Assembly: GCF_029962835.1 (NCBI RefSeq)
Contig: NC_080577.1
Span: forward strand, 4,464,001 to 4,528,000
Length of the DNA: 64,000 bases
From: Magnolia sinica
Lineage: Eukaryota > Streptophyta > Magnoliopsida > Magnoliales > Magnoliaceae
Direction: 5' to 3'
This document shows positions 1 through 64,000 of the stretch, piece after piece. The translations under genes were made by a program, and so were the position numbers. Below the pieces are notes generated by a model. The model saw nothing but the letters and a program-made list of their open reading frames with translations. It was not told the origin of the DNA and did no database searches. Position 1 is the first letter of the stretch; the number at the start of each line of letters is the position of its first letter.

Positions 1-113
1 TCCCATTTCCTTCATTGACAAATTTGCTCGACGGTATCATTTTCAAAAGGTGGAGTAGTGGGTCTTCGACGAAAAGATGCTCCAACTTCAAAGATGTTAA
101 TGTGAGATGTACC
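1..113. other. Flank left of the first hAT-like element, no gene seen
   Basis: I see no recognisable coding or RNA feature here. The last 8 bases (106-113, GATGTACC) are the left copy of the target duplication of the element that follows; the sequence resumes at 2990. Confidence 0.5.
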
Positions 114-692
114 CAGTGTTCGTAATATCGTTACTATCAGCTGATATATCAGCCGATATTATCGTTATCGTTGGCTGGCGATACGAAAATCTGTAGAATT
201 CGCTTGGAAATGAAAAAAAGGGGGGGAATTCTTTGTATCCCACGATATCACAAAATATCGTGCAATATCGACGATATCAACTATATATCACATCGTTTTT
301 GGCGATATGAGGCAAAATCCTCTCCACTACCCCACAAATTTGAATATATATGTATACATATATAAAATCTTTCTTACCTCAAGATCTGCATCAGGTGAAC
401 ACCTTTGACCGGATTTTGTGGGCCAAACATCGAGCATGTCGGATCTGGTAAGAAAACCTTAGAATTTTTTTTCCCTTCCGAAGAGAAATTCTCTGAAAAA
501 AAACAAGATTCCTACTTGAGATTTTGGGGATTTTGGTAGGAATTTGGAAGAATGACGGAATTCGGGTGAGATTTTCGGGGATTTTGAACTGATTCGAAAT
601 CGCACAGCCTCCAAAGCCTATGGAGAAGAAGACGAATCCAGAAGGGTTTCGTCGACTCTCTCCTTATCTAAGGAGTAGATTCGGTGCATCTT

Positions 693-1190
693 TGAAGTAT
701 TTAAGATGGTGCGGCCCTTACTGTGGGGCCCACCTTGATGTATACATTTTGTATCCATTCCGTCCATACATTTTTACATATCCATTTAGGTCATGAGACA
801 AAGAGTGGGGCAAATCCAATGCTCAAGGGGACCCATCACAGAAAACAATGGGGATTGAACGCTCACCATAACAAAACTTCTTGAGGGCCATAGAACATTT
901 TGATCACACTGATATTTGTGTTTTCCCTTAGTCCATATTTTCCTGGACTTATGAACAGGTTGGATCACAAATAAACATTATGATGGACTCGAGGAACATT
1001 TCAAGTTTTAACGGTGGGCATCGTTGTCCTTGTTGTTTTCTATGGTGGGGTCCACTTGAGCTTTAGAACAGCCTCATTCTTTGGTTGATGCCCTAAAATG
1101 ATCTCTCTAAATGAATGGATGGTGTGGATACAACAAATACATCATGGTGGGGCCCACGGTCAAGGTCCCGCTTACATCCCTCGTCCGCGC
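693..1190. mobile_element. Palindromic (fold-back) MITE copy
   Basis: The left arm begins GGTGCGGCCCTTACTGTGGG and runs through the family words (ATCCATTCCGTCCAT, AATGGGGATTGAACG); the right arm is their reverse complement and ends near GGTGGGGCCCACGG at about 1170. I could not fix a target duplication, so the outer limits are approximate. Confidence 0.6.
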
Positions 1191-1234
1191 AGACTGAGAG
1201 CAGATTAACCGTTACCCAGAAAGAACTCGGTGGG

Positions 1235-1550
1235 TGTTACTGTAAGGTCCCTAACGTGTGGGGCCCATTTGATGTATTTTTTATATATCCATGTCGTCCA
1301 TCTGTTTTTCCATCTCATTTTAGGACATGATACCAAACCCTAAGAAGATCCCTGCTGTTTGATATAAAACTTTGGTGGATAATGAATGGCTCAACAGTAG
1401 TTGCTCAATCCCCACGGTTTCCTCTCGTTTGGCCCACTTGCCTCTTAGATTTAGCTCAGTTTTGGCCGTGTGTCCTAAAATGATCAGGCTAAATGTATGG
1501 ATGGGGTGGATTCATCAAAAAATATCACGGTAGGCCCCATCTAGGTTCTC
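1235..1550. mobile_element. Palindromic MITE copy, shortened middle
   Basis: Left arm GTGTGGGGCCCATTTGATG and right arm with GGTAGGCCCCATC are inverted relative to each other. The central third of the family consensus is missing, so the arms nearly abut. Confidence 0.5.
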
Positions 1551-1573
1551 AACGCGGGAACTTCCTATTTTGG

Positions 1574-2091
1574 TATGCAGATTGTGTACTAACAGCGAAG
1601 TGGCTATTGAGGGTGCTATGTGGGCCCATATGATATGCGTTTTATCCAAGTCGTCCATCTATTTTTCCAGATCAGGATAGAGCATGAGCTCAAAAATGAG
1701 GGAGATTCAAATCTCGAGTGGACCACATCACAAGAAAACAATGGTGATTGAAGGCCCACCATTAAAAACTTCCTAGGGCTCACTATAATTTTTATTTGTC
1801 ATCCAACCTGTTCATTAGGTCATGCACGCCTGGATGAACATAAAACACAAATATTAGCTTAATCAAAAAATTTTGTGGCCTTAAGAAGTTTTTAATGGTG
1901 AGTGTTCAATCACTGCTCTTTCTTGTGGTGTGGTCCATATGAGATTTGGATCTGCCTCATTTTTTGGCTCATGCCATAAAATATTCTAGAAAAATGAATG
2001 GATGGCGTGGATAGTACACATATATTATGGTGGGGTGTGCATTGTCAGTAGCCACCTTGCTACTCACGCTGTGAGCAGGCAATTCGCATCC
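1574..2091. mobile_element. Palindromic Mutator-type MITE with 9-bp target duplication
   Basis: The left end TATGCAGATTG pairs with the right end CAATTCGCATC, and the two arms remain complementary for about 200 bases. It is flanked by a perfect 9-bp repeat CTATTTTGG (1565-1573 and 2092-2100). Nine-base duplications and very long inverted repeats are the signature of Mutator-like elements. No coding sequence is present. Confidence 0.7.
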
Positions 2092-2104
2092 CTATTTTGG
2101 TGGA

Positions 2105-2460
2105 TCCTCAGATCCACTCGGCCCTAACTATGGGGCCCACTGTAATGTATGTGCCTTACATCCACACTGGCCATTCATTTTGAAAGCTCATTTTCGGGCA
2201 TGATCCTAAAAATGAAGCAGGTCCAAGTCTTAGGTGGACTATAATACAGTTAACACTTAACAATAGTGATTGAATCCCCACCATTAAAACTACATGGGGT
2301 CAACCGGAATTTTTATTCACCATCCAACCTGTTGGCAAGGTCACAAAGACCTAGACGAAGAGACCACACAAATATCAGCTTGATCCAAAGCTTTTGTGGC
2401 CCAAAAAAAGTTTATAATGGTCAATTACCACTATTTCCTACATTATGGTCCACCTGAAAA
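2105..2460. mobile_element. Palindromic MITE copy, right end lost
   Basis: Begins CGGCCCTAACTATGGGGCCC and follows the family through the loop and part of the second arm, stopping in an A/T-rich run at about 2460. Confidence 0.5.
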
Positions 2461-2997
2461 AATTATTAAAAAAAAAATATATTTTTTAATTTACCTTCAA
2501 TCAGTTGTGAATTGAGACTAATTACCAAGTATTTAGTGGTGTATAATGAATTGAGCATCACATACACTCTATGTGGGTGTAGGCCATAGCCAGTCATATC
2601 ATTGATTGGTATGTTTTTTAAATTCTAGTATATCTTTTGCTTTTGAAAGCATTGGTTGTGTTTTCATCCATGTCTTGATGCATTTATAAATGTTATGCAT
2701 TATTTGAATATATTGCCTTAGTTCAATCAACGACGCAATGGTTAGGATCCTATACAAAGGAAACCTATTATGTGCACTTCTTTTTTGAGATTTTATGATT
2801 TAAAAGTGTGTATTAAGGTCTTTTTTAATAATCCCTGAAGTTTCATTGAAAAATTCAACCATTTCCCCAATGTTTCCCAAAAAATGCGATAAATTATGTG
2901 ATACAAATGATATATCCCATGCGATAACCGATACGTATCTGTATCCCAAGGTTGCGATACATTGCACGATACCGATATTTCGAACACTGGATGTACC

Positions 2998-3696
2998 TTT
3001 AATTGCCATGGAAGAAAAGTGTCCGCAAACCCTGTCAGGCCATTTTGAATAATAGATGAAGAGTGGGCTACGATATCACTTTAAATTTGTCAGAAATAAA
3101 TTATGAAAATGAAAGGAGACTAGAAACAAGAGCTTGAGGCACATTACACTGTCATCGTTTTAAGCAAAATTTGCTCTACCAATAGTTCAACTGGTTTGGA
3201 AAAGAGTCCACAACAAATCTGACTCAAAGATTAACTTAAGCCTTATCCTCGACTAGAAAAATGTGTGCTTCCACTTGCAAATATCCAACTAACGCCCCCA
3301 AACACAAGCGATAGAGAAATTTGCCCAAAGTTGGCTAAAAATGTGGTCTATAATATAAAATCCAATTTTGTAGAGTAACACTTGTGGAAAGCTCTTTTGA
3401 AAACTAAGAGAGGGAGATTTTTAAATAGGAAAGCTTTGACTGAGTGGAATGAACTTTAGAATGACCCAGGCTAGGTTTTTATAGTTAGGCATATGTGCAG
3501 TCATAATGAACAAGCACACAACAAGCAGGTGCCTCTTGGTGGTTCAACTTAATTTACAGGATAGCCACCACCTGTTTGAATTCAAACTTCAACGATAAAC
3601 ACACCGAAAGATGTTATAACATCCAAGCAGGCAATCCAACGACTGAGTCTGCTCTGGATCAGACTTGTTCACATCCCAACCCCTAGACACACCTCA
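2998..3696. other. Intergenic, nothing recognised
   Basis: No convincing coding, RNA or repeat feature was found. The sequence continues the flank interrupted by the 114-2989 element. Confidence 0.4.
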
Positions 3697-4159
3697 TGTT
3701 GTTGCAAGCAGATAATAGAATGAATCAACAATAATTGGAAACTTAAACCTGTTGGGAAGAATCAGAATCATCGAATATAGATTAATGTTGGGACGAGGCG
3801 CGGTCAATGTCGCTCTCTTTGAGATGGCATGTGCCCCTCGGTTGATTCGACCAGTGCAACAGGTTCCCCTGACACACAACCTCCAAGATACAACACCCAG
3901 TGTGGTTTTTTCTGGTTTGCACAGACCGTGAATAAACCCAACACCCAACACCACTTCAGATTATCTTCATATGCTCAGGATAGAAGAGGAGAAAACAGTT
4001 TGTTTTCTTTTGGCTGTGTTTTTTGGTGTCTATGAAAAGACCATGCTCATGTCCCTTATAAAGACCACCCAAGCGATGGACTGGTACAAGAGACTTATTC
4101 AAGGATTGTCCGTTTCTAATCGCAATTGTTGGGGCAGCTATTATGTGACACATATCTCA
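3697..4159 (-). repeat. LTR-like end of the copia fossil (3' side)
   Basis: Homologous to 9285-9732: both share the GCAGATAATAGAATGAATC start and the TATGTGACACA end, read on the plus strand. They diverge more than the 8779-9200/9201-9625 pair does. Confidence 0.65.
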
Positions 4160-4980
4160 TAATGAAAACAGTCTTATCATTATTGGGCCTCATCGACATG
4201 AAGGATAAACAGTAAAAAACAATTATACATTAACAAACAATTCGATTTTTGAATTTGAATTAAAAATAATAATAATAATAATTAATTAATTAAAAACAAA
4301 ACTTTTTTGTTGTTTGAACAATTCCCCACTTATTTCAAAATTAAAAAAAATAAATAAATTAGGTGTAACAAAGCACTATTGTGCATAAATGAAGGTGGTT
4401 GTCTTGAACCTCACTTAATGAAATGTGTTTGGATTACAAGAAAATAATAAACTAGGTCTTAATATATATATAGCATCAAACCTATGGGGGACTTGAGGAA
4501 TGATAGAAGAGAATAACAAGAAAAATTAGGGAAAGAAAATCGAAATAAAGAATCAAAGAAAATAAAAATGTAAAAGAACCAAGATACCAAATGAACAAAT
4601 CATCATATAATAATCGAGAAATTGCAATAGAAAAATGGGACGTTTGTGATGATTTTCAAATCGTTTCTACTAGGTAATCTATTATCCTTATGCAGGAAGA
4701 TAATAAATTCAATTGTTGTGGTTGGACTGTGGATTTCTAACTACATTCTCCACAGGGGCCTCTTATCTCTTCTCTGAGCTCAGGTTATGGAAGAAGGAAC
4801 GATTTGGAATTGTTCGAAATCTTCAATAACTTGATCCATAATAATGGGGGAAATACTTTATTTGCTACTCTGTGTGCCTTCCTATTATTCTTCGGTGCAG
4901 TTTGCTAATTCCCCATTTATTTCAAAAAAAAAAAAAAACAATGCGTAACAAAGCACTACTGTGCGTAAATGGTGGCATAT
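4160..4980. other. A/T-rich stretch inside the copia fossil
   Basis: Low-complexity A/T-rich DNA with a short (AAT)n run near 4266-4283. I see no coding relic in it. Confidence 0.4.
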
Positions 4981-7342
4981 TCCCATGAAATAGCCCCTCC
5001 CGTCATAGTGAGTATAAAACAATTAGTAGACTTAGAATCCTCAAACCCAAAATTCCAATATGCATCACTATAACATTCTACTGTAGCAAGGAATCTTTGA
5101 TATTGAATACCAAGATTCCATATTCTTATAAGATACCTAAAGACCTTATAAACAACATTCTAATACATGTAACTAGGATTGTTGAAATATCTACTTAGTT
5201 TTCTCACTACAAAGGCAATATCTAACCTAGTACAATTCATAGCATAAGCTAGACTACCAATGGCACTGACATATACCACCTAGGATACTCCTTCACTTAT
5301 ATTCTTCTCTAGTTTAAAGCTATGTTCGAAAGGTGTACAAACAAATTCACTATTATAGTAGTTATATTTCCTTAGAATCTTTTCTGTATAATGAAATTGG
5401 GTTAATACTATATCATTTTTATATGGATGATTTTAATTCCTAATATTACGTGTTAATGTTTTTGCCCTGGGAGGTAGGTCCACTAATTTCCACGTATTAT
5501 TAGTCCTAATAAACTCCATCTCATCCATGACAACTTCTTTCCAAAAGATAGAATCATGTGAGGATATTACTTTCTCGAATGTTATAAGGTTATCATTTAG
5601 TTGGGCTAAAAATACATAAAAATCAAGACCGTAATCTTAGTAATTTTAGGCCATTTACACCTTATTTCATGTTCAGACTTGGGATCATTTAAGTCTTTGT
5701 GGTGTGAATTAGAAAGTTCATCTTATATTCACAGAGGGACCCCCGCTTTTCTTTAATTTATATAAGGAAAGTTTTTTTTCATGACAATTAGCATATCTTG
5801 ATTTGGTTATGATAATTTCATTAATATCTAAGAATCTATAAGTTATGTTATGTGATGCATACCCTACAAGTACACACCTAAAAATTCTAGATCCTAATTT
5901 TGGCCTTTTTGGATCAATTAGCCTAACATGGGCAAGACAGCCCCAAACTCTAAAATAACCTACACTTAGTTTTCTACCTTTCCATAACTCATGGAATTAT
6001 TTTAAATTTAGTTGTAGGCAAGATTTAGGGTACAAGCAGTGTACAATGCTATAACATAGCTTTTACCATATTAATTAGTCTTATTTTTAAGATTTTCTAC
6101 CCCATTTTGTTAAGGAGAATAGATAGTAGAGACCTCATGAATAATACCATTACATTCACAGAAATCATCAAAATCATTAAAAGTGTGTTCATCACCTCTA
6201 TCACTTCTAAGTATTTTGATTTTACTATTCGATTGATTTTCTACTACATTTTTTAAAACTATACATTTGGAAATTAGATCTTAATAGATACACATACACA
6301 TATCTGGAATGATCATTCAATGAATGTGATGAATTTCTTTTCATGCCAAGTTTTTTTTTTTTTTTTGGTCACCTTAAATTGCGACCAGGATTCGCATTTC
6401 TCAAATTCATTGTTTTCTAAATGAGATATTACACCACAAGCAGACATATTTTTAATAGATTTAATATTTACATGTCCTAGTCTACCATGCCAAAAAAAAC
6501 ATTGCACACCATGTAAGCAGAAGAGATTTTATACATATCAACATAGAGTTTAAACATGCCATGATCCGCAAAAGATCCATAGCAATAACTAACTGATAAA
6601 ACTCATAAACCTATTTTAATCCTGCCATATCTGGAAAGTGAAAGAACATTGGCTAATGTGATAGCCTTCCCTGAAGTAAACACAAGATCCAACTTACCAT
6701 GTCCACTAACGTCTGCAGTAACTGCATTACCCATTTGAACCTTCCTACCAGTTACAACCTCTTCATAGGTCTTAAACCAATTACGGTCATATCACATGTG
6801 TTAGCACCTAGATCAACCCACCATTCATCACATGGTCCCAATTTTACCATATTGACCTCCATGATGACAATATTGGGTTCCTCAGCTAGATTTGCTTGAG
6901 GTGCAGCTTTCTTTTTTACAATTACAGCACTCTCTTTGCAAAATGGCCCAGTTTGCCAAACACAACATCCAGCAGATTTATCCTGATCTGTAGGTTTGAT
7001 TTATCCTGATATGTGAGTTTCTTATTCTTGTTCTTGAGCTTAGGCTTAGACTTGGGCTTCTTTTTTAATTCATTAGGATTGTTAGAGTTCAAGTTATTGG
7101 ATTTTTCCTTAAGCTGGACCTTGTTTTGTAACACATTGGTTTTAGAAGCCTCCTCCCTAATTTCCTCATTTATATCCTGCACCTTGCTTCTTCCTCAATG
7201 CAAAGGCGCATTGAGGTTCTCCATAAATAATTTTTTACATTTTGAGTGGCACACGATAATAATATCACGATCTAAGAGTTGCTCGTGTATACATGGTGCA
7301 TATGACACATGTATCTACACACATTAAAGTGGGTGTTCTAAC

Positions 7343-8030
7343 CAGTGTTTGAAATATCGGTATCGCGTTATGTATCACACCTTTGGTATATAGATACATA
7401 TCGATTATTGCATGGGATATTTCGGTTGTATCGCATACTGTATTGTTGTTGTTGGAAACATGGGGAAATTGGTCGATTTTTTCAATGAAACTTCAATGAT
7501 TGTTAAAAAACACATCAACACACACTTATAAATCAAAACATTACAAAAAATATGTGCACACAATACGTTTTCTTTGTATGGGTCTTAATCTATGCGTTGT
7601 CTAACTGAATTGATGCAAGTATATTCAAAGTTCATTCATATAATTTATAAATATAAGAAGACGTGGAAACACAACCAATACATTCAAAAGCAAAAGAAGA
7701 ATCACTAGATTAGTTTACATACATGTTTGATTTTATGTTTGGACATAAGGATTGCAACCGATTTGCGACCAAGTGGGAAATTTTGATTTTTTCAACTTTC
7801 CACAACTCGGCCCATCTCCTCCAAATCTCAAAATTGAAGCTCTCAATCCATGTATTTGTAACAATTTGACGCTAATTTAACATGATTTACTGGGGGGGAA
7901 AAAAAGAATTGAAAATCGAAAATGCTCACCAATTCAAACATGTGAGATATATCGCACTACTTGTGAGTTTCGTATCACACAGGTGGGATACAAGATATAT
8001 CGGCCAATATCGTCGATATTTAAAACATTG
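7343..8030. mobile_element. hAT-like non-autonomous element, 688 bp
   Basis: The left end CAGTGTTTGAAATATCG and right end CGATATTTAAAACATTG are imperfect inverted repeats. A perfect 8-bp direct repeat GTTCTAAC flanks it (7335-7342 and 8031-8038). The termini match the family of the 114-2989 element. It sits inside the copia fossil and so is younger than it. Confidence 0.75.
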
Positions 8031-8778
8031 GTTCTAACCAAGTAAGTGCATTAATCATACATATACAAAAGTCAGCAAGCGTCATGCTAGCACATACAAC
8101 AAGCCCGGCAACCTTTTATTCATTACTATAAATGCACTCACGCATTCCCATGTGCATGCCTGTGTCCGTGCATTATTATGCTTGCCATGCATCCATCCTT
8201 CATTTGTCATAAAAGTGTGCTAGGCCATGATAATATCACATGTGTTAACCTAGGCGTAGGTGTTACACATGTCCATGCATAGGGTCACGCATGTTGGCAT
8301 GTGATGTACAAGGCTGCCTATGTACAAGCCTACAATTACAATCCCATGCAAAAGATAGTGCGAGTAACGCATGTCTACTTGAACAATTACACATATTTGG
8401 CACATTTTATGCATGCTTTGATGCATGTGCATGTGTTCTCATGCATGAATGTAAGTGCTTGAGTTCAATTATCCATGAATGGAAACATCTCATATTTTCA
8501 AACAGACCTCTTTCTCATTAAGCAATCAAAGAATCACACTATCATGAGACTTTCGCATGACCATCTTCACAGGCAAAATGCCATCTGAAAAAACAGATTC
8601 TCATGCATTCGGCTCGTATCATTATGTGGCTGAGGAACTGCCACATATAGAAGTAGATAAGAAACCTTGAAAAGCATCATGGATATGACTACAAATATTT
8701 TGATGGGTCGTATAGTCTTTGTTATTTGCCATCAAATGGACAATTACTTAAACAAATGTTTTAAAAAACATAAATTGA

Positions 8779-9200
8779 TCCAACGGCTAAAATAATCAAG
8801 GTGATACCTAGAATCGATGCACTCGCAGAAGTTGAAGGGGCCATTGATATCTCAAAATTGTTTTTGCAGGTAAGCAGATAATAGAATGAATCAAGAATAT
8901 TTAGAACCACAAACTTGTTTAGAAGAATCAAAATCGTCGAATATAGATTAATGTTGGAACGAGGTGCAGACAATGTCACTCACTTTGAGATAGTTTGCGC
9001 CCTTCGGTTGATTCGACCGGTGCAACAGGTTTCCCCGACACACTACCTCTAGGATACAATGCCCAATGTAGTTTTTCCGAGTTGGCACAGAACGAAAATA
9101 AACCCAACACCCGACACCACTTTAAAGTATCTTCATATGCCTAGGATAAAAGAGGATAAAACAGTTTGTTTCTTTTTGCAAATTTGTTTTTTTTTTTTTG
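8779..9200 (-). repeat. 422-bp tandem duplication, copy 1
   Basis: Starts TCCAACGGCTAAAATAATC and is nearly identical to 9201-9625. On the minus strand it holds the end of the copia LTR and the start of gag. Confidence 0.8.
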
Positions 9201-9625
9201 TCCAACGGCTAAAATAATCAAGGTGATACCTAGAATCGATGCACTCGCAGAAGTTGAATTGGTTATTGATATCTCAAAATTGTTTTTGCAGGTAAGCAGA
9301 TAATAGAATGAATCAAGAATATTTAGAACCACAAACTTGTTTAGAAGAATCAAAATCATCGAATATAGATTAATGTTGGAATGAGGTGCAGACAATGTCA
9401 CTCACTTTGAGATAGTTTGCGCCCTTCGGTTGATTCGACCGGTGCAACAGGTTTCCCCGACACACTACCTCTAGGATACAATGCCCAATGTAGTTTTTCC
9501 CAGTTGGCACAGATCGAAAATAAACCCAACACCCGACACCACTTTAAAGTATCTTCATATGCCTAGGATAAAAGAGGATAAAACAGTTTGTTTCTTTTTG
9601 CGATTTTTTTTTTATTTTTATTTTT
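9201..9625 (-). repeat. 422-bp tandem duplication, copy 2
   Basis: Direct repeat of 8779-9200, adjacent and in the same orientation, with few differences. It continues into the outer part of the LTR (to 9732). Confidence 0.8.
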
Positions 9626-9732
9626 TTTGGTCCATGAAAAGACCCTGCCTATATCCCTTGTGTGGACCACCCAAGGGATCGACCGTTTCTAATTGCAATT
9701 GATGGGCTAGCCGTTATGTGACACACTTCTCA

Positions 9733-10184
9733 CAATCCCCCACCCCGCTAGTCATTTTCTTATGGTTTCATCACTCATGAATAAGTGATCCTCATTGAAG
9801 CCAGACAACCTCAATAAGACTTACCGTCATTCTAACTCACCATTCTTATCCAAGGAATCCCACATCGCTAATGTTGAACAGTCTCATGATGAATCAAAAG
9901 GCCTACGCCTTATATTGTCCCTGCATGCATGTGTTTAAGTACAGACAATTAGCATAAGATGATCATCAATAGTTATAACAGAAGATAACCAGGTGACATT
10001 TTCCAAGACAAAAATACAACTGCCCCTTTCTGAAACAGGTTGGACTTGCTAATGCAGGGGCATTTTCACACCGGGCTCGAGTGGGGTTGCTTGTGGGATG
10101 CAGAGGCACCCTCGAGGTGGACGGCCCGTGTGAGGCAGGTGGCTCGTGTGAGGCAGAACCCATGTGATATGGGGTCCACGAGGG
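9733..10184. other. Intergenic with LTR-like scraps
   Basis: Contains a word resembling the TCCCACATCG start of many plant LTRs (near 9868). No gene was seen. Confidence 0.35.
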
Positions 10185-10473
10185 GGTTCGGCCAAGGTCC
10201 TAACCCATGGGATGTGAGGCCTGGGCTAATGAGATAAAAGGATCAATTCGGCATGCTCTATCAGTTCGAGCTTTTAGAGCAAGTGGTTAATTGTCCTGCA
10301 TCAAAGTGGTATCAGAGTAGGAGGTCTCGTATTGGATACTCCTCACCGGGGGTGGGGTTCTGCCGAGGTCCTAACCCAGGGGATGTGGGGCCTAGGCTAT
10401 GAGATAAAGGGATTAATTCACCATGCTCTATCAGTTCGAGCTTTTAGAGCAAGTGGTTAATTGTCCTGCATCA
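10185..10473 (+). mobile_element. TRIM-like miniature LTR element
   Basis: Two direct repeats of about 119 bp (10185-10303 and 10356-10473), both ending GTTAATTGTCCTGCATCA, flank a 52-bp interior. Just after the first repeat is TGGTATCAGAG (10307-10317), the primer-binding site complementary to initiator tRNA-Met. This layout matches terminal-repeat retrotransposons in miniature. It has no coding capacity. Single related ends occur in the demethylase intron at 15172-15490. Confidence 0.65.
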
Positions 10474-12350
10474 GTTGCTGCAAACATTTGTTCAATTTTC
10501 TAGGTAATTTCATTCAACTTAGGGTGTTTCTCATCTCCCATGTATTTTTGTGGAGACACAATTTCATTAATCTTTTCTACTACTTGCAAATTCTAGAGGA
10601 AAAACAATGAATAATCTAGCAAGTTGATGGGGAATAAGACAAATGCAGTCCAAAGGTTTTTGGCGTCCGCATGAGTTATACACTAGCTATGGTAACTTAG
10701 TTTCAATGATATTATTCCCGGCATATACAAATTAAAGATGTCAAACGACAACTCCTCCCTAGACCAGAACATTTGTGGCCATTGGATCAGATTCTTGCAT
10801 CAGAACAGTCATGGTATGATTTTCAGTGTTGGTGTAGGTTGAACCACATTAGTTCTAGAAATTTCAGCCCAATAAAATTGCTCGACGAGGATCAAACTAA
10901 TTTAGTTCAATCTAACGAACTATTAGATGAGAATAAAACCATAGCCAAATTTTGAAGTAACTCTTTAATCACATTTCTCACTCATTTTAGAACACCTTTT
11001 CTTCTATCGACATTTCCAAAGATCTCAGAAAGCAAGTTATCCATTAAAATCACAAAATGTCATCATAATGAACGTTCTCCTTACCACCAAAAAAGAAGAA
11101 GCACTCAATCATTCCAGATATCACCGATATGATCAATAATATCAGTGACATTGTTGGCATCGCTGGGTCAGCAATACAGATAACAGGTGTAAAATAAAAT
11201 ACACAATGAAAAGATCACTTGGATTTACGAAAGAGTCGCTTGGATTTATCCATGGTTTATTCCTTATCTCTAAAATCCTATTTCTTCTAAAATGAAATAA
11301 AAAATTTATGTCTCGTTACCGAGGGCCTCGTTTCGAAAAAAAAAATGCCGTCAGGGGGCTATCTTCTTGATAATATCATCAATTTTTGTGATACTTTGGA
11401 TATTGCAAGATATCACACCAATACATGGTATTGACAATAATATCATTATTAAGATTGATATCGAAACTTCCCAAGTAAATACCTAGAAAATCAAGAGAAA
11501 ATTATAGAAGCTTGAAATAGTCCCAAAAAAGGAAGGATAGAAAGAAAGAAAGCTTCTTTGTGAAAGTTTTGGAGGGGTTCTCTTCAAAGGGAGGATTTTG
11601 ACCACTCTTCTTGAGGTTTTCAGAACCAAATCTCAGATTTGGAAAAGAAATTGCAACTCGAGAGCAGAAAGTGCCAGAACTCCAAGGTGAGAAATATATG
11701 AGAAAATTCCTATTTTTTTCTGCTTTTCTTCAGGTTTTACTATGACTACTTGAGATGCGTTTGGATAACATCCTTTTTCAATTCGGTGTTTCTTCGACTA
11801 TTCCTAGAGCCAGGCAATTAGTTAAATGAACAAAATCTCAAGGAAATCTTTCAATTTCTTATTTTACTATGTTCGACTCTATGTATCAACACCCCCCCCA
11901 CACACACACACACACACGCACCAAAAAGAAGAAGAAGAAGAAGCTTTTAAATCCAAGAGTCATTTAACCAACTTGGTGCTGATCTGCCATATCCTGAAAG
12001 TTCCCATTTATGTACATAGGGAACACATACAATGATACAAGTCACATTCTTGGGTAAAAAAACTATGGATTTTATAAAAATCTTTCAGGCCAGAATCGAG
12101 CTTGTATATAAAAATGACCATGGAAGATAATGATACCTAACAGGGGGTGTGGGAAGCTAGAGAAGTGGAACCCGAAATAAACAGTTAAAATCTTAGCTGC
12201 CACTGCCAACAACCAGATCATCTCAACATCCATTTTCAAATGGTGTAATGCATTAATTCCATTAACATCCAGGCCCTCGAATCCGGCCCAATATGTTAAT
12301 TCACACCAGCACATTGCTTCCACTTAAATGTCTTCCGCAGGTATGAACAA
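10474..12350. other. Intergenic region downstream of the demethylase
   Basis: No gene was recognised. 11100-11480 is rich in GATATC/ATATCA words like the hAT-like family termini and may be a decayed copy. A C-run followed by a CA microsatellite lies near 11890-11918. The 3' untranslated region of the demethylase probably reaches into 12.3-12.8 kb, but I see no certain polyadenylation signal. Confidence 0.4.
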
Positions 12351-12774
12351 ACTCAATTCCACACCTTTTTTTCTCATTCTCATGATTTTAATTTGCATGA
12401 TGAAGACTCAATTTTCTCTTGAATGTCTCTTTCAGTTAGTATTTCTGTTCTCTTCTCTTTTACTACTAGAGCAGAGAGTGTGATGGTGCAAGGTGAAACT
12501 TGAAAGAACCATTCAAGTCCCATAGATCCTGAATCCAATCGCTGAGGTTGAAATACTGCAAGGAAAATAGATGCAGCAATTTGGGCAGCTGAAAGGCTTC
12601 ACCTGATCAGCTGGTCATTCGATCAATAATCCAGTCAGAGGCAGCTAAAGATGAAGTTTCTGAGTCAAAAACACTTTCCAGAGCTTGCATGCATCCAATT
12701 GATAGTTAGTTATTAAAATGAATAATTTCACATGTTGGTTAAAAAACAAAGCTTAGCAATAAAGATAACAATTC

Positions 12775-12849
12775 TTACTCGAGTTGTGAGATCAGGCTGT
12801 TAGCTTCTCTGACCGAAGCACTAACAGCATACAGAGCCATCTTCTTGAC
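12775..12849 (-). CDS. Demethylase exon 17: C-terminal end and stop
   Basis: 75 nt. Encodes [24 protein letters not shown] then TAA at 12777-12775. The stop sits in a perfect donor-like GTAAGA, so an alternative spliced 3' end is possible. Acceptor TATACAG. Confidence 0.8.
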   Translation of the reverse strand, partial: VKKMALYAVSASVREANSLISQLE

Positions 12850-15800
12850 CTGTATAGGAAGATAAAAACAAAGTCATAGGAGTTTATAGGAGTATAACAT
12901 TGCATAGAAAATCTAAATCATTTTGGGCATGTAGCAAAATGAAATTACTCAATAAAGCAGGCATATAGACATTTTAGGCAATTGTGGATCATTTTTTTAA
13001 TAACAATTGATAAGGCACTCATGATCATCATATGTAGTATGTGTTAGGAATTTAGCATTGATGTCCAAACTTTTGGTTGAAAATATCCTTTCAAGTTTGA
13101 CTTTCAAGGTCTGAAGCAAGGCATTGCAGATATTCTATTTTTATTTTTCTTCTACCCCATCCCTTTCCATTATTCACAGCCATCCATCCTCTTCATGCCT
13201 CTAAAGAAAAATTGATTAAGCCGAGATCAACCATCACAACAGTTCGCTAGAGTTAGATAGTCACGGGTAAAAAAGAAAACCCCTATTATGGGATGCAATA
13301 AAATATAAATGTCCTGATGCATCAGGTACTCTTCATCTGACAGTATCCAAGATGACATGAAACATCACACCAGTGGTAAATTTCAAATGGATCTAGAGGG
13401 TAGAATATTGCTGAATGGGCACAAGCATGATATCATGTTTCAATGGTTTCCCTCATGCAGATTTGGCGAACCACATTAGAATTTGATCAATCTCAGATAG
13501 GTTTTCACACAATAGCAAGATGGGTGGATCATTAGCATAATAGATCCAGTCACACTCATCTTGGAAAAACATTTCCAGAGTCTGACATTAACTGTTTTAT
13601 AGACAAGCAGAATATTGACTGAATTCTAACCAGAGTAGTCCATATGCATAGTTACAGCAATGAACACACCTATGTCTACATCCATGCAATAAATTTTACA
13701 ATTAGTCACATTCAAGACCAAATCTCAAGTATTAGCCACCAATTCCTAAGTAATAAACGTGAAAAGTATACAACCAATTTTACGGTATGCAATAGAAGTG
13801 ATGCGAGTTAATTGAAAGAGAAACTACCTCCAATTTATCTTCCTTAGCTCTATGGTTTTTGGGTAGCAAACGGAACTCTTCTGTCAACCGAACGCACTCT
13901 TGAACGTTGTCAGGGGATACAAAGTCAAGGGCAACTTTAATGCATGACTGAGCAAAATGGGAAAGGAAATTTAATCAATGGCTACATAAACAATGTTCAG
14001 GAAGAGGTTGAAACAAGTATTAATCGTTTATCACCTGTGTCAATATTATAATACACATATTCAGTCAACAAATTAGCAGCAGCAATCAAGCACTACGACA
14101 ATAACTACTTAAAAAGTCACTTGGTGAAAAAGATGTATAAATTTTTTTAAAAAAAATTAAAAAAAAAAAATTTTAATTAAAATTTTAAAATTAAAAACTT
14201 TAAATGTACCAATAAAGATCTAGCATTTTGGAAAAAAATTATTGCCTGGGTACCTCATTTTAAATGTCGGTAGATGGAACCATCAAGGTGGTACCAATTT
14301 GCATCCAACCCTAGGAAAGAACAAGCGTCCTTGTTCAACATCACCAGAACTAGTATACCATAATTTCAACAGGGAATATGTGATTTGCAAACAGAAGTAG
14401 CATTTTAGTATAACTACACTAGTGAGTTGACACAACCTGAAGTAGCCAGGCTGAATCTACTTTGGTATTCAGTGATTGACGTAGATTTAGGTAACTATGA
14501 GGAGTTGCATCATATCTTCTTGGCATCTCACATTCTCCCGTCTCTAGTAGTATATATAAAACACAAGTAGCCGACAGCAAAATTTTCTGCACAATTTGTT
14601 TTCGGAATAGCAAAAACCTTACATTTCTAACAGTATGAGAATGGTTTAAGACCTTAGGGATATGCATTTAGGCAATTTGATGGAGCCATATGGCCGTGTG
14701 GCTGTTTGATGATGCTTACCTTCCTTTTACAATGACAAAAACTTTGATAATCTGGCAGAATATAATGATTGATAGCATTAATAAATTGCAAGTGGCAGAA
14801 AATAAGAGTCAAAATAAACCATAAAAAAACATGGCCCTAATTTGGATAGCTTTTAAACAGAAAATTGCAATGATTTACAAATTATGTGGATATAAATGGA
14901 CAGTCCAATTGGAAATGGTCAAGGTTACAAATTCAAAAAACAAATGTTTATAAATCAGAGGTCAGGATAGTTGAATCAATCTGATTTTTTTTATGATGAT
15001 CTCTCTAAAGTGAGTCTGACAACCCGGATGATTTATTTAACTTAATGTATTCAACATGTAGTACTTTAAAGTGCCTAAGCATCAAACTTTACACTCTGAC
15101 AGAGTATCGAACAACTACACTTTCAAAACTGACTCTCCAGTCTCCACCCATCTCACACATCTCTGATGCAGGACAATTAACCACTTGCTCTAAAAGCTCG
15201 AATTGTTACAATATGGCGAATTAATCCCTTTATCTCATAGCCCAAGCCCCACATCTCATGGGTTAGGACCTCAGCTGAACCCCCTCGTGGGCCGCCCACC
15301 CCGAGTGTGTCCCCGCATCCCACAGGCTACCCCACTCGAGCCCGATGTGAAATGTGCATTAATTACCCCTGGGAAGGAGTCTCGAACACGAGACCTCCCC
15401 CGTGGGCCCCAAATCGCATGGGTCACCCACCCCGAGTGTGCCCCTGCATCCAACAGGTGACCCCACTCGAGCCCAGTATGAAAATGCCTCTGCATTAATA
15501 TCACAAACCACTTCCTCACTCTCCGCATGTATTGCATGTGCCAGATATACTAATCATAACATGAGAGCACCGCAATCCCAATATGGTTTCATATACGGAA
15601 AAGAAAAAACAAGAAAGAAAGAACGAAAAAAAAAAGAAAAGAAAAACAAAACATTTATCTAAGAGGAACTTCCACAAATGCCCTTGCATATGGTTAATTC
15701 ATTACTTTCCAATTTGTTGTTGTGTTCTCTCCATAATGACTAGAGTCCACACAACAGGACAAACGCCATAATATTTTCTTCCTTTGCAAATAGGGCCCCC

Positions 15801-18800
15801 TTCTCCAGGCCAGGAACAAAGCATCAATCAACCCCAGCATTACTCGCAACAAATAAAAGAGAGGAATCTCCACCATAGGAATGAAGCAACATTGCAATGG
15901 GTAAAAATATGGTTCACGGTGTCATTGAGGCTGGGAAGCAAATATTCATGATAATCATTGTTAAAATCCCCTGATATACATTGATACACCATCCTCTAAC
16001 AGCTCGAGCTTTTACAGAAAGTGGTTATTTGTCATGGTATTAGAGCAAAAGGTCTTGTGTTCGAATCCCAAGAGTAGCAAATATGCCTCCCTAATATATT
16101 CTCCCAAGGGGGGGCCGTTTATGGTGTGAGTGTCCCTCCACCTGGGTGTGAGTCGTAAGTGTGTGCCCCTCTACCCTTGCCCATTATGTTCCCGTGCAAA
16201 GTTCAACCCCGCACATGTGGGGGAGTGTTACTTTATCATTTGCAGCAAGACACCAAACACAGTCCTCTCTCTCTCTCTCTCTCTGGTTGGGGGGGGGGGG
16301 GGGGGTTGGGTATAAAGGGGCAACTTGACTCACCGTCCAACCATTTTGGAGCATATGATAGAAGAATTTGACTTAGAACACACCTGATTCATCACCCTTC
16401 CACCTCTACTTGTATGAATTACCGGGAGAGAAGATAAATGCCCAAATCCCATCTTGAAGCTTTATTAATCCACCAATCTCCTCATCATTACCCAAGGGGC
16501 ACCAACTCATGTTTACATAATATGCTCTTTCAGGCTTACCACTTCCACCTTCTTGTACATGACTAAATACTTTCAGATGTTTTAGACTTTATATGCACTT
16601 CCGGAGTGCATTTATTACAAAAACAATTCAAGGACATACAAGCCAGCTTAGTTAAAACTGTCCAGATATTATGGGCCAACAAACAAACTACAACCAGAGA
16701 TAGCTAGGAGAAATCTTATAATCTAGCTAAAAGAAATCTTATCTGCTATGACCCAAGAGGATGGTAATTATATTATAGCAGCTAACTAATAATCTTTGAA
16801 AGATTTTATGGAGAATTATAGAAAAACCAAAGATCTCTAGCAAAATAAGAAGAAGAAAAAAAGAGCATAATTGATTTTTACCTGCTCACCAATAAAAGCA
16901 AAGACATGGTTGACTGTAACACAAACTGAAGAATCTAGGATATCATTCAATATATTGAGAATCTAACCTTCCTATTTCTCACTTGATGAGGACATCCTGC
17001 TGGAATAAAAACTGCTTCCCCAAGGTATTGCTCAAACGTCCAAGGTTCAACATCTGCATAAAGAAAGAACATAAACAATGTAGAGTATGAAACAACAGAA
17101 CCTTGTGGCCAAACTTGAGAGCCTAAGTTAAAAATAAAAAATAAAAATCACTTACCGAACTCCTCTTTCAGCTGCTTCTTATGCCTTTCATTCAAGAAAA
17201 GAGTTTGGTCATGAATTGGATGAATAACCTGAAGCGAGCTTGGTAAGAAATGTGTAGATATGTTCCCTAATAATGAATTGCATGATAAAATGATACTTAA
17301 CGATACTCACAGAATTGACGGGAAGGCTGCTTATATGACGAAATTCTTTCCAATGCTTTTGCAAGTACTTGATTAGTTTTGGCACATCCTGCCTACGAAA
17401 GATATCCCAAACGGCACCTCCATAAACAACTTTCGAAGTGTCATCACTGTGAAGAGAATCATTCACTTCATCTGACGTTGTTGACCCTGGACCAGAAATT
17501 CCCTTCTCCTCTGAAAAAGAATTTCTGAAAGCATCATCCTTCCCATTGAAAGGTTTGTTTTCTAATGTCAGATTAGCATCAGTGGGGGGAACATCTTCTG
17601 GATTGCATGATTGCCTCTCAACTATTATTTCAGAATCAGCACCAACTATGTCAGGACAGCATCTAGATTTAGAGCCGGGAGCAATGCTTGCATCAACCTT
17701 ATCTGCTGATGAAGAATCCCTGTGAGCAACAGACCTGCTTTTAGAAGAGCTGGATTCTGAAATTGCAAGTTTTTCTCCATCCCGTCTTTCTAGCAACCTG
17801 TTACTGGTCTTGGGCAAAGGTGAATTCCTCTCATCGTTACTTGCACATTTATGAAGTCCGACATCTGTATAGTGCTGTTTATCTAGCTTCTCCGCCTTGA
17901 AATCCATGTCTTCCTGTAATAGTGAATTTCTATTAACAGTATTGTAAGATGTAGGAGAATCAGTACCTTGCGCCTGATGATGTTCATTATGTAACACTGT
18001 TTCCTCGATATCAATGCTATCTGGCAACAAGCCCTCGTGCATTAAAGAACCTTTCATTTCCATTTGTTGGGTCTCAGGCTGTTCTTTCTCCAAATACATT
18101 TTCTCCAGCAACGGGGAGTTGCTATACACAATGTCTCCACATTTTGAATTGCAAGATTTGTTCGTCTTATCAACTTGATCATCCAAAATCTGTGTCATCA
18201 GGTTTATGTCTTCTTGCAATAGTGTGTCAGGACCAACCATATCTGTACATTTCGGAGAGCCAGAAAGTTCCAGTGCAATTTTATGTTTATCTGGTTCACC
18301 TCTCCCTACATTCATTTTTGGATTGGAAGATTCATTCATCTTATCTGCTTGATCATCCAAAACCTGCATCTTCATGTTCATATCTTCTTGCACCAGTGTG
18401 TCAGGATCAGCCATATCTGTACATTTTGGAGAACCAGACAGTTCCAGTGCAATTTTCTGATTATCTGGTTCACCTCTCCCTGCATTAATAAATGCTGATG
18501 ACGGCAAAGTCTTCTCAACAATGCCATCAGATTGTAAATGTACAGAGTCATTAGCATCAAGTTGTTCGGTTTGACTTCCTACTACTCCGTCTGAGAATTC
18601 TAGTTTTTCTGCCCTTATATTTTCACCTTCTAGCAATGGTGGATTGCTCTCAACACCGTCTTCACATTTTGTAGGTACAGGCTTTATACTCTGAAGTTGT
18701 TTCCCTGATCCATTTATCTGTATTTTAGTAGCATCATTTGCCACTTTGTTTATCCCCCCACCGTAAAGTTCTCGCAAGTCTTGAGCCTCATGTTTCTTCT

Positions 18801-21800
18801 GCATTTTTCTTATACCATCACGTTGCCATGCAGCCATTTTCACCTCAGTTGTGTGTGTCAGAACATTAACCTAGACAAAAAGCAACAGTTTGATGATCAC
18901 TTAAAGAAGCAGCAGGACAGCTTGAAGAGCAATTTGTCCAGATAAAGGAATGGGAAAAAAATAAGAGGAAAGATTATCAACTAATTAACTAGACCATTTC
19001 AAGTGACATTGATGAAAATCATATATGGCAGGTGAGGGGAAGGAGTTTAACACTCTTAAGTAAGGTCAAACAATCAGCCTCGGATGTAAAGGGTAATCAA
19101 GTCGTTGCAATTTGAATGAATGAACTTAACTTTAATATGCCTTAGAAGGCCTATAAAAATAGGTGTATCACAATAGAAAGGCAAAGATTATCATTTGCAT
19201 CAGGAAGCTTTGGACATATGACACATATCAGACCATCAGGAAACATTTAGAAAAATTAAGTTGCGCATGCACTTAAAAGACCATTGGTAAGCATTCTACA
19301 ATAAACAGAATCACAATAGATCTCTAATAGAAATTAGGAACGGTCCAGCCTGAGGTATCAGCAGCGATAAATGATAACACAATTAGACTTAGCAACCATG
19401 GATAAATGACATGCAACTCAGAACAACTCATTCAGTCTCGAGTTGAATCCCAACTCGCCCGATTAGATCTGGCAACTGGATCAGGTCTGACAGACCCAAA
19501 ACCTGACTCCCAGTTAGTTAAAACGTGCTAGAAATGAGTTAGACAACAAATAACATAAAGCCCGATGATATAATAACATGCCTGATGTCTTTCTTTTTTT
19601 ATTTTATTTTTATTTTTTATGACACTCATGATACCACATCTAATGATTCATAAAAGAAAAGGTAAGATAACTAATGTTATTCATTTTAGAAAATGTGACA
19701 CTGAAATGGAAAGTCTACCCCTACTGCATATTATTCACGCTAGTAACGAAAGTGAAATCCTGGTCGTATCACATGATATTAGAGGCACCTTATATTTTTC
19801 AAGGGGCAATTTGGTCATCACTATTTGCAACATCAGTCTAGTCTTTCGACCAGTTGTACATTTGAGGATCATCATGGTTCACAGAGCATCCATAAAACCT
19901 GTGCATAGCTTTGATGCCCAGCCAAGAAGTGGACAAAAAATATACACAGGGTATGGATTTTACACTTACGGCCCATTTGGGGTCTCTTATCTAATCCAAT
20001 AAGAGCCACTCTAATAAGCTCCTATTGAAAAAGCCGCTCCTCCTTTCTTTGGAGAGGTATCGTCAAGACTACTCCCATTGTTCAGGAGGTAATCTCTTTT
20101 TCCTTCAGTAGGGGTACTAGAATCAGATTTTGGCTTGATTTGTGAGCAGGTAATTCTACACTTGCCGAAGCATTTCCCTCTCCTTTTGCCCTTAGCCCTA
20201 ACATAGATATTGTTGTGGCAGGTTGCTTTTCCCCCATGACTCGTGTGGGAGCTGGGCCCCTCCTCTTAGAAGAGATCTTTCATATGTAGAATTTCAGGAT
20301 TTCTTACTTCTTCTTGGGCGATTGCAGGATTTTCACGTTGATCCCTAGTGGAAGACTCCCTGCGCTGGAGGCTCTCAAACGACGGCTCCTTGGTCAAATC
20401 CTTCTACAATCATCTTCACTCCTCTGTTAACTTCACCTCCCATTGTCACACTGGGGCGCAATGGTTCTATGGGCTTCCTCCTAAAGTGGAGGCCTTCGGG
20501 TGGCTAGCGGGTAGAAACAAAATTCTGACCATTGACAATCTGAAGAAGAGAGGAATGGTGTTGCCCAATGTCTGTCCCCTCTGTCTCAAAGCTGAAGAGT
20601 CTGGTGATCACTTCTCCTCCATTGTCCTTTCACCTCAGCTTTTTGGTGGAGTATTCTTCGCCTTGCTGGTGTTTCTCGGACAATGCCCTCCTCCCTTGAC
20701 GATCTTTTTTGTTCCTGGCATGCTGATGCTGGGGGAGTGTCATGAAAAAAAAATTGGCGGATCCTCCTTTTTGTTGTTCTGTGGGCAGTTTGGGTGGAAA
20801 GAAACAACCATTGCTTCAGAAACATTTCTACCTCCTTCGCTATTGTTTTCTTTAGAACCCTTGTTATGTTTAGGGATTGGGCGCCTTAACTGTTGCTTTG
20901 GGTAAGCCTCTATAGTTTTTTTTTTTTTTCGAGATGCTAATAAAATTCTTACCTTGCAAAAAAAAAAGCTCATTTGGTAAAATCACTATTTTTAGAGAGA
21001 AAAAAGCTCTTATTTAAAATAAGCACATTTGGTAAAACATTCAAATGAGAGCTTATTGTAAGAGCATTTGATGTCATTTTTTAAAATTACATTAACTATA
21101 TTATAAAAGCTATCCAAATGGTTTTTTTGGTGGCACATTAAACAAGTTGCAACATCCACATACCTCTCTACACGCTCAAGAGATGGACTTGGCCTGAGTC
21201 TTAGGGCCCTTTTTTGTGGATCTCGTATGTTCATGGTAGGATCTCTTTCGGTCATCAACTTTATCAAGTTGGAATCATCTACGAATAATTCTAATCATTC
21301 CAATTTAAAAAAAGAAAAATCTATTGATCAAAGAGCCTTCATAGGGCCAATCGTGAGGTTTATTTGCCATCTAACTTGTTCATAAGGTCACACAGACCTA
21401 GAAGAAGGGAAAAAACAAATATTAGCTTGATCAGAGCCTTTTGTGGCCCCAAGAAATTTCCAACGATGGGCATCAATTCCTATTATTTCCTATGGTGTGG
21501 TTTACTTGAGCTTTGAATCCACCTCGTTTTTCAACTCATATCCTAGAATAATCTTAAAAAATGGATGGACGGTGTGGATCTAAGAAATACATCATTGTGG
21601 GCCCATGTAAATTTCACAAGTTCCGTTGCTCACTGTTTGGTGCAGCACATTCTAAGAGAGAGAAGGAAACCGGACGTGGACACGGATTAGGTATTATCCC
21701 GCCTGTCCCGAGCTCAAAACAAGTTGGGGCTCTGAGGGGCCACCGTGATTTATGCGTTTATCTACACCATCTATCCATTTTTCCATATCATTTTAGGGAA

Positions 21801-22319
21801 CAACCCCAAAAATGAGGCAGATCCAAGTCTTAAGTGGACCACACCATAAGAAGCAGTGGTGATAATGACTCCCACCATTGAAATCTTCCTAGGGCCCACT
21901 ATGATGTTTATTTTCCATCTAACCTGTTCATAAGGTCACATAAACCTGGATGAAAGCAAAACACAAATATCAACTTGATCCAAAATTTTCGTAGCCCCCA
22001 AAAAGTTTTCAACGGTAGTTGTTTATTCCACAGTGTGGCCCCCTATCAGCACAGACGATCCACACTCTTGATCAAATGGATAGGGTTCTTGAATTGCGTG
22101 ATTATTTACCCATGGGCTATTAATAGAAGGATCCTCCAAATGGAAGGTCATGATTCACCCATCACCCGCACCATGGCCATAGTGACCGGCTATGGCAGCA
22201 GCGGTGATTGCAGGCGGGCAAGATGGGGAAGAAAAGCCACAAGTTGTACCTAGCACCAAAAAGCACGAGCAAGAGGGACAACAGTCGGCGGGAGGGATGA
22301 TGAGAGAGAGAGGAGAAGC

Positions 22320-22362
<43 letters not shown>

Positions 22363-25300
22363 AAAAGTCACTAGAGAGGGAGAGAAATTGCGAGGGTAAT
22401 TTTGGAATTTCAAAAAAAAAAAAATCTCAAAACCTCTTCCCGCAAAAGCAAAAATAAGCTCTTATTAATAAAGTAACCACTCCTTTACCTATCATTTAAG
22501 AGCTTTTTTACTTGTTTATAATTTAATTAATTTTTTTTTTTTTTTAAGTGCTAATAATCAATGTTTACCAAACAGTCTATTTTAGCAATAAGACTAATCT
22601 TTTCAGCAATAATCCTAATAAGCTCTTATTATTAGAGATGCCTAACACCCCCTTAATATGCAAGTACCCGATACAAATAATATACAAGAACATTACCTTT
22701 TTTTAAGGTGAATAGATAATGTTGATTCCCTCATACATTACCTCTTTGGATAGATATGACCCCAGTACCATAGGGATGAGTATCTATGCTGCAGTAACAA
22801 CATTCTTGAACTATGGTTTGAAGTCACAAGGAAACATGCAGACTTTTAGTCAAATCCTAAAGTAATAATGAGAGTATCTACTGCAGTAAGCGCGTTGCTG
22901 AACTATGATCTGATGTCACAAGGAACTAACTAGATTTTTAGTCAAAATCCTGAAGCGTAACCAGGAAATAAGCAGCCTTGGTTAGAAAACAGGAGGAGAC
23001 GGTAATCCGATGAACTGTTTCAAGATGCAGAAATAAGTTTTGTTATTGCAACACCAAAGAGTGTCCCGGCATGAAGATTACACAAACCAATCTGTCAGGA
23101 TAAACAATTCATTTTAGCATGCACAATAAATAATGAACAGACCAAAGATGACCACAAACCATATCAAATAAACTAGAAAAAGAAACGACATTCTTTACTT
23201 AAGCTCTAAACAATTTCGGAGCACCGTTGGAAGTGAAGGATACATACCGCATCAGACATGTCACAATGCAGCTTCGTCACTGAATCACCTCTGCCAAGCT
23301 CTTCACAACATCCATATGCAATGTATGTTTTGGGTCCCAAGTCGGGCTTTAAGCAACCATCAGGAAGCTTTGCAGCAAGATTCAAAAGACCAGATCTTGG
23401 ATGGGTATAATCTTGATATGGGAGAGCTGCAATAAATTCAGCCCCATGCCTTGGTAGGCGCTCTTCAAATGCGCTTGAAGAAGGCCAATCCTTCAGCTTC
23501 AACATCTCTGGCCACCAATTCTTATGCATTCGACCCTCCAAGTAGCCTTGGAAGAATTGGTGAATATTAATCTCAACCTACAGCATGATGGGTAAATAGG
23601 AATCTTGTCAATTGGAGTACAACTTGCAGCTGCATACGACAGTTGTGTCAAAGGCCCTAAGCAATGTCGACATGTGTTACGTATATGATCGAACAAACTG
23701 ACAGAGAAGAAAATGAAGAAAAGAATGGTTTTTATTTTATTTACTAATAAGTAACCTTGCTGTGGTCACACATTATCTATACTCAAAAAACTGAAAATGG
23801 CTTACAAAATTTAGATAATTTTTTTTTAATTGATTTATTCTAGTGTGGACAAATGAAAACTAAATAAAAAGAGAATGAATCATTCAACTGGTATATGCAC
23901 CTTTTGCAGGTTTACTTAATCAGGACTCTCGGAGAGCTATAATAGGTATAAACACCATTTGAACAAAATGTCTTGTAACGAAGTTTTGGTCACAAATATA
24001 ACCACCATCATCATCATCTGAACCTTCTCTAAATATCAACAATATAACCATAATTAGGCCAAAGTTCATGTGAAAAGCTTCAAACTTGGTCTCTGTTAGT
24101 ATAATTATAGCAAGTTTATGACCATCGAAGAAACATGCTATTTCCATGAGAGGCTGAATTGAGTCCTCCAATGTAGTTCTCATGGAAAGGGGGCTAGCCA
24201 TGAATGAATAGGAGTATCAAAAACCACTTGGAGAACTCCCTGATTATGTTCACATCTGATTACATTACACCCTTTCATGACACATGACAATGAGAGATGG
24301 TCCCATTTGCTAGGTGCATATTGTGAAGTTGGCGTGGTTGCGATTAACTTTGTTGTTGAATGAAGTTCCAATTTGGTGATGTGTAAGGTGAGAAAAGTAA
24401 AAAAAAATGAGATAAATGACACTATCTTCAAGCATAAGAATGTTTATACCAATGTCTTAAAACCAGGACCCCTACCTGTTTTGTGTGAGTGGCTCGTTGA
24501 ACCAGTCAGGCTCGTTCCAACCCGGGACAACATTCAAAATCTCAAAGTATCACTAAACAAAATGAACAAAATAAAAGGAGCAGCATAAAGTGTCCAGTTT
24601 CTAAAGTGGAGGTTGTAGGTTCAAGATCTAACAAGCAATTACCAAGGTTCCAAATATCAGTATCAGACAGTATAGGCTGTACCAAATATAATATTATGGA
24701 GAATATGAACCATATCCATCTGACTTGTTTCAAAAAAATATCAGATAAAAGAAAGGGGAAAAAATGAGAAAATTAAGAATCTAACATTTACAGTGTCTTA
24801 AAATGTATTCAATGTTCAATGGAACCAATTTTTGGTATGTTTTTTGTCAACCTGGTCTGCTGAAAACCAAGTCGTTTAGTCTGACCTCTAAATTTGGTGT
24901 TAAAGCATTTGGGAATAATAAATTCTTTTGGTTGATTTTCAACTCTTACTATAATGGGGTTCATTGCATATTTTAATGCAACAGCACGAAATGACCACAG
25001 ATTATCCAGAATGAAAATATCTGTGATAACAATCGCAAATATTGTGAATGCAATAAATTAACAATCTATTAGTGAATACCATAAGAGAAACTTTTATATT
25101 GTGGGAGAATGTGATGGATGATACACAGGCACTTATAACTTCAAAATTGCATACGTGCAAGACAAGTAATTCAAATTAAACTGTTTAAATTATGATGAGT
25201 TCCAGTTTAGATGTAAAATGAACCAGTTTAGTGAGCATTCATTGGATGGTTAGAATGAAAAATATCCAACTGTCCTATGTCAACAAATAAGCATCCACAA

Positions 25301-28300
25301 ATCAAAAGTTGGGATTGTTCAACCAACCTGATTTTGGGGCTCTGAGTTAGCGACAGTTGGTTCCCCAATTTAGTCAGCTTAGTTTGAGTTAAAAAAAGGT
25401 GTTGAGAATTAGACAAGTTGATGATTATGGGAAGAAGCATGAAATGCATTCGAAGAACAAAAGGGAAAGGCTAACCTCACACCAATCCAAGCAATCTATA
25501 GCTTTGACAGTTCTATTCTCCTCTTTGACGTTTTTGTTGCGCATCTCTCTAACAGCTCTCCACATGACCATTGGCTCCCAACTAAGGCCGGATGTCCTTT
25601 CATGAACATCTCTAACTATTACTGGTTCACCTCTCACCCAGTGACTCTGAAAATGCTCAATTCCATCACCTCCCAAGTCTAGTGCATTTGGGCAGTACAG
25701 AAAGTTATTGCAACTGTTCTCTCTAGAAGCTGCCTGGCGCAAATTACTTTTGTTATGTTCAGCTGGAGAACCATTAGGAAGGCACAAAGGGCACCCCTGA
25801 GATAAATCATCATTGGAAAACTGACAACGGCTAGTAAGGTCCTCTGCATTCTTAAGCAGCTTGACTACCCAATTAACTTTGAATGTACGCCGCAACACCA
25901 GTAACGCGATGCCACAACCACCACGGGCCTTTGGAGGACATTGAATGCTACCATCACTGGTCGCTACCCAATCAGGAAAGGGGCGGGATGAATCAGTAGC
26001 ACAATCATTTGTGGCTCGTGCCAAATGACTCTCCCAACCAAACCTTTTCCTTTTGGTGTTACTTTGGGTGCTTGCATCTGTACCTTGACCATGAGTTCTT
26101 TCTACAAACTGCTGGTGAGCAGACTTTGCTTCACTTCCTCCAGGCTGCCGACCTTCCCGGAGCTCTCGACAACATGAGAGACAGAGATCATAGGAACACT
26201 CGGGGCAGGTTCGGTAGAAATCAACAACGGATGTATGACAATTGTCGCTGTTGGAAAAAGCAATTCGCACAATTAAAAGAATGGAAGAAAAAGGAGTCAG
26301 TGTTTTTTCAAGATTATAAAAGAATTTTGCAAATTCTCAAATTTTATAGACTTATGAGAAGAATAGGGAATGCTTTAATGAAAGGTATCATTCCAGATAA
26401 GAATAAATCTGTAGTACAGCCTATCTAATATCTGGCAAGTGATCTCTAGAGTATATTATAAGTAAATAGCAAGAGCAAAGAAATGAGACTGACCAACCAA
26501 AATAAGAAAAGATGCTAGCATAAGTGCATTCATTCTTGACGAAAAGAACTGATAAAATATAGAAATTTCAGCATCAAATCATAAAATGAAATTTGTAAAG
26601 ACGCACCAACACTTCAATGTTTTTCAACATAATCATTAAGAACTTTTTTAAGGCCAAAAAAATTATTAATGTTGAGTTTCAGGATCAGTCATTTTTATAA
26701 TAAAAAAATGATACCGCAAAACCACAAAGGAGATTTTATTTCCATGATCTGATGATTTTCATTGAATGGATCCCCTATTTTCTGGCCTGAGATAGGTTGC
26801 ATCTCTAATATTTATCATGATGACAACTGCACAGACAGTTGTGACATATTAGTGATTTGGCATCATGGTCCTGGGGCATAGACTTTGGTTCCAACCTCTC
26901 TAGGTCTCCATCACCCTATGGTCTAATAAATGCACTTTCAACAGTTTGAAAAAGAAACAGACTAAAAATCAATACACTTTTCAGATTTGATGGAGTATTC
27001 CTACTACTTAATGGAAAATTAAAGTCATAATCCTTCACCATGGTTTTAAAACATGACTAAATCAAGTTGTGATACTTCAATAAGATTCAGAGGTTACTAA
27101 AGCAAAACTGCAAGATAAGTCGATGGTATCCCAAATTGGTTTGTCTTCATCGATTATAGATCATTGCAGAGTGAGTAATCAAATACATTAATAAGTTCAT
27201 CCTATGTTGTATAAACACTATACAATATATTCCGTAGTTACTCTTTTAGATTAGTAATAGGATGCACATAGGCACATTTATATTATCCTTGTTTAAGCCT
27301 TATCCCAATTAAATGGGGTTAGCTATACAAATCTTGTTCCACCATTCCACTGGTATCAAGGACCATATTCTCAGTTAAACCATAGGTCATCAAGTCTTTT
27401 CCTCTGGACTCCCCCCACGTCCTTTTGGGCATTCCCTTGCCCCTTTAGAGCCCTTTTTCTTGAAGATTGCCAATTCAATGAAAATTGATTTAGCATGCAG
27501 GTGATCAAGGGTCCAAAGGCATGAGATACCACAATAGAATAGAAAATTTTCCTAAACTCTGAACCGCAGTTAGATCCATTCTGTACATTTTGAGTAGCCA
27601 TGCAAAAAAGTAGCTTTATATGAAATGCATAACTTTTCATATGAGAATAAATCGAAAACATAGGGGCGGGCAGCTCAAATACCAGTAAAGACGCTCATCC
27701 TTGTCAAGCATAGACCTTGTTACACATACTTCCATTGGTTGGATCCCTAGAGGGGAGAGGGAGAAAAAAAAAAGCTGAGGGCAGGCTAATGTGGTGATGT
27801 ATTTCAAGAATGGACCTAAAAGCAAACAAAACTTTCATCTAAACAATTAAATAAGATTAACAACCTTGTATTTTGGCTTCAATTTCTATTTCAGATTGCT
27901 GCTCAGAATGAATTTGCCTAAGGACGGGCAGGACTTTCTGTAGCAAGTAGATCAGCCGTTGCAGTTTGACATTTGCATCTGCTTCCTGCCTGCTAGGCTG
28001 TTACAAGCACACCAAGTAACATGTTTTAAAGAAAATGTTCTAGTACTATAAGTTGTCAAGAAAAGAGGCTAAAGTAGCAGGAATTCTACCATCATGACCA
28101 CATTACGCAAGCATGCTTTGCAATTGCAATTTCCACAACAGACAGGACATGTAGTCTCAATGTCCTCTCTTGTTCTTTCAGGATACCTAATTCATTTATT
28201 TCAAACAGAAGAACAATGGTATGTATTAGTCTATTAGAAGCTTTCCATCTAAATAATAAGTATTCAAATACAAGAAAATTGAACAAACAAATAGTGCTTC

Positions 28301-31300
28301 TATTCCCAAATATTCCATCAATTAATCTAGGACACAATAAATGTCAGTAAAACATCAGTTTCCTGATTCCTTTAACTTCCAACATCCGTGCATCAATAAA
28401 AGAAAGGAAATGCCCAAATCTCTTCAAATCTATTCATCAGCTTCCCAGTCTCTCTGCAGAATCCTTCATAGCTGTGGCGGCAGTTCATGCCCCTATGTGG
28501 GGGAGTATCACAGTATTGGGCAGTTGTAGCTATACATAACAAGATTAGCATGCCTCACCCAAACAAACAAAAAAGGGGGGTGAACACCCTAAATCTCAGA
28601 TCTGATAAAACATTTTAAACTTGATCAGCGATTTTAGGATCATCTACTTTCTGAATAATTAAAGGGTATTTTCATCATTTTAGGAAACATAAGTTCACCC
28701 AACCTTTCGAGTATACATGTTTCTTAGTTTCAAAGGAATAGAAGTTTTGGTAGTTCTTACCACTTTTCAAGGCAGGGATAGCAGTAGCGCTTCCTTTTGC
28801 AATTAGAACATATGACAACATCACCCTTGTCATTCCGCAGACATTGGTGGCACATCAAACTCTTCTGTTCCTCTTTCTTACATGTACCATCCTAGAAAAT
28901 AGAGCTTATTAGAATTTAGAACTGAGACAAAATTATATTTGAGTGCTAAAAACTACTATAATCAGAGCATGTTACCATAACATCAACAGATGCATCAAGA
29001 TAGGAATGATCAGTAACTGGAGAAAATAACAATAAAGAGGAAACTTTCCTTTCTTTATAAACTGGTATGTGCAAATAAGGGCAAAAGATGGCAAAACCAA
29101 CATAAACAGCATAAAATGGAGGAAATCTAAATAATTCTTCAGGTATGTTTGCATAAATCCTAAGACTATACAAGAATAGATTATCAGCATCATCATAACC
29201 TCATCCCAGCATTTTAATGTCGGCATCACGAATTTGCTGAGAAGAACTTTTAAGACCAGTGTTAAAAGATTAGATGAATTACTGGAATCATGATTGCAAG
29301 AAAAACCAAAAAGTTCGCAAAACTCTTTGTAAGTCATGCAGCAGAGCGGACCAACCTTGGTTTAATTTCATTTAAACTCTTTTAAGTCTGAATGATACTC
29401 ATTTTAAATTTTTTCCCCTTCTTAGTTCTTGAAATATTAGTTATATGAAGTAGGAATACGATCAGGAGCAGGAGCAGAAGTCTATGCAGGTGGGAGCATC
29501 AGGACACCTAAGAAGCATCTATGTAATAATATTAAATAGTTTAAAATGTATTATAATCTTTCAAATAAAAGTTGAAAATGTATTATATTTACCGAAATAT
29601 ATAACTTAAAACTTTTTTGACTGGTAAATATATAAATTTACTTGGTAAAAGTGAGCAGAAATATATGTGAACAAAATTCAGAAAATGACAAAAACTACCA
29701 GTAGTCTTTATCTTTATGAATAACGCTATTATAAAAAATGATTGAATTAAAGGTGGTTTAAGTAGAATCATGGTAGTGATGGTTGGTGGCAGAGGCAATA
29801 ACAGACTTGAAAGCAAGGCAGAAGCAGGAGATCCCAAATTAGGTATGGCATCTCAGGGGGAAGATAAAAGCAGGTGAGGGATGAAACCAGTCAATGGGCA
29901 CATTCACGAAGTTCTTTTACAGTGAAAGTAACAATCACATTAAGTTCTAAAATTGGGATAAAAGTTTCATTAATGCATACATTAGTTATTGGATTTCCTC
30001 ATAAGATAATTTCATCCAAATCAAGGGAACCCTGCCTATTAGTGTCACTAAGCCAAACAAGAGAGTTATCCAAAGAGAAACATTCTAAATTTTCACCATA
30101 AAATAAAAAAGTTGAGTAAATCAAATACAAGTTTGTGAAGAATTACCAAAACCAAAACATAAACAGAAGAATAAATACGAAAAACAAAAACAAAAGGTTC
30201 ATTGAAGTCATAGGTCTCATGATCAAGCTGAAGAAAGGAAAAAGGGGGGGAACTCACTGATGATCCCGTCTCTGCTACGCCCTTTCCAACATTCTGTTTC
30301 CTCCTGCTGCAAGAGTTCCTCGTCTCCTCAGAGAAGTTCCTCTTCCCCTCGCCAGAATTCCCCGCACCCTCACCAAATTCCCGATCTTTGCTCCCCATTG
30401 CATTGGTTCGTTCCTTATTTTTAGTGGTAATGTCCTGCAAATAGAAGTCAATGAGAATAAGTAAAACCAAAACAAGACGAGAAGATAAAGACATTAAAAA
30501 TAAATAAAAAATCTGGAAGGATTGCTCAAGTCCTACACCTCACATTCAAGTTGAAGAAGATGAGTAACTTACTAATGATTCCATCTCTGCTACCCCATTT
30601 CCAAGATTCTGCTTTCTCTTCTTGGCAGAGTTCATCATCTCTTTGCAGATACTCCTCGGCTGCTCACCAGATTTTCCTGTCCTCTCGCCTAACTGCAAAC
30701 CTTTGCGATCCATGACATTACTTTGTTCCTTTTTTTCACTAGTAACATGCTGCAAACAGAAAGTCAGTTGAGAAAAAGTGAAGGGAAGAAGAAATAAAAA
30801 TAAAAATTGGAGCAATTGTTCGAATTATAAGTCATACGTTCAAGATAGAGAAGGTAAATAACTCACTGATGATTCCATCTCTGCTACCCCATTTCCATCT
30901 TTCCACTTCCTCTTCTTGACAGAGTTCCTCATCTCCTCACAGGCATTCTCATGCCCCTTGCTAGAATTCCCCATCCCTGCAACGAGTTCCCGTTCATTGC
31001 TCCTCAGTACACCAATTTGTTTCTTGTTTTTACAGTTAACATCCTGCAAAAAGAAAGTCACAAGAATAAGTAAAACCAAAACAAGAACAGATGATAAACA
31101 TAAAACAAGGACTGTACAAGTAGTACGTCTCTTGTTCAAGATGAAGAAGATAAGAACTCACTGATGATCCCATCTCTGCTACCACATTTCCATGAGCCTG
31201 TTTTCTCATGCTACCTAAGTTCCTGGTCTCCTCACAGGAACTCCCCATTCCCTTACCAAGTTCCCGATCTCTACTTCCCAGTGCACTAGTTTGTTGGTTG

Positions 31301-33921
31301 TTTTTCCTAGTAACAAGTTGCTAACAAGGGGGGGGGGGCACATTAAACCAAAATATGAATAGAAAGTAAGCATAAAATGCATTTTTTTGAGTCCTAGTTC
31401 CTGCATCCCATGCTCAAATTGAAGAAGATAAGAACTCACCGATGATCCAATCTCTACTACTACATTTCCAAGATTCCGGTTTCCCATGCTGCCGGATTTG
31501 CACTTCACGTCACAGGAATTCCTCTTGCTGTTGCCAGAAGTCCCCATCTCCTCACTGAGTGATCTAGCTTCTCTCCCCATCACACTAATTTGTTTCCTTT
31601 TCTCACTGGTAGGATCCTAAAATAGAAAGATCTTCTCACTCAGAACTCTAAAAGAAGTCATCTAGGGTAGAGAAAAAAATCAAAATCAGTTCATCAACCC
31701 CAAAAGCTTAAAGACAACCACAATGTCCAGTGGACAAATCAATAAGGGTAGAATGGTGTAAGAGAGGGAAGGTGTGCAGTTCTAAATACATATTATATGT
31801 GCATGTAGAAATGCTGCAAAACTAACAGAAGCAATGACCATTCTGAACTAACAGAAGCAAACTGTTTTAAGGGCCCGCCATGTTGCGTATGTGCAATCCA
31901 GTCCATCCATTGGGTGGTAAACGCTTCTGTTCACAGGACATGCAAAAAATTAGCCTGATAAAAGAACTCAGATGGACCACCTCAATGGGAACAATGTAAT
32001 TTTGCACATAAAACCCCTTAAGTTCCCGCATTGTGGCCTGTCTGGTTTTGGATCAGGCTGATTTTTATATCTTCACTTGATCTTTGCGATTCAAACCTGA
32101 TGAACAGGTGTGATGAATGATTCACAACACAAAAAGCTATGGTTGGAGTCCCATTCCCATTGATCCTTGTGTCATCGCCCCCTGAGTTTTGGATCTAGCT
32201 GATGCACATAGTGGATTTCCCGTATAAAACATTTGGAAAGAAAATGACATTTAAGCTACAGTAGGTATATGTCCATCCACTTTTGAGTCCAGGTGGACTC
32301 ATTGACACAAGTGTCCAATCACATGTCATGGATGACTAGCTAAATTTAGTGAGCAATGATAGATGCGCATTCTAGTCTGCCACCAACGCGACATCGACAT
32401 ATCTGGAGCGTTCATCCAATGGCCCAACAAAAGTTGCTGCAAATAGACATCCTAACTATCCATCCATGGCCTGCAAATGGCTGGTTAGGAATGAAAATAC
32501 ATACCAACAAACTACATTCAATGGAAAATTTAAGGCCATGACTAGTCAGAGCCATGGATCGCACAAACAAGGTCCAGATGATCTCGGTGATACGTTGATC
32601 GAGCCAATCATCAGTCCAGATGTGATGATCTGTTGTCCAAGTTTTCCAAATCACCCCACAGATCAGAATCCAACTTTCCTGATTTGCTCCTGCTGTGACC
32701 ATCCCTTCATGTGAACATGAGTCACACGTGTAACTGACTGGTGCTACAAATTCCAAAGATGATGTCATCTGAAAATTGGAAAGAACTCAGAAATGTCCAG
32801 CGTTCTCTACGGATACACACTTTCATTCCACGTTTGGGGTATGGAACAAAAAGAGAGGGTGTAAATATCCATGAAACATGAGGCCCACACTTTTTAATGT
32901 ATACTCCTCGATACCTTCAGCCATCGTGACAAATATGTTCTAGGCAATTTCTTGGCCAGGGAATTTCTCGGGATATTTTCATATTTGACCTTTCGTCGCT
33001 GTATTATCGGGAAAATCTGGCGGAAGAAAATATTAAAAACTACTTATTATAAATTGACGGATAATTTAAAAATGTATGTATAAAGTTATAGAAATGATTT
33101 ATTTGAACTTTAAAATGTTTTTACTTCGAAAGGCGCGATAATTTCATTATAAAATAGCGAGGAAAAACTGCAAAATCAGTTTTCCGCAATAATATCGCGA
33201 GATTTTCTAATCTCGGCGATATTAGTCACAGATGCTTTCTGCCACTGCGGCAAAAAGTAGAAAACAACAAACAGGGGGGTGATATTGGCAAAAAAGCAGG
33301 GGCTATAAATGTCATTTTACGAAAAATTACCAGTAAATCCTTTTTTGCCCCTCCGTTCCCAAGAATCATTCTTTTCCGTGCGTCTGGAGTCATCTTCATC
33401 GCGCTGGAATTCTTCCCTCCGCCGGAATTCCCCTGCCTGTCGCCGGAAAACCGCTCACCGTCGCCGGAAACGATCCTCTTCCCGCCAAAATCGGATCCGT
33501 CCTTCGCCATCTTGTACAGAGCCATGGCCTTTTCCTGATCACCCAACACTCTCTTCATCAAATAATCCGTCTCGCCCACCTCGCCGTCTCCATCGTCGGA
33601 TCCCGATCTCCTTGTCTTCTTCACCTTCTTCGAGTCGTCGTTGATGTCGTCTAAAGATCTCTTCTTTGCCTTCTTCAATTTGACATCGTCAGTTCCGTCG
33701 AGAGATTGATTCTTCGCATTCTTCGATCCGCGATCCACATCTTGGCCATCTAAGGATCTCTTCTCCTTCTCCTTCTCTCTTCTCCTCTCGTATCGAGCCT
33801 TTGCCTGATGGTAATGCTTCTCGCAATATATTCTTCCCGGCGAGGCGGTATCATGGCAGCGCCAGTTTAAGCTGCCCACTCGTCTGCATCGCCGATCATC
33901 GGAAGGAGAAGATGAAGCCAT
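12775..33921 (-). CDS. JmjC histone demethylase, KDM3/JMJ25 type, 17 coding exons
   Basis: Predicted lysine-specific demethylase of the plant JMJ25 (KDM3/JHDM2) group. Family members remove H3K9 mono/dimethyl marks in the nucleus using Fe(II) and 2-oxoglutarate. Coding exons, in transcript order: 33331-33921, 31440-31616, 31162-31320, 30867-31043, 30573-30749, 30258-30434, 28761-28891, 28090-28186, 27865-27997, 27683-27746, 25476-26247, 23248-23577, 17311-18870, 17156-17228, 16968-17053, 13828-13947, 12775-12849. All junctions are GT/AG, phases agree throughout, and the sum is 4899 nt (1632 residues plus stop). Domains: WRC (about 12-36), five repeats (198-486), RING-like zinc region (about 500-560), second Cys-rich region (about 628-660), JmjC (about 870-1600). 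Iron ligands are H989, D991 and H1562. It is longer than the roughly 900-1200 residues I recall as usual. The WRC argues against a simple IBM1 orthologue call, so I give no symbol. Confidence 0.9.
12850..13827 (-). other. Intron 16 of the demethylase
   Basis: A/T-rich, nothing recognised inside. Confidence 0.6.
13828..13947 (-). CDS. Demethylase exon 16: end of JmjC
   Basis: 120 nt, phase 0/0. Encodes [20 protein letters not shown] then [20 protein letters not shown], strongly conserved in the family. Acceptor CTCAG, donor GTAGTT. Confidence 0.94.
13948..16967 (-). other. Intron 15 of the demethylase, 3.0 kb, repeat-bearing
   Basis: Holds an A/T-rich tract (about 14130-14215), a copy of a dispersed repeat (about 14890-15120), a minus-strand TRIM-like end (15172-15490), an A-rich patch (15595-15650) and a second, related LTR/primer-site-like fragment (about 15990-16250) followed by a CT microsatellite (16265-16283) and a G run. 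Confidence 0.6.
15172..15490 (-). mobile_element. TRIM-like LTR fragment
   Basis: Reads TGCAGGACAATTAACCACTT, the reverse complement of the end of the 10185-10473 repeats, and continues with the same GGTTAGGACCT and CCCACTCGAGCCC words. Only one terminal repeat is recognisable. Confidence 0.6.
16968..17053 (-). CDS. Demethylase exon 15: JmjC, third iron ligand
   Basis: 86 nt, phase 1 to 0. Encodes [20 protein letters not shown] followed by HQVRNRK. H1562 is the third iron ligand. Acceptor ATGCAG, donor GTTAGA. Confidence 0.94.
17156..17228 (-). CDS. Demethylase exon 14: JmjC
   Basis: 73 nt, phase 0 to 1. Encodes [20 protein letters not shown], the usual family segment. Acceptor CTTCAG, donor GTAAGT. 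Confidence 0.92.
17311..18870 (-). CDS. Demethylase exon 13: JmjC with about 400-residue acidic insertion
   Basis: 1560 nt, phase 0/0. It opens with [20 protein letters not shown] and closes with [20 protein letters not shown], both JmjC blocks of this family. Between them lies a long low-complexity, acidic and serine-rich insertion. KDM3-group proteins carry a variable spacer here; this one is long. It includes a tandem 58-residue repeat (DNA period 174 nt, roughly 18139-18312 and 18313-18486). Acceptor CCTAG-type (TGTCTAG), donor GTGAGT. Confidence 0.92.
18139..18486 (-). repeat. In-frame 174-nt tandem repeat in exon 13
   Basis: Two direct copies encode [18 protein letters not shown], then DTL.QED and DDQ.DK. 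The period is 174 nt = 58 codons, so the reading frame is kept. Confidence 0.8.
20035..20967 (+). mobile_element. L1-type LINE 3' fragment
   Basis: The plus strand encodes the C-terminal zinc-binding part of a LINE reverse-transcriptase protein: [50 protein letters not shown] and GDHF (the zf-RVT signature CPLC...H). Upstream, TRIRFWLDL and related words in shifted frames are typical of the same protein. The copy is truncated at its 5' end and has several frame changes. It ends in a 10-base A tail (20958-20967). Confidence 0.8.
21350..21625. mobile_element. Palindromic MITE fragment (one arm)
   Basis: Contains the loop words (CCATCTAACTTGTTCATAAG, CACAGACCTAGAAGAAG) and one arm ending ATGGATGGACGGTGTGGATC. 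Confidence 0.55.
21736..22060. mobile_element. Palindromic MITE fragment
   Basis: Left arm (GGGGCCACCGTGATTTATG, CCATCTATCCATTTTTCC) and loop are followed by only the start of the second arm. Confidence 0.55.
22324..22361. repeat. GA microsatellite
   Basis: About 19 GA units in intron 12. Confidence 0.9.
23248..23577 (-). CDS. Demethylase exon 12: JmjC core with HxD iron ligands
   Basis: 330 nt, phase 0/0, 110 residues. Contains [53 protein letters not shown] and LHCDMSDA. H989 and D991 of HCD are the first two iron ligands. Acceptor CTGTAG, donor GTATGT. Confidence 0.95.
23578..25475 (-). other. Intron 11 of the demethylase
   Basis: A/T-rich. A dispersed-repeat copy lies at about 25100-25400. 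Otherwise nothing was recognised. Confidence 0.5.
25100..25400 (+). repeat. Dispersed repeat copy
   Basis: Shares GATGGATGATACACA, CAGTTTAGATG, ATTGTTCAACCAACCTGATT and following text with 46640-46995 and, in part, 14890-15120; a reverse copy is at 48405-48540. The family is not identified. Confidence 0.55.
25476..26247 (-). CDS. Demethylase exon 11: second zinc region and start of JmjC
   Basis: 772 nt, phase 2 to 0. Encodes the Cys-rich DNCHTSV...[18 protein letters not shown] region, a long linker, and the family block [13 protein letters not shown]...[11 protein letters not shown] with the WCE that leads into JmjC. Acceptor CAACAG, donor GTTAGC. Confidence 0.92.
26248..27682 (-). other. 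Intron 10 of the demethylase
   Basis: Mostly unremarkable A/T-rich sequence, with a LINE (RTE-type) tail at 27275-27450. Confidence 0.5.
27275..27450 (-). mobile_element. RTE-type LINE 3' fragment
   Basis: On the minus strand it encodes RGKGMPK then [11 protein letters not shown] and LTENMVLD, resembling the conserved RGRGRPKxTW...DR end of plant RTE LINE proteins. It finishes with the common plant tail words AATTGGGATAAGGCTTAAAC. Strongly truncated. Confidence 0.6.
27683..27746 (-). CDS. Demethylase exon 10: short exon before second zinc region
   Basis: 64 nt, phase 1 to 2. Encodes [16 protein letters not shown], which corresponds to the family segment ending ERVYC. It joins exon 11 to give [12 protein letters not shown]. 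Acceptor CTCTAG, donor GTATTT. Confidence 0.85.
27865..27997 (-). CDS. Demethylase exon 9: helical linker
   Basis: 133 nt, phase 0 to 1. Encodes [20 protein letters not shown], a leucine-rich helix followed by an acidic stretch, as in family members between the two zinc regions. Acceptor TAACAG, donor GTTGTT. Confidence 0.85.
28090..28186 (-). CDS. Demethylase exon 8: RING-like zinc region, second half
   Basis: 97 nt, restoring phase 0. Encodes YPERTRED, then [16 protein letters not shown], a dense Cys cluster diagnostic of the plant KDM3 group. Acceptor AATTAG, donor GTAGAA. Confidence 0.9.
28761..28891 (-). CDS. Demethylase exon 7: RING-like zinc region, first half
   Basis: 131 nt, ending in phase 2. 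Encodes [15 protein letters not shown] and YPCLEKW: the Cys pairs C500/C503, C514/C517 and C523/C526 of the RING/B-box-like region that precedes JmjC in this family. Acceptor TTCTAG, donor GTAAGA. Confidence 0.9.
28892..30257 (-). other. Intron 6 of the demethylase
   Basis: No exon or repeat was recognised. The flanking exons have matching phase 0, so no missing exon is required. Confidence 0.5.
30258..30434 (-). CDS. Demethylase exon 6: repeat unit 5 of 5
   Basis: 177 nt, phase 0/0, 59 residues beginning DITTKNKER and ending GVAETGSS. Acceptor TTTGCAG, donor GTGAGT. It lies upstream of the RING exon with matching phase. Confidence 0.8.
30573..30749 (-). CDS. Demethylase exon 5: repeat unit 4 of 5
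   Basis: 177 nt, phase 0/0, 59 residues beginning HVTSEKKEQ and ending GVAEMESL. Acceptor TTTGCAG, donor GTAAGT. Confidence 0.8.
30867..31043 (-). CDS. Demethylase exon 4: repeat unit 3 of 5
   Basis: 177 nt, phase 0/0, 59 residues beginning DVNCKNKKQ and ending GVAEMESS. Acceptor TTTGCAG, donor GTGAGT. Confidence 0.8.
31162..31320 (-). CDS. Demethylase exon 3: repeat unit 2 of 5
   Basis: 159 nt, phase 0/0, 53 residues beginning QLVTRKNNQ and ending VVAEMGSS. It is 6 residues shorter than its siblings. The acceptor is TTGTTAG, the donor GTGAGT. Confidence 0.8.
31440..31616 (-). CDS. Demethylase exon 2: repeat unit 1 of 5
   Basis: 177 nt, phase 0 at both ends, 59 residues beginning DPTSEKRKQ and ending VVVEIGSS. 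Acceptor TTTTAG, donor GTGAGT. Homologous to the next four exons. Confidence 0.8.
31617..33330 (-). other. Intron 1 of the demethylase
   Basis: 31870-32340 has degenerate words of the palindromic MITE type (GGGCCCGCCATGTTG, GTCCATCCATTGGG, GGATCAGGCTGATTTTTATA). 33000-33220 has ATCGCGAGA/GGCGATATT words like the hAT-like family ends. No gene was seen. Confidence 0.4.
33331..33921 (-). CDS. Demethylase exon 1: start codon and WRC domain
   Basis: The ATG is at 33921-33919. Residues C12, C22, C33 and H36 give the spacing C-x9-C-x10-C-x2-H of a WRC zinc domain (NWRCHD, IYCEKHY). Basic and acidic Lys/Arg/Asp-rich segments follow and could act as nuclear localisation signals. The donor is CTG|GTAATT at 33330, phase 0. 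A stronger-looking GTGAGC farther upstream in the exon is an alternative donor, so the 3' border is less certain than the others. Confidence 0.75.
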
Positions 33922-34170
33922 TTCTGGGAATGGAAATTGCCTTAAAAACTTAGCAAAAAGGACCGATCATGGGGTTGAATTGGTTGAGAACTAGCGATTT
34001 TGGAGAATTTTCTTTTCTCCAGATTAGGGATTTTTAAGAGAGGAATTTGGGGAGGAAGAAGAGCGGACAATTCAGTGAGAACGTATCTTATCCTTCTCGT
34101 TTAATTCCATTTTCGCCCTGAGTTTTGGTCTCTCTTTCCGTCTCTCTGCATACGACGATGGGCATTTTGC

Positions 34171-34180
34171 GTTTTATAAG
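34171..34180 (-). promoter_or_regulatory. Probable TATA box of the demethylase
   Basis: CTTATAAAAC on the minus strand, about 250 bases upstream of the ATG, leaves room for a 5' untranslated region of about 220 bases. The start site is inferred, not shown. Confidence 0.5.
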
Positions 34181-34258
34181 GATGAGACAATAAATAAAAA
34201 CTAAAAAGTTTGATACACTGCCACGTGATTTACCATACACAGGCTCTCTGAATTACTT

Positions 34259-35047
34259 AGGCCTCGTTTGGCACCGTGGATTTGAAATAACTGAACTTAG
34301 AAATTCCATAGATTTAAAATACCTGAAATTTTGTGTTTGGCACATTAATGACTCCTGTATCTCCTTGCTATGCTGTGTTTGGCGTGCTAATTCAAAGTCC
34401 CTCTCATTCAAAAGTAGTCATGCATAGGAATTGTTTAGCAACATGGATTGAAAGGCATTTGGAGTTGAAAATATTTCAAGTACTTAATTTTACATGTTTT
34501 ACTATCTCTTCTTTTGCTGAAATTTGAAATCATCTTTCTTTTTATTCATTTTTATTGAGTTACTAATACATTGCATGCTACATATATCGTAATAATCAAT
34601 TATAGATGTGTTACTAAAATTACATAAATAAAATAATCTAAGTAGTAGTCCAAACATTAGCCATGTAAATCAACAGTGTTACTAAAATTACATAAATAAA
34701 ATAATTTAAGTAGTAGTCCAAACATTAGCCATGTAAATCAACAGTTAAAATACCTTGGTAAGTTGCTCAATCATAATCCTATGCTTGTGATCTATCAAAT
34801 GTTTAGAATTTTAATAGAATTATTATAATTATTGTATCAAATATCACATATGGACACTAATTATGTATTAAAGTTAATTTAATAATTAAATTTAAACTTC
34901 TATAAATATATTACATAATTTCAAGGCAGTGTTATTTTTGAATTCTAATGCATCTTCAGTAAAATCCGTCAATCACAAAGTATTGGATTTAAAATCACAT
35001 TAATTGCAAATGAAAAGTATTTGAAATAGAACCTCTCAAACAGGCTC
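34259..35047. mobile_element. hAT-type MITE-like element
   Basis: The left end GCCTCGTTTGGCACC followed by GTGGATTTGAAATAA is roughly the inverse of the right end GTATTTGAAATAGAACC then CAAACAGGC. Interior A/T-rich, no coding. The target duplication is not clear. Confidence 0.55.
34609..34744. repeat. 68-bp tandem duplication inside the MITE
   Basis: Two adjacent copies (34609-34676 and 34677-34744) beginning TGTTACTAAAATTAC differ at one base by eye. Confidence 0.9.
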
Positions 35048-36436
35048 GGAGTTTAGAGCCACTGGCCTTATTTTTGGGGCAGGTATCATATTTGGAGGGT
35101 CTACGTTGATGAATAGTATGGATTTACACGTGGCAGGTGAGATTGCGAGTATTCTTCAAATTCTACTCTAGCGGGCAGAGGTTCAAGTGAATGAAAAAGG
35201 CTTTTTTGTCTTAATTTTCATGGGTGGGTTATTTGAGACTCTTATCTACATTAAAATCCAGATATCAAATTCATTGGATAACTGCCAATCTTAACCGTTC
35301 AATAAATATCTTAAATCTGGTAGTAAGGAAATTCAATAATCATAATTTTTGGTTGATGCTGTATCTAAAGTTGTGTGCATAAATTGAACGGTTGGTTTGA
35401 ATTACTCGCTTGTGGAGTACCCAATTTCTAAGGGGTTATTTGGAGCCATGGATTGGGGGGATTTGAGGAGATTTCAAATCCTTGTATGTTTGGTACCATA
35501 AAGTAAATGGGGATTTCAAATTCTTTCTTTGAAAGGGTTTGAAAACAAAGGAGGAAATAAGATTACACCTGAAATCCTTTCATGAGTGGCATGTGCAACA
35601 TGTGTGTCAATGGGCTGTTAATCTACTGGGCACATGGCCCACATGATATCCCAAAACAATTAAGTTATCAATTGTAATGCTAGAATTACTTTAATAAGAT
35701 GATACGCACTATTCAAACATTGTCTATATAAATCAATAGTTAAAAGTCGCTCGAATAAAACCCTATACTTTTGGATCAACTGAGACATGACGTTTCATCA
35801 TTTTCAACAATGTATATATTTCAATGGGCTCCCTACCATCATTGTGTTAAACATTACACGTATATAATAATTAGAGATATTAAAGTTAATTTAATAATTA
35901 AATTCAAACCCCAATAAATTTATTATCACTCCTTGGAAGTTAGGCGAGTCACACCATGTGAGTTTTGAGATTTTAGGCATGACATCACAATTTTTCTTAA
36001 TCTAAGCTTTGGATTTTTGGGACATTTGGAGTTACGACCAAACATTAAGTGGAGCACCAAATGGACGGTGTGGATTTCATGAACATAATGTTGTTTGCCC
36101 ACATGATGCTCATTTATTCTAGGACTATATTAGCTTTATATTTTAAAAGGAAGTACTTAATTTTTGTTCAATACCAATTTAAAATGATGGTGACGTAACC
36201 TTTCACACATGGCTCAACTATCTAAATCATCTAATTGAAGGGCACATGAGGATGCATCTTTTCACTATAATTAGATTGATAAAGCCTTTCGAAAATTCCA
36301 TGTATGAAGTTGAAAATTGCCCCAACTCTCTTAATTGGGGTAGCCCTGCCACCAAAAACCTACACGCAAGGATTAGAATTACTAGCAATGGAAGTGCATC
36401 TTTTTTGTCCTTTTCTTTCCCAACAAGCAAACTCTA
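35048..36436. other. Intergenic with decayed MITE
   Basis: 35432-36050 begins GGGGTTATTTGGAGCCATGG and shares AAAGTTAATTTAATAATTAA with 34259-35047, so it is probably a related element with no clean right end. No gene was seen. Confidence 0.4.
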
Positions 36437-36935
36437 AACCGGGAGGGGATTAGGTGCGGCCCGGGCCCACATTGATGCATGTATTCTACATCCATACGGT
36501 CCATTCATTTTTTATTTTTTTTAGACTCTTTTAAGGCATAATCCAAAAAATAAAGCATATCCAATTTTCAAGTGGACCATGATATAGGAAACAGTGGTGA
36601 TTGAATGATCCGCCTTTAAAAAATTCATAAGGCCCACCGTAATGTTTCTGGAACTTTTATTTTCCATCCAACCTGTTATAAAGTCATAAATACATGATGA
36701 AGGGAAGAAACAAATATCATCTTGGTCGGAAACTTTTCTAACCCATAAGAAGCTGTGAATGGTTAATCACCACTGTTTCCTAGATATGGTCCACTTGAGA
36801 TTTGGATCTACTTATTTTTTGAGCTCGTGCTAAAATGATCTGGCAAAAAGGATGAACGGTGTGGATGTAGAATACATACATCAAGGTGGGCCCCATGGCA
36901 AGGGCAGCACCGTCTTGAGTGAGGTCGGCTCTCCT
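36437..36935. mobile_element. Palindromic MITE copy, both arms
   Basis: Left arm GGTGCGGCCCGGGCCCAC; right arm ends AAGGTGGGCCCCATGGCAAG and GGGCAGCACCGTC. Arms and loop follow the family order. No target duplication was fixed. Confidence 0.6.
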
Positions 36936-37925
36936 GAAAACCCAATCTCATTTGTGCGGGCCATGCTCATTTGTTGATCTTCAGCAATCCATTTTATGTC
37001 ACTTGCAGCACGACTGGTGTGTGAACTAGCTTCATCTTGGGACGCATATTTGGTGGAGCCCACCTCGATGGACAGCCCAGATATCTCCAATGCGGGTGGG
37101 TGTTCCGGTGAGTATTGTTCAGATCCCACTCGCGCGAGTGGGGGCTCCACTCGAAATCAGTGGTTTGCACGAATGCTTCCCCACCCATTGCAATAGAATA
37201 CGTCGAGATTTTAACCTTTGATTATGGGGTCACCTACCAATGATCCAAGGCGTTTATATGACAAATAACACTTTTTATGTTAGAAAGTCCACAAAAGAAA
37301 GCTTCAATTATAATTATTTTAACCCTTAGATAATTCGGATCTTTTGCTTTGAAAATGAACGGTCACCATAGTATTTTTATAATCAAGGGTTCAAATGGTT
37401 AATCAGATTTATCATTTTTTTACACAACCCATCCAAGAAGAGCTCTATCAAATAAACGGTTCGCATCATTGAAGAAATCCCAAACATGATGGCTAGGGTC
37501 CCAAAGTATCTTATTGCAACACAATGTAAGAATGTAGTCGGGTAAACCTCCACCAACAAGACATTTGGCATTAGTGGGAAAGATCTTTTTGTCCTCGTTT
37601 ACAAGGGAGGCGGTACAGAGTCCGGTAATCCAGATCGTTCATCTGGCGGGAACGATCACCAGGGGAACGTGGATTTTCCAGTGCTGTGATGCTAGGTGAG
37701 GTATCTGAGAAATCCTCCCGGTCCATATGTTTTGTGAGCTAATTTTAGTATATGCGACAAAACGAGGCCATTTGTTAAGCTCATTTTGATACATGCCACA
37801 GAATAAAATTAATCCAAAACTCAAGTACACGACCCAAGAAGGAAAATTAGGGAAGGAAATTATTACCCTTAAAACCTAAAATAACAATGTAACAAAGAAT
37901 GGGGATTGGATGAAGCTGGGCAAGC
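36936..37925. other. Intergenic, nothing recognised
   Basis: No coding, RNA or clear repeat feature. Confidence 0.4.
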
Positions 37926-38375
37926 ACCTACTCTGGTGAAGCTGTGACACTCGGCCCACTTTTAAGTATTGTTGTATATTTTACCCATTTATTTGTTTTT
38001 ACCTTATTTTAGAGCATGGGCTAAAAAACGAACTAGATCTAAATTTCAAGTGGACCACACAGCAGAAAACACACCGTTGGTTGAGTTGAATGGCCACTAT
38101 TTAAAAATTATCAAATCAAGTTGATATTTGTGTTTTCACTTCATTCACGTTCATCTGACTTTATCGATGCCTCAAATGGTAAATAACCGGGCATAGAAAG
38201 CTTTAAGCGGTGGGCATTCAATCACCACTGTTTAATGTGGTGTGGTCCGCGTTAGATTTTTGGATAGATTTTATTTATTTTTTGGCTCATGCCCGGGATA
38301 AACTGGAAAAAAAATGGACGGCGTGTATATACAACATATAAATCAAGGTGGGCCCCACGATCCCGTTCTCTCCAA
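37926..38375. mobile_element. Palindromic MITE copy, both arms
   Basis: Left arm CACTCGGCCCACTTTTAAG; right arm AATCAAGGTGGGCCCCACGA. Loop words CATCTGACTTTATCGATGC are in place. Confidence 0.6.
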
Positions 38376-38936
38376 CTGACAGCTGTTCGAAAGAACAAAG
38401 GCAACAAGGAATGCAGCAGATATGTCGCACATGAACTTTATCCTCGTGTTTCACGTTTTCTCGCTATAATTTGGTTTATATCGCTATAAATCGTTTAGCC
38501 GAGAAGTATGGAGTTTTTCACCATTTGCTCGACACCCTCCGTCCGCTTGCAGCAGAGATTTTTGACTAGTCTGCATTGAACATGTTTTACTAAACTGTGG
38601 CAGCACATTCATCTCACATCTGGAATACATGCACGTCAATCCAAACCATCCACATTGTGGGACCCACTGTGTATTTATTCTAGAACAAAAATAACATTGA
38701 CTGAATAATCTTATCCGTCTTATGTCTTTGTTGTGGGGCGTTAGACAATTTTTCTTTTATAAATCATTTTGATGGACAACTATTCAATGATCAAGATTAA
38801 GGTATTATTATTTTTTGTATTATTTCCATGCTCGCTTAACTTCCAGGAAAAGAATTTGGATGGTATGGACTGGGTAAATTTTTGCCAAGTGATATTTGAA
38901 TGCAGATTGCGTGGTGACACCATCCCACTTTGCCTC

Positions 38937-39165
38937 CAGAGCGGATTAGGTGAGACCCTTCCCTGACCCACGACTGTGCGGCCCTTACCATGGGTTACGA
39001 TGGGGCCCACCTTGATGTATATATTATGTATCCACACCGTTCATTCATTTTCCAAGATCATTGTATGGCATTATTCAAAAAATGAAGTAGATCCAATTAA
39101 CAGGTGGGCCATACCATAAGAAAAGTGGTAATTGACCATTAATGAGCCACACAAGTTTTGGATCA
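38937..39165. mobile_element. Palindromic MITE, left arm only
   Basis: Starts GCGGATTAGGTGAGACCC, then GTGCGGCCCTTACCATGGG and the first arm. The second arm is absent. Confidence 0.55.
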
Positions 39166-39248
39166 AGATGAACCTAGGCTTAAATCATATACCACAACTG
39201 GACAACCTAGCGGCTCAGTAGGATTTGGGAAGGCAATTTTGAAATGGA

Positions 39249-39274
39249 AAAAAAAAAAAAAAAAAAAAAAAAAA
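39249..39274. repeat. A-run, about 26 bases
   Basis: Homopolymer followed by GAAGAAGG. It could be the tail of an unrecognised retroposed insertion, but nothing upstream identifies one. Confidence 0.7.
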
Positions 39275-39946
39275 AGAAGAAGGCATATTTCATCTCTCTC
39301 TCTTCACAGCAGTCTCTCTCAAATCCAACCGGTATGCCTGTCCTCTCTGATTCCAGCTCGAGCAAACAAAAATACGCCAGACTGGACTATTTTGGTTTGT
39401 CACAGGTTTAAGCTGACACATTAACACCCCTACTCATACCTCAATGGTGTGGGGAGGTGGTAGGATTTGATTAGGCGACATGCCACCGTCGAAATTGAAG
39501 CCATAAAAAGTATATTGCAAAGTTGTTCTCTTTTGACACCATGGATTCAGAATACTTTTATGGACAGTCTCTTAGATTTGAAATACTCCTTCAAAATCTC
39601 TTATCATTCAAACATAACTATGCTTTAAAAATTATATAATATATTTATAGGAATTTAAATTTAATTTGTAAATTAATTTTAATATTCATAATCAGTGTGT
39701 ACATATGTGATATTTGACACGGTGATTATAATAAGAAGATTGAAATATACACGTTGACCAAAAAAGCGATGAAATTCCAAACTCCAGATGGGCCACGAAT
39801 GTAGGATCATGATCAATCAACGAACCAACATTTTTTTATCATTAATTTACATATCCAAAGTTTGGACTACTCAGATTATTCTATTAATGTAATTTTAGTG
39901 ATGTAGTAAATAATTTAATTGTTTTAAGGTATCATTGATGGGACAC

Positions 39947-40627
39947 TGGCGCAGAGATGAACATGATGAGGTTGAGCACCATCTTCCTTAAGGATAACTG
40001 CTCCGAATTCACGGAGCTTCTTTGGACTCCACACAGAGGCTTCTCGAATCCACGATGAAATAAAGCAATAAAATATAAATAAATTCTAATAAATTTAAAA
40101 TTTGACTGATTGATTAAATAAATGAGTTCACAATCCTTTAAATAGGGATTCCAAGCAATTTGAGAGAAATCAGAAGCAAACTATAACTAAAACTCTATAA
40201 AATTCGTAACTTACTATAAATAGTAAATTTACTTTTATAGTAAGTTTCTTATGTGGCTTAACCACGTTATTTTCCTAATTATTATAAGCACTTTTCATGT
40301 TGGACATAACTCCTAAAGCCCAACGGATGAAGAATTATAATCAAACTAAAACTTACTATTTATAGTAAAAACATAACTAAACATGGAATTCGCCCGTGGT
40401 TATGATGGAATCTCACAAATTTGGCATGGGCAACTCGGCATATTCGAGTTAGTTGGCTAAAGTAGCTCGTCCTACCCCAAAATCATACATGGTACATCGA
40501 GTAACTCATTCTGATTTGCGAGATATGCCTATTTTAAGGTTCTGACGATCTTAACGGCTTTTGCCTCTGAGCGGGCCTTCTTTGGTCCATATTGAACATG
40601 AAAGTGTTCGCGACCCGCTCTATATCA
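39947..40627 (-). repeat. LTR of the 39947-42588 element (3' LTR)
   Basis: 681 bp, TGGCGCAGAG to CTATATCA on the plus strand. Confidence 0.8.
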
Positions 40628-41918
40628 GTCTCCTCCACTTCAAAAGAATTCGTCATCAAGTTCTCATACATGCTAGGAATGTATCTGTAACACTTTGTAT
40701 ATCAAACCCCTCATCTTGGAAAAAACTCGTCCTCGAGTTAAAGGACTTGGTTCATGATTCTAAGATAATTTTTTGTGTCGATGTTTATTAATCCTTTTAT
40801 TGTACTTGATATTATGCTCTTGAGTTGACACAGTACATGTAATCATGCTCTCCTTGACTTGACTAGTATGGATCAATTCCTTCACTTCTGCCTCAAGATC
40901 TCACATTCCTTCTGATAATGTGGGCAATTATGCATACTTATCCTTATGATAAGATCAATGTGATTTTGTATATGGGAAGGCAATTTATTGGAGAGTTCAT
41001 CGAACACACAATCGTCTTGAACTCTTACAACACTGGCTTTAAATCCCTTGGGATGTTCACGGGTTGTATATATTCTTTCTTTTCAACTAATGGATATATA
41101 TCTCTTATTTTCTCAGATTATTTAACAAAAGCATGTTCAGTTGTGAGAGATTGTCTCTCCACTTAAAAAGTCTTGGATTGGTTCTTCGCTCTTATAGGGA
41201 GGAGACGAATCTTTCTACCATATTTAGTAAATTTAAATATATTATCCTTACCTTTATGTGTAGCAATAACATCAATATTAATTTGTCATGATCAACCAAG
41301 TAACATATGACAAACTTTCATGTCGACTACGTCACAAAGTACTTGATCTTTATAAATTTTATCAATTGAAAGCAAGATAGTACATTGTTCGGTTACCTCT
41401 ATTTTGTTTACCTCATTGATCCATGCAATCGTGTACAGAGATGGATGCTTTTCTGTTTTCAGTTGCAGCTTTCCACCATTATTTTCGACCCAAGATTCTC
41501 ACTAATCCTGACATCAATGATTACATTACAAACTTTTTTGCTGACAGTATACGTCGTTCGAAAGATGTTGTCTCGTTGTAATTTTATTTCTACCTTTGGC
41601 ATGTATAACGACTTCCTCACGATCAAAGTGGTAGCCTGCGATTTACTATAATCCGATGGCGCTCTGCAGAAATCGGGGTTGTGTTGTGCAGTGACCACAG
41701 GCGGTTGAGCATCGCTTTGAGCTCGATGCGGAATTAGCGCATCCGCAATATGATTGAGGGTTATCTGCAACCCTTGCGTGGTCAACTGACTCTTCCAGTG
41801 GAAAGTTTCCATTCTTTCTGAAAAATAACAAATCCATGGATCACCGTTCAAAGAATTTTTGGCTAATACCTTTGTTGTTTGTCATCGGCCCGAGGGGAGT
41901 CTTCGCTCTAATACCAAT

Positions 41919-42588
41919 TTACACAGGGATGAACGTGATGAGGTCGATCACCGTCTTCCTTAAGGATAACTACTCCAAATCCATGGAACTTCTCTGGACT
42001 CCTCACTGAGACTTCTCGAACCCACGAGGAAAGAAAACAAGAAAATATAAATAAATTCAAATTTGATTGATGAATGAAATAAATGAGTTCACAACCCTTT
42101 AAATAGAGATACCAAGCAATATGAGAGAAATCAGAAGCAAACTATAACTAAAACTTCTAGAAACTCGTAATTTACTGTAAATAGTAAATTTACTTTTATA
42201 TTAAGTGTCCTATATGGCTTAACCACGTTATTGTCCTAATTATTGTAAGCACTTTTTATATTGGACACAACTCCTAAAGCCCAATGGATGAAGAGTTATA
42301 ATCAAACTAAAACTTACTATTTATAGTAAAAACTGAACTAAACATAGAATTCGGTTGTCGATATGATGAAATCTCGCAAATTCGGCGTGGCCAACCCGAA
42401 ATAGCCAGGTTGGTTGGATAAAGTAGCTTGTCCTACCCCAAAATCACATATGGTACATCGAGTAACTCATTCTGGTTTGTGAGAAATGCCTATTTTAAGG
42501 TTCTGATGGTCTTGATGACTTCTGCCTTTGATCGGGCCTTCTTTGGTCCATCTTGGACATGAAAGTGTCTGCGACCCGCTCTATATCA
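41919..42588 (-). repeat. LTR of the 39947-42588 element (5' LTR)
   Basis: About 670 bp, homologous to 39947-40627, ending CTATATCA followed by the GACAC duplication. Confidence 0.8.
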
Positions 42589-42654
42589 GACACATGTATA
42601 GTAGAATATTAACCTAATAACACTTATATTACATGTGCGACTACGTGGATTTTA

Positions 42655-42880
42655 AAAATAAGGTAAATAAGAGACACTAGTGGTGGCTTAGGAAGGTTGT
42701 ATATCCCCGTTGTTTCCAATGGCATGATCCACTTAATCGTTGGATATGCCTCAAATTTAAGCTCACACTCTAAAATGAGATGGCAAAATGGATGAACAAC
42801 ATGGATAAATACATACATTATTGTGGGCCCACAAAATCCTAACATCACATTGCTACATGGTGGTGGGGTCCTGTATGAGG
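42655..42880. mobile_element. Palindromic MITE fragment (right arm)
   Basis: Runs through CCACTTAATCGTTGGATATG to TTATTGTGGGCCCAC. No left arm. Confidence 0.5.
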
Positions 42881-42974
42881 TCCATTGGTGATAGCAGCAC
42901 ATGACATGATCAAATCCTATCGTGTCCTAGCAGCATTGAGGCGTATGATGTTAAGGTCATCATACAATCCATGT

Positions 42975-43224
42975 TAAGGGTTGATAAATATACTTTAGTC
43001 CTGCTTAGACGTTAAGTAGGTGGTGACTGGTAAGGAGCTCATCACCTACCTCAGTGGTGAAACTAAGTAGCAATATTTTGATTGGTGGGGCTGTATTGTC
43101 TTAGTAAGGAGCTCATTACCTACCTCTGTATATCTTATGAACAGGTTGGATGACAAATAAACATCGTTGTAGGGCTAGTAAGATTTCAACGGTGGAAATC
43201 ATTATCCCCACTGTTTCTGTGGTA
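42975..43224 (+). repeat. Exact 250-bp direct repeat, copy 1
   Basis: Begins TAAGGGTTGATAAATATAC and ends CTGTTTCTGTGGTA. I see no difference from 44291-44540. It includes part of a palindromic MITE. Confidence 0.9.
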
Positions 43225-44290
43225 ATCTAAAACTAAATAGAACTAGAACTAGACTAAGATGTAATCTAAATCAAGCGAATATGAGGGAATAATTGTGAAT
43301 AGAATAATTAAAAACTAATAAAAATAAAGGTGGGAACTAGGGTGTCAAGGATCCACTTGTAGTAATTGGGAAGTTACCTTATATTGATTCAAGGACACAA
43401 CTAAATCAAAGTTCCATCGTATGATCGAATGTCTTGGATCTAATTATCAGATACGATAGATTTGGAAGTGATTCACCTATCCTGGATCAAAGAATCAGGA
43501 TCAATTTCTAAAACAAATTCTGCATTCCTTCAGGTCGTTACGCGACCTGCGTAATGGCCACCCGAGTTTGGTACTCGACCCATACTTCTATAAATAGCCC
43601 ATAAGACTTCATTTCTTCACTTTCTCATTTCACAGCCGAACTCCATTTCTCTGATTTTTCTTTTTCCCCACCCAACTGGTACTTGTTGCGCAACCTGTGT
43701 AATGATTTCTTCATCGCGCAAGGTCTTGAATCGTTACATTGCCTGCATAATACAGACCCCGTTGCGCAACTCGCGCAACTCGCGCAACTGCTACTTTGGC
43801 AAATTTTCGAGACTTAACCAAGCTTTTGAATTTCTTCATTTTAACATGGCCCATACTAAAAGGACTTTCCTTGCTGTCGATCTTCCCTCCGATCAACCTT
43901 CTCACCGTCACTATTTGGATGTTTTGTACAAAAAATAGGTGGGGCCCACTTCTGATGGCATTCTCGGAGATCTACTCCGCTTATCCTCTTCTTAGTAACG
44001 TGTAAGCCCATGAGTCAAAGTATGAAGTAGATCTAAACACTTGGTGGGCCACACCATCCACATGATGAGTAATGACATGGGACGTCTTGTGATGGACGAT
44101 CTTGAACGTCCACTACAACATTTCAACAAGGTCAATGTTTCTCCTCCTCGCCGCACCATCCAAAAGTGAAATTTGGCGAATATCCAATCGGTTGATTTGG
44201 GTCCCGATCTCCCAAGGATGTCCAAGATGCTTTCTTAATGGTTATTATCCGATCTTGTCCATCGGGTCACTTACACACCGATCCAATGGC
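43225..44290. other. 1066-bp segment between the direct repeats
   Basis: The first 200 bases resemble the start of the LTR-like unit at 59034 (ACTAGAACTAGACTAAGATG). Then comes unrecognised sequence with repeated TTGCGCAAC/CTCGCGCAAC words (43686-43790), and a fragment with GGTGGGGCCCACTTC (about 43938). No gene was seen. Confidence 0.45.
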
Positions 44291-44540
44291 TAAGGGTTGA
44301 TAAATATACTTTAGTCCTGCTTAGACGTTAAGTAGGTGGTGACTGGTAAGGAGCTCATCACCTACCTCAGTGGTGAAACTAAGTAGCAATATTTTGATTG
44401 GTGGGGCTGTATTGTCTTAGTAAGGAGCTCATTACCTACCTCTGTATATCTTATGAACAGGTTGGATGACAAATAAACATCGTTGTAGGGCTAGTAAGAT
44501 TTCAACGGTGGAAATCATTATCCCCACTGTTTCTGTGGTA
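44291..44540 (+). repeat. Exact 250-bp direct repeat, copy 2
   Basis: Identical to 42975-43224. Here the palindromic MITE arm continues uninterrupted to about 44655, so this copy sits in its original context. Confidence 0.9.
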
Positions 44541-44727
44541 TGATCGACTTGATCTTTGGATATGTTTCAATTTTGGATTAACCCCTTAAATTATATGAAA
44601 AAATGGGTGGACGGCGTGGATAGACCACATACATTCAAGGTGGGCCCAACTGAGTTTACTTGGTATGATAAGAGCGTACTGAGTAACTCAGTATGCAGTC
44701 TGATTTCGCGAAGACGAGTATTATAGC

Positions 44728-45296
44728 TAGGGTTGTACACGAACTGAGTTAGTTTGGTTAGCTCGCTCGAAAAAGCTCAACTTGACTAGGTTTGAAGCTG
44801 AGTTCAAGCCAAGTTGAGCTGATTTTTTTAGCTTGAAAAAATTTCAAATTGAGTTCGAGCTTGCCCAAGCTCGACTTGACTCAAATCGAACCCAACTCGA
44901 ATCGAATTCGGATCAAACCAGTTGAGTGACTCGGTTACTTTGATATTGATGTTACTCACCAAGAAATGACTCAACAAAGTGTCGGTTGGTGGCAAGGAAG
45001 GTATGTATATGAAACAAGTATTCTTTTTTCTTGATTTTGACGTTGCTTATAAGGTGTTTGATGAAATGCCTATAAAACTAGAGCTATTGTTTTATACATA
45101 GTAAGAATTTGAAAGTACAGTCCATGTGTTTGTGAAAATGTTACACAAGTGAACTCAGCTTGTTATTGGCTTGACCTCAGGCTCGAACTAGATTAAGCCA
45201 CTGACTGAACTAAGCTGAGCTAGCCAACTAGGTTTGAGGACCGAGCCGAGTTCAAGCTGGGGTAGCTAGACTTAGTTCGACTGGTGTACACCTCTA
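44728..45296. mobile_element. hAT-type MITE, 569 bp
   Basis: Ends TAGGGTTGTACAC and GTGTACACCTCTA are inverted repeats. The flanking 8-mers ATTATAGC (44720-44727) and GTTGTAGC (45297-45304) match at 6 of 8 bases. Subterminal regions are full of GAGCT/AAGCTCGA words in both orientations, like hAT transposase-binding repeats. No coding. Confidence 0.65.
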
Positions 45297-45339
45297 GTTG
45301 TAGCACCTCTCACCAGTTGTACGAACGGTTCAAACTAGA

Positions 45340-45700
45340 TAAAGTTACATGGTCTCCAAAATAATGTATTTATTATATCCACACTGTTCATCCATTTTTT
45401 GAGATCATTTTAGAGCATTATACTAAAAATGATTCATATCCAAATCCTAAGTGGACCACACCAGAAACAGCAGTGGGTACAATGATTCTCACCGTTAAAA
45501 CAGTCATAGGGCCCACCATAGCGTTTATTTTCCACCCAATCCGCTCATGAGGTCCCAAGGACCTAGATGAAGAGGAAAAACAAATATAATACCGATCCAA
45601 AACTTCTGTGACCCGTAAGGATTTCAATGGTAGACGTTCATTCCCCCCTACGGTTGGGATATAACACATACCTCATGATGGAGACCCACAAAACTTGGTG
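45340..45700. mobile_element. Palindromic MITE copy
   Basis: From CCACACTGTTCATCCATTTT through the loop (CCCAATCCGCTCATGAGGTC) to CATACCTCATGATGGAGACC. The second arm is shortened. Confidence 0.55.
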
Positions 45701-45949
45701 TCGTCAACGCACCAGCCATATCGCTGGTGTGCGGTACATCAGCCAATCCGTTTCCATCTGCAACACCCAACGTACGCATGTTTCTTCCAGATGCTGGCAG
45801 GGCTTATCCTGCTCTACGTGGTGGATGTTGAAATTGGATTGCGTACTGAGTCACACAGTTCGCTTTCTTCATACTGAGGGGGAAACCGAATACACACATC
45901 AAGGTGGGCCCGACGGTAAGGGACGTACCGTCTTAGGTGAGTCCGGGTT

Positions 45950-46506
45950 GGACGCGGATTAGCTACTGACAGGTTGAGTAGCTAGTCTCACCACTGAAGT
46001 GACGTCACCAAGTTCTGTGGGCCCTGCCATAATGTATGTTTTGTATCCACACCGTTCATCCAGTTGGAGAGATCATGTTAGGGCGTGATCCAAAGAATGA
46101 GTAAGATCCAAATCTCGAGTGGACCCCACCACAGAAAACAGTGGGGAGAGTGACACCCACCGTTAAAAAGTTTTAAGGGCCACAAATGTTTTCGATCAAC
46201 CTGATATTTGTGTTTTCCATTCTTTCATGTCTGAGTTAACATATGAACAGTTTGGATCTCAAATAAACATCATGGTGGACCTTAGGAAGGTTTCAACGGT
46301 GGGTGTCACTCTCTTATCTGTTTTCTGTGGTGGGTCCACTACAGCCTTGGATCTGCCTTATTCTTTAAATCATATCCTAAAATGATCACTCCAAATGTAT
46401 GGACGGTGTGGATACAACACATACATCATGGTGGCCCCACAGAACTTGGTGACGTCACTTCAGTAGGAGTCTCGCTACTCAACCTGTCAGTAGCTAATCC
46501 GCGCCC
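45950..46506. mobile_element. Palindromic Mutator-type MITE, full length
   Basis: Starts GGACGCGGATTAGCTACTGA and ends TCAGTAGCTAATCCGCGCCC, near-perfect inverted repeats that continue as complementary arms (GAAGTGACGTCACC / GGTGACGTCACTTC). The flanks GTCCGGGTT (45941-45949) and GTCGGGTT (from 46507) fit a 9-bp target duplication with one base lost. Sister of 47720-48273. Confidence 0.7.
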
Positions 46507-47183
46507 GTCGGGTTCTCACCTAATCCGCTTTCCGGAAAAAAAGTCGAATCCCGAATATAACGATTAGAGAAAAGAATACGTTCAGAGAAGAGTGGCAGGA
46601 TTGCAAAGAAGAAAAAAGGAAAACTTTGGTACTCTTAAAGACGATGATGGATGATACACATGCGCCGAAAGAATTGTATACCTGGCGTACAATTAATTTA
46701 AACTTAACCGAATAAATAATAATTTCAGTTTAGAAGCCAAAAACTAAACTTGTTTGATCTGCTGTTGAAATTATTTAAAAAAACAAAAACAAAAAACCAA
46801 TGGTCCTATTTTCGTAAACATGTGTCTACCAATCAGGAGCCATGATTGTTCAACCAATCTGATTTAGGATCCTAACTTACTAAGGATCTTTTCTACAATT
46901 TAGATGGTTAATTTGATATAATGTACGCCATATAGACAATTTCTGGATGCCTGCACATCAAGTATCATCGGCTGCCAGAGTATCAAAGACTACGGTGGGC
47001 GCTGATGGTACGGGATTTACAGTGGTATCCGAATACTCGAGTGTGAATGCATCCTGATCTGCCGCGATATTCAATTTATCGCGTTTCGTTCAAGAGAACG
47101 TGACAAAAAATCGGCTCATACCCGTTTCTCGCTGCCACGTGGCAAAATTACACTGGCGCGAGATCTGTGCCGCCCATGGTGGT
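46507..47183. other. Intergenic with dispersed repeat (46640-46995)
   Basis: 46640-46995 matches the repeat at 25100-25400 and, in part, 14890-15120. No gene was seen. Confidence 0.5.
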
Positions 47184-47704
47184 TAGGGGTGCACATTTAA
47201 CCGGTAGAACCGTAGAACCGGACCGGAACCGACCAAACGGTCCGGTTTGGTCCGGTTCTAGAGTGCAACGGTTCCGGTTCCGGTTCCAAAAATCAAAGAA
47301 CCGGTGATAACGGTTCGGTTCTCGGTTTGGGGGTATGTAGAACCGAACCGAACCGTGAACCGATCCGTAGAACCGAACCTTGAACCGAACCGATGTATTT
47401 TTGCATATTTTATAATTATTTTCTCTAGAATAATTATTTTCATAAATATATTTTTGAACACCTTATACAACATCTAAACCATTTATCAAATAGACCACAA
47501 CATGGATGGACATGGGCTTGCAATTGGGTTGGATTATAGAAAGCCAAGAACCGTGGAACCAATCCGGAACCGAACCGGTTTTAACGGTTCGGTTCTAGGG
47601 TGCCAACGGTTCGGTTCCGGTTCCAAATTTCCTGGAACCGTTAGGAACGGTTCGGTTCCGGTTTCACCCCAAAACCGGACCAAACCGAACCGTGTGCACC
47701 CCTA
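47184..47704. mobile_element. hAT-type MITE with AACCG/CGGTT repeats
   Basis: Ends TAGGGGTGCACA and TGTGCACCCCTA are perfect 12-bp inverted repeats. A perfect 8-bp duplication ATGGTGGT flanks it (47176-47183 and 47705-47712). The outer thirds are dense with GGTTCGGTTC/GAACCGAACC in both orientations, as expected for hAT subterminal binding repeats. No coding. Confidence 0.85.
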
Positions 47705-47719
47705 ATGGTGGTAACAAAC

Positions 47720-48273
47720 GGACGCGACTTAGCTACTGTCAAGTTGAGTAGCGAATCGCTGCTGAAGTGACGTCACCAAGTTATCTGGGTCCAACCATGA
47801 TGAATGCGTTATATCCACACGGTCCATCCATTCGGAGAGATCATTTTAGGACATGAGTCAAAATGCGGCAGATAAAAATCTGTAATGGACCCCACTACAG
47901 AAAACAGTCGAGAAAGTGACATCCACCGTTGAAACCTTCCTAAAGTCCACCGTGATGTTTATTTGAGATCCAGCCCGTTAATAAGTTTAAAAGACATTAT
48001 AAAAGAGAAAAAAAATTTATCAGCTTGATCGAAAACTTTTGTGGCCCGTAGAAGTTTTTAATGGTGGTGTAACTTTCTATACTGCTTTCTGTGGTTGGGT
48101 CCATTGGAGCTTTGAACCTTAATCGTTCTTTTGCTCATGCCACAAAATGTTCTCTCCGAATGGATGGATGGTGTGGATACAAAACATACATCATGATGGG
48201 GCCCACGGAATTTAGCGACGTTACTTCTGTAGCGAGTCTCGCTGCTCAACCCGTCAGTAGCAAATCCGCGTCC
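47720..48273. mobile_element. Palindromic Mutator-type MITE, full length, 9-bp duplication
   Basis: Starts GGACGCGACTTAGCTACTG and ends CAGTAGCAAATCCGCGTCC. A perfect 9-bp duplication GTAACAAAC flanks it (47711-47719 and 48274-48282). The two arms, about 240 bp each, are reverse complements at roughly three bases in four, leaving a short loop. This is the reference copy for the palindromic family in this window. Confidence 0.85.
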
Positions 48274-48404
48274 GTAACAAACAGTGCCAACATTTTCAGA
48301 ACCGTGGTTTCCTCCGCATAGCACGCCCACTGCATTAGCAGTCTAGATCCTCCGATTGTTAGTCATAAACACGATCCACGGTGGGAGATCAATAAATAGA
48401 AGAG

Positions 48405-48540
48405 AGTTACTTGATACTCTGGCTGCTTATGACTCCTGATACGCAGTTAACATAGCAGAAATTAAATTGTGAAAAGTCCATTAGCTAAATTACGTCTAAA
48501 AATCAAATTGGTTGAGAAACCTAATGCACTGTTTTATTTT
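48405..48540 (-). repeat. Reverse copy of the dispersed repeat
   Basis: The reverse complement shares GTTTCTCAACCAATTTGATT and the CCAGAGTATCAAG end with 46640-46995. Confidence 0.45.
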
Positions 48541-48600
48541 TTAATGGTACTGCCGAAATATTTTCGTTTTTTTACCTTTTATAAATATCCAATATCCTAG

Positions 48601-49325
48601 GAGGTCGTTTGATTATTCATATGCATGGATAATTACCATGAATTTAATGTGAATTAAAATTACTCAGGAATTGTTTGGTTTTTCAATTTGCCCGTAAATC
48701 AGTATAAATGAAAAGTTATTATCTTATTTGATAATTTGTGCACCTTATCAATGGGATGGGATGGTACAATGAAATTATCCGCCTCTAAACTGGAGTAAAA
48801 CTTTGAAGCCCATTGTGATGTATATGACTTATCAAGTCCATTCATCCCTTATGCCAGCTCATTCTAAGGTATAGAAAAAAATTGAGAAAGATTCAAAGCT
48901 CAATGGACTACACCATTGGAAATAATGAGAATTGAAGGTCTATGATTGAAAAGTTCTTAATGGCTCCGAAAGTTTTGGATATGTTTATGTTTGTGATTTA
49001 CTTTTATCTATATTTGTGTGACTTTATGAATAAATTAGATGGCAAATAAACATCAATGTGGGATGTTATATAACACACTAGTTTTTATAGTGTGGTTTAC
49101 TTAAGTTTTAGATATGCTTCGTATTTGTGTTCATGCACTAAAATATTTTGATAAAATGAATGAACAATATAGATATATCACATACATCACCGTCGCTATT
49201 TTAATGGAGCCCTTTCTCAACCAATTTTCAAAGTAAAAGAATTTCACCTATTTTCTAACTAATATTATGAGTAATGATGACTAATTTACATGAATTTATT
49301 AAGAACTTGAAAATTCAAACATCCC
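48601..49325. mobile_element. MITE-like element with nested palindromic MITE
   Basis: The left TAGGAGGTCGTTTGATTATT and the right end (reverse complement TAGGGGATGTTTGAATTTTC) are similar inverted ends. A diverged palindromic copy occupies about 48770-49215. No target duplication was found. Confidence 0.5.
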
Positions 49326-50052
49326 CTAATTGTTTTTGGTAACATGTAAATAGATTCCGCTAAAATTTGGCAATCTATCATTGAAAAGCAAATATCAACA
49401 GAGAATTAGAGTGATGACTATAATTTGCCAATAGGTATAATAGAAATTAATGTAAGATAAAATCACATAATGTTAATGTATTTTCAAAAAGTGCCTATTG
49501 CCATATTTATCATCCATTGGATTCCAATTTATCTCAAATACACTCCTTTCAAATGCATCAATTATCACTAGTAGTTAAATAGATTTTTATTTATGCTACA
49601 TCTAAAATGGCACCTAACAGGGTAAGGCAGAGGCAATGATTCCAATTAGATAGCATAGGCTCCATTAGGGATGGCCCACCCAAGATTTGCAGAATCCTAG
49701 CCATTTAGTTAGTGCAAAAAAAATAAATAAAATGGCGGCCAGTAGAGAATACAATCACTAAATCTACGTTCAACCGTTGAAAAGGCCAAATATTGCACGG
49801 TTTCCAAGCTTGATATTTTTTTCCGACGTAAGGACCGGGAATTTCTGTTTGGGACACTTTTCTCTATTGAGTGCATCTAACCGCGTACACGTGTAGCTAT
49901 GCAGGCCATTGGATGGCCGTGACCTTGACTTGGGGTCAACCGGCCGTAGAAGTCAAGTCGCCTGTCTTTTCTAGTTTTTTAATGTTTTTGGATGACCATG
50001 ACTTAGGGATCGTGTTGGTCCGGCCCAGACGGTGCGGACGCGGATTTGATTT
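49326..50052. other. Intergenic, nothing recognised
   Basis: No gene or clear repeat, apart from GGACGCGGATTTGATTT at 50038-50052, a scrap of a palindromic-element end. Confidence 0.4.
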
Positions 50053-50480
50053 GGACGCGGATTAGGTGGTACCCGGTAAGAGCTTAGTAGGTGTTGCCCA
50101 TACTGTAGGGCCCACCTTAGATCATATTTTGTATATCCACTCCGTCCATCCGTTTTTACAGCTCATTTTAGGATATCTTCCAAAAAATTAAGCATATCTA
50201 AATCTTAGATATACCACACACACAAGAAACAGTGATGATTGAACACTCACCGTTAAAAACTTCTCAAAGTATACTGTAAAAAGATATGTAATGTTTATTT
50301 GTCATCTGACCTGTTGATAATGTTAATCAAAACTGGATAAAGGGAATACAAATATTAGCTTGATGTAAAACTTTTATGGCCTGCATAAAGCTTTTAATAG
50401 TGATTCACCGCTTTTTCAATGACCTGGTCCATCAGATATCTGGATATACTTAATTTTTAGGATAACATCTTAAATGAGCT
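50053..50480. mobile_element. Palindromic MITE copy, right end incomplete
   Basis: Starts GGACGCGGATTAGGTGGTAC. Left arm and loop are present; the right arm stops near TTAAATGAGCTG. Confidence 0.55.
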
Positions 50481-50559
50481 GATACTACCCACACGGTAAG
50501 GGTAATACCCACTTAGTTTTTACCTGGGTAAAAGCTAGTTGGCTCCCGACTTGATACTA

Positions 50560-51040
50560 CCCCAGCCTGCTGGGGTTATGTGGAGCCAACCTTAGTGTAT
50601 ATATTTTATCCACACTGTCCCTCCATTTTGAAAATGTATATATTTTATCTAAATTGTCCATTCATTTTGTATATTTTATCCACACTGTCCATCCATTTTG
50701 AAAAACTATTTTAGGCTATAAACTTGAAAAGGAGACAGATTGAAGGCTTAAGTGGACCACACCAAAAGAAATAGTCAAGATTGAAAGCATATAGTTGGAA
50801 TATTCTCGGGGGACATAGAAGTTTTAGATCAAGCTGATATTTTTGTTTTCCCTTAGTAAAGGTTTGTGTAACTCTACCAACAGATTATATGTTAAATAAA
50901 CCCCACGGCAGGCCCTAGAAAGTTTTCAATAGTAGGAGTTCAATTCCCGCGGCTTCTTGTGGTATGGTCCACTTGAAACTTCAATTTGCCTCTCTTTTGA
51001 ACTTATGCCCTAAAATAAGTGAACGACCTAATGAGGGTAG
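50560..51040. mobile_element. Palindromic MITE copy
   Basis: Left arm with a local duplication of the ATATTTTATCCACACTGTCC word (50598-50695), loop, and right arm to GGGTAGTACCTAATCGG. Confidence 0.5.
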
Positions 51041-51049
51041 TACCTAATC

Positions 51050-53005
51050 GGCCCCAAACAGTGCGGCCCTTACCATGGCCCACCTTGATGTATTTATTCT
51101 ATACCCAAACTGCTTATTTGGCTTGCCAAATTATTTTAAGGCATGAGCTAAAAGCAGATTTATTTCTTAAGTGGACCATAACATAGGTGTAAACACCCCA
51201 CCCCAGGGCAGCAAGTTGATTAAAATTGGATGGAACCACTGACTCAACCTTAATCTAAACCTTAATCCTGAAACCAACCCCTAGGGACATACATAGGCAA
51301 AACTAATAAACTCACTGGGTCAACTCACTAAGTCGAACCACTTAGTCAACCCACCTATCTAGCCTACCCAATCAACTCACCTAGCTAAACTCAAACCAAA
51401 ACCGGGCCTGAAATAAGCTCAAATTCAAAGCCCAATCAAAATCCGAGGAAAACAAAAATGACACCCCTTCAAGCATAGCCCCCCACACATATAGAGAAGC
51501 TCACTTGCCGAAGCAGGGGAGCTAATGTGTGATGAGTGGCCCACAAGGGGCCACCAGCCACATGGCATCTCTCCTGCTTTGGTAGAGAGCTTTATCGTTA
51601 TGCATTTGTTGCTCAGAGAACCCCGAATAGATGGCAAGGTGAAATGACTCTAGAACCCCTCATTTGCACCCAAAATTACAACATTTGCCATCCAATCCAA
51701 CCCATGAGATTTTGCCACATCGCAATCTCAAATCTCAACCATTCAAACCCTTTCCAACCTTAAACTTTGCATGAATTAGAAGGAAACCAGGTTGAGAAGA
51801 TATAAATAGCTCAATTCCCTTCTCATTTCAAGCATCCCTCACTCATTCAGAAAAAATCTCTTAAGCCCTTACCTTAGCCATTTCATCCCTCCACCAAGGA
51901 GAGAAAAGAGCCATAGAAAAAAGTCTAACCCAGGTCAAGCTTAACCCAGCCCAGTATTCTCCTGAGGCATTAAGATCTCGATCCAAGTCACTCAATCAAA
52001 ACATTGCTACACTACCATTATCCAATTGTCCGATCTTCGACCAGCTTCATTAAAACTTAGCAGTAGTACTGTGCAACACTTACTCCCTTCTCAACCCCCC
52101 CCCCCCAATAATTAAGTTCATCATTTCTTCATTTCATTGCATCTTGAACCTGGTCACTATAAACATATGCTATGTGGCTTACCGACTTAGTCGGATCTTG
52201 CCCATTCAAAAATTTGCATTGACTGGTTATTTGCTTTGGCAAGTGGATGAGTTTGGGCAGATTTATCTAGCTTGAACCTAAACCTGTCATGAGTTTTGCA
52301 TTCACCACAACATTACACACACCTTTGCGATGTTTGTGCATGAGAACCAATCCCTAACCCTCAAGAATAGTCAGATCTTGTGAAATAGAAACCGTATAGC
52401 AGTACGAGTAAAGTGGATGTCTAATACCTTCCTTTTTTGAAACCACGGTCCTTTACACTGAATATCTAATCATAGACCAAATAATCATCTTAGGATTGAG
52501 AATCTCTGGATCCTCTTTCCTAATGTTTTTATAGGGTCTAGTTAACTGTAAAGACAAAGTAACTAGTTAGTAGCAAATCTGATCAAACATAACACTCTTT
52601 TAATCAGGCACAAAGCCTAAAAAAAAAGCACTCGTGGAAGCACAAGTCAATTCTACCCTAGGATCTAGTGTCCACAATAGCAAACAATGGTGATTACCAT
52701 TAAATGGGCTACAAATATTTTGGATCAAGCTGATTTTAGTTTTACCTTCCATCCAGGTTTGTGTGACACTATTAACAGGGTGTATGGCAAATAAACATTA
52801 TGGATGCATTGCGACAATCCCTGGGAGGTTTTAATGGTGGAGCTTTCAATCGCCATTGTTTCCAATAATATGGTTACTCTAGATTTGGATATGCTTTATT
52901 CTTGGGCTCAACCTTAAATTAATATGGAAAAACACATGGACCATGTGGATATAGAGTACATACATCAACGGGGGCCCTACAATAAGGGCCGCATTGTCTT
53001 GGTTA
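51050..53005. mobile_element. Palindromic MITE split by an LTR insertion
   Basis: The left arm (CAAACAGTGCGGCCCTTACC onward) runs to 51187. The loop and right arm resume at 52677 and end CCTACAATAAGGGCCGCATT. Without the LTR the two parts join in normal family order. Confidence 0.65.
51188..52676. mobile_element. Solo LTR, 1.5 kb (gypsy-like)
   Basis: Begins TGTAAACACCCCACCCC and ends CTAGTGTCCACA (TG...CA). The flanks ATAGG (51183-51187) and ATAGC (52677-52681) match at 4 of 5 bases. It interrupts a palindromic MITE, which fixes its borders independently. A fossil with no coding part. Confidence 0.7.
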
Positions 53006-53056
53006 AGGCAATAATAATAATAATAATAATTTGAAAGATGAGTTCATTAGCCCCAT
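53006..53056. other. AAT microsatellite and left flank of the nested LTRs
   Basis: (AAT)n at about 53009-53031, then 53052-53056 CCCAT, the left target duplication of the giant solo LTR. Confidence 0.6.
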
Positions 53057-54735
53057 TGTAAGACCCGTATCCTAGCCTGTACTATTCCGTAGGCTTCCGC
53101 AGTCATCCCGGTCGAATTCCGGCGACTTGCGATCGGTTATTGGCGTTTGCGCGTGACCCTGAGATGTATCCTGTATGTCTGAGTCGGATCGACCCGAGAC
53201 TTATACCAGTGCGACTGCGCCGTCGCCGCGGTTCTGACGCCGCGTCTCGCTCACTGAGGCGATACCCATGCCAGGATATGTGGGCCTGCGTTCAGTTCGA
53301 GGAAAACGCCGCGCGTTGCAATCCCGAGAATCCATCACATCAATCTCATCAATCAATCAATGTACAAATCAAGTACATTCCATCACAAGTCATCACTCAC
53401 CCATACCTCTTTCTTCACCAAGTCAACAATACCCATGCCTAACCATCCCCTTTTACCAAAAGTTAAAGAAACCATACCTTCCATCCCATCTCTCTCACAT
53501 CTCCTCTCTCTTTCTCATTTTCTCATTTCAAGCAAATCTCATGAGAGAACCCACGTTCAAGCTCCATGGGAGTGAGCTAGTGTGGCCCACCTTCCTACCA
53601 CCCAATCCCACCACCCTAAGCCCATCTCAACCGTTGAAGTCCATCCTTTATAGCTCTAGCATGCTTTGGCAAAAGAAGGAGGTGAAAATCATAGGTGGGT
53701 GCTTCTTTCTCTTCCTCTCTCTCCCTCTGTCTACTGTTTTATGTGATGATGTGGCCGTGTGGGCCACTCGGATGGATCCCATCATGAAGTATGTATTTTA
53801 TCCAAGCCATATGTAGGTGGGATCCACTTTATATATGTGTTATATCCACAACATCAAGCCATTTGGTGGCCCCCATGTGGCACATTTGTAGGTGGGGTCC
53901 ACCTTATATGTATGTGTTTCCCAAACCGTCCAGCGTCCAGACGTGGCTGAAGAGTGAAGTGTGAACCGAGGGTACCGTCCAACCAATGGAAATACTAAAT
54001 AAATTTTGAATGTAACTTTAGGGTGGGTTGCTCATGCAGGCCCCACCTTAAGGTAGGGCTTTGATCCACACTGTCCATCATGTTTCCCACTTCATTTTAG
54101 GCGTTGAGCCGAAAAATGAGGCCAAACCGACTTACTGATGGGCCATACCATATCAAACAGTGTCTTTCACCGTTTAAATTCACTCAATTTTTCCTATACG
54201 CTTGAAGATGTCCAATATTGGACTTGATGGACTTGTCATGGGCTGTTGAAATCAATGGACGGGGTGGATTCTTCCGATGTGGGTCCCATGTATGAAAAAC
54301 CTCAGAAAAATGAGATTTTCAAAAAAAAAAAAAAAAACAAAGGGTGCAGCGCGAAAACGGGCAGGGACCCACGGCTCCAGCCATGGGCCCCACCATGATG
54401 TATATTTGTCATCCAACCCGCTCACATGGTGGGCCACTTCCAACAGCGGGCCCCCTCTAAAAATCAGCCTCATCCAATACTCAGGTGGCCCACGTCAGAG
54501 GGAAACAGTGGGATTGAACGTATACTATTGAAACCCATTTTGGGTCCACGGAAGTTTTGGAATTAATATGAAATTTATTTTTTTACTCTTCATCCAGGTC
54601 TGTGGACCTTATCAATGGGTTGGATGGCGTATGGACTTTATAGTGGGCCCCACGTGGAACCCACCGTTGATGTATGTGTTTTGCTTACACTGTCCACACC
54701 TGGACGGTGGGACCACCCCACGTGTGGGGCTGATA

Positions 54736-54793
<58 letters not shown>
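54736..54793. repeat. GT/AT microsatellite
   Basis: Short (GT)n followed by about 23 AT units. Confidence 0.9.
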
Positions 54794-54798
<5 letters not shown>

Positions 54799-55395
54799 AT
54801 AGATTATAAATTTTATATATAGATTTTATATTATGTTATATTACATGTACATGATGGTGGGCCTTCATGGGACCCACCATAATGCATGTGTTGCATCCAA
54901 GCTGTCCATCCATTTTGAAAGCTCATTTCATGGCGTGAGCTAAAGAATGAGTCAGATCCATAGCTCATGTGGACCCCGCCCTTGATGCATGTGTTGCATC
55001 CAAACCGTCCAACTATTTGGCAAGCTTGTCTTAACAGGCTTGAGACAAAAAAATAAGTCAGATCTAAAGTTTAAGTGGACCCCACCGTTCAAGGTAGTGG
55101 ACAATGACGTCCACTGCACAAAATTTCTAAGGGCCACGGGAGTTTCCTATTAAGCTGATATTTGTTCCACTTCATCTATCATTACGATAAATTATGAACA
55201 TGTTGGATGGGAAACATATGTTATGGTGGACATTAGGAACTTAAATGGTGGAAATCATTACCACCACTTTTATTTGGGTGTGGCCCATTTGATATACAAG
55301 GGGCCCATTGGTGTGGCCCATTTGATGTACGTATGACCATGTCAGGGGGGGTCATCTTGATGTGTTGTGGCCCGTCCAGTGGGGGCCCACCTTAA

Positions 55396-55710
55396 TGTGT
55401 AGGAGGCCCATGTTATGAGGCCCACTTTGATGTATTTTGTGGCCCAATTGTCGGGCCCACTTTGATGTATTTTGTGGCCCAATTGTCGGGCCCACTTTGA
55501 TGGATTTTGTGGCCCAATTGTCGGGCCCACTGTGATGTATTTTGTGGCCCATTTGTCGGGCCCACTTTGATGTATTTTGTGGCCCATTTGTCGGGCCCAC
55601 TTTGATGTCTTTTGTGGCCCAATTGTCGGGCCCACTGTGATGTATTTTGTGGCCCATTTGTCGGGCCCACTTTGATGTATTTTGTGGTCCATTCGAGGTG
55701 TCCATCTTGA
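55396..55710 (+). repeat. 35-bp tandem satellite, about 7-9 units
   Basis: Units start at 55431, 55466, 55501, 55536, 55571, 55606 and 55641; degenerate units flank them. Each reads TGTATTTTGTGGCCCAATTG then TCGGGCCCACTTTGA with few changes. All three frames stay open on the minus strand only because 35-bp periods shift frame; I do not regard these as proteins. Confidence 0.9.
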
Positions 55711-57330
55711 TGCATGCACTCCTTATTCACATCGTCCAGCAGCTACTGGACAGTGGGGCCCTCCCTATTATACGTTTATTATATGTGTTGTATAAGCATA
55801 CCGTCCATATGCAGTATGAGCTAGCACGATGTGTTATTTATCCACACCGCCCAATCTCTGGACGTGGGATGTGGAACCCGTGCAACATATGTATTTCATT
55901 CCCTGCAGTCCATCTGTGTAAGGTCCACCTTGATGCATCCGTTGTACACATGGATCCCTCATGATATATATAAGTTTTTATATCCATACTGTCCAACTAT
56001 TTGGACGGGATGCACCAAGATGTATTTTTATCCACGTCATCCAGGGTAGGCAGCCCATTATGATATATATCAGGGCCCATGGGTTGAGGCCCATTGAGAT
56101 GTATTCAAGGCCCTTGGGTTAAGGCCCATCGAAATGTATTTAGAGCATGAGCAGAGCCCGTCTCATATATTCCATCCTAACCGTCCAGATCATAGAGGAC
56201 TAGCTTCGATGTATGTTTTATCCATACCGTCTGTGGGACGAGTGACCCACTAGATGTATGCATGCTATATCTACACTAACCATCTAGTGGGGCCCATCTG
56301 CTGCATGTACAGGGCCTACCTATTGTGCATTTGTGCGGCCATTTGATGTAACCCTCTTGATGTGTATGAGGCCCATTAGTGCGGCCCATTGATGCAAGGC
56401 CTATTGAGACATGTATTGGGCCCATGACGCGTGACCCATTTGATGCATATAAGACCCATGGGTAGGGCCCACATGTTATGTATTTGAAGCCCATGAGCAG
56501 GGCCCACCTGAGGTTTATATATGGGCCCCATTTATGTGGCCCACTTGTATTTGAGGCCCACGGGTTGCGGCCCATGGGTCGTGGCCCATTGTGATGTATA
56601 CTTGGCTCATACGTCGTGGCCCATTGAGATGTGTTTCCGACCCATTTAGTAAGGCCATTGTGAAATGTTCCTGCTCATGTGATGAGGCCTATCGAGATGT
56701 ATTTCTGGCTCATATGATGCGGCCCACAGCGATGTGCATTAGGCCCATGTGATGCGACCCACTTGATTTATGAGACCATTCTGTAAGGTCATGGGCCTAC
56801 TATATGTTTGGCCCTATGTGGGACACTCGTCGGGAGCAATATTGATTAGATGTCCACACCGTGACCTTCCCTTAGGCCTTGATCGGCCGATTGCCTAATA
56901 CGGATCGAGGCTGATTATTGATCGAGGCCGATTACCGATTCTGATTTGTCTTGGTCGATTGCCTAATACGGATCGAGGCTGATTATCGATCGAGGCCGAT
57001 TACCGATTCTGATTTGTCGTAACTTATTATTGATTGCCGATCGAGGCTGATTATCGATCGAGGCCGATTACCGATTTTTGATTGCCAAGACCGATTGTCG
57101 AGACCTATAGATGTATATGTGATCCGTAGTTGAGGTCCATTGTGATGTATTTGAGGTTCAGGCGATGGAGTCCATTGTGATGTATATGAGGCCCATGTGA
57201 GAGGCCTATCGTGATATGTATTAAGCTCTTGAGTAAGGCCCATGGTGTTCTATATTTGGCCCTTGTGTGAGGTCATGGGTCCACTATATGTTAGGATCCA
57301 TGAGGGTCATTCCTTGGGGACAATGTTGGG
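55711..57330 (+). repeat. Degenerate GGCCCAT-GATGTAT array
   Basis: Loose repeats of GGCCCATTGNGATGTAT with variable spacing extend the satellite. A second local repeat with TCGATCGAGGCCGATTACC lies at about 56878-57100. Confidence 0.6.
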
Positions 57331-59033
57331 TAAATGTCCACATTGTCGAGGTCGATTGTCGATGCCGGTTGTTAATACTGATTATGAGTATGTGACAGCA
57401 TAACATCATGATACATGCCCATACGCATCATCTGCATGTTTGTTATGAGATGTGGTTGATCATTGCATATGTCATTGAGCATATTGTTATGAGACTCCCT
57501 GATAGGCATAAGTTATCTCACATGAGCACGCTGTGTGCGCAGGATTGATGCATGACTAAATTGTATGACTCATGCATCTCGCATTATGATTACTATACGC
57601 CCTAGTGAAATTAGGGTCGTAGCCTCCACAAGCATATCGTGGATGGCCAAATGGGACACCGGAAATGTTTGGTTCTAGTATACGGGCGCCATAGATGTCC
57701 CTGGGTGAAAATCCCTAAACCTCCGTGGCCAGGAGACGCCCCAACGTCGAGACCGAGTGGATACATGAGCGCCCGAGTGCCGAATACCAGGAGGTCGCGT
57801 CTCCCACTGTGTCATGGTCGGTTGGGAGGGGGTGTGGCCTTACCCGCCCGAGGGTAGGGGCAATACCAGGCTGAGTTTGACCAGCTCGTAAATGGGTCCG
57901 CTATCGACGTGCCGGATAGGTATTGGCAGACTATTGGTCAAGCGGATAGTGAGGTTTCTTACGCTCACTTGGACTGTGCGGCTAGGAGAGCGACAGTGCC
58001 ATTTGGAGTGTACTAAACCCCGGTGATGATCCCAGAGATGAACTGTACTAATATGTGGATTTAGTGAGTAGGAGTTGCATACTCATTCATGTATTCATTC
58101 ATTCACTATCCACTTGGGTTGGTGGTGTGCAACTATTTGTTACGTGTGCCTTCGCAATGGCCAGGATTTCGGTTGGGGCGCGCGACTAACCTGAGATCAG
58201 GAGTTTACCACATTGAGTCTGACTATCCAAATTTAGGTATGGGACTGGTTTGGATAGAAGTCCCTTGTGATGGACCCCATAGCTTGCGATACTACGTACT
58301 ATCATCCCGACCTCACACTCCGGCATGGTCATTTCATTCACACCGCATATGACATGTATATGGTCTAGATACGGCTGGCGTTATTCATGAACTCTTCAGG
58401 AATTGTATACTGCGTCGCATTCTTGGCATCTGACATTTGACTTTTTATGACTTCTTATTTGCATAGCTATTCTATATTGCTTACTCTGTTATCTTATGAT
58501 TTATGACCTCGTCAGTATTTCTGCTTACTTTGATAATTCATGATCTTGTCAATCTTTCTGCTTATTCTGGTAACGTATGATTTATGGATTACCACTATTT
58601 TCGGCATTGTATTGAATACTTGACACTTATCTTGTGCACACACTTACACCACCTTCTAAGCTTTCTATAAGCTTATGCACGATAGATGCGTGTAGGAGAT
58701 GTTAGGTTGCAGCATTGTTGAGCTTGGAGCGTGCAGCGGTCTTCTGGAGCTTGATTTTCGATTTATGTATTTCCTTATAGCATTGTACTCAACTGATTAT
58801 ATTAGTGGGTATGTGATGTTGATATTGCTTTTGTGAATTGGGTAATCTTGTGGTTGTGCTTATTACGAGTTAAATGTACAAAAAAAAATATTCCTCCTTG
58901 TAGGATCCCAAGATTGGAATCTGGCGTATCAACGCTGGGAGCCAAGAATGGGGTACTACGGAGGCTGTCGGCACCGGATTCGGCAATCGGGAATTTTGTG
59001 AATCCGATTTCTGGGTTTGGGGCGTGACACCCA

Positions 59034-60467
59034 TGCTCACAACCGAGGTCGAATCCACAGGGACTAATCTTGTGAGTATTCTGAAAGCAACTAGAACTAG
59101 AAGAAGATGTATATCTAAATCTGGAATATTTGAAAGTAATTGTAAGAGATTTAATGAAAAACTTAAGAAATTCAAAGGTGGAAAAATTAGGGTTTCCAAA
59201 GATCCACTTGTAGAGATCAGGGAGATCTATGCTTGATTCAAGTCACACGATTGGAATCAAAGTCCTATCATATTTAATTGGAAGATATCTCAGTAAAATC
59301 TAATATGAACTTTCTTTGACTTAATTATCAATGGAAGAGCGGTGTGAGTACTATAAGTGATTCCATCACAAAACCATGCCCATGAGATAATGACTCACAA
59401 CAAGATTTACCAATGCTAAAATCAATCCGAGAGAATTGTGAAAGTTAGAGAGGATTCCATCATCCAACCATGCCAAAAGGGATGATGGTGAACAATAGGA
59501 TTTCTTAGATTCACAATCCCAAAACATGAAAAGAACATACTCAAAGCTATTGCAGATCCATTTTAATTTAAGTCACAACAAACCATTAAAAACTGAAAGT
59601 ATTCCTTATAATCAAACTAGAATCAAAGTAAGTTCATCATAAACATGAATCAAAGCAATAGAAACATCCCATCACGCTATAGACTTCACCTCTTATCTCT
59701 AGCTAAGAGGTTTAACCAACCATAGACATGATTGAACTAAAATCTCTAGAAGAAAACATGAAAAACAAAGGAATAAAGGAAGAAAAATCCTTGGCGATGG
59801 CTCCCCACCCTTATGCTTTGCTCATCCAAACCCTAGATGATCCGTAGGAGTGCCCTAGAGACTCCTATTTATAGATTTGCAGTACCTCCTTTCACACAGA
59901 CTTGGAAAAATCTAAAAATCGCCTCAAATTTATGCAGCTTCGATATTATCTAAGGGTCTTCGATATGTCCTTTGATATTATTGACAGGTCTTCGATAGTA
60001 TCAAAGATTGGTCCAGAATGTCTAGCGAGTTTGGTAAAAAATTCTGAATTTCTCGATATTATCTAAGGGACTTCGATATGTCCCTTCAATATTATCTACA
60101 GGTCTTCGATATTATCGAAGGCCATTCTGACAGTTTTTCAGAATTAGACTTTTCTGGCCTCGGAATCTGTTTTCAGGGCAATTTTCAGGCTTCCTTATCT
60201 TCACTTCAATTCTTCGATTCTCTTCATTCATCACTTGGTTTCCTTAGATCTTTGACATGTGAATTTTTCAATCTTGGCCTCCTAAGATCCATCCTATGCC
60301 TTGGTGACTTTTGAGCATTAACTCCATGTTTTTAGCACTGTTTTCAATCGAAGCTCTTAAATTCACCTTGCAACATAACACATGATTAAAATAAAACATT
60401 AAACATTATCATATTCATAAAACCAAGTACTAAATGGGGTCCAATATGCAATATTTGACCCTCAACA
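59034..60467 (-). mobile_element. LTR-like unit cut at its edge by the giant LTR
   Basis: On the minus strand it starts TGTTGAGGGTCAAATATTGC and ends with CCCTGTGGATTCGACC and GTTGTGAGCA, words I associate with Tat-type gypsy LTRs. Right flank CCCCG (60468-60472); the matching left flank, CCCCA, is at 53051-53055 on the far side of the giant LTR. Contains two imperfect repeats of a CTTCGATATTATC module (59938-60125). A fossil. Confidence 0.5.
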
Positions 60468-60472
60468 CCCCG

Positions 60473-63069
60473 CCATCTATAAAAAAGTGGGTCCATTTCT
60501 TATTGATCCATACCATTGATCTGGGCCCACTCGATGTACCATCACACCATAAACTTCTAGACACCAGGAGTCTTGACCCTTCTCTCGGTGGTATATCAAG
60601 AGAATGTTGGAGAAAGGAATGATCTACATTAAAACAAAAAAGAAAAGAAAATAAAAATATTAGATGGCCAAGACCTCTCAATCATGATTGGTTGTGGTTC
60701 CAACCATATTTTTCGATGCACCAAACAGACTACAGACATGAATAGTTGAAAAGTATACCCTTTTCCAACACCATAAGTGGATTTCGAAAGAAGGATGATG
60801 GTTGGATAAAAATTTCATATTTATTAGATAATAGTCATCTCACATCTTACTCCTTGCCTCTCATAGTTAGGTTTAGTGATTTCAAGATTTTCTTTACACT
60901 TTAAGTTAGAAAAAAATTGTTATTTTATAATTGCGGAATTGAAATGACCATGTAGTGCATTGGAGATAGGAATTGATAAAACTTTATTGAAATCTGTACC
61001 TAATTGGGATGCCATCACTGTAAACTCTAATGCTGAAGCCTCCCTCACCCTACACCCTTAGAAAAGTACTAGGATGAAATGAGAAAGCCTTAAAAAATGG
61101 ATAGAGGCTTGGGGACCCATCGTTGCTTTTATATTTACTGAGGGTGAGAAGTTTGTAACCCATTGAAACTCCTCTCCTTCGAGCTCTAGATCTAGGATTC
61201 CTAGTCCATCTAAAACACAGTGCGTGTAACACAGTTATAGTGTACTAGCCCTTGCATGATTTTAAATCAATCACAATTAAGTGAGGTCTAATGGGACGCC
61301 CTATCACATCCAACCCTTAGGGAGATCCAGACCATACTTAATAAGGCCCACCTTATAAAATCTTACATTTTCTCACTCGGGCCACATTGATCAATGTCAA
61401 TGATTAATTTTAAAAACATGTTTTAATTTTTGAAAAGAATATTTGAATGGTTAATGCAATTGTTGGATAGTATGGGCAACACTTTTATAATCTAATCCAT
61501 CGAGACTAATAGTATTGGATTGCGGTAGCCATCATAACATTTAATCTAAAGGAAATGAGATTATATTTTTCATAGGATTAGACTCAGATTTGGCAAATTA
61601 CTTTTGCTTTTGTTTGGTCTTCTTTAGGTCCAGCCATGCTCGGGATCTACGTGTGCCATGTCCCATGTGGATTTACATATACCATGTCCTACGATCAAGT
61701 TCTAACTGGAAAACCAAACACTCCCTTGTAGAAGAAAAAAAAATGATTAGTCCCACCAGATATATATTTACATTATTGAATATAAACGAAGTAATGTCTA
61801 ATAAAAAAGCAAACCGAGAACTGGACACACTGAAACAAAGGACTGTCTAATCAAAAAACAAACTGAGATCTAGACCCACTGATCCATCCAAATTGATGTC
61901 ACTCCTGTCGGTTCTGAATGCATCTCATGGGAGGCCACATGGCCCACATAATAGGGCCAGAGCATATCTGAACAGCTTGGCTAGATCTTTTTACATACGG
62001 TGGCCCATATGGCTAGACCTGGAACCTAACCGGCAGCATGGGCGGGTTTCATCTCAGACCACAGAGGACACTGTAGCGGCATTCTCATGAAAATTATGAA
62101 ATTGCTCTTTGACCATGGAAGAATGCTTCGGCCTCTGGACGGGAATAGAGAAGGCTCCGCGTCGAGATGACGCTGCCACTGGCTCCTCCAGCTTAGTAGA
62201 GCAAATTATCATCTTTTACCAAAAAAAAAAGAAGGAGCTAGCCTATCTAATTTAGGCAAAAGGGTGTGACTACCGCCAATGAGTGGATCGACCTGATTTT
62301 CATATCAGGCTATCATCAAATTGTGGCCGACCGCTTGCATGGATAAGATAATCTACACGTCACATGCTATTGGAAAAAAGAAAATAGTTGTTTAGAACTG
62401 ACACATATGTATATATTTTTGTTTCATTATCCATAAAATCAAATTGGATTTTACATATTTCATTATTTAGAACTGTAGATTTTTTCCCCAACTATTGCTG
62501 TCCATGGGGGTGGGCTTGGGCTTGGGCTCAAGTCATTTTAGCAGCTGTTCCATCCTCCAATTTCGACTCCAATCATCAGCTAGGGACACATGTATCTTGA
62601 TCGATGGATGTGAGGCCCACTTGATCGATGGATGGATTAGGAACACCCACATTCAGGAACATGGATTTAATCATTGGCTGGGACTTGGGCCGGATGGACC
62701 TGGCTCGGCCCAAATCTGGTATATTTCCACTCCAGCTATTGAACAAGAAACTAGCAGGCGAAAAGAGGACATATACACTGCTGGACCGAAGTCGAACTAA
62801 GACAGGCAAGGTAGCTGCTGCGTTGTGGGTCCATCTTTACGTGATCGATCCAAGCCGTTCATCATCTGAGACGAATCTAATTTCAACAGGGGCGCCTAAC
62901 AATAGGGAGCCTAACCCAAGTCAGGCACTTGTCATCTTTTCACGAGCAATTCATCGAGTGGGGCTCCGTGAAGATGCCCGGGCCTAAATAGGCTCGAGAT
63001 GGACGGTGCGACCCATTTCTTATTGTAATTATTATATTTATATAAATTATTGCAAAACTTTCGTGTCTC
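60473..63069. other. Intergenic, nothing recognised
   Basis: No supported gene. 60480-60640 is weakly like the palindromic family (GGGCCCACTCGATGTACC). Confidence 0.45.
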
Positions 63070-63141
63070 GGTTCCATGGTCTAGTGGTCAGGACATTGGA
63101 CTCTGAATCCAGTAACCCGAGTTCAAATCTCGGTGGAACCT
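63070..63141 (+). tRNA. tRNA-Gln (anticodon CTG)
   Basis: 72 nt. The acceptor stem GGTTCCA pairs with TGGAACC. The D-arm region is TGGTCTAGTGGTCAGGA, the anticodon loop CTCTGAA carries CTG, and the T arm is CCGAGTTCAAATCTCGG. Discriminator T at 63141. Internal A and B boxes are intact. A T-run (63143-63147) directly downstream fits a Pol III terminator. No intron. It decodes CAG codons. Confidence 0.95.
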
Positions 63142-63142
63142 A

Positions 63143-63147
63143 TTTTT
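63143..63147 (+). terminator. Pol III T-run after tRNA-Gln
   Basis: ATTTTTC directly after the mature tRNA end. Confidence 0.6.
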
Positions 63148-63380
63148 CTCTCCTTTTTGGCCTTTTGCCTTTTTGTTTCTCGTTGCAACCCAAACCTTTA
63201 AAACAGTGGGTCCAACTGCAGTTTTGGGGAAAGCAAATCGAGTGGCCGCAAATGGATGGTTACGATGAAAGGAAGGCAACGGTCTGCGCGCAGGCGCATG
63301 GATCACACACTCAGCCAGGGCTTCCAAACTCTTTAACATTCCGCACCACATACCCACCATAGAAATCTCTATCACTTCTA

Positions 63381-63646
63381 ATGGCGACCCTCCTTCCAAC
63401 ATCTCCTCAATCCCTCTTCTTCTCATACCAGCCCTCCAGCAGGTGGGCCCACACTCCTTATCCCACTCTCATAACAGGGCCATTTCCCAGGCCATTCCTC
63501 TGCTCTTCTTCTTTTTCTTCTTCTTCACCACAGCCTACTGTAGCTGTTGTGGAAGAAGTGGTAGAAGACTCTCCTTCTCCTCCATTGGATGGAGCTTCTG
63601 CAGAAGACGAATCCGCAATCGGAACCGTTGAAAATCTCCAACTAAG
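63381..63646 (+). CDS. First exon of an unidentified, probably plastid-targeted protein
   Basis: The ATG at 63381 opens an 88-codon exon. The first 50 residues are rich in Ser, Pro and Thr and poor in acidic residues (MATLLPTSPQSLFFSYQPSS, then FLCSSSFSSSS), typical of a chloroplast transit peptide. An acidic stretch follows (VAVVEEVVEDS). A donor AAG|GTAGAC at 63646/63647 ends the exon in phase 2; without splicing the frame stops at once. The next exon is not in view before the right edge. I do not recognise the family. The CDS is partial because the window ends. Confidence 0.6.
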
Positions 63647-64000
63647 GTAGACTTGAATTGGGTTTCTTCCCTTCTCCAATTTCTCCGCCATTCCTAGCCT
63701 GCTGTCCATTTAGCTATTTATTTGCATTAGAGAAATGATCGTTGTATTAGGACATTTAAGTTTTCCAAATCAACTGATCCGGACTGTCAATTAGGTCCAA
63801 CGCATATTTCACAGGCTACTATGCAAAACTCACAGGAAGTGGAACGTTCTAACTATATGATGTAATTCCTATAGAACAGATGGTCAAGATTGCCATTTAA
63901 AAATCGGTCCAATGAACAATTTGCACCATCTGCTTCTTGGGACCTCTCATGGATCGCGTATTTTTCCGAAGAATTACTGGTGTCGGGCAATCCTAACCGT
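63647..64000 (+). other. Probable first intron of the 63381 gene
   Basis: A/T-rich with no clear acceptor-exon pair before the window ends. Confidence 0.4.

Follow-up and report, generated by a model that had tools for sequence, protein, structure and literature searches.

Five neighbouring, mutually homologous exons in a minus-strand gene of Magnolia sinica raise the question from which sequence a repeated exon of this kind arose, and what its repetition may mean for the encoded chromatin enzyme. The gene lies in the window, i.e. the whole stretch of 64,000 nucleotides that was analysed (contig NC_080577.1, positions 4,464,001 to 4,528,000); positions given below are those of the window unless a contig is named. 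Two known processes resemble what is seen at this locus: tandem exon duplication, reportedly treated by Kondrashov and Koonin 2001 and by Letunic 2002, and tandem genomic duplication that gives rise to introns, said to have been treated by Gao and Lynch 2009. Going by the available excerpts of the respective papers, the former has been surveyed in human, fly and worm (PMC9013439), and the latter has been described as an intron source (PMC2891723) with cases that include Arabidopsis and Oryza (PMC3443670). New is the appearance of each unit of the array reported here, which looks like a fusion of parts of two neighbouring exons.

Gene identity and spliced model

According to its domain composition (WRC, zf-4CXXC_R1 and JmjC), the minus-strand gene belongs to the KDM3/JMJ25 type, in agreement with the original prediction of a JmjC demethylase gene. 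The first 1,034 residues of the modelled protein matched the Pfam families WRC (E 1.3e-8) and zf-4CXXC_R1 (E 1e-6), and a JmjC profile match was located at window positions 16956-17066 (E 6.6e-5; converted from contig coordinates). The 15-exon spliced model, whose exon ends were set by hand on the basis of splice signals and protein likeness and which excludes the 3' end of the gene, runs from 33921 to 16968 on the minus strand and comprises 1,568 codons with 0 stops (Table 1). The motifs HCDMSD and GCPHQ are located in E12 and E15 of the model, respectively; thus, the HxD and the later H are both present, and we take these motifs to contain the iron-binding residues of the JmjC part. By its sequence the gene is a predicted KDM3/JMJ25-type JmjC demethylase gene with putative H3K9 demethylase activity.

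The occurrence of WRC, zf-4CXXC_R1 and JmjC together in one gene is shared with the KDM3 group of JmjC genes in a cotton survey, a group that includes Arabidopsis IBM1/JMJ25 (PMC9091307); in contrast to the gene described here, repeated exons are unmentioned in the available part of that survey. Within the accessible portions of the open-licence literature there was no report of a plant JmjC gene with repeated exons, which does not prove their absence.

A separate duplication was observed inside E13 (window 18142-18489, minus strand), where two head-to-tail 174-nt copies (58 codons; 86% identical, in frame) sit between the two JmjC halves; it looks younger than the exon array.

Table 1. Features of the spliced gene model, in transcript order (window positions).
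Feature	Position	Strand	Basis and remarks
E1, WRC exon, 591 nt	33331..33921	-	Pfam WRC; 3' end likeness to units
Intron 1, 1,714 nt	31617..33330	-	contains dispersed repeat at ~31858-32203
E2, repeated unit, 177 nt, phase 0/0	31440..31616	-	repeat search, spliced model
E3, repeated unit, 159 nt, phase 0/0	31162..31320	-	alignment, spliced model
E4, repeated unit, 177 nt, phase 0/0	30867..31043	-	repeat search, spliced model
E5, repeated unit, 177 nt, phase 0/0	30573..30749	-	repeat search, spliced model
E6, repeated unit, 177 nt, phase 0/0	30258..30434	-	repeat search, spliced model
Intron 6, 1,366 nt	28892..30257	-	begins with a copy of the unit intron (z 9.9, 0/200)
E7, first zinc-finger exon, 131 nt	28761..28891	-	Pfam; first 13 codons like 5' part of unit
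E8-E15, remaining zinc-finger and JmjC parts	16968..28186	-	stop-free spliced model; JmjC profile match

The array of five exons

The original prediction had described E2-E6 as five homologous phase 0/0 exons with like intron ends, multiplied in tandem as an exon-plus-intron unit of about 295 bp that leaves the reading frame untouched, and was borne out in each of these respects. Five copies were recovered in register by the repeat search, with spacings of 315, 294, 295 and 278 bp; all five exons start and end in phase 0, and each is preceded by AG and followed by GT. The homology of the units, on which the prediction had been staked beforehand, holds under alignment: exon DNA divergence among the ten pairs amounts to 25-38%, and the protein identity of the other four units to E2 is 40, 32, 39 and 36%. 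The four introns separating the units (119, 118, 117 and 138 nt) diverge by 25-44% (six pairs), which shows that the intron ends are truly alike. Among the unit donors, four read GTGAGT and one GTAAGT, and the unit acceptors end in TTGCAG (three), TTTTAG (one) or TGTTAG (one). A 26-nt motif of the 3' unit border, made by hand, occurred five times in the window at up to 3 mismatches (shuffle mean 0.00, n=100). The similarity extends into the first 200 nt of intron 6, which resemble the unit introns (none of 200 shuffles as good); in the shuffle test, no such likeness was seen for either end of intron 1 or for the final 200 nt of intron 6. The 295-bp array was not listed by Tandem Repeats Finder, as expected for copies that have strongly diverged, and a blastp comparison of the modelled protein with itself returned no repeat rows, though the repeats are plain in the other comparisons.

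E3 deviates from the other units by having seven codons fewer in its middle and one extra codon at its start. Its acceptor is preceded by eleven C (window 31328-31338, transcript sense) at a place where the other units are T-rich; compared with the other units, the AG in use seems to have moved upstream of the ancestral AG by a few bases without loss of the frame.

Two protein searches of the genome (1.84 Gb in 127 contigs) gave only the five window units and two units in a paralogue, and a scan of 92 loci revealed no further unit at E 0.1 or better; as the best candidates alone were scored, the unit count is a lower bound. With regard to the long introns that flank the array, the dispersed repeat of intron 1 (window 31858-32203) was found at 39 of 40 other scored places (the best 40 of 683 candidates) and is probably a small transposable element with many diverged genome copies; intron 6 gave no other genome match at the sensitivity used.

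Origin of the repeated exon

The two parts of the unit resemble two different exons of the same gene. The start of E7, in this gene as well as in the paralogue, is matched by the first 13 codons of the unit, up to a point just before the zinc-finger CHQC; the last ~41-46 codons of the unit correspond to the end of E1, the WRC exon, and both matches lie at exact exon borders. When windows of the repeat-free protein were ranked by their score against six of the seven units (E3 was omitted for its length), the E7 start took the first rank among 1,267 windows (score 23.3; next 12.2), and the E1 end in exact exon-end register the first among 1,239 (18.8; the next, 7.3, being the same place one residue off). 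The profile scores of both E7 starts and of the E1 end of this gene were equalled by none of 2,000 shuffles, that of the paralogue E1 end by 5 of 2,000. In an ungapped comparison fixed to the end of the exon, 1 of 2,000 shuffles was as good as E1 of this gene, and the paralogue E1 failed (1,257 of 2,000 as good). The likeness to the units is also visible in the DNA, with z 7.1 and 6.6 for the two E1 ends (0/200 shuffles each) and z 2.8 and 2.6 for the two E7 starts (1/200 and 0/200, respectively).

These matches suggest as the reasonably probable origin of the founding exon one tandem DNA duplication that reached from inside E1 across the intron to inside E7. Such an event would join the first 13 codons of E7 to the last 41-46 codons of E1 and thereby create a new exon, with a copy of the intron on each side, so that splice sites would be ready-made. 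Because the E1 and E7 borders are in phase 0 and the join is in frame, this exon could be included, skipped, multiplied or lost without any change of frame. Unequal exchange would later have multiplied the exon-plus-intron unit, to five copies in this gene, and the paralogue would have kept one intact and one dead copy; this direction and order of duplication we infer. With each unit, the flexible and charged linker that connects WRC to the zinc finger would become longer.

Alternatively, the likeness of the units to the E1 end and the E7 start may be the result of convergence between charged low-complexity sequences, the units themselves having been copied from an unrelated exon. Indeed, the sequences are charged and of low complexity, which counts against a fusion, as does the failure of the paralogue E1 in the ungapped test. 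Furthermore, the outer intron ends lack the recognisable likeness to the unit introns that a fusion predicts: z was -0.1 for the start of intron 1, 0.5 for the end of intron 6 and -0.15 for the start of the paralogue intron 1, and the 150 bases before the two paralogue units gave z 1.5 and 0.8. The outer introns may have been rebuilt, which would hide the likeness; its absence is still a real gap. Convergence is nevertheless judged unlikely, given that both matches coincide with exact exon borders and are ranked first in the rest of the protein, and that they exceed shuffles of equal composition and recur at the DNA level.

The proposed origin by a duplication across E1 and E7 has features of both known processes. 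In common with tandem exon duplication, homologous exons stand side by side, their flanking introns are alike and the frame is unchanged; different from it are the five copies in a plant chromatin-enzyme gene and a unit that resembles a fusion of two neighbouring exons instead of a copy of one whole exon. In common with duplication-born introns, an internal duplication alters the exon-intron structure and carries splice sites along. Whereas in that process a duplicated exonic AGGT makes the intron (according to the excerpts of PMC3443670 and PMC2891723), a pre-existing intron and parts of the exons on either side of it were here seemingly copied in one.

The paralogue

A paralogue on contig C3 contains, within ~27 kb, one WRC exon, two exons that resemble the unit and one zinc-finger exon. 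Its first unit (174 nt) has intact borders; its second (~177 nt; C3:126071901-126072077) is dead, with an in-frame TAG and with TG at the position of the acceptor AG. With two units, one of them dead, the paralogue accords with the earlier proposal that the number of units can change. The introns that follow both paralogue units resemble the unit introns of the window (z 5.7 and 5.5; 0/200 each), and from this likeness the unit together with its intron probably predates the split of the two genes, its number having changed later. In neighbour joining, the two paralogue units were grouped together, apart from the others, with a bootstrap of 0.74-0.79 (other splits: 0.24-0.38). The dS between the paralogues over E7-E9 (361 nt) is 0.43 and falls into the range among the window units (0.29-0.71), so that the order of unit duplication and gene split is not separable by these values; for E1, the two genes have reached saturation (dS 2.1). 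At two other WRC plus zinc-finger loci of the same genome (L022 and L025), the full interval contained no match to the unit up to E 0.1.

Constraint and structure of the units

The units contain 19% Lys+Arg and 13% Asp+Glu, in line with the charged stretch that had been foreseen between the WRC and zinc-finger parts, and the charge-hydropathy line places them among disordered sequences. An AlphaFold2 model of one unit had a pLDDT of 52 and no secondary structure (weak evidence, as the alignment held five rows); composition and model together point to a probably disordered unit. The presence of a known domain was rejected, the Pfam matches of the units to DUF4195 and YonK both being below the cut-offs.

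The dN/dS values of the ten pairs of window units range from 0.49 to 1.42, which suggests that amino-acid constraint is weak and near neutral and would allow nearly neutral drift. In a rough neutral simulation starting from the present sequences, the open state of all five units had a p of about 0.001-0.01. These observations point to a linker that is kept open yet free to vary. That the array is instead decaying, its exons mostly skipped or the gene heading for loss, would fit the weak residue constraint and the dead unit of the paralogue; it is considered very unlikely in view of the open reading frame and the intact GT and AG of five units out of five, and of a stop-free model of 1,568 codons.

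Splicing of the units

Most likely, all five units are routinely included and form a length-tolerant linker, by which WRC and the zinc finger would be set 289 residues further apart. Splice variants are possible: the C-run before its acceptor makes E3 the unit likeliest to be skipped, and all five units are expected in most transcripts. A more elaborate use of the array, in which the units act as regulated cassettes and different tissues include different subsets (up to 32 combinations, with linkers of varied length), is rather doubtful. It would be permitted by the phase 0/0 of all five units; the replacement of the T-rich tract by C before E3 and the second unit of the paralogue, which that gene presumably omits for its TAG and its lack of an acceptor AG, are compatible with it as well. 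However, the splice letters GT and AG are whole at every one of the five units, and exon skipping is a minor class in plants, making up 10-20% of events in a table of PMC2674458, the available part of which ascribes this to intron definition.

The similar lengths of the units and their like introns also recall known mutually exclusive exons (as portrayed in the excerpt of PMC6071210), where one of the five would be chosen through competing RNA pairings between a docking site and selectors. A first pairing test with intron 1 seemed to agree, as 0 of 20 shuffles were as good; however, the five elements were no longer alike in this control, and when intron 1 was shuffled instead, 10 of 60 shuffles were as good. 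The docking/selector pairing was rejected under this fair control. In the remaining three pairing tests, 3/20, 13/20 and 10/20 shuffles were as good. A mutually exclusive choice among the units is highly improbable. The fold of the whole region, computed for the native sequence, provided no usable signal.

Implications

Routine inclusion of all five units remains the preferred reading of the array. Beyond it, the fused, frame-neutral exon could be regarded as a cassette whose number, set by the genome and by splicing, determines the distance from WRC to the catalytic part and so adjusts the enzyme from gene to gene, from tissue to tissue and perhaps from one individual to the next; this idea is speculative and quite improbable as a whole. 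The units may nonetheless alter the geometry of a chromatin enzyme, their functional weight being putative. What the locus offers is exon birth in a legible form: each half of the repeated exon points back to its own parent exon at an exact border, and the paralogue retains an intact as well as a dead copy. In consequence, it becomes testable in a plant gene how a duplication can turn into a frame-neutral exon that is spliced.
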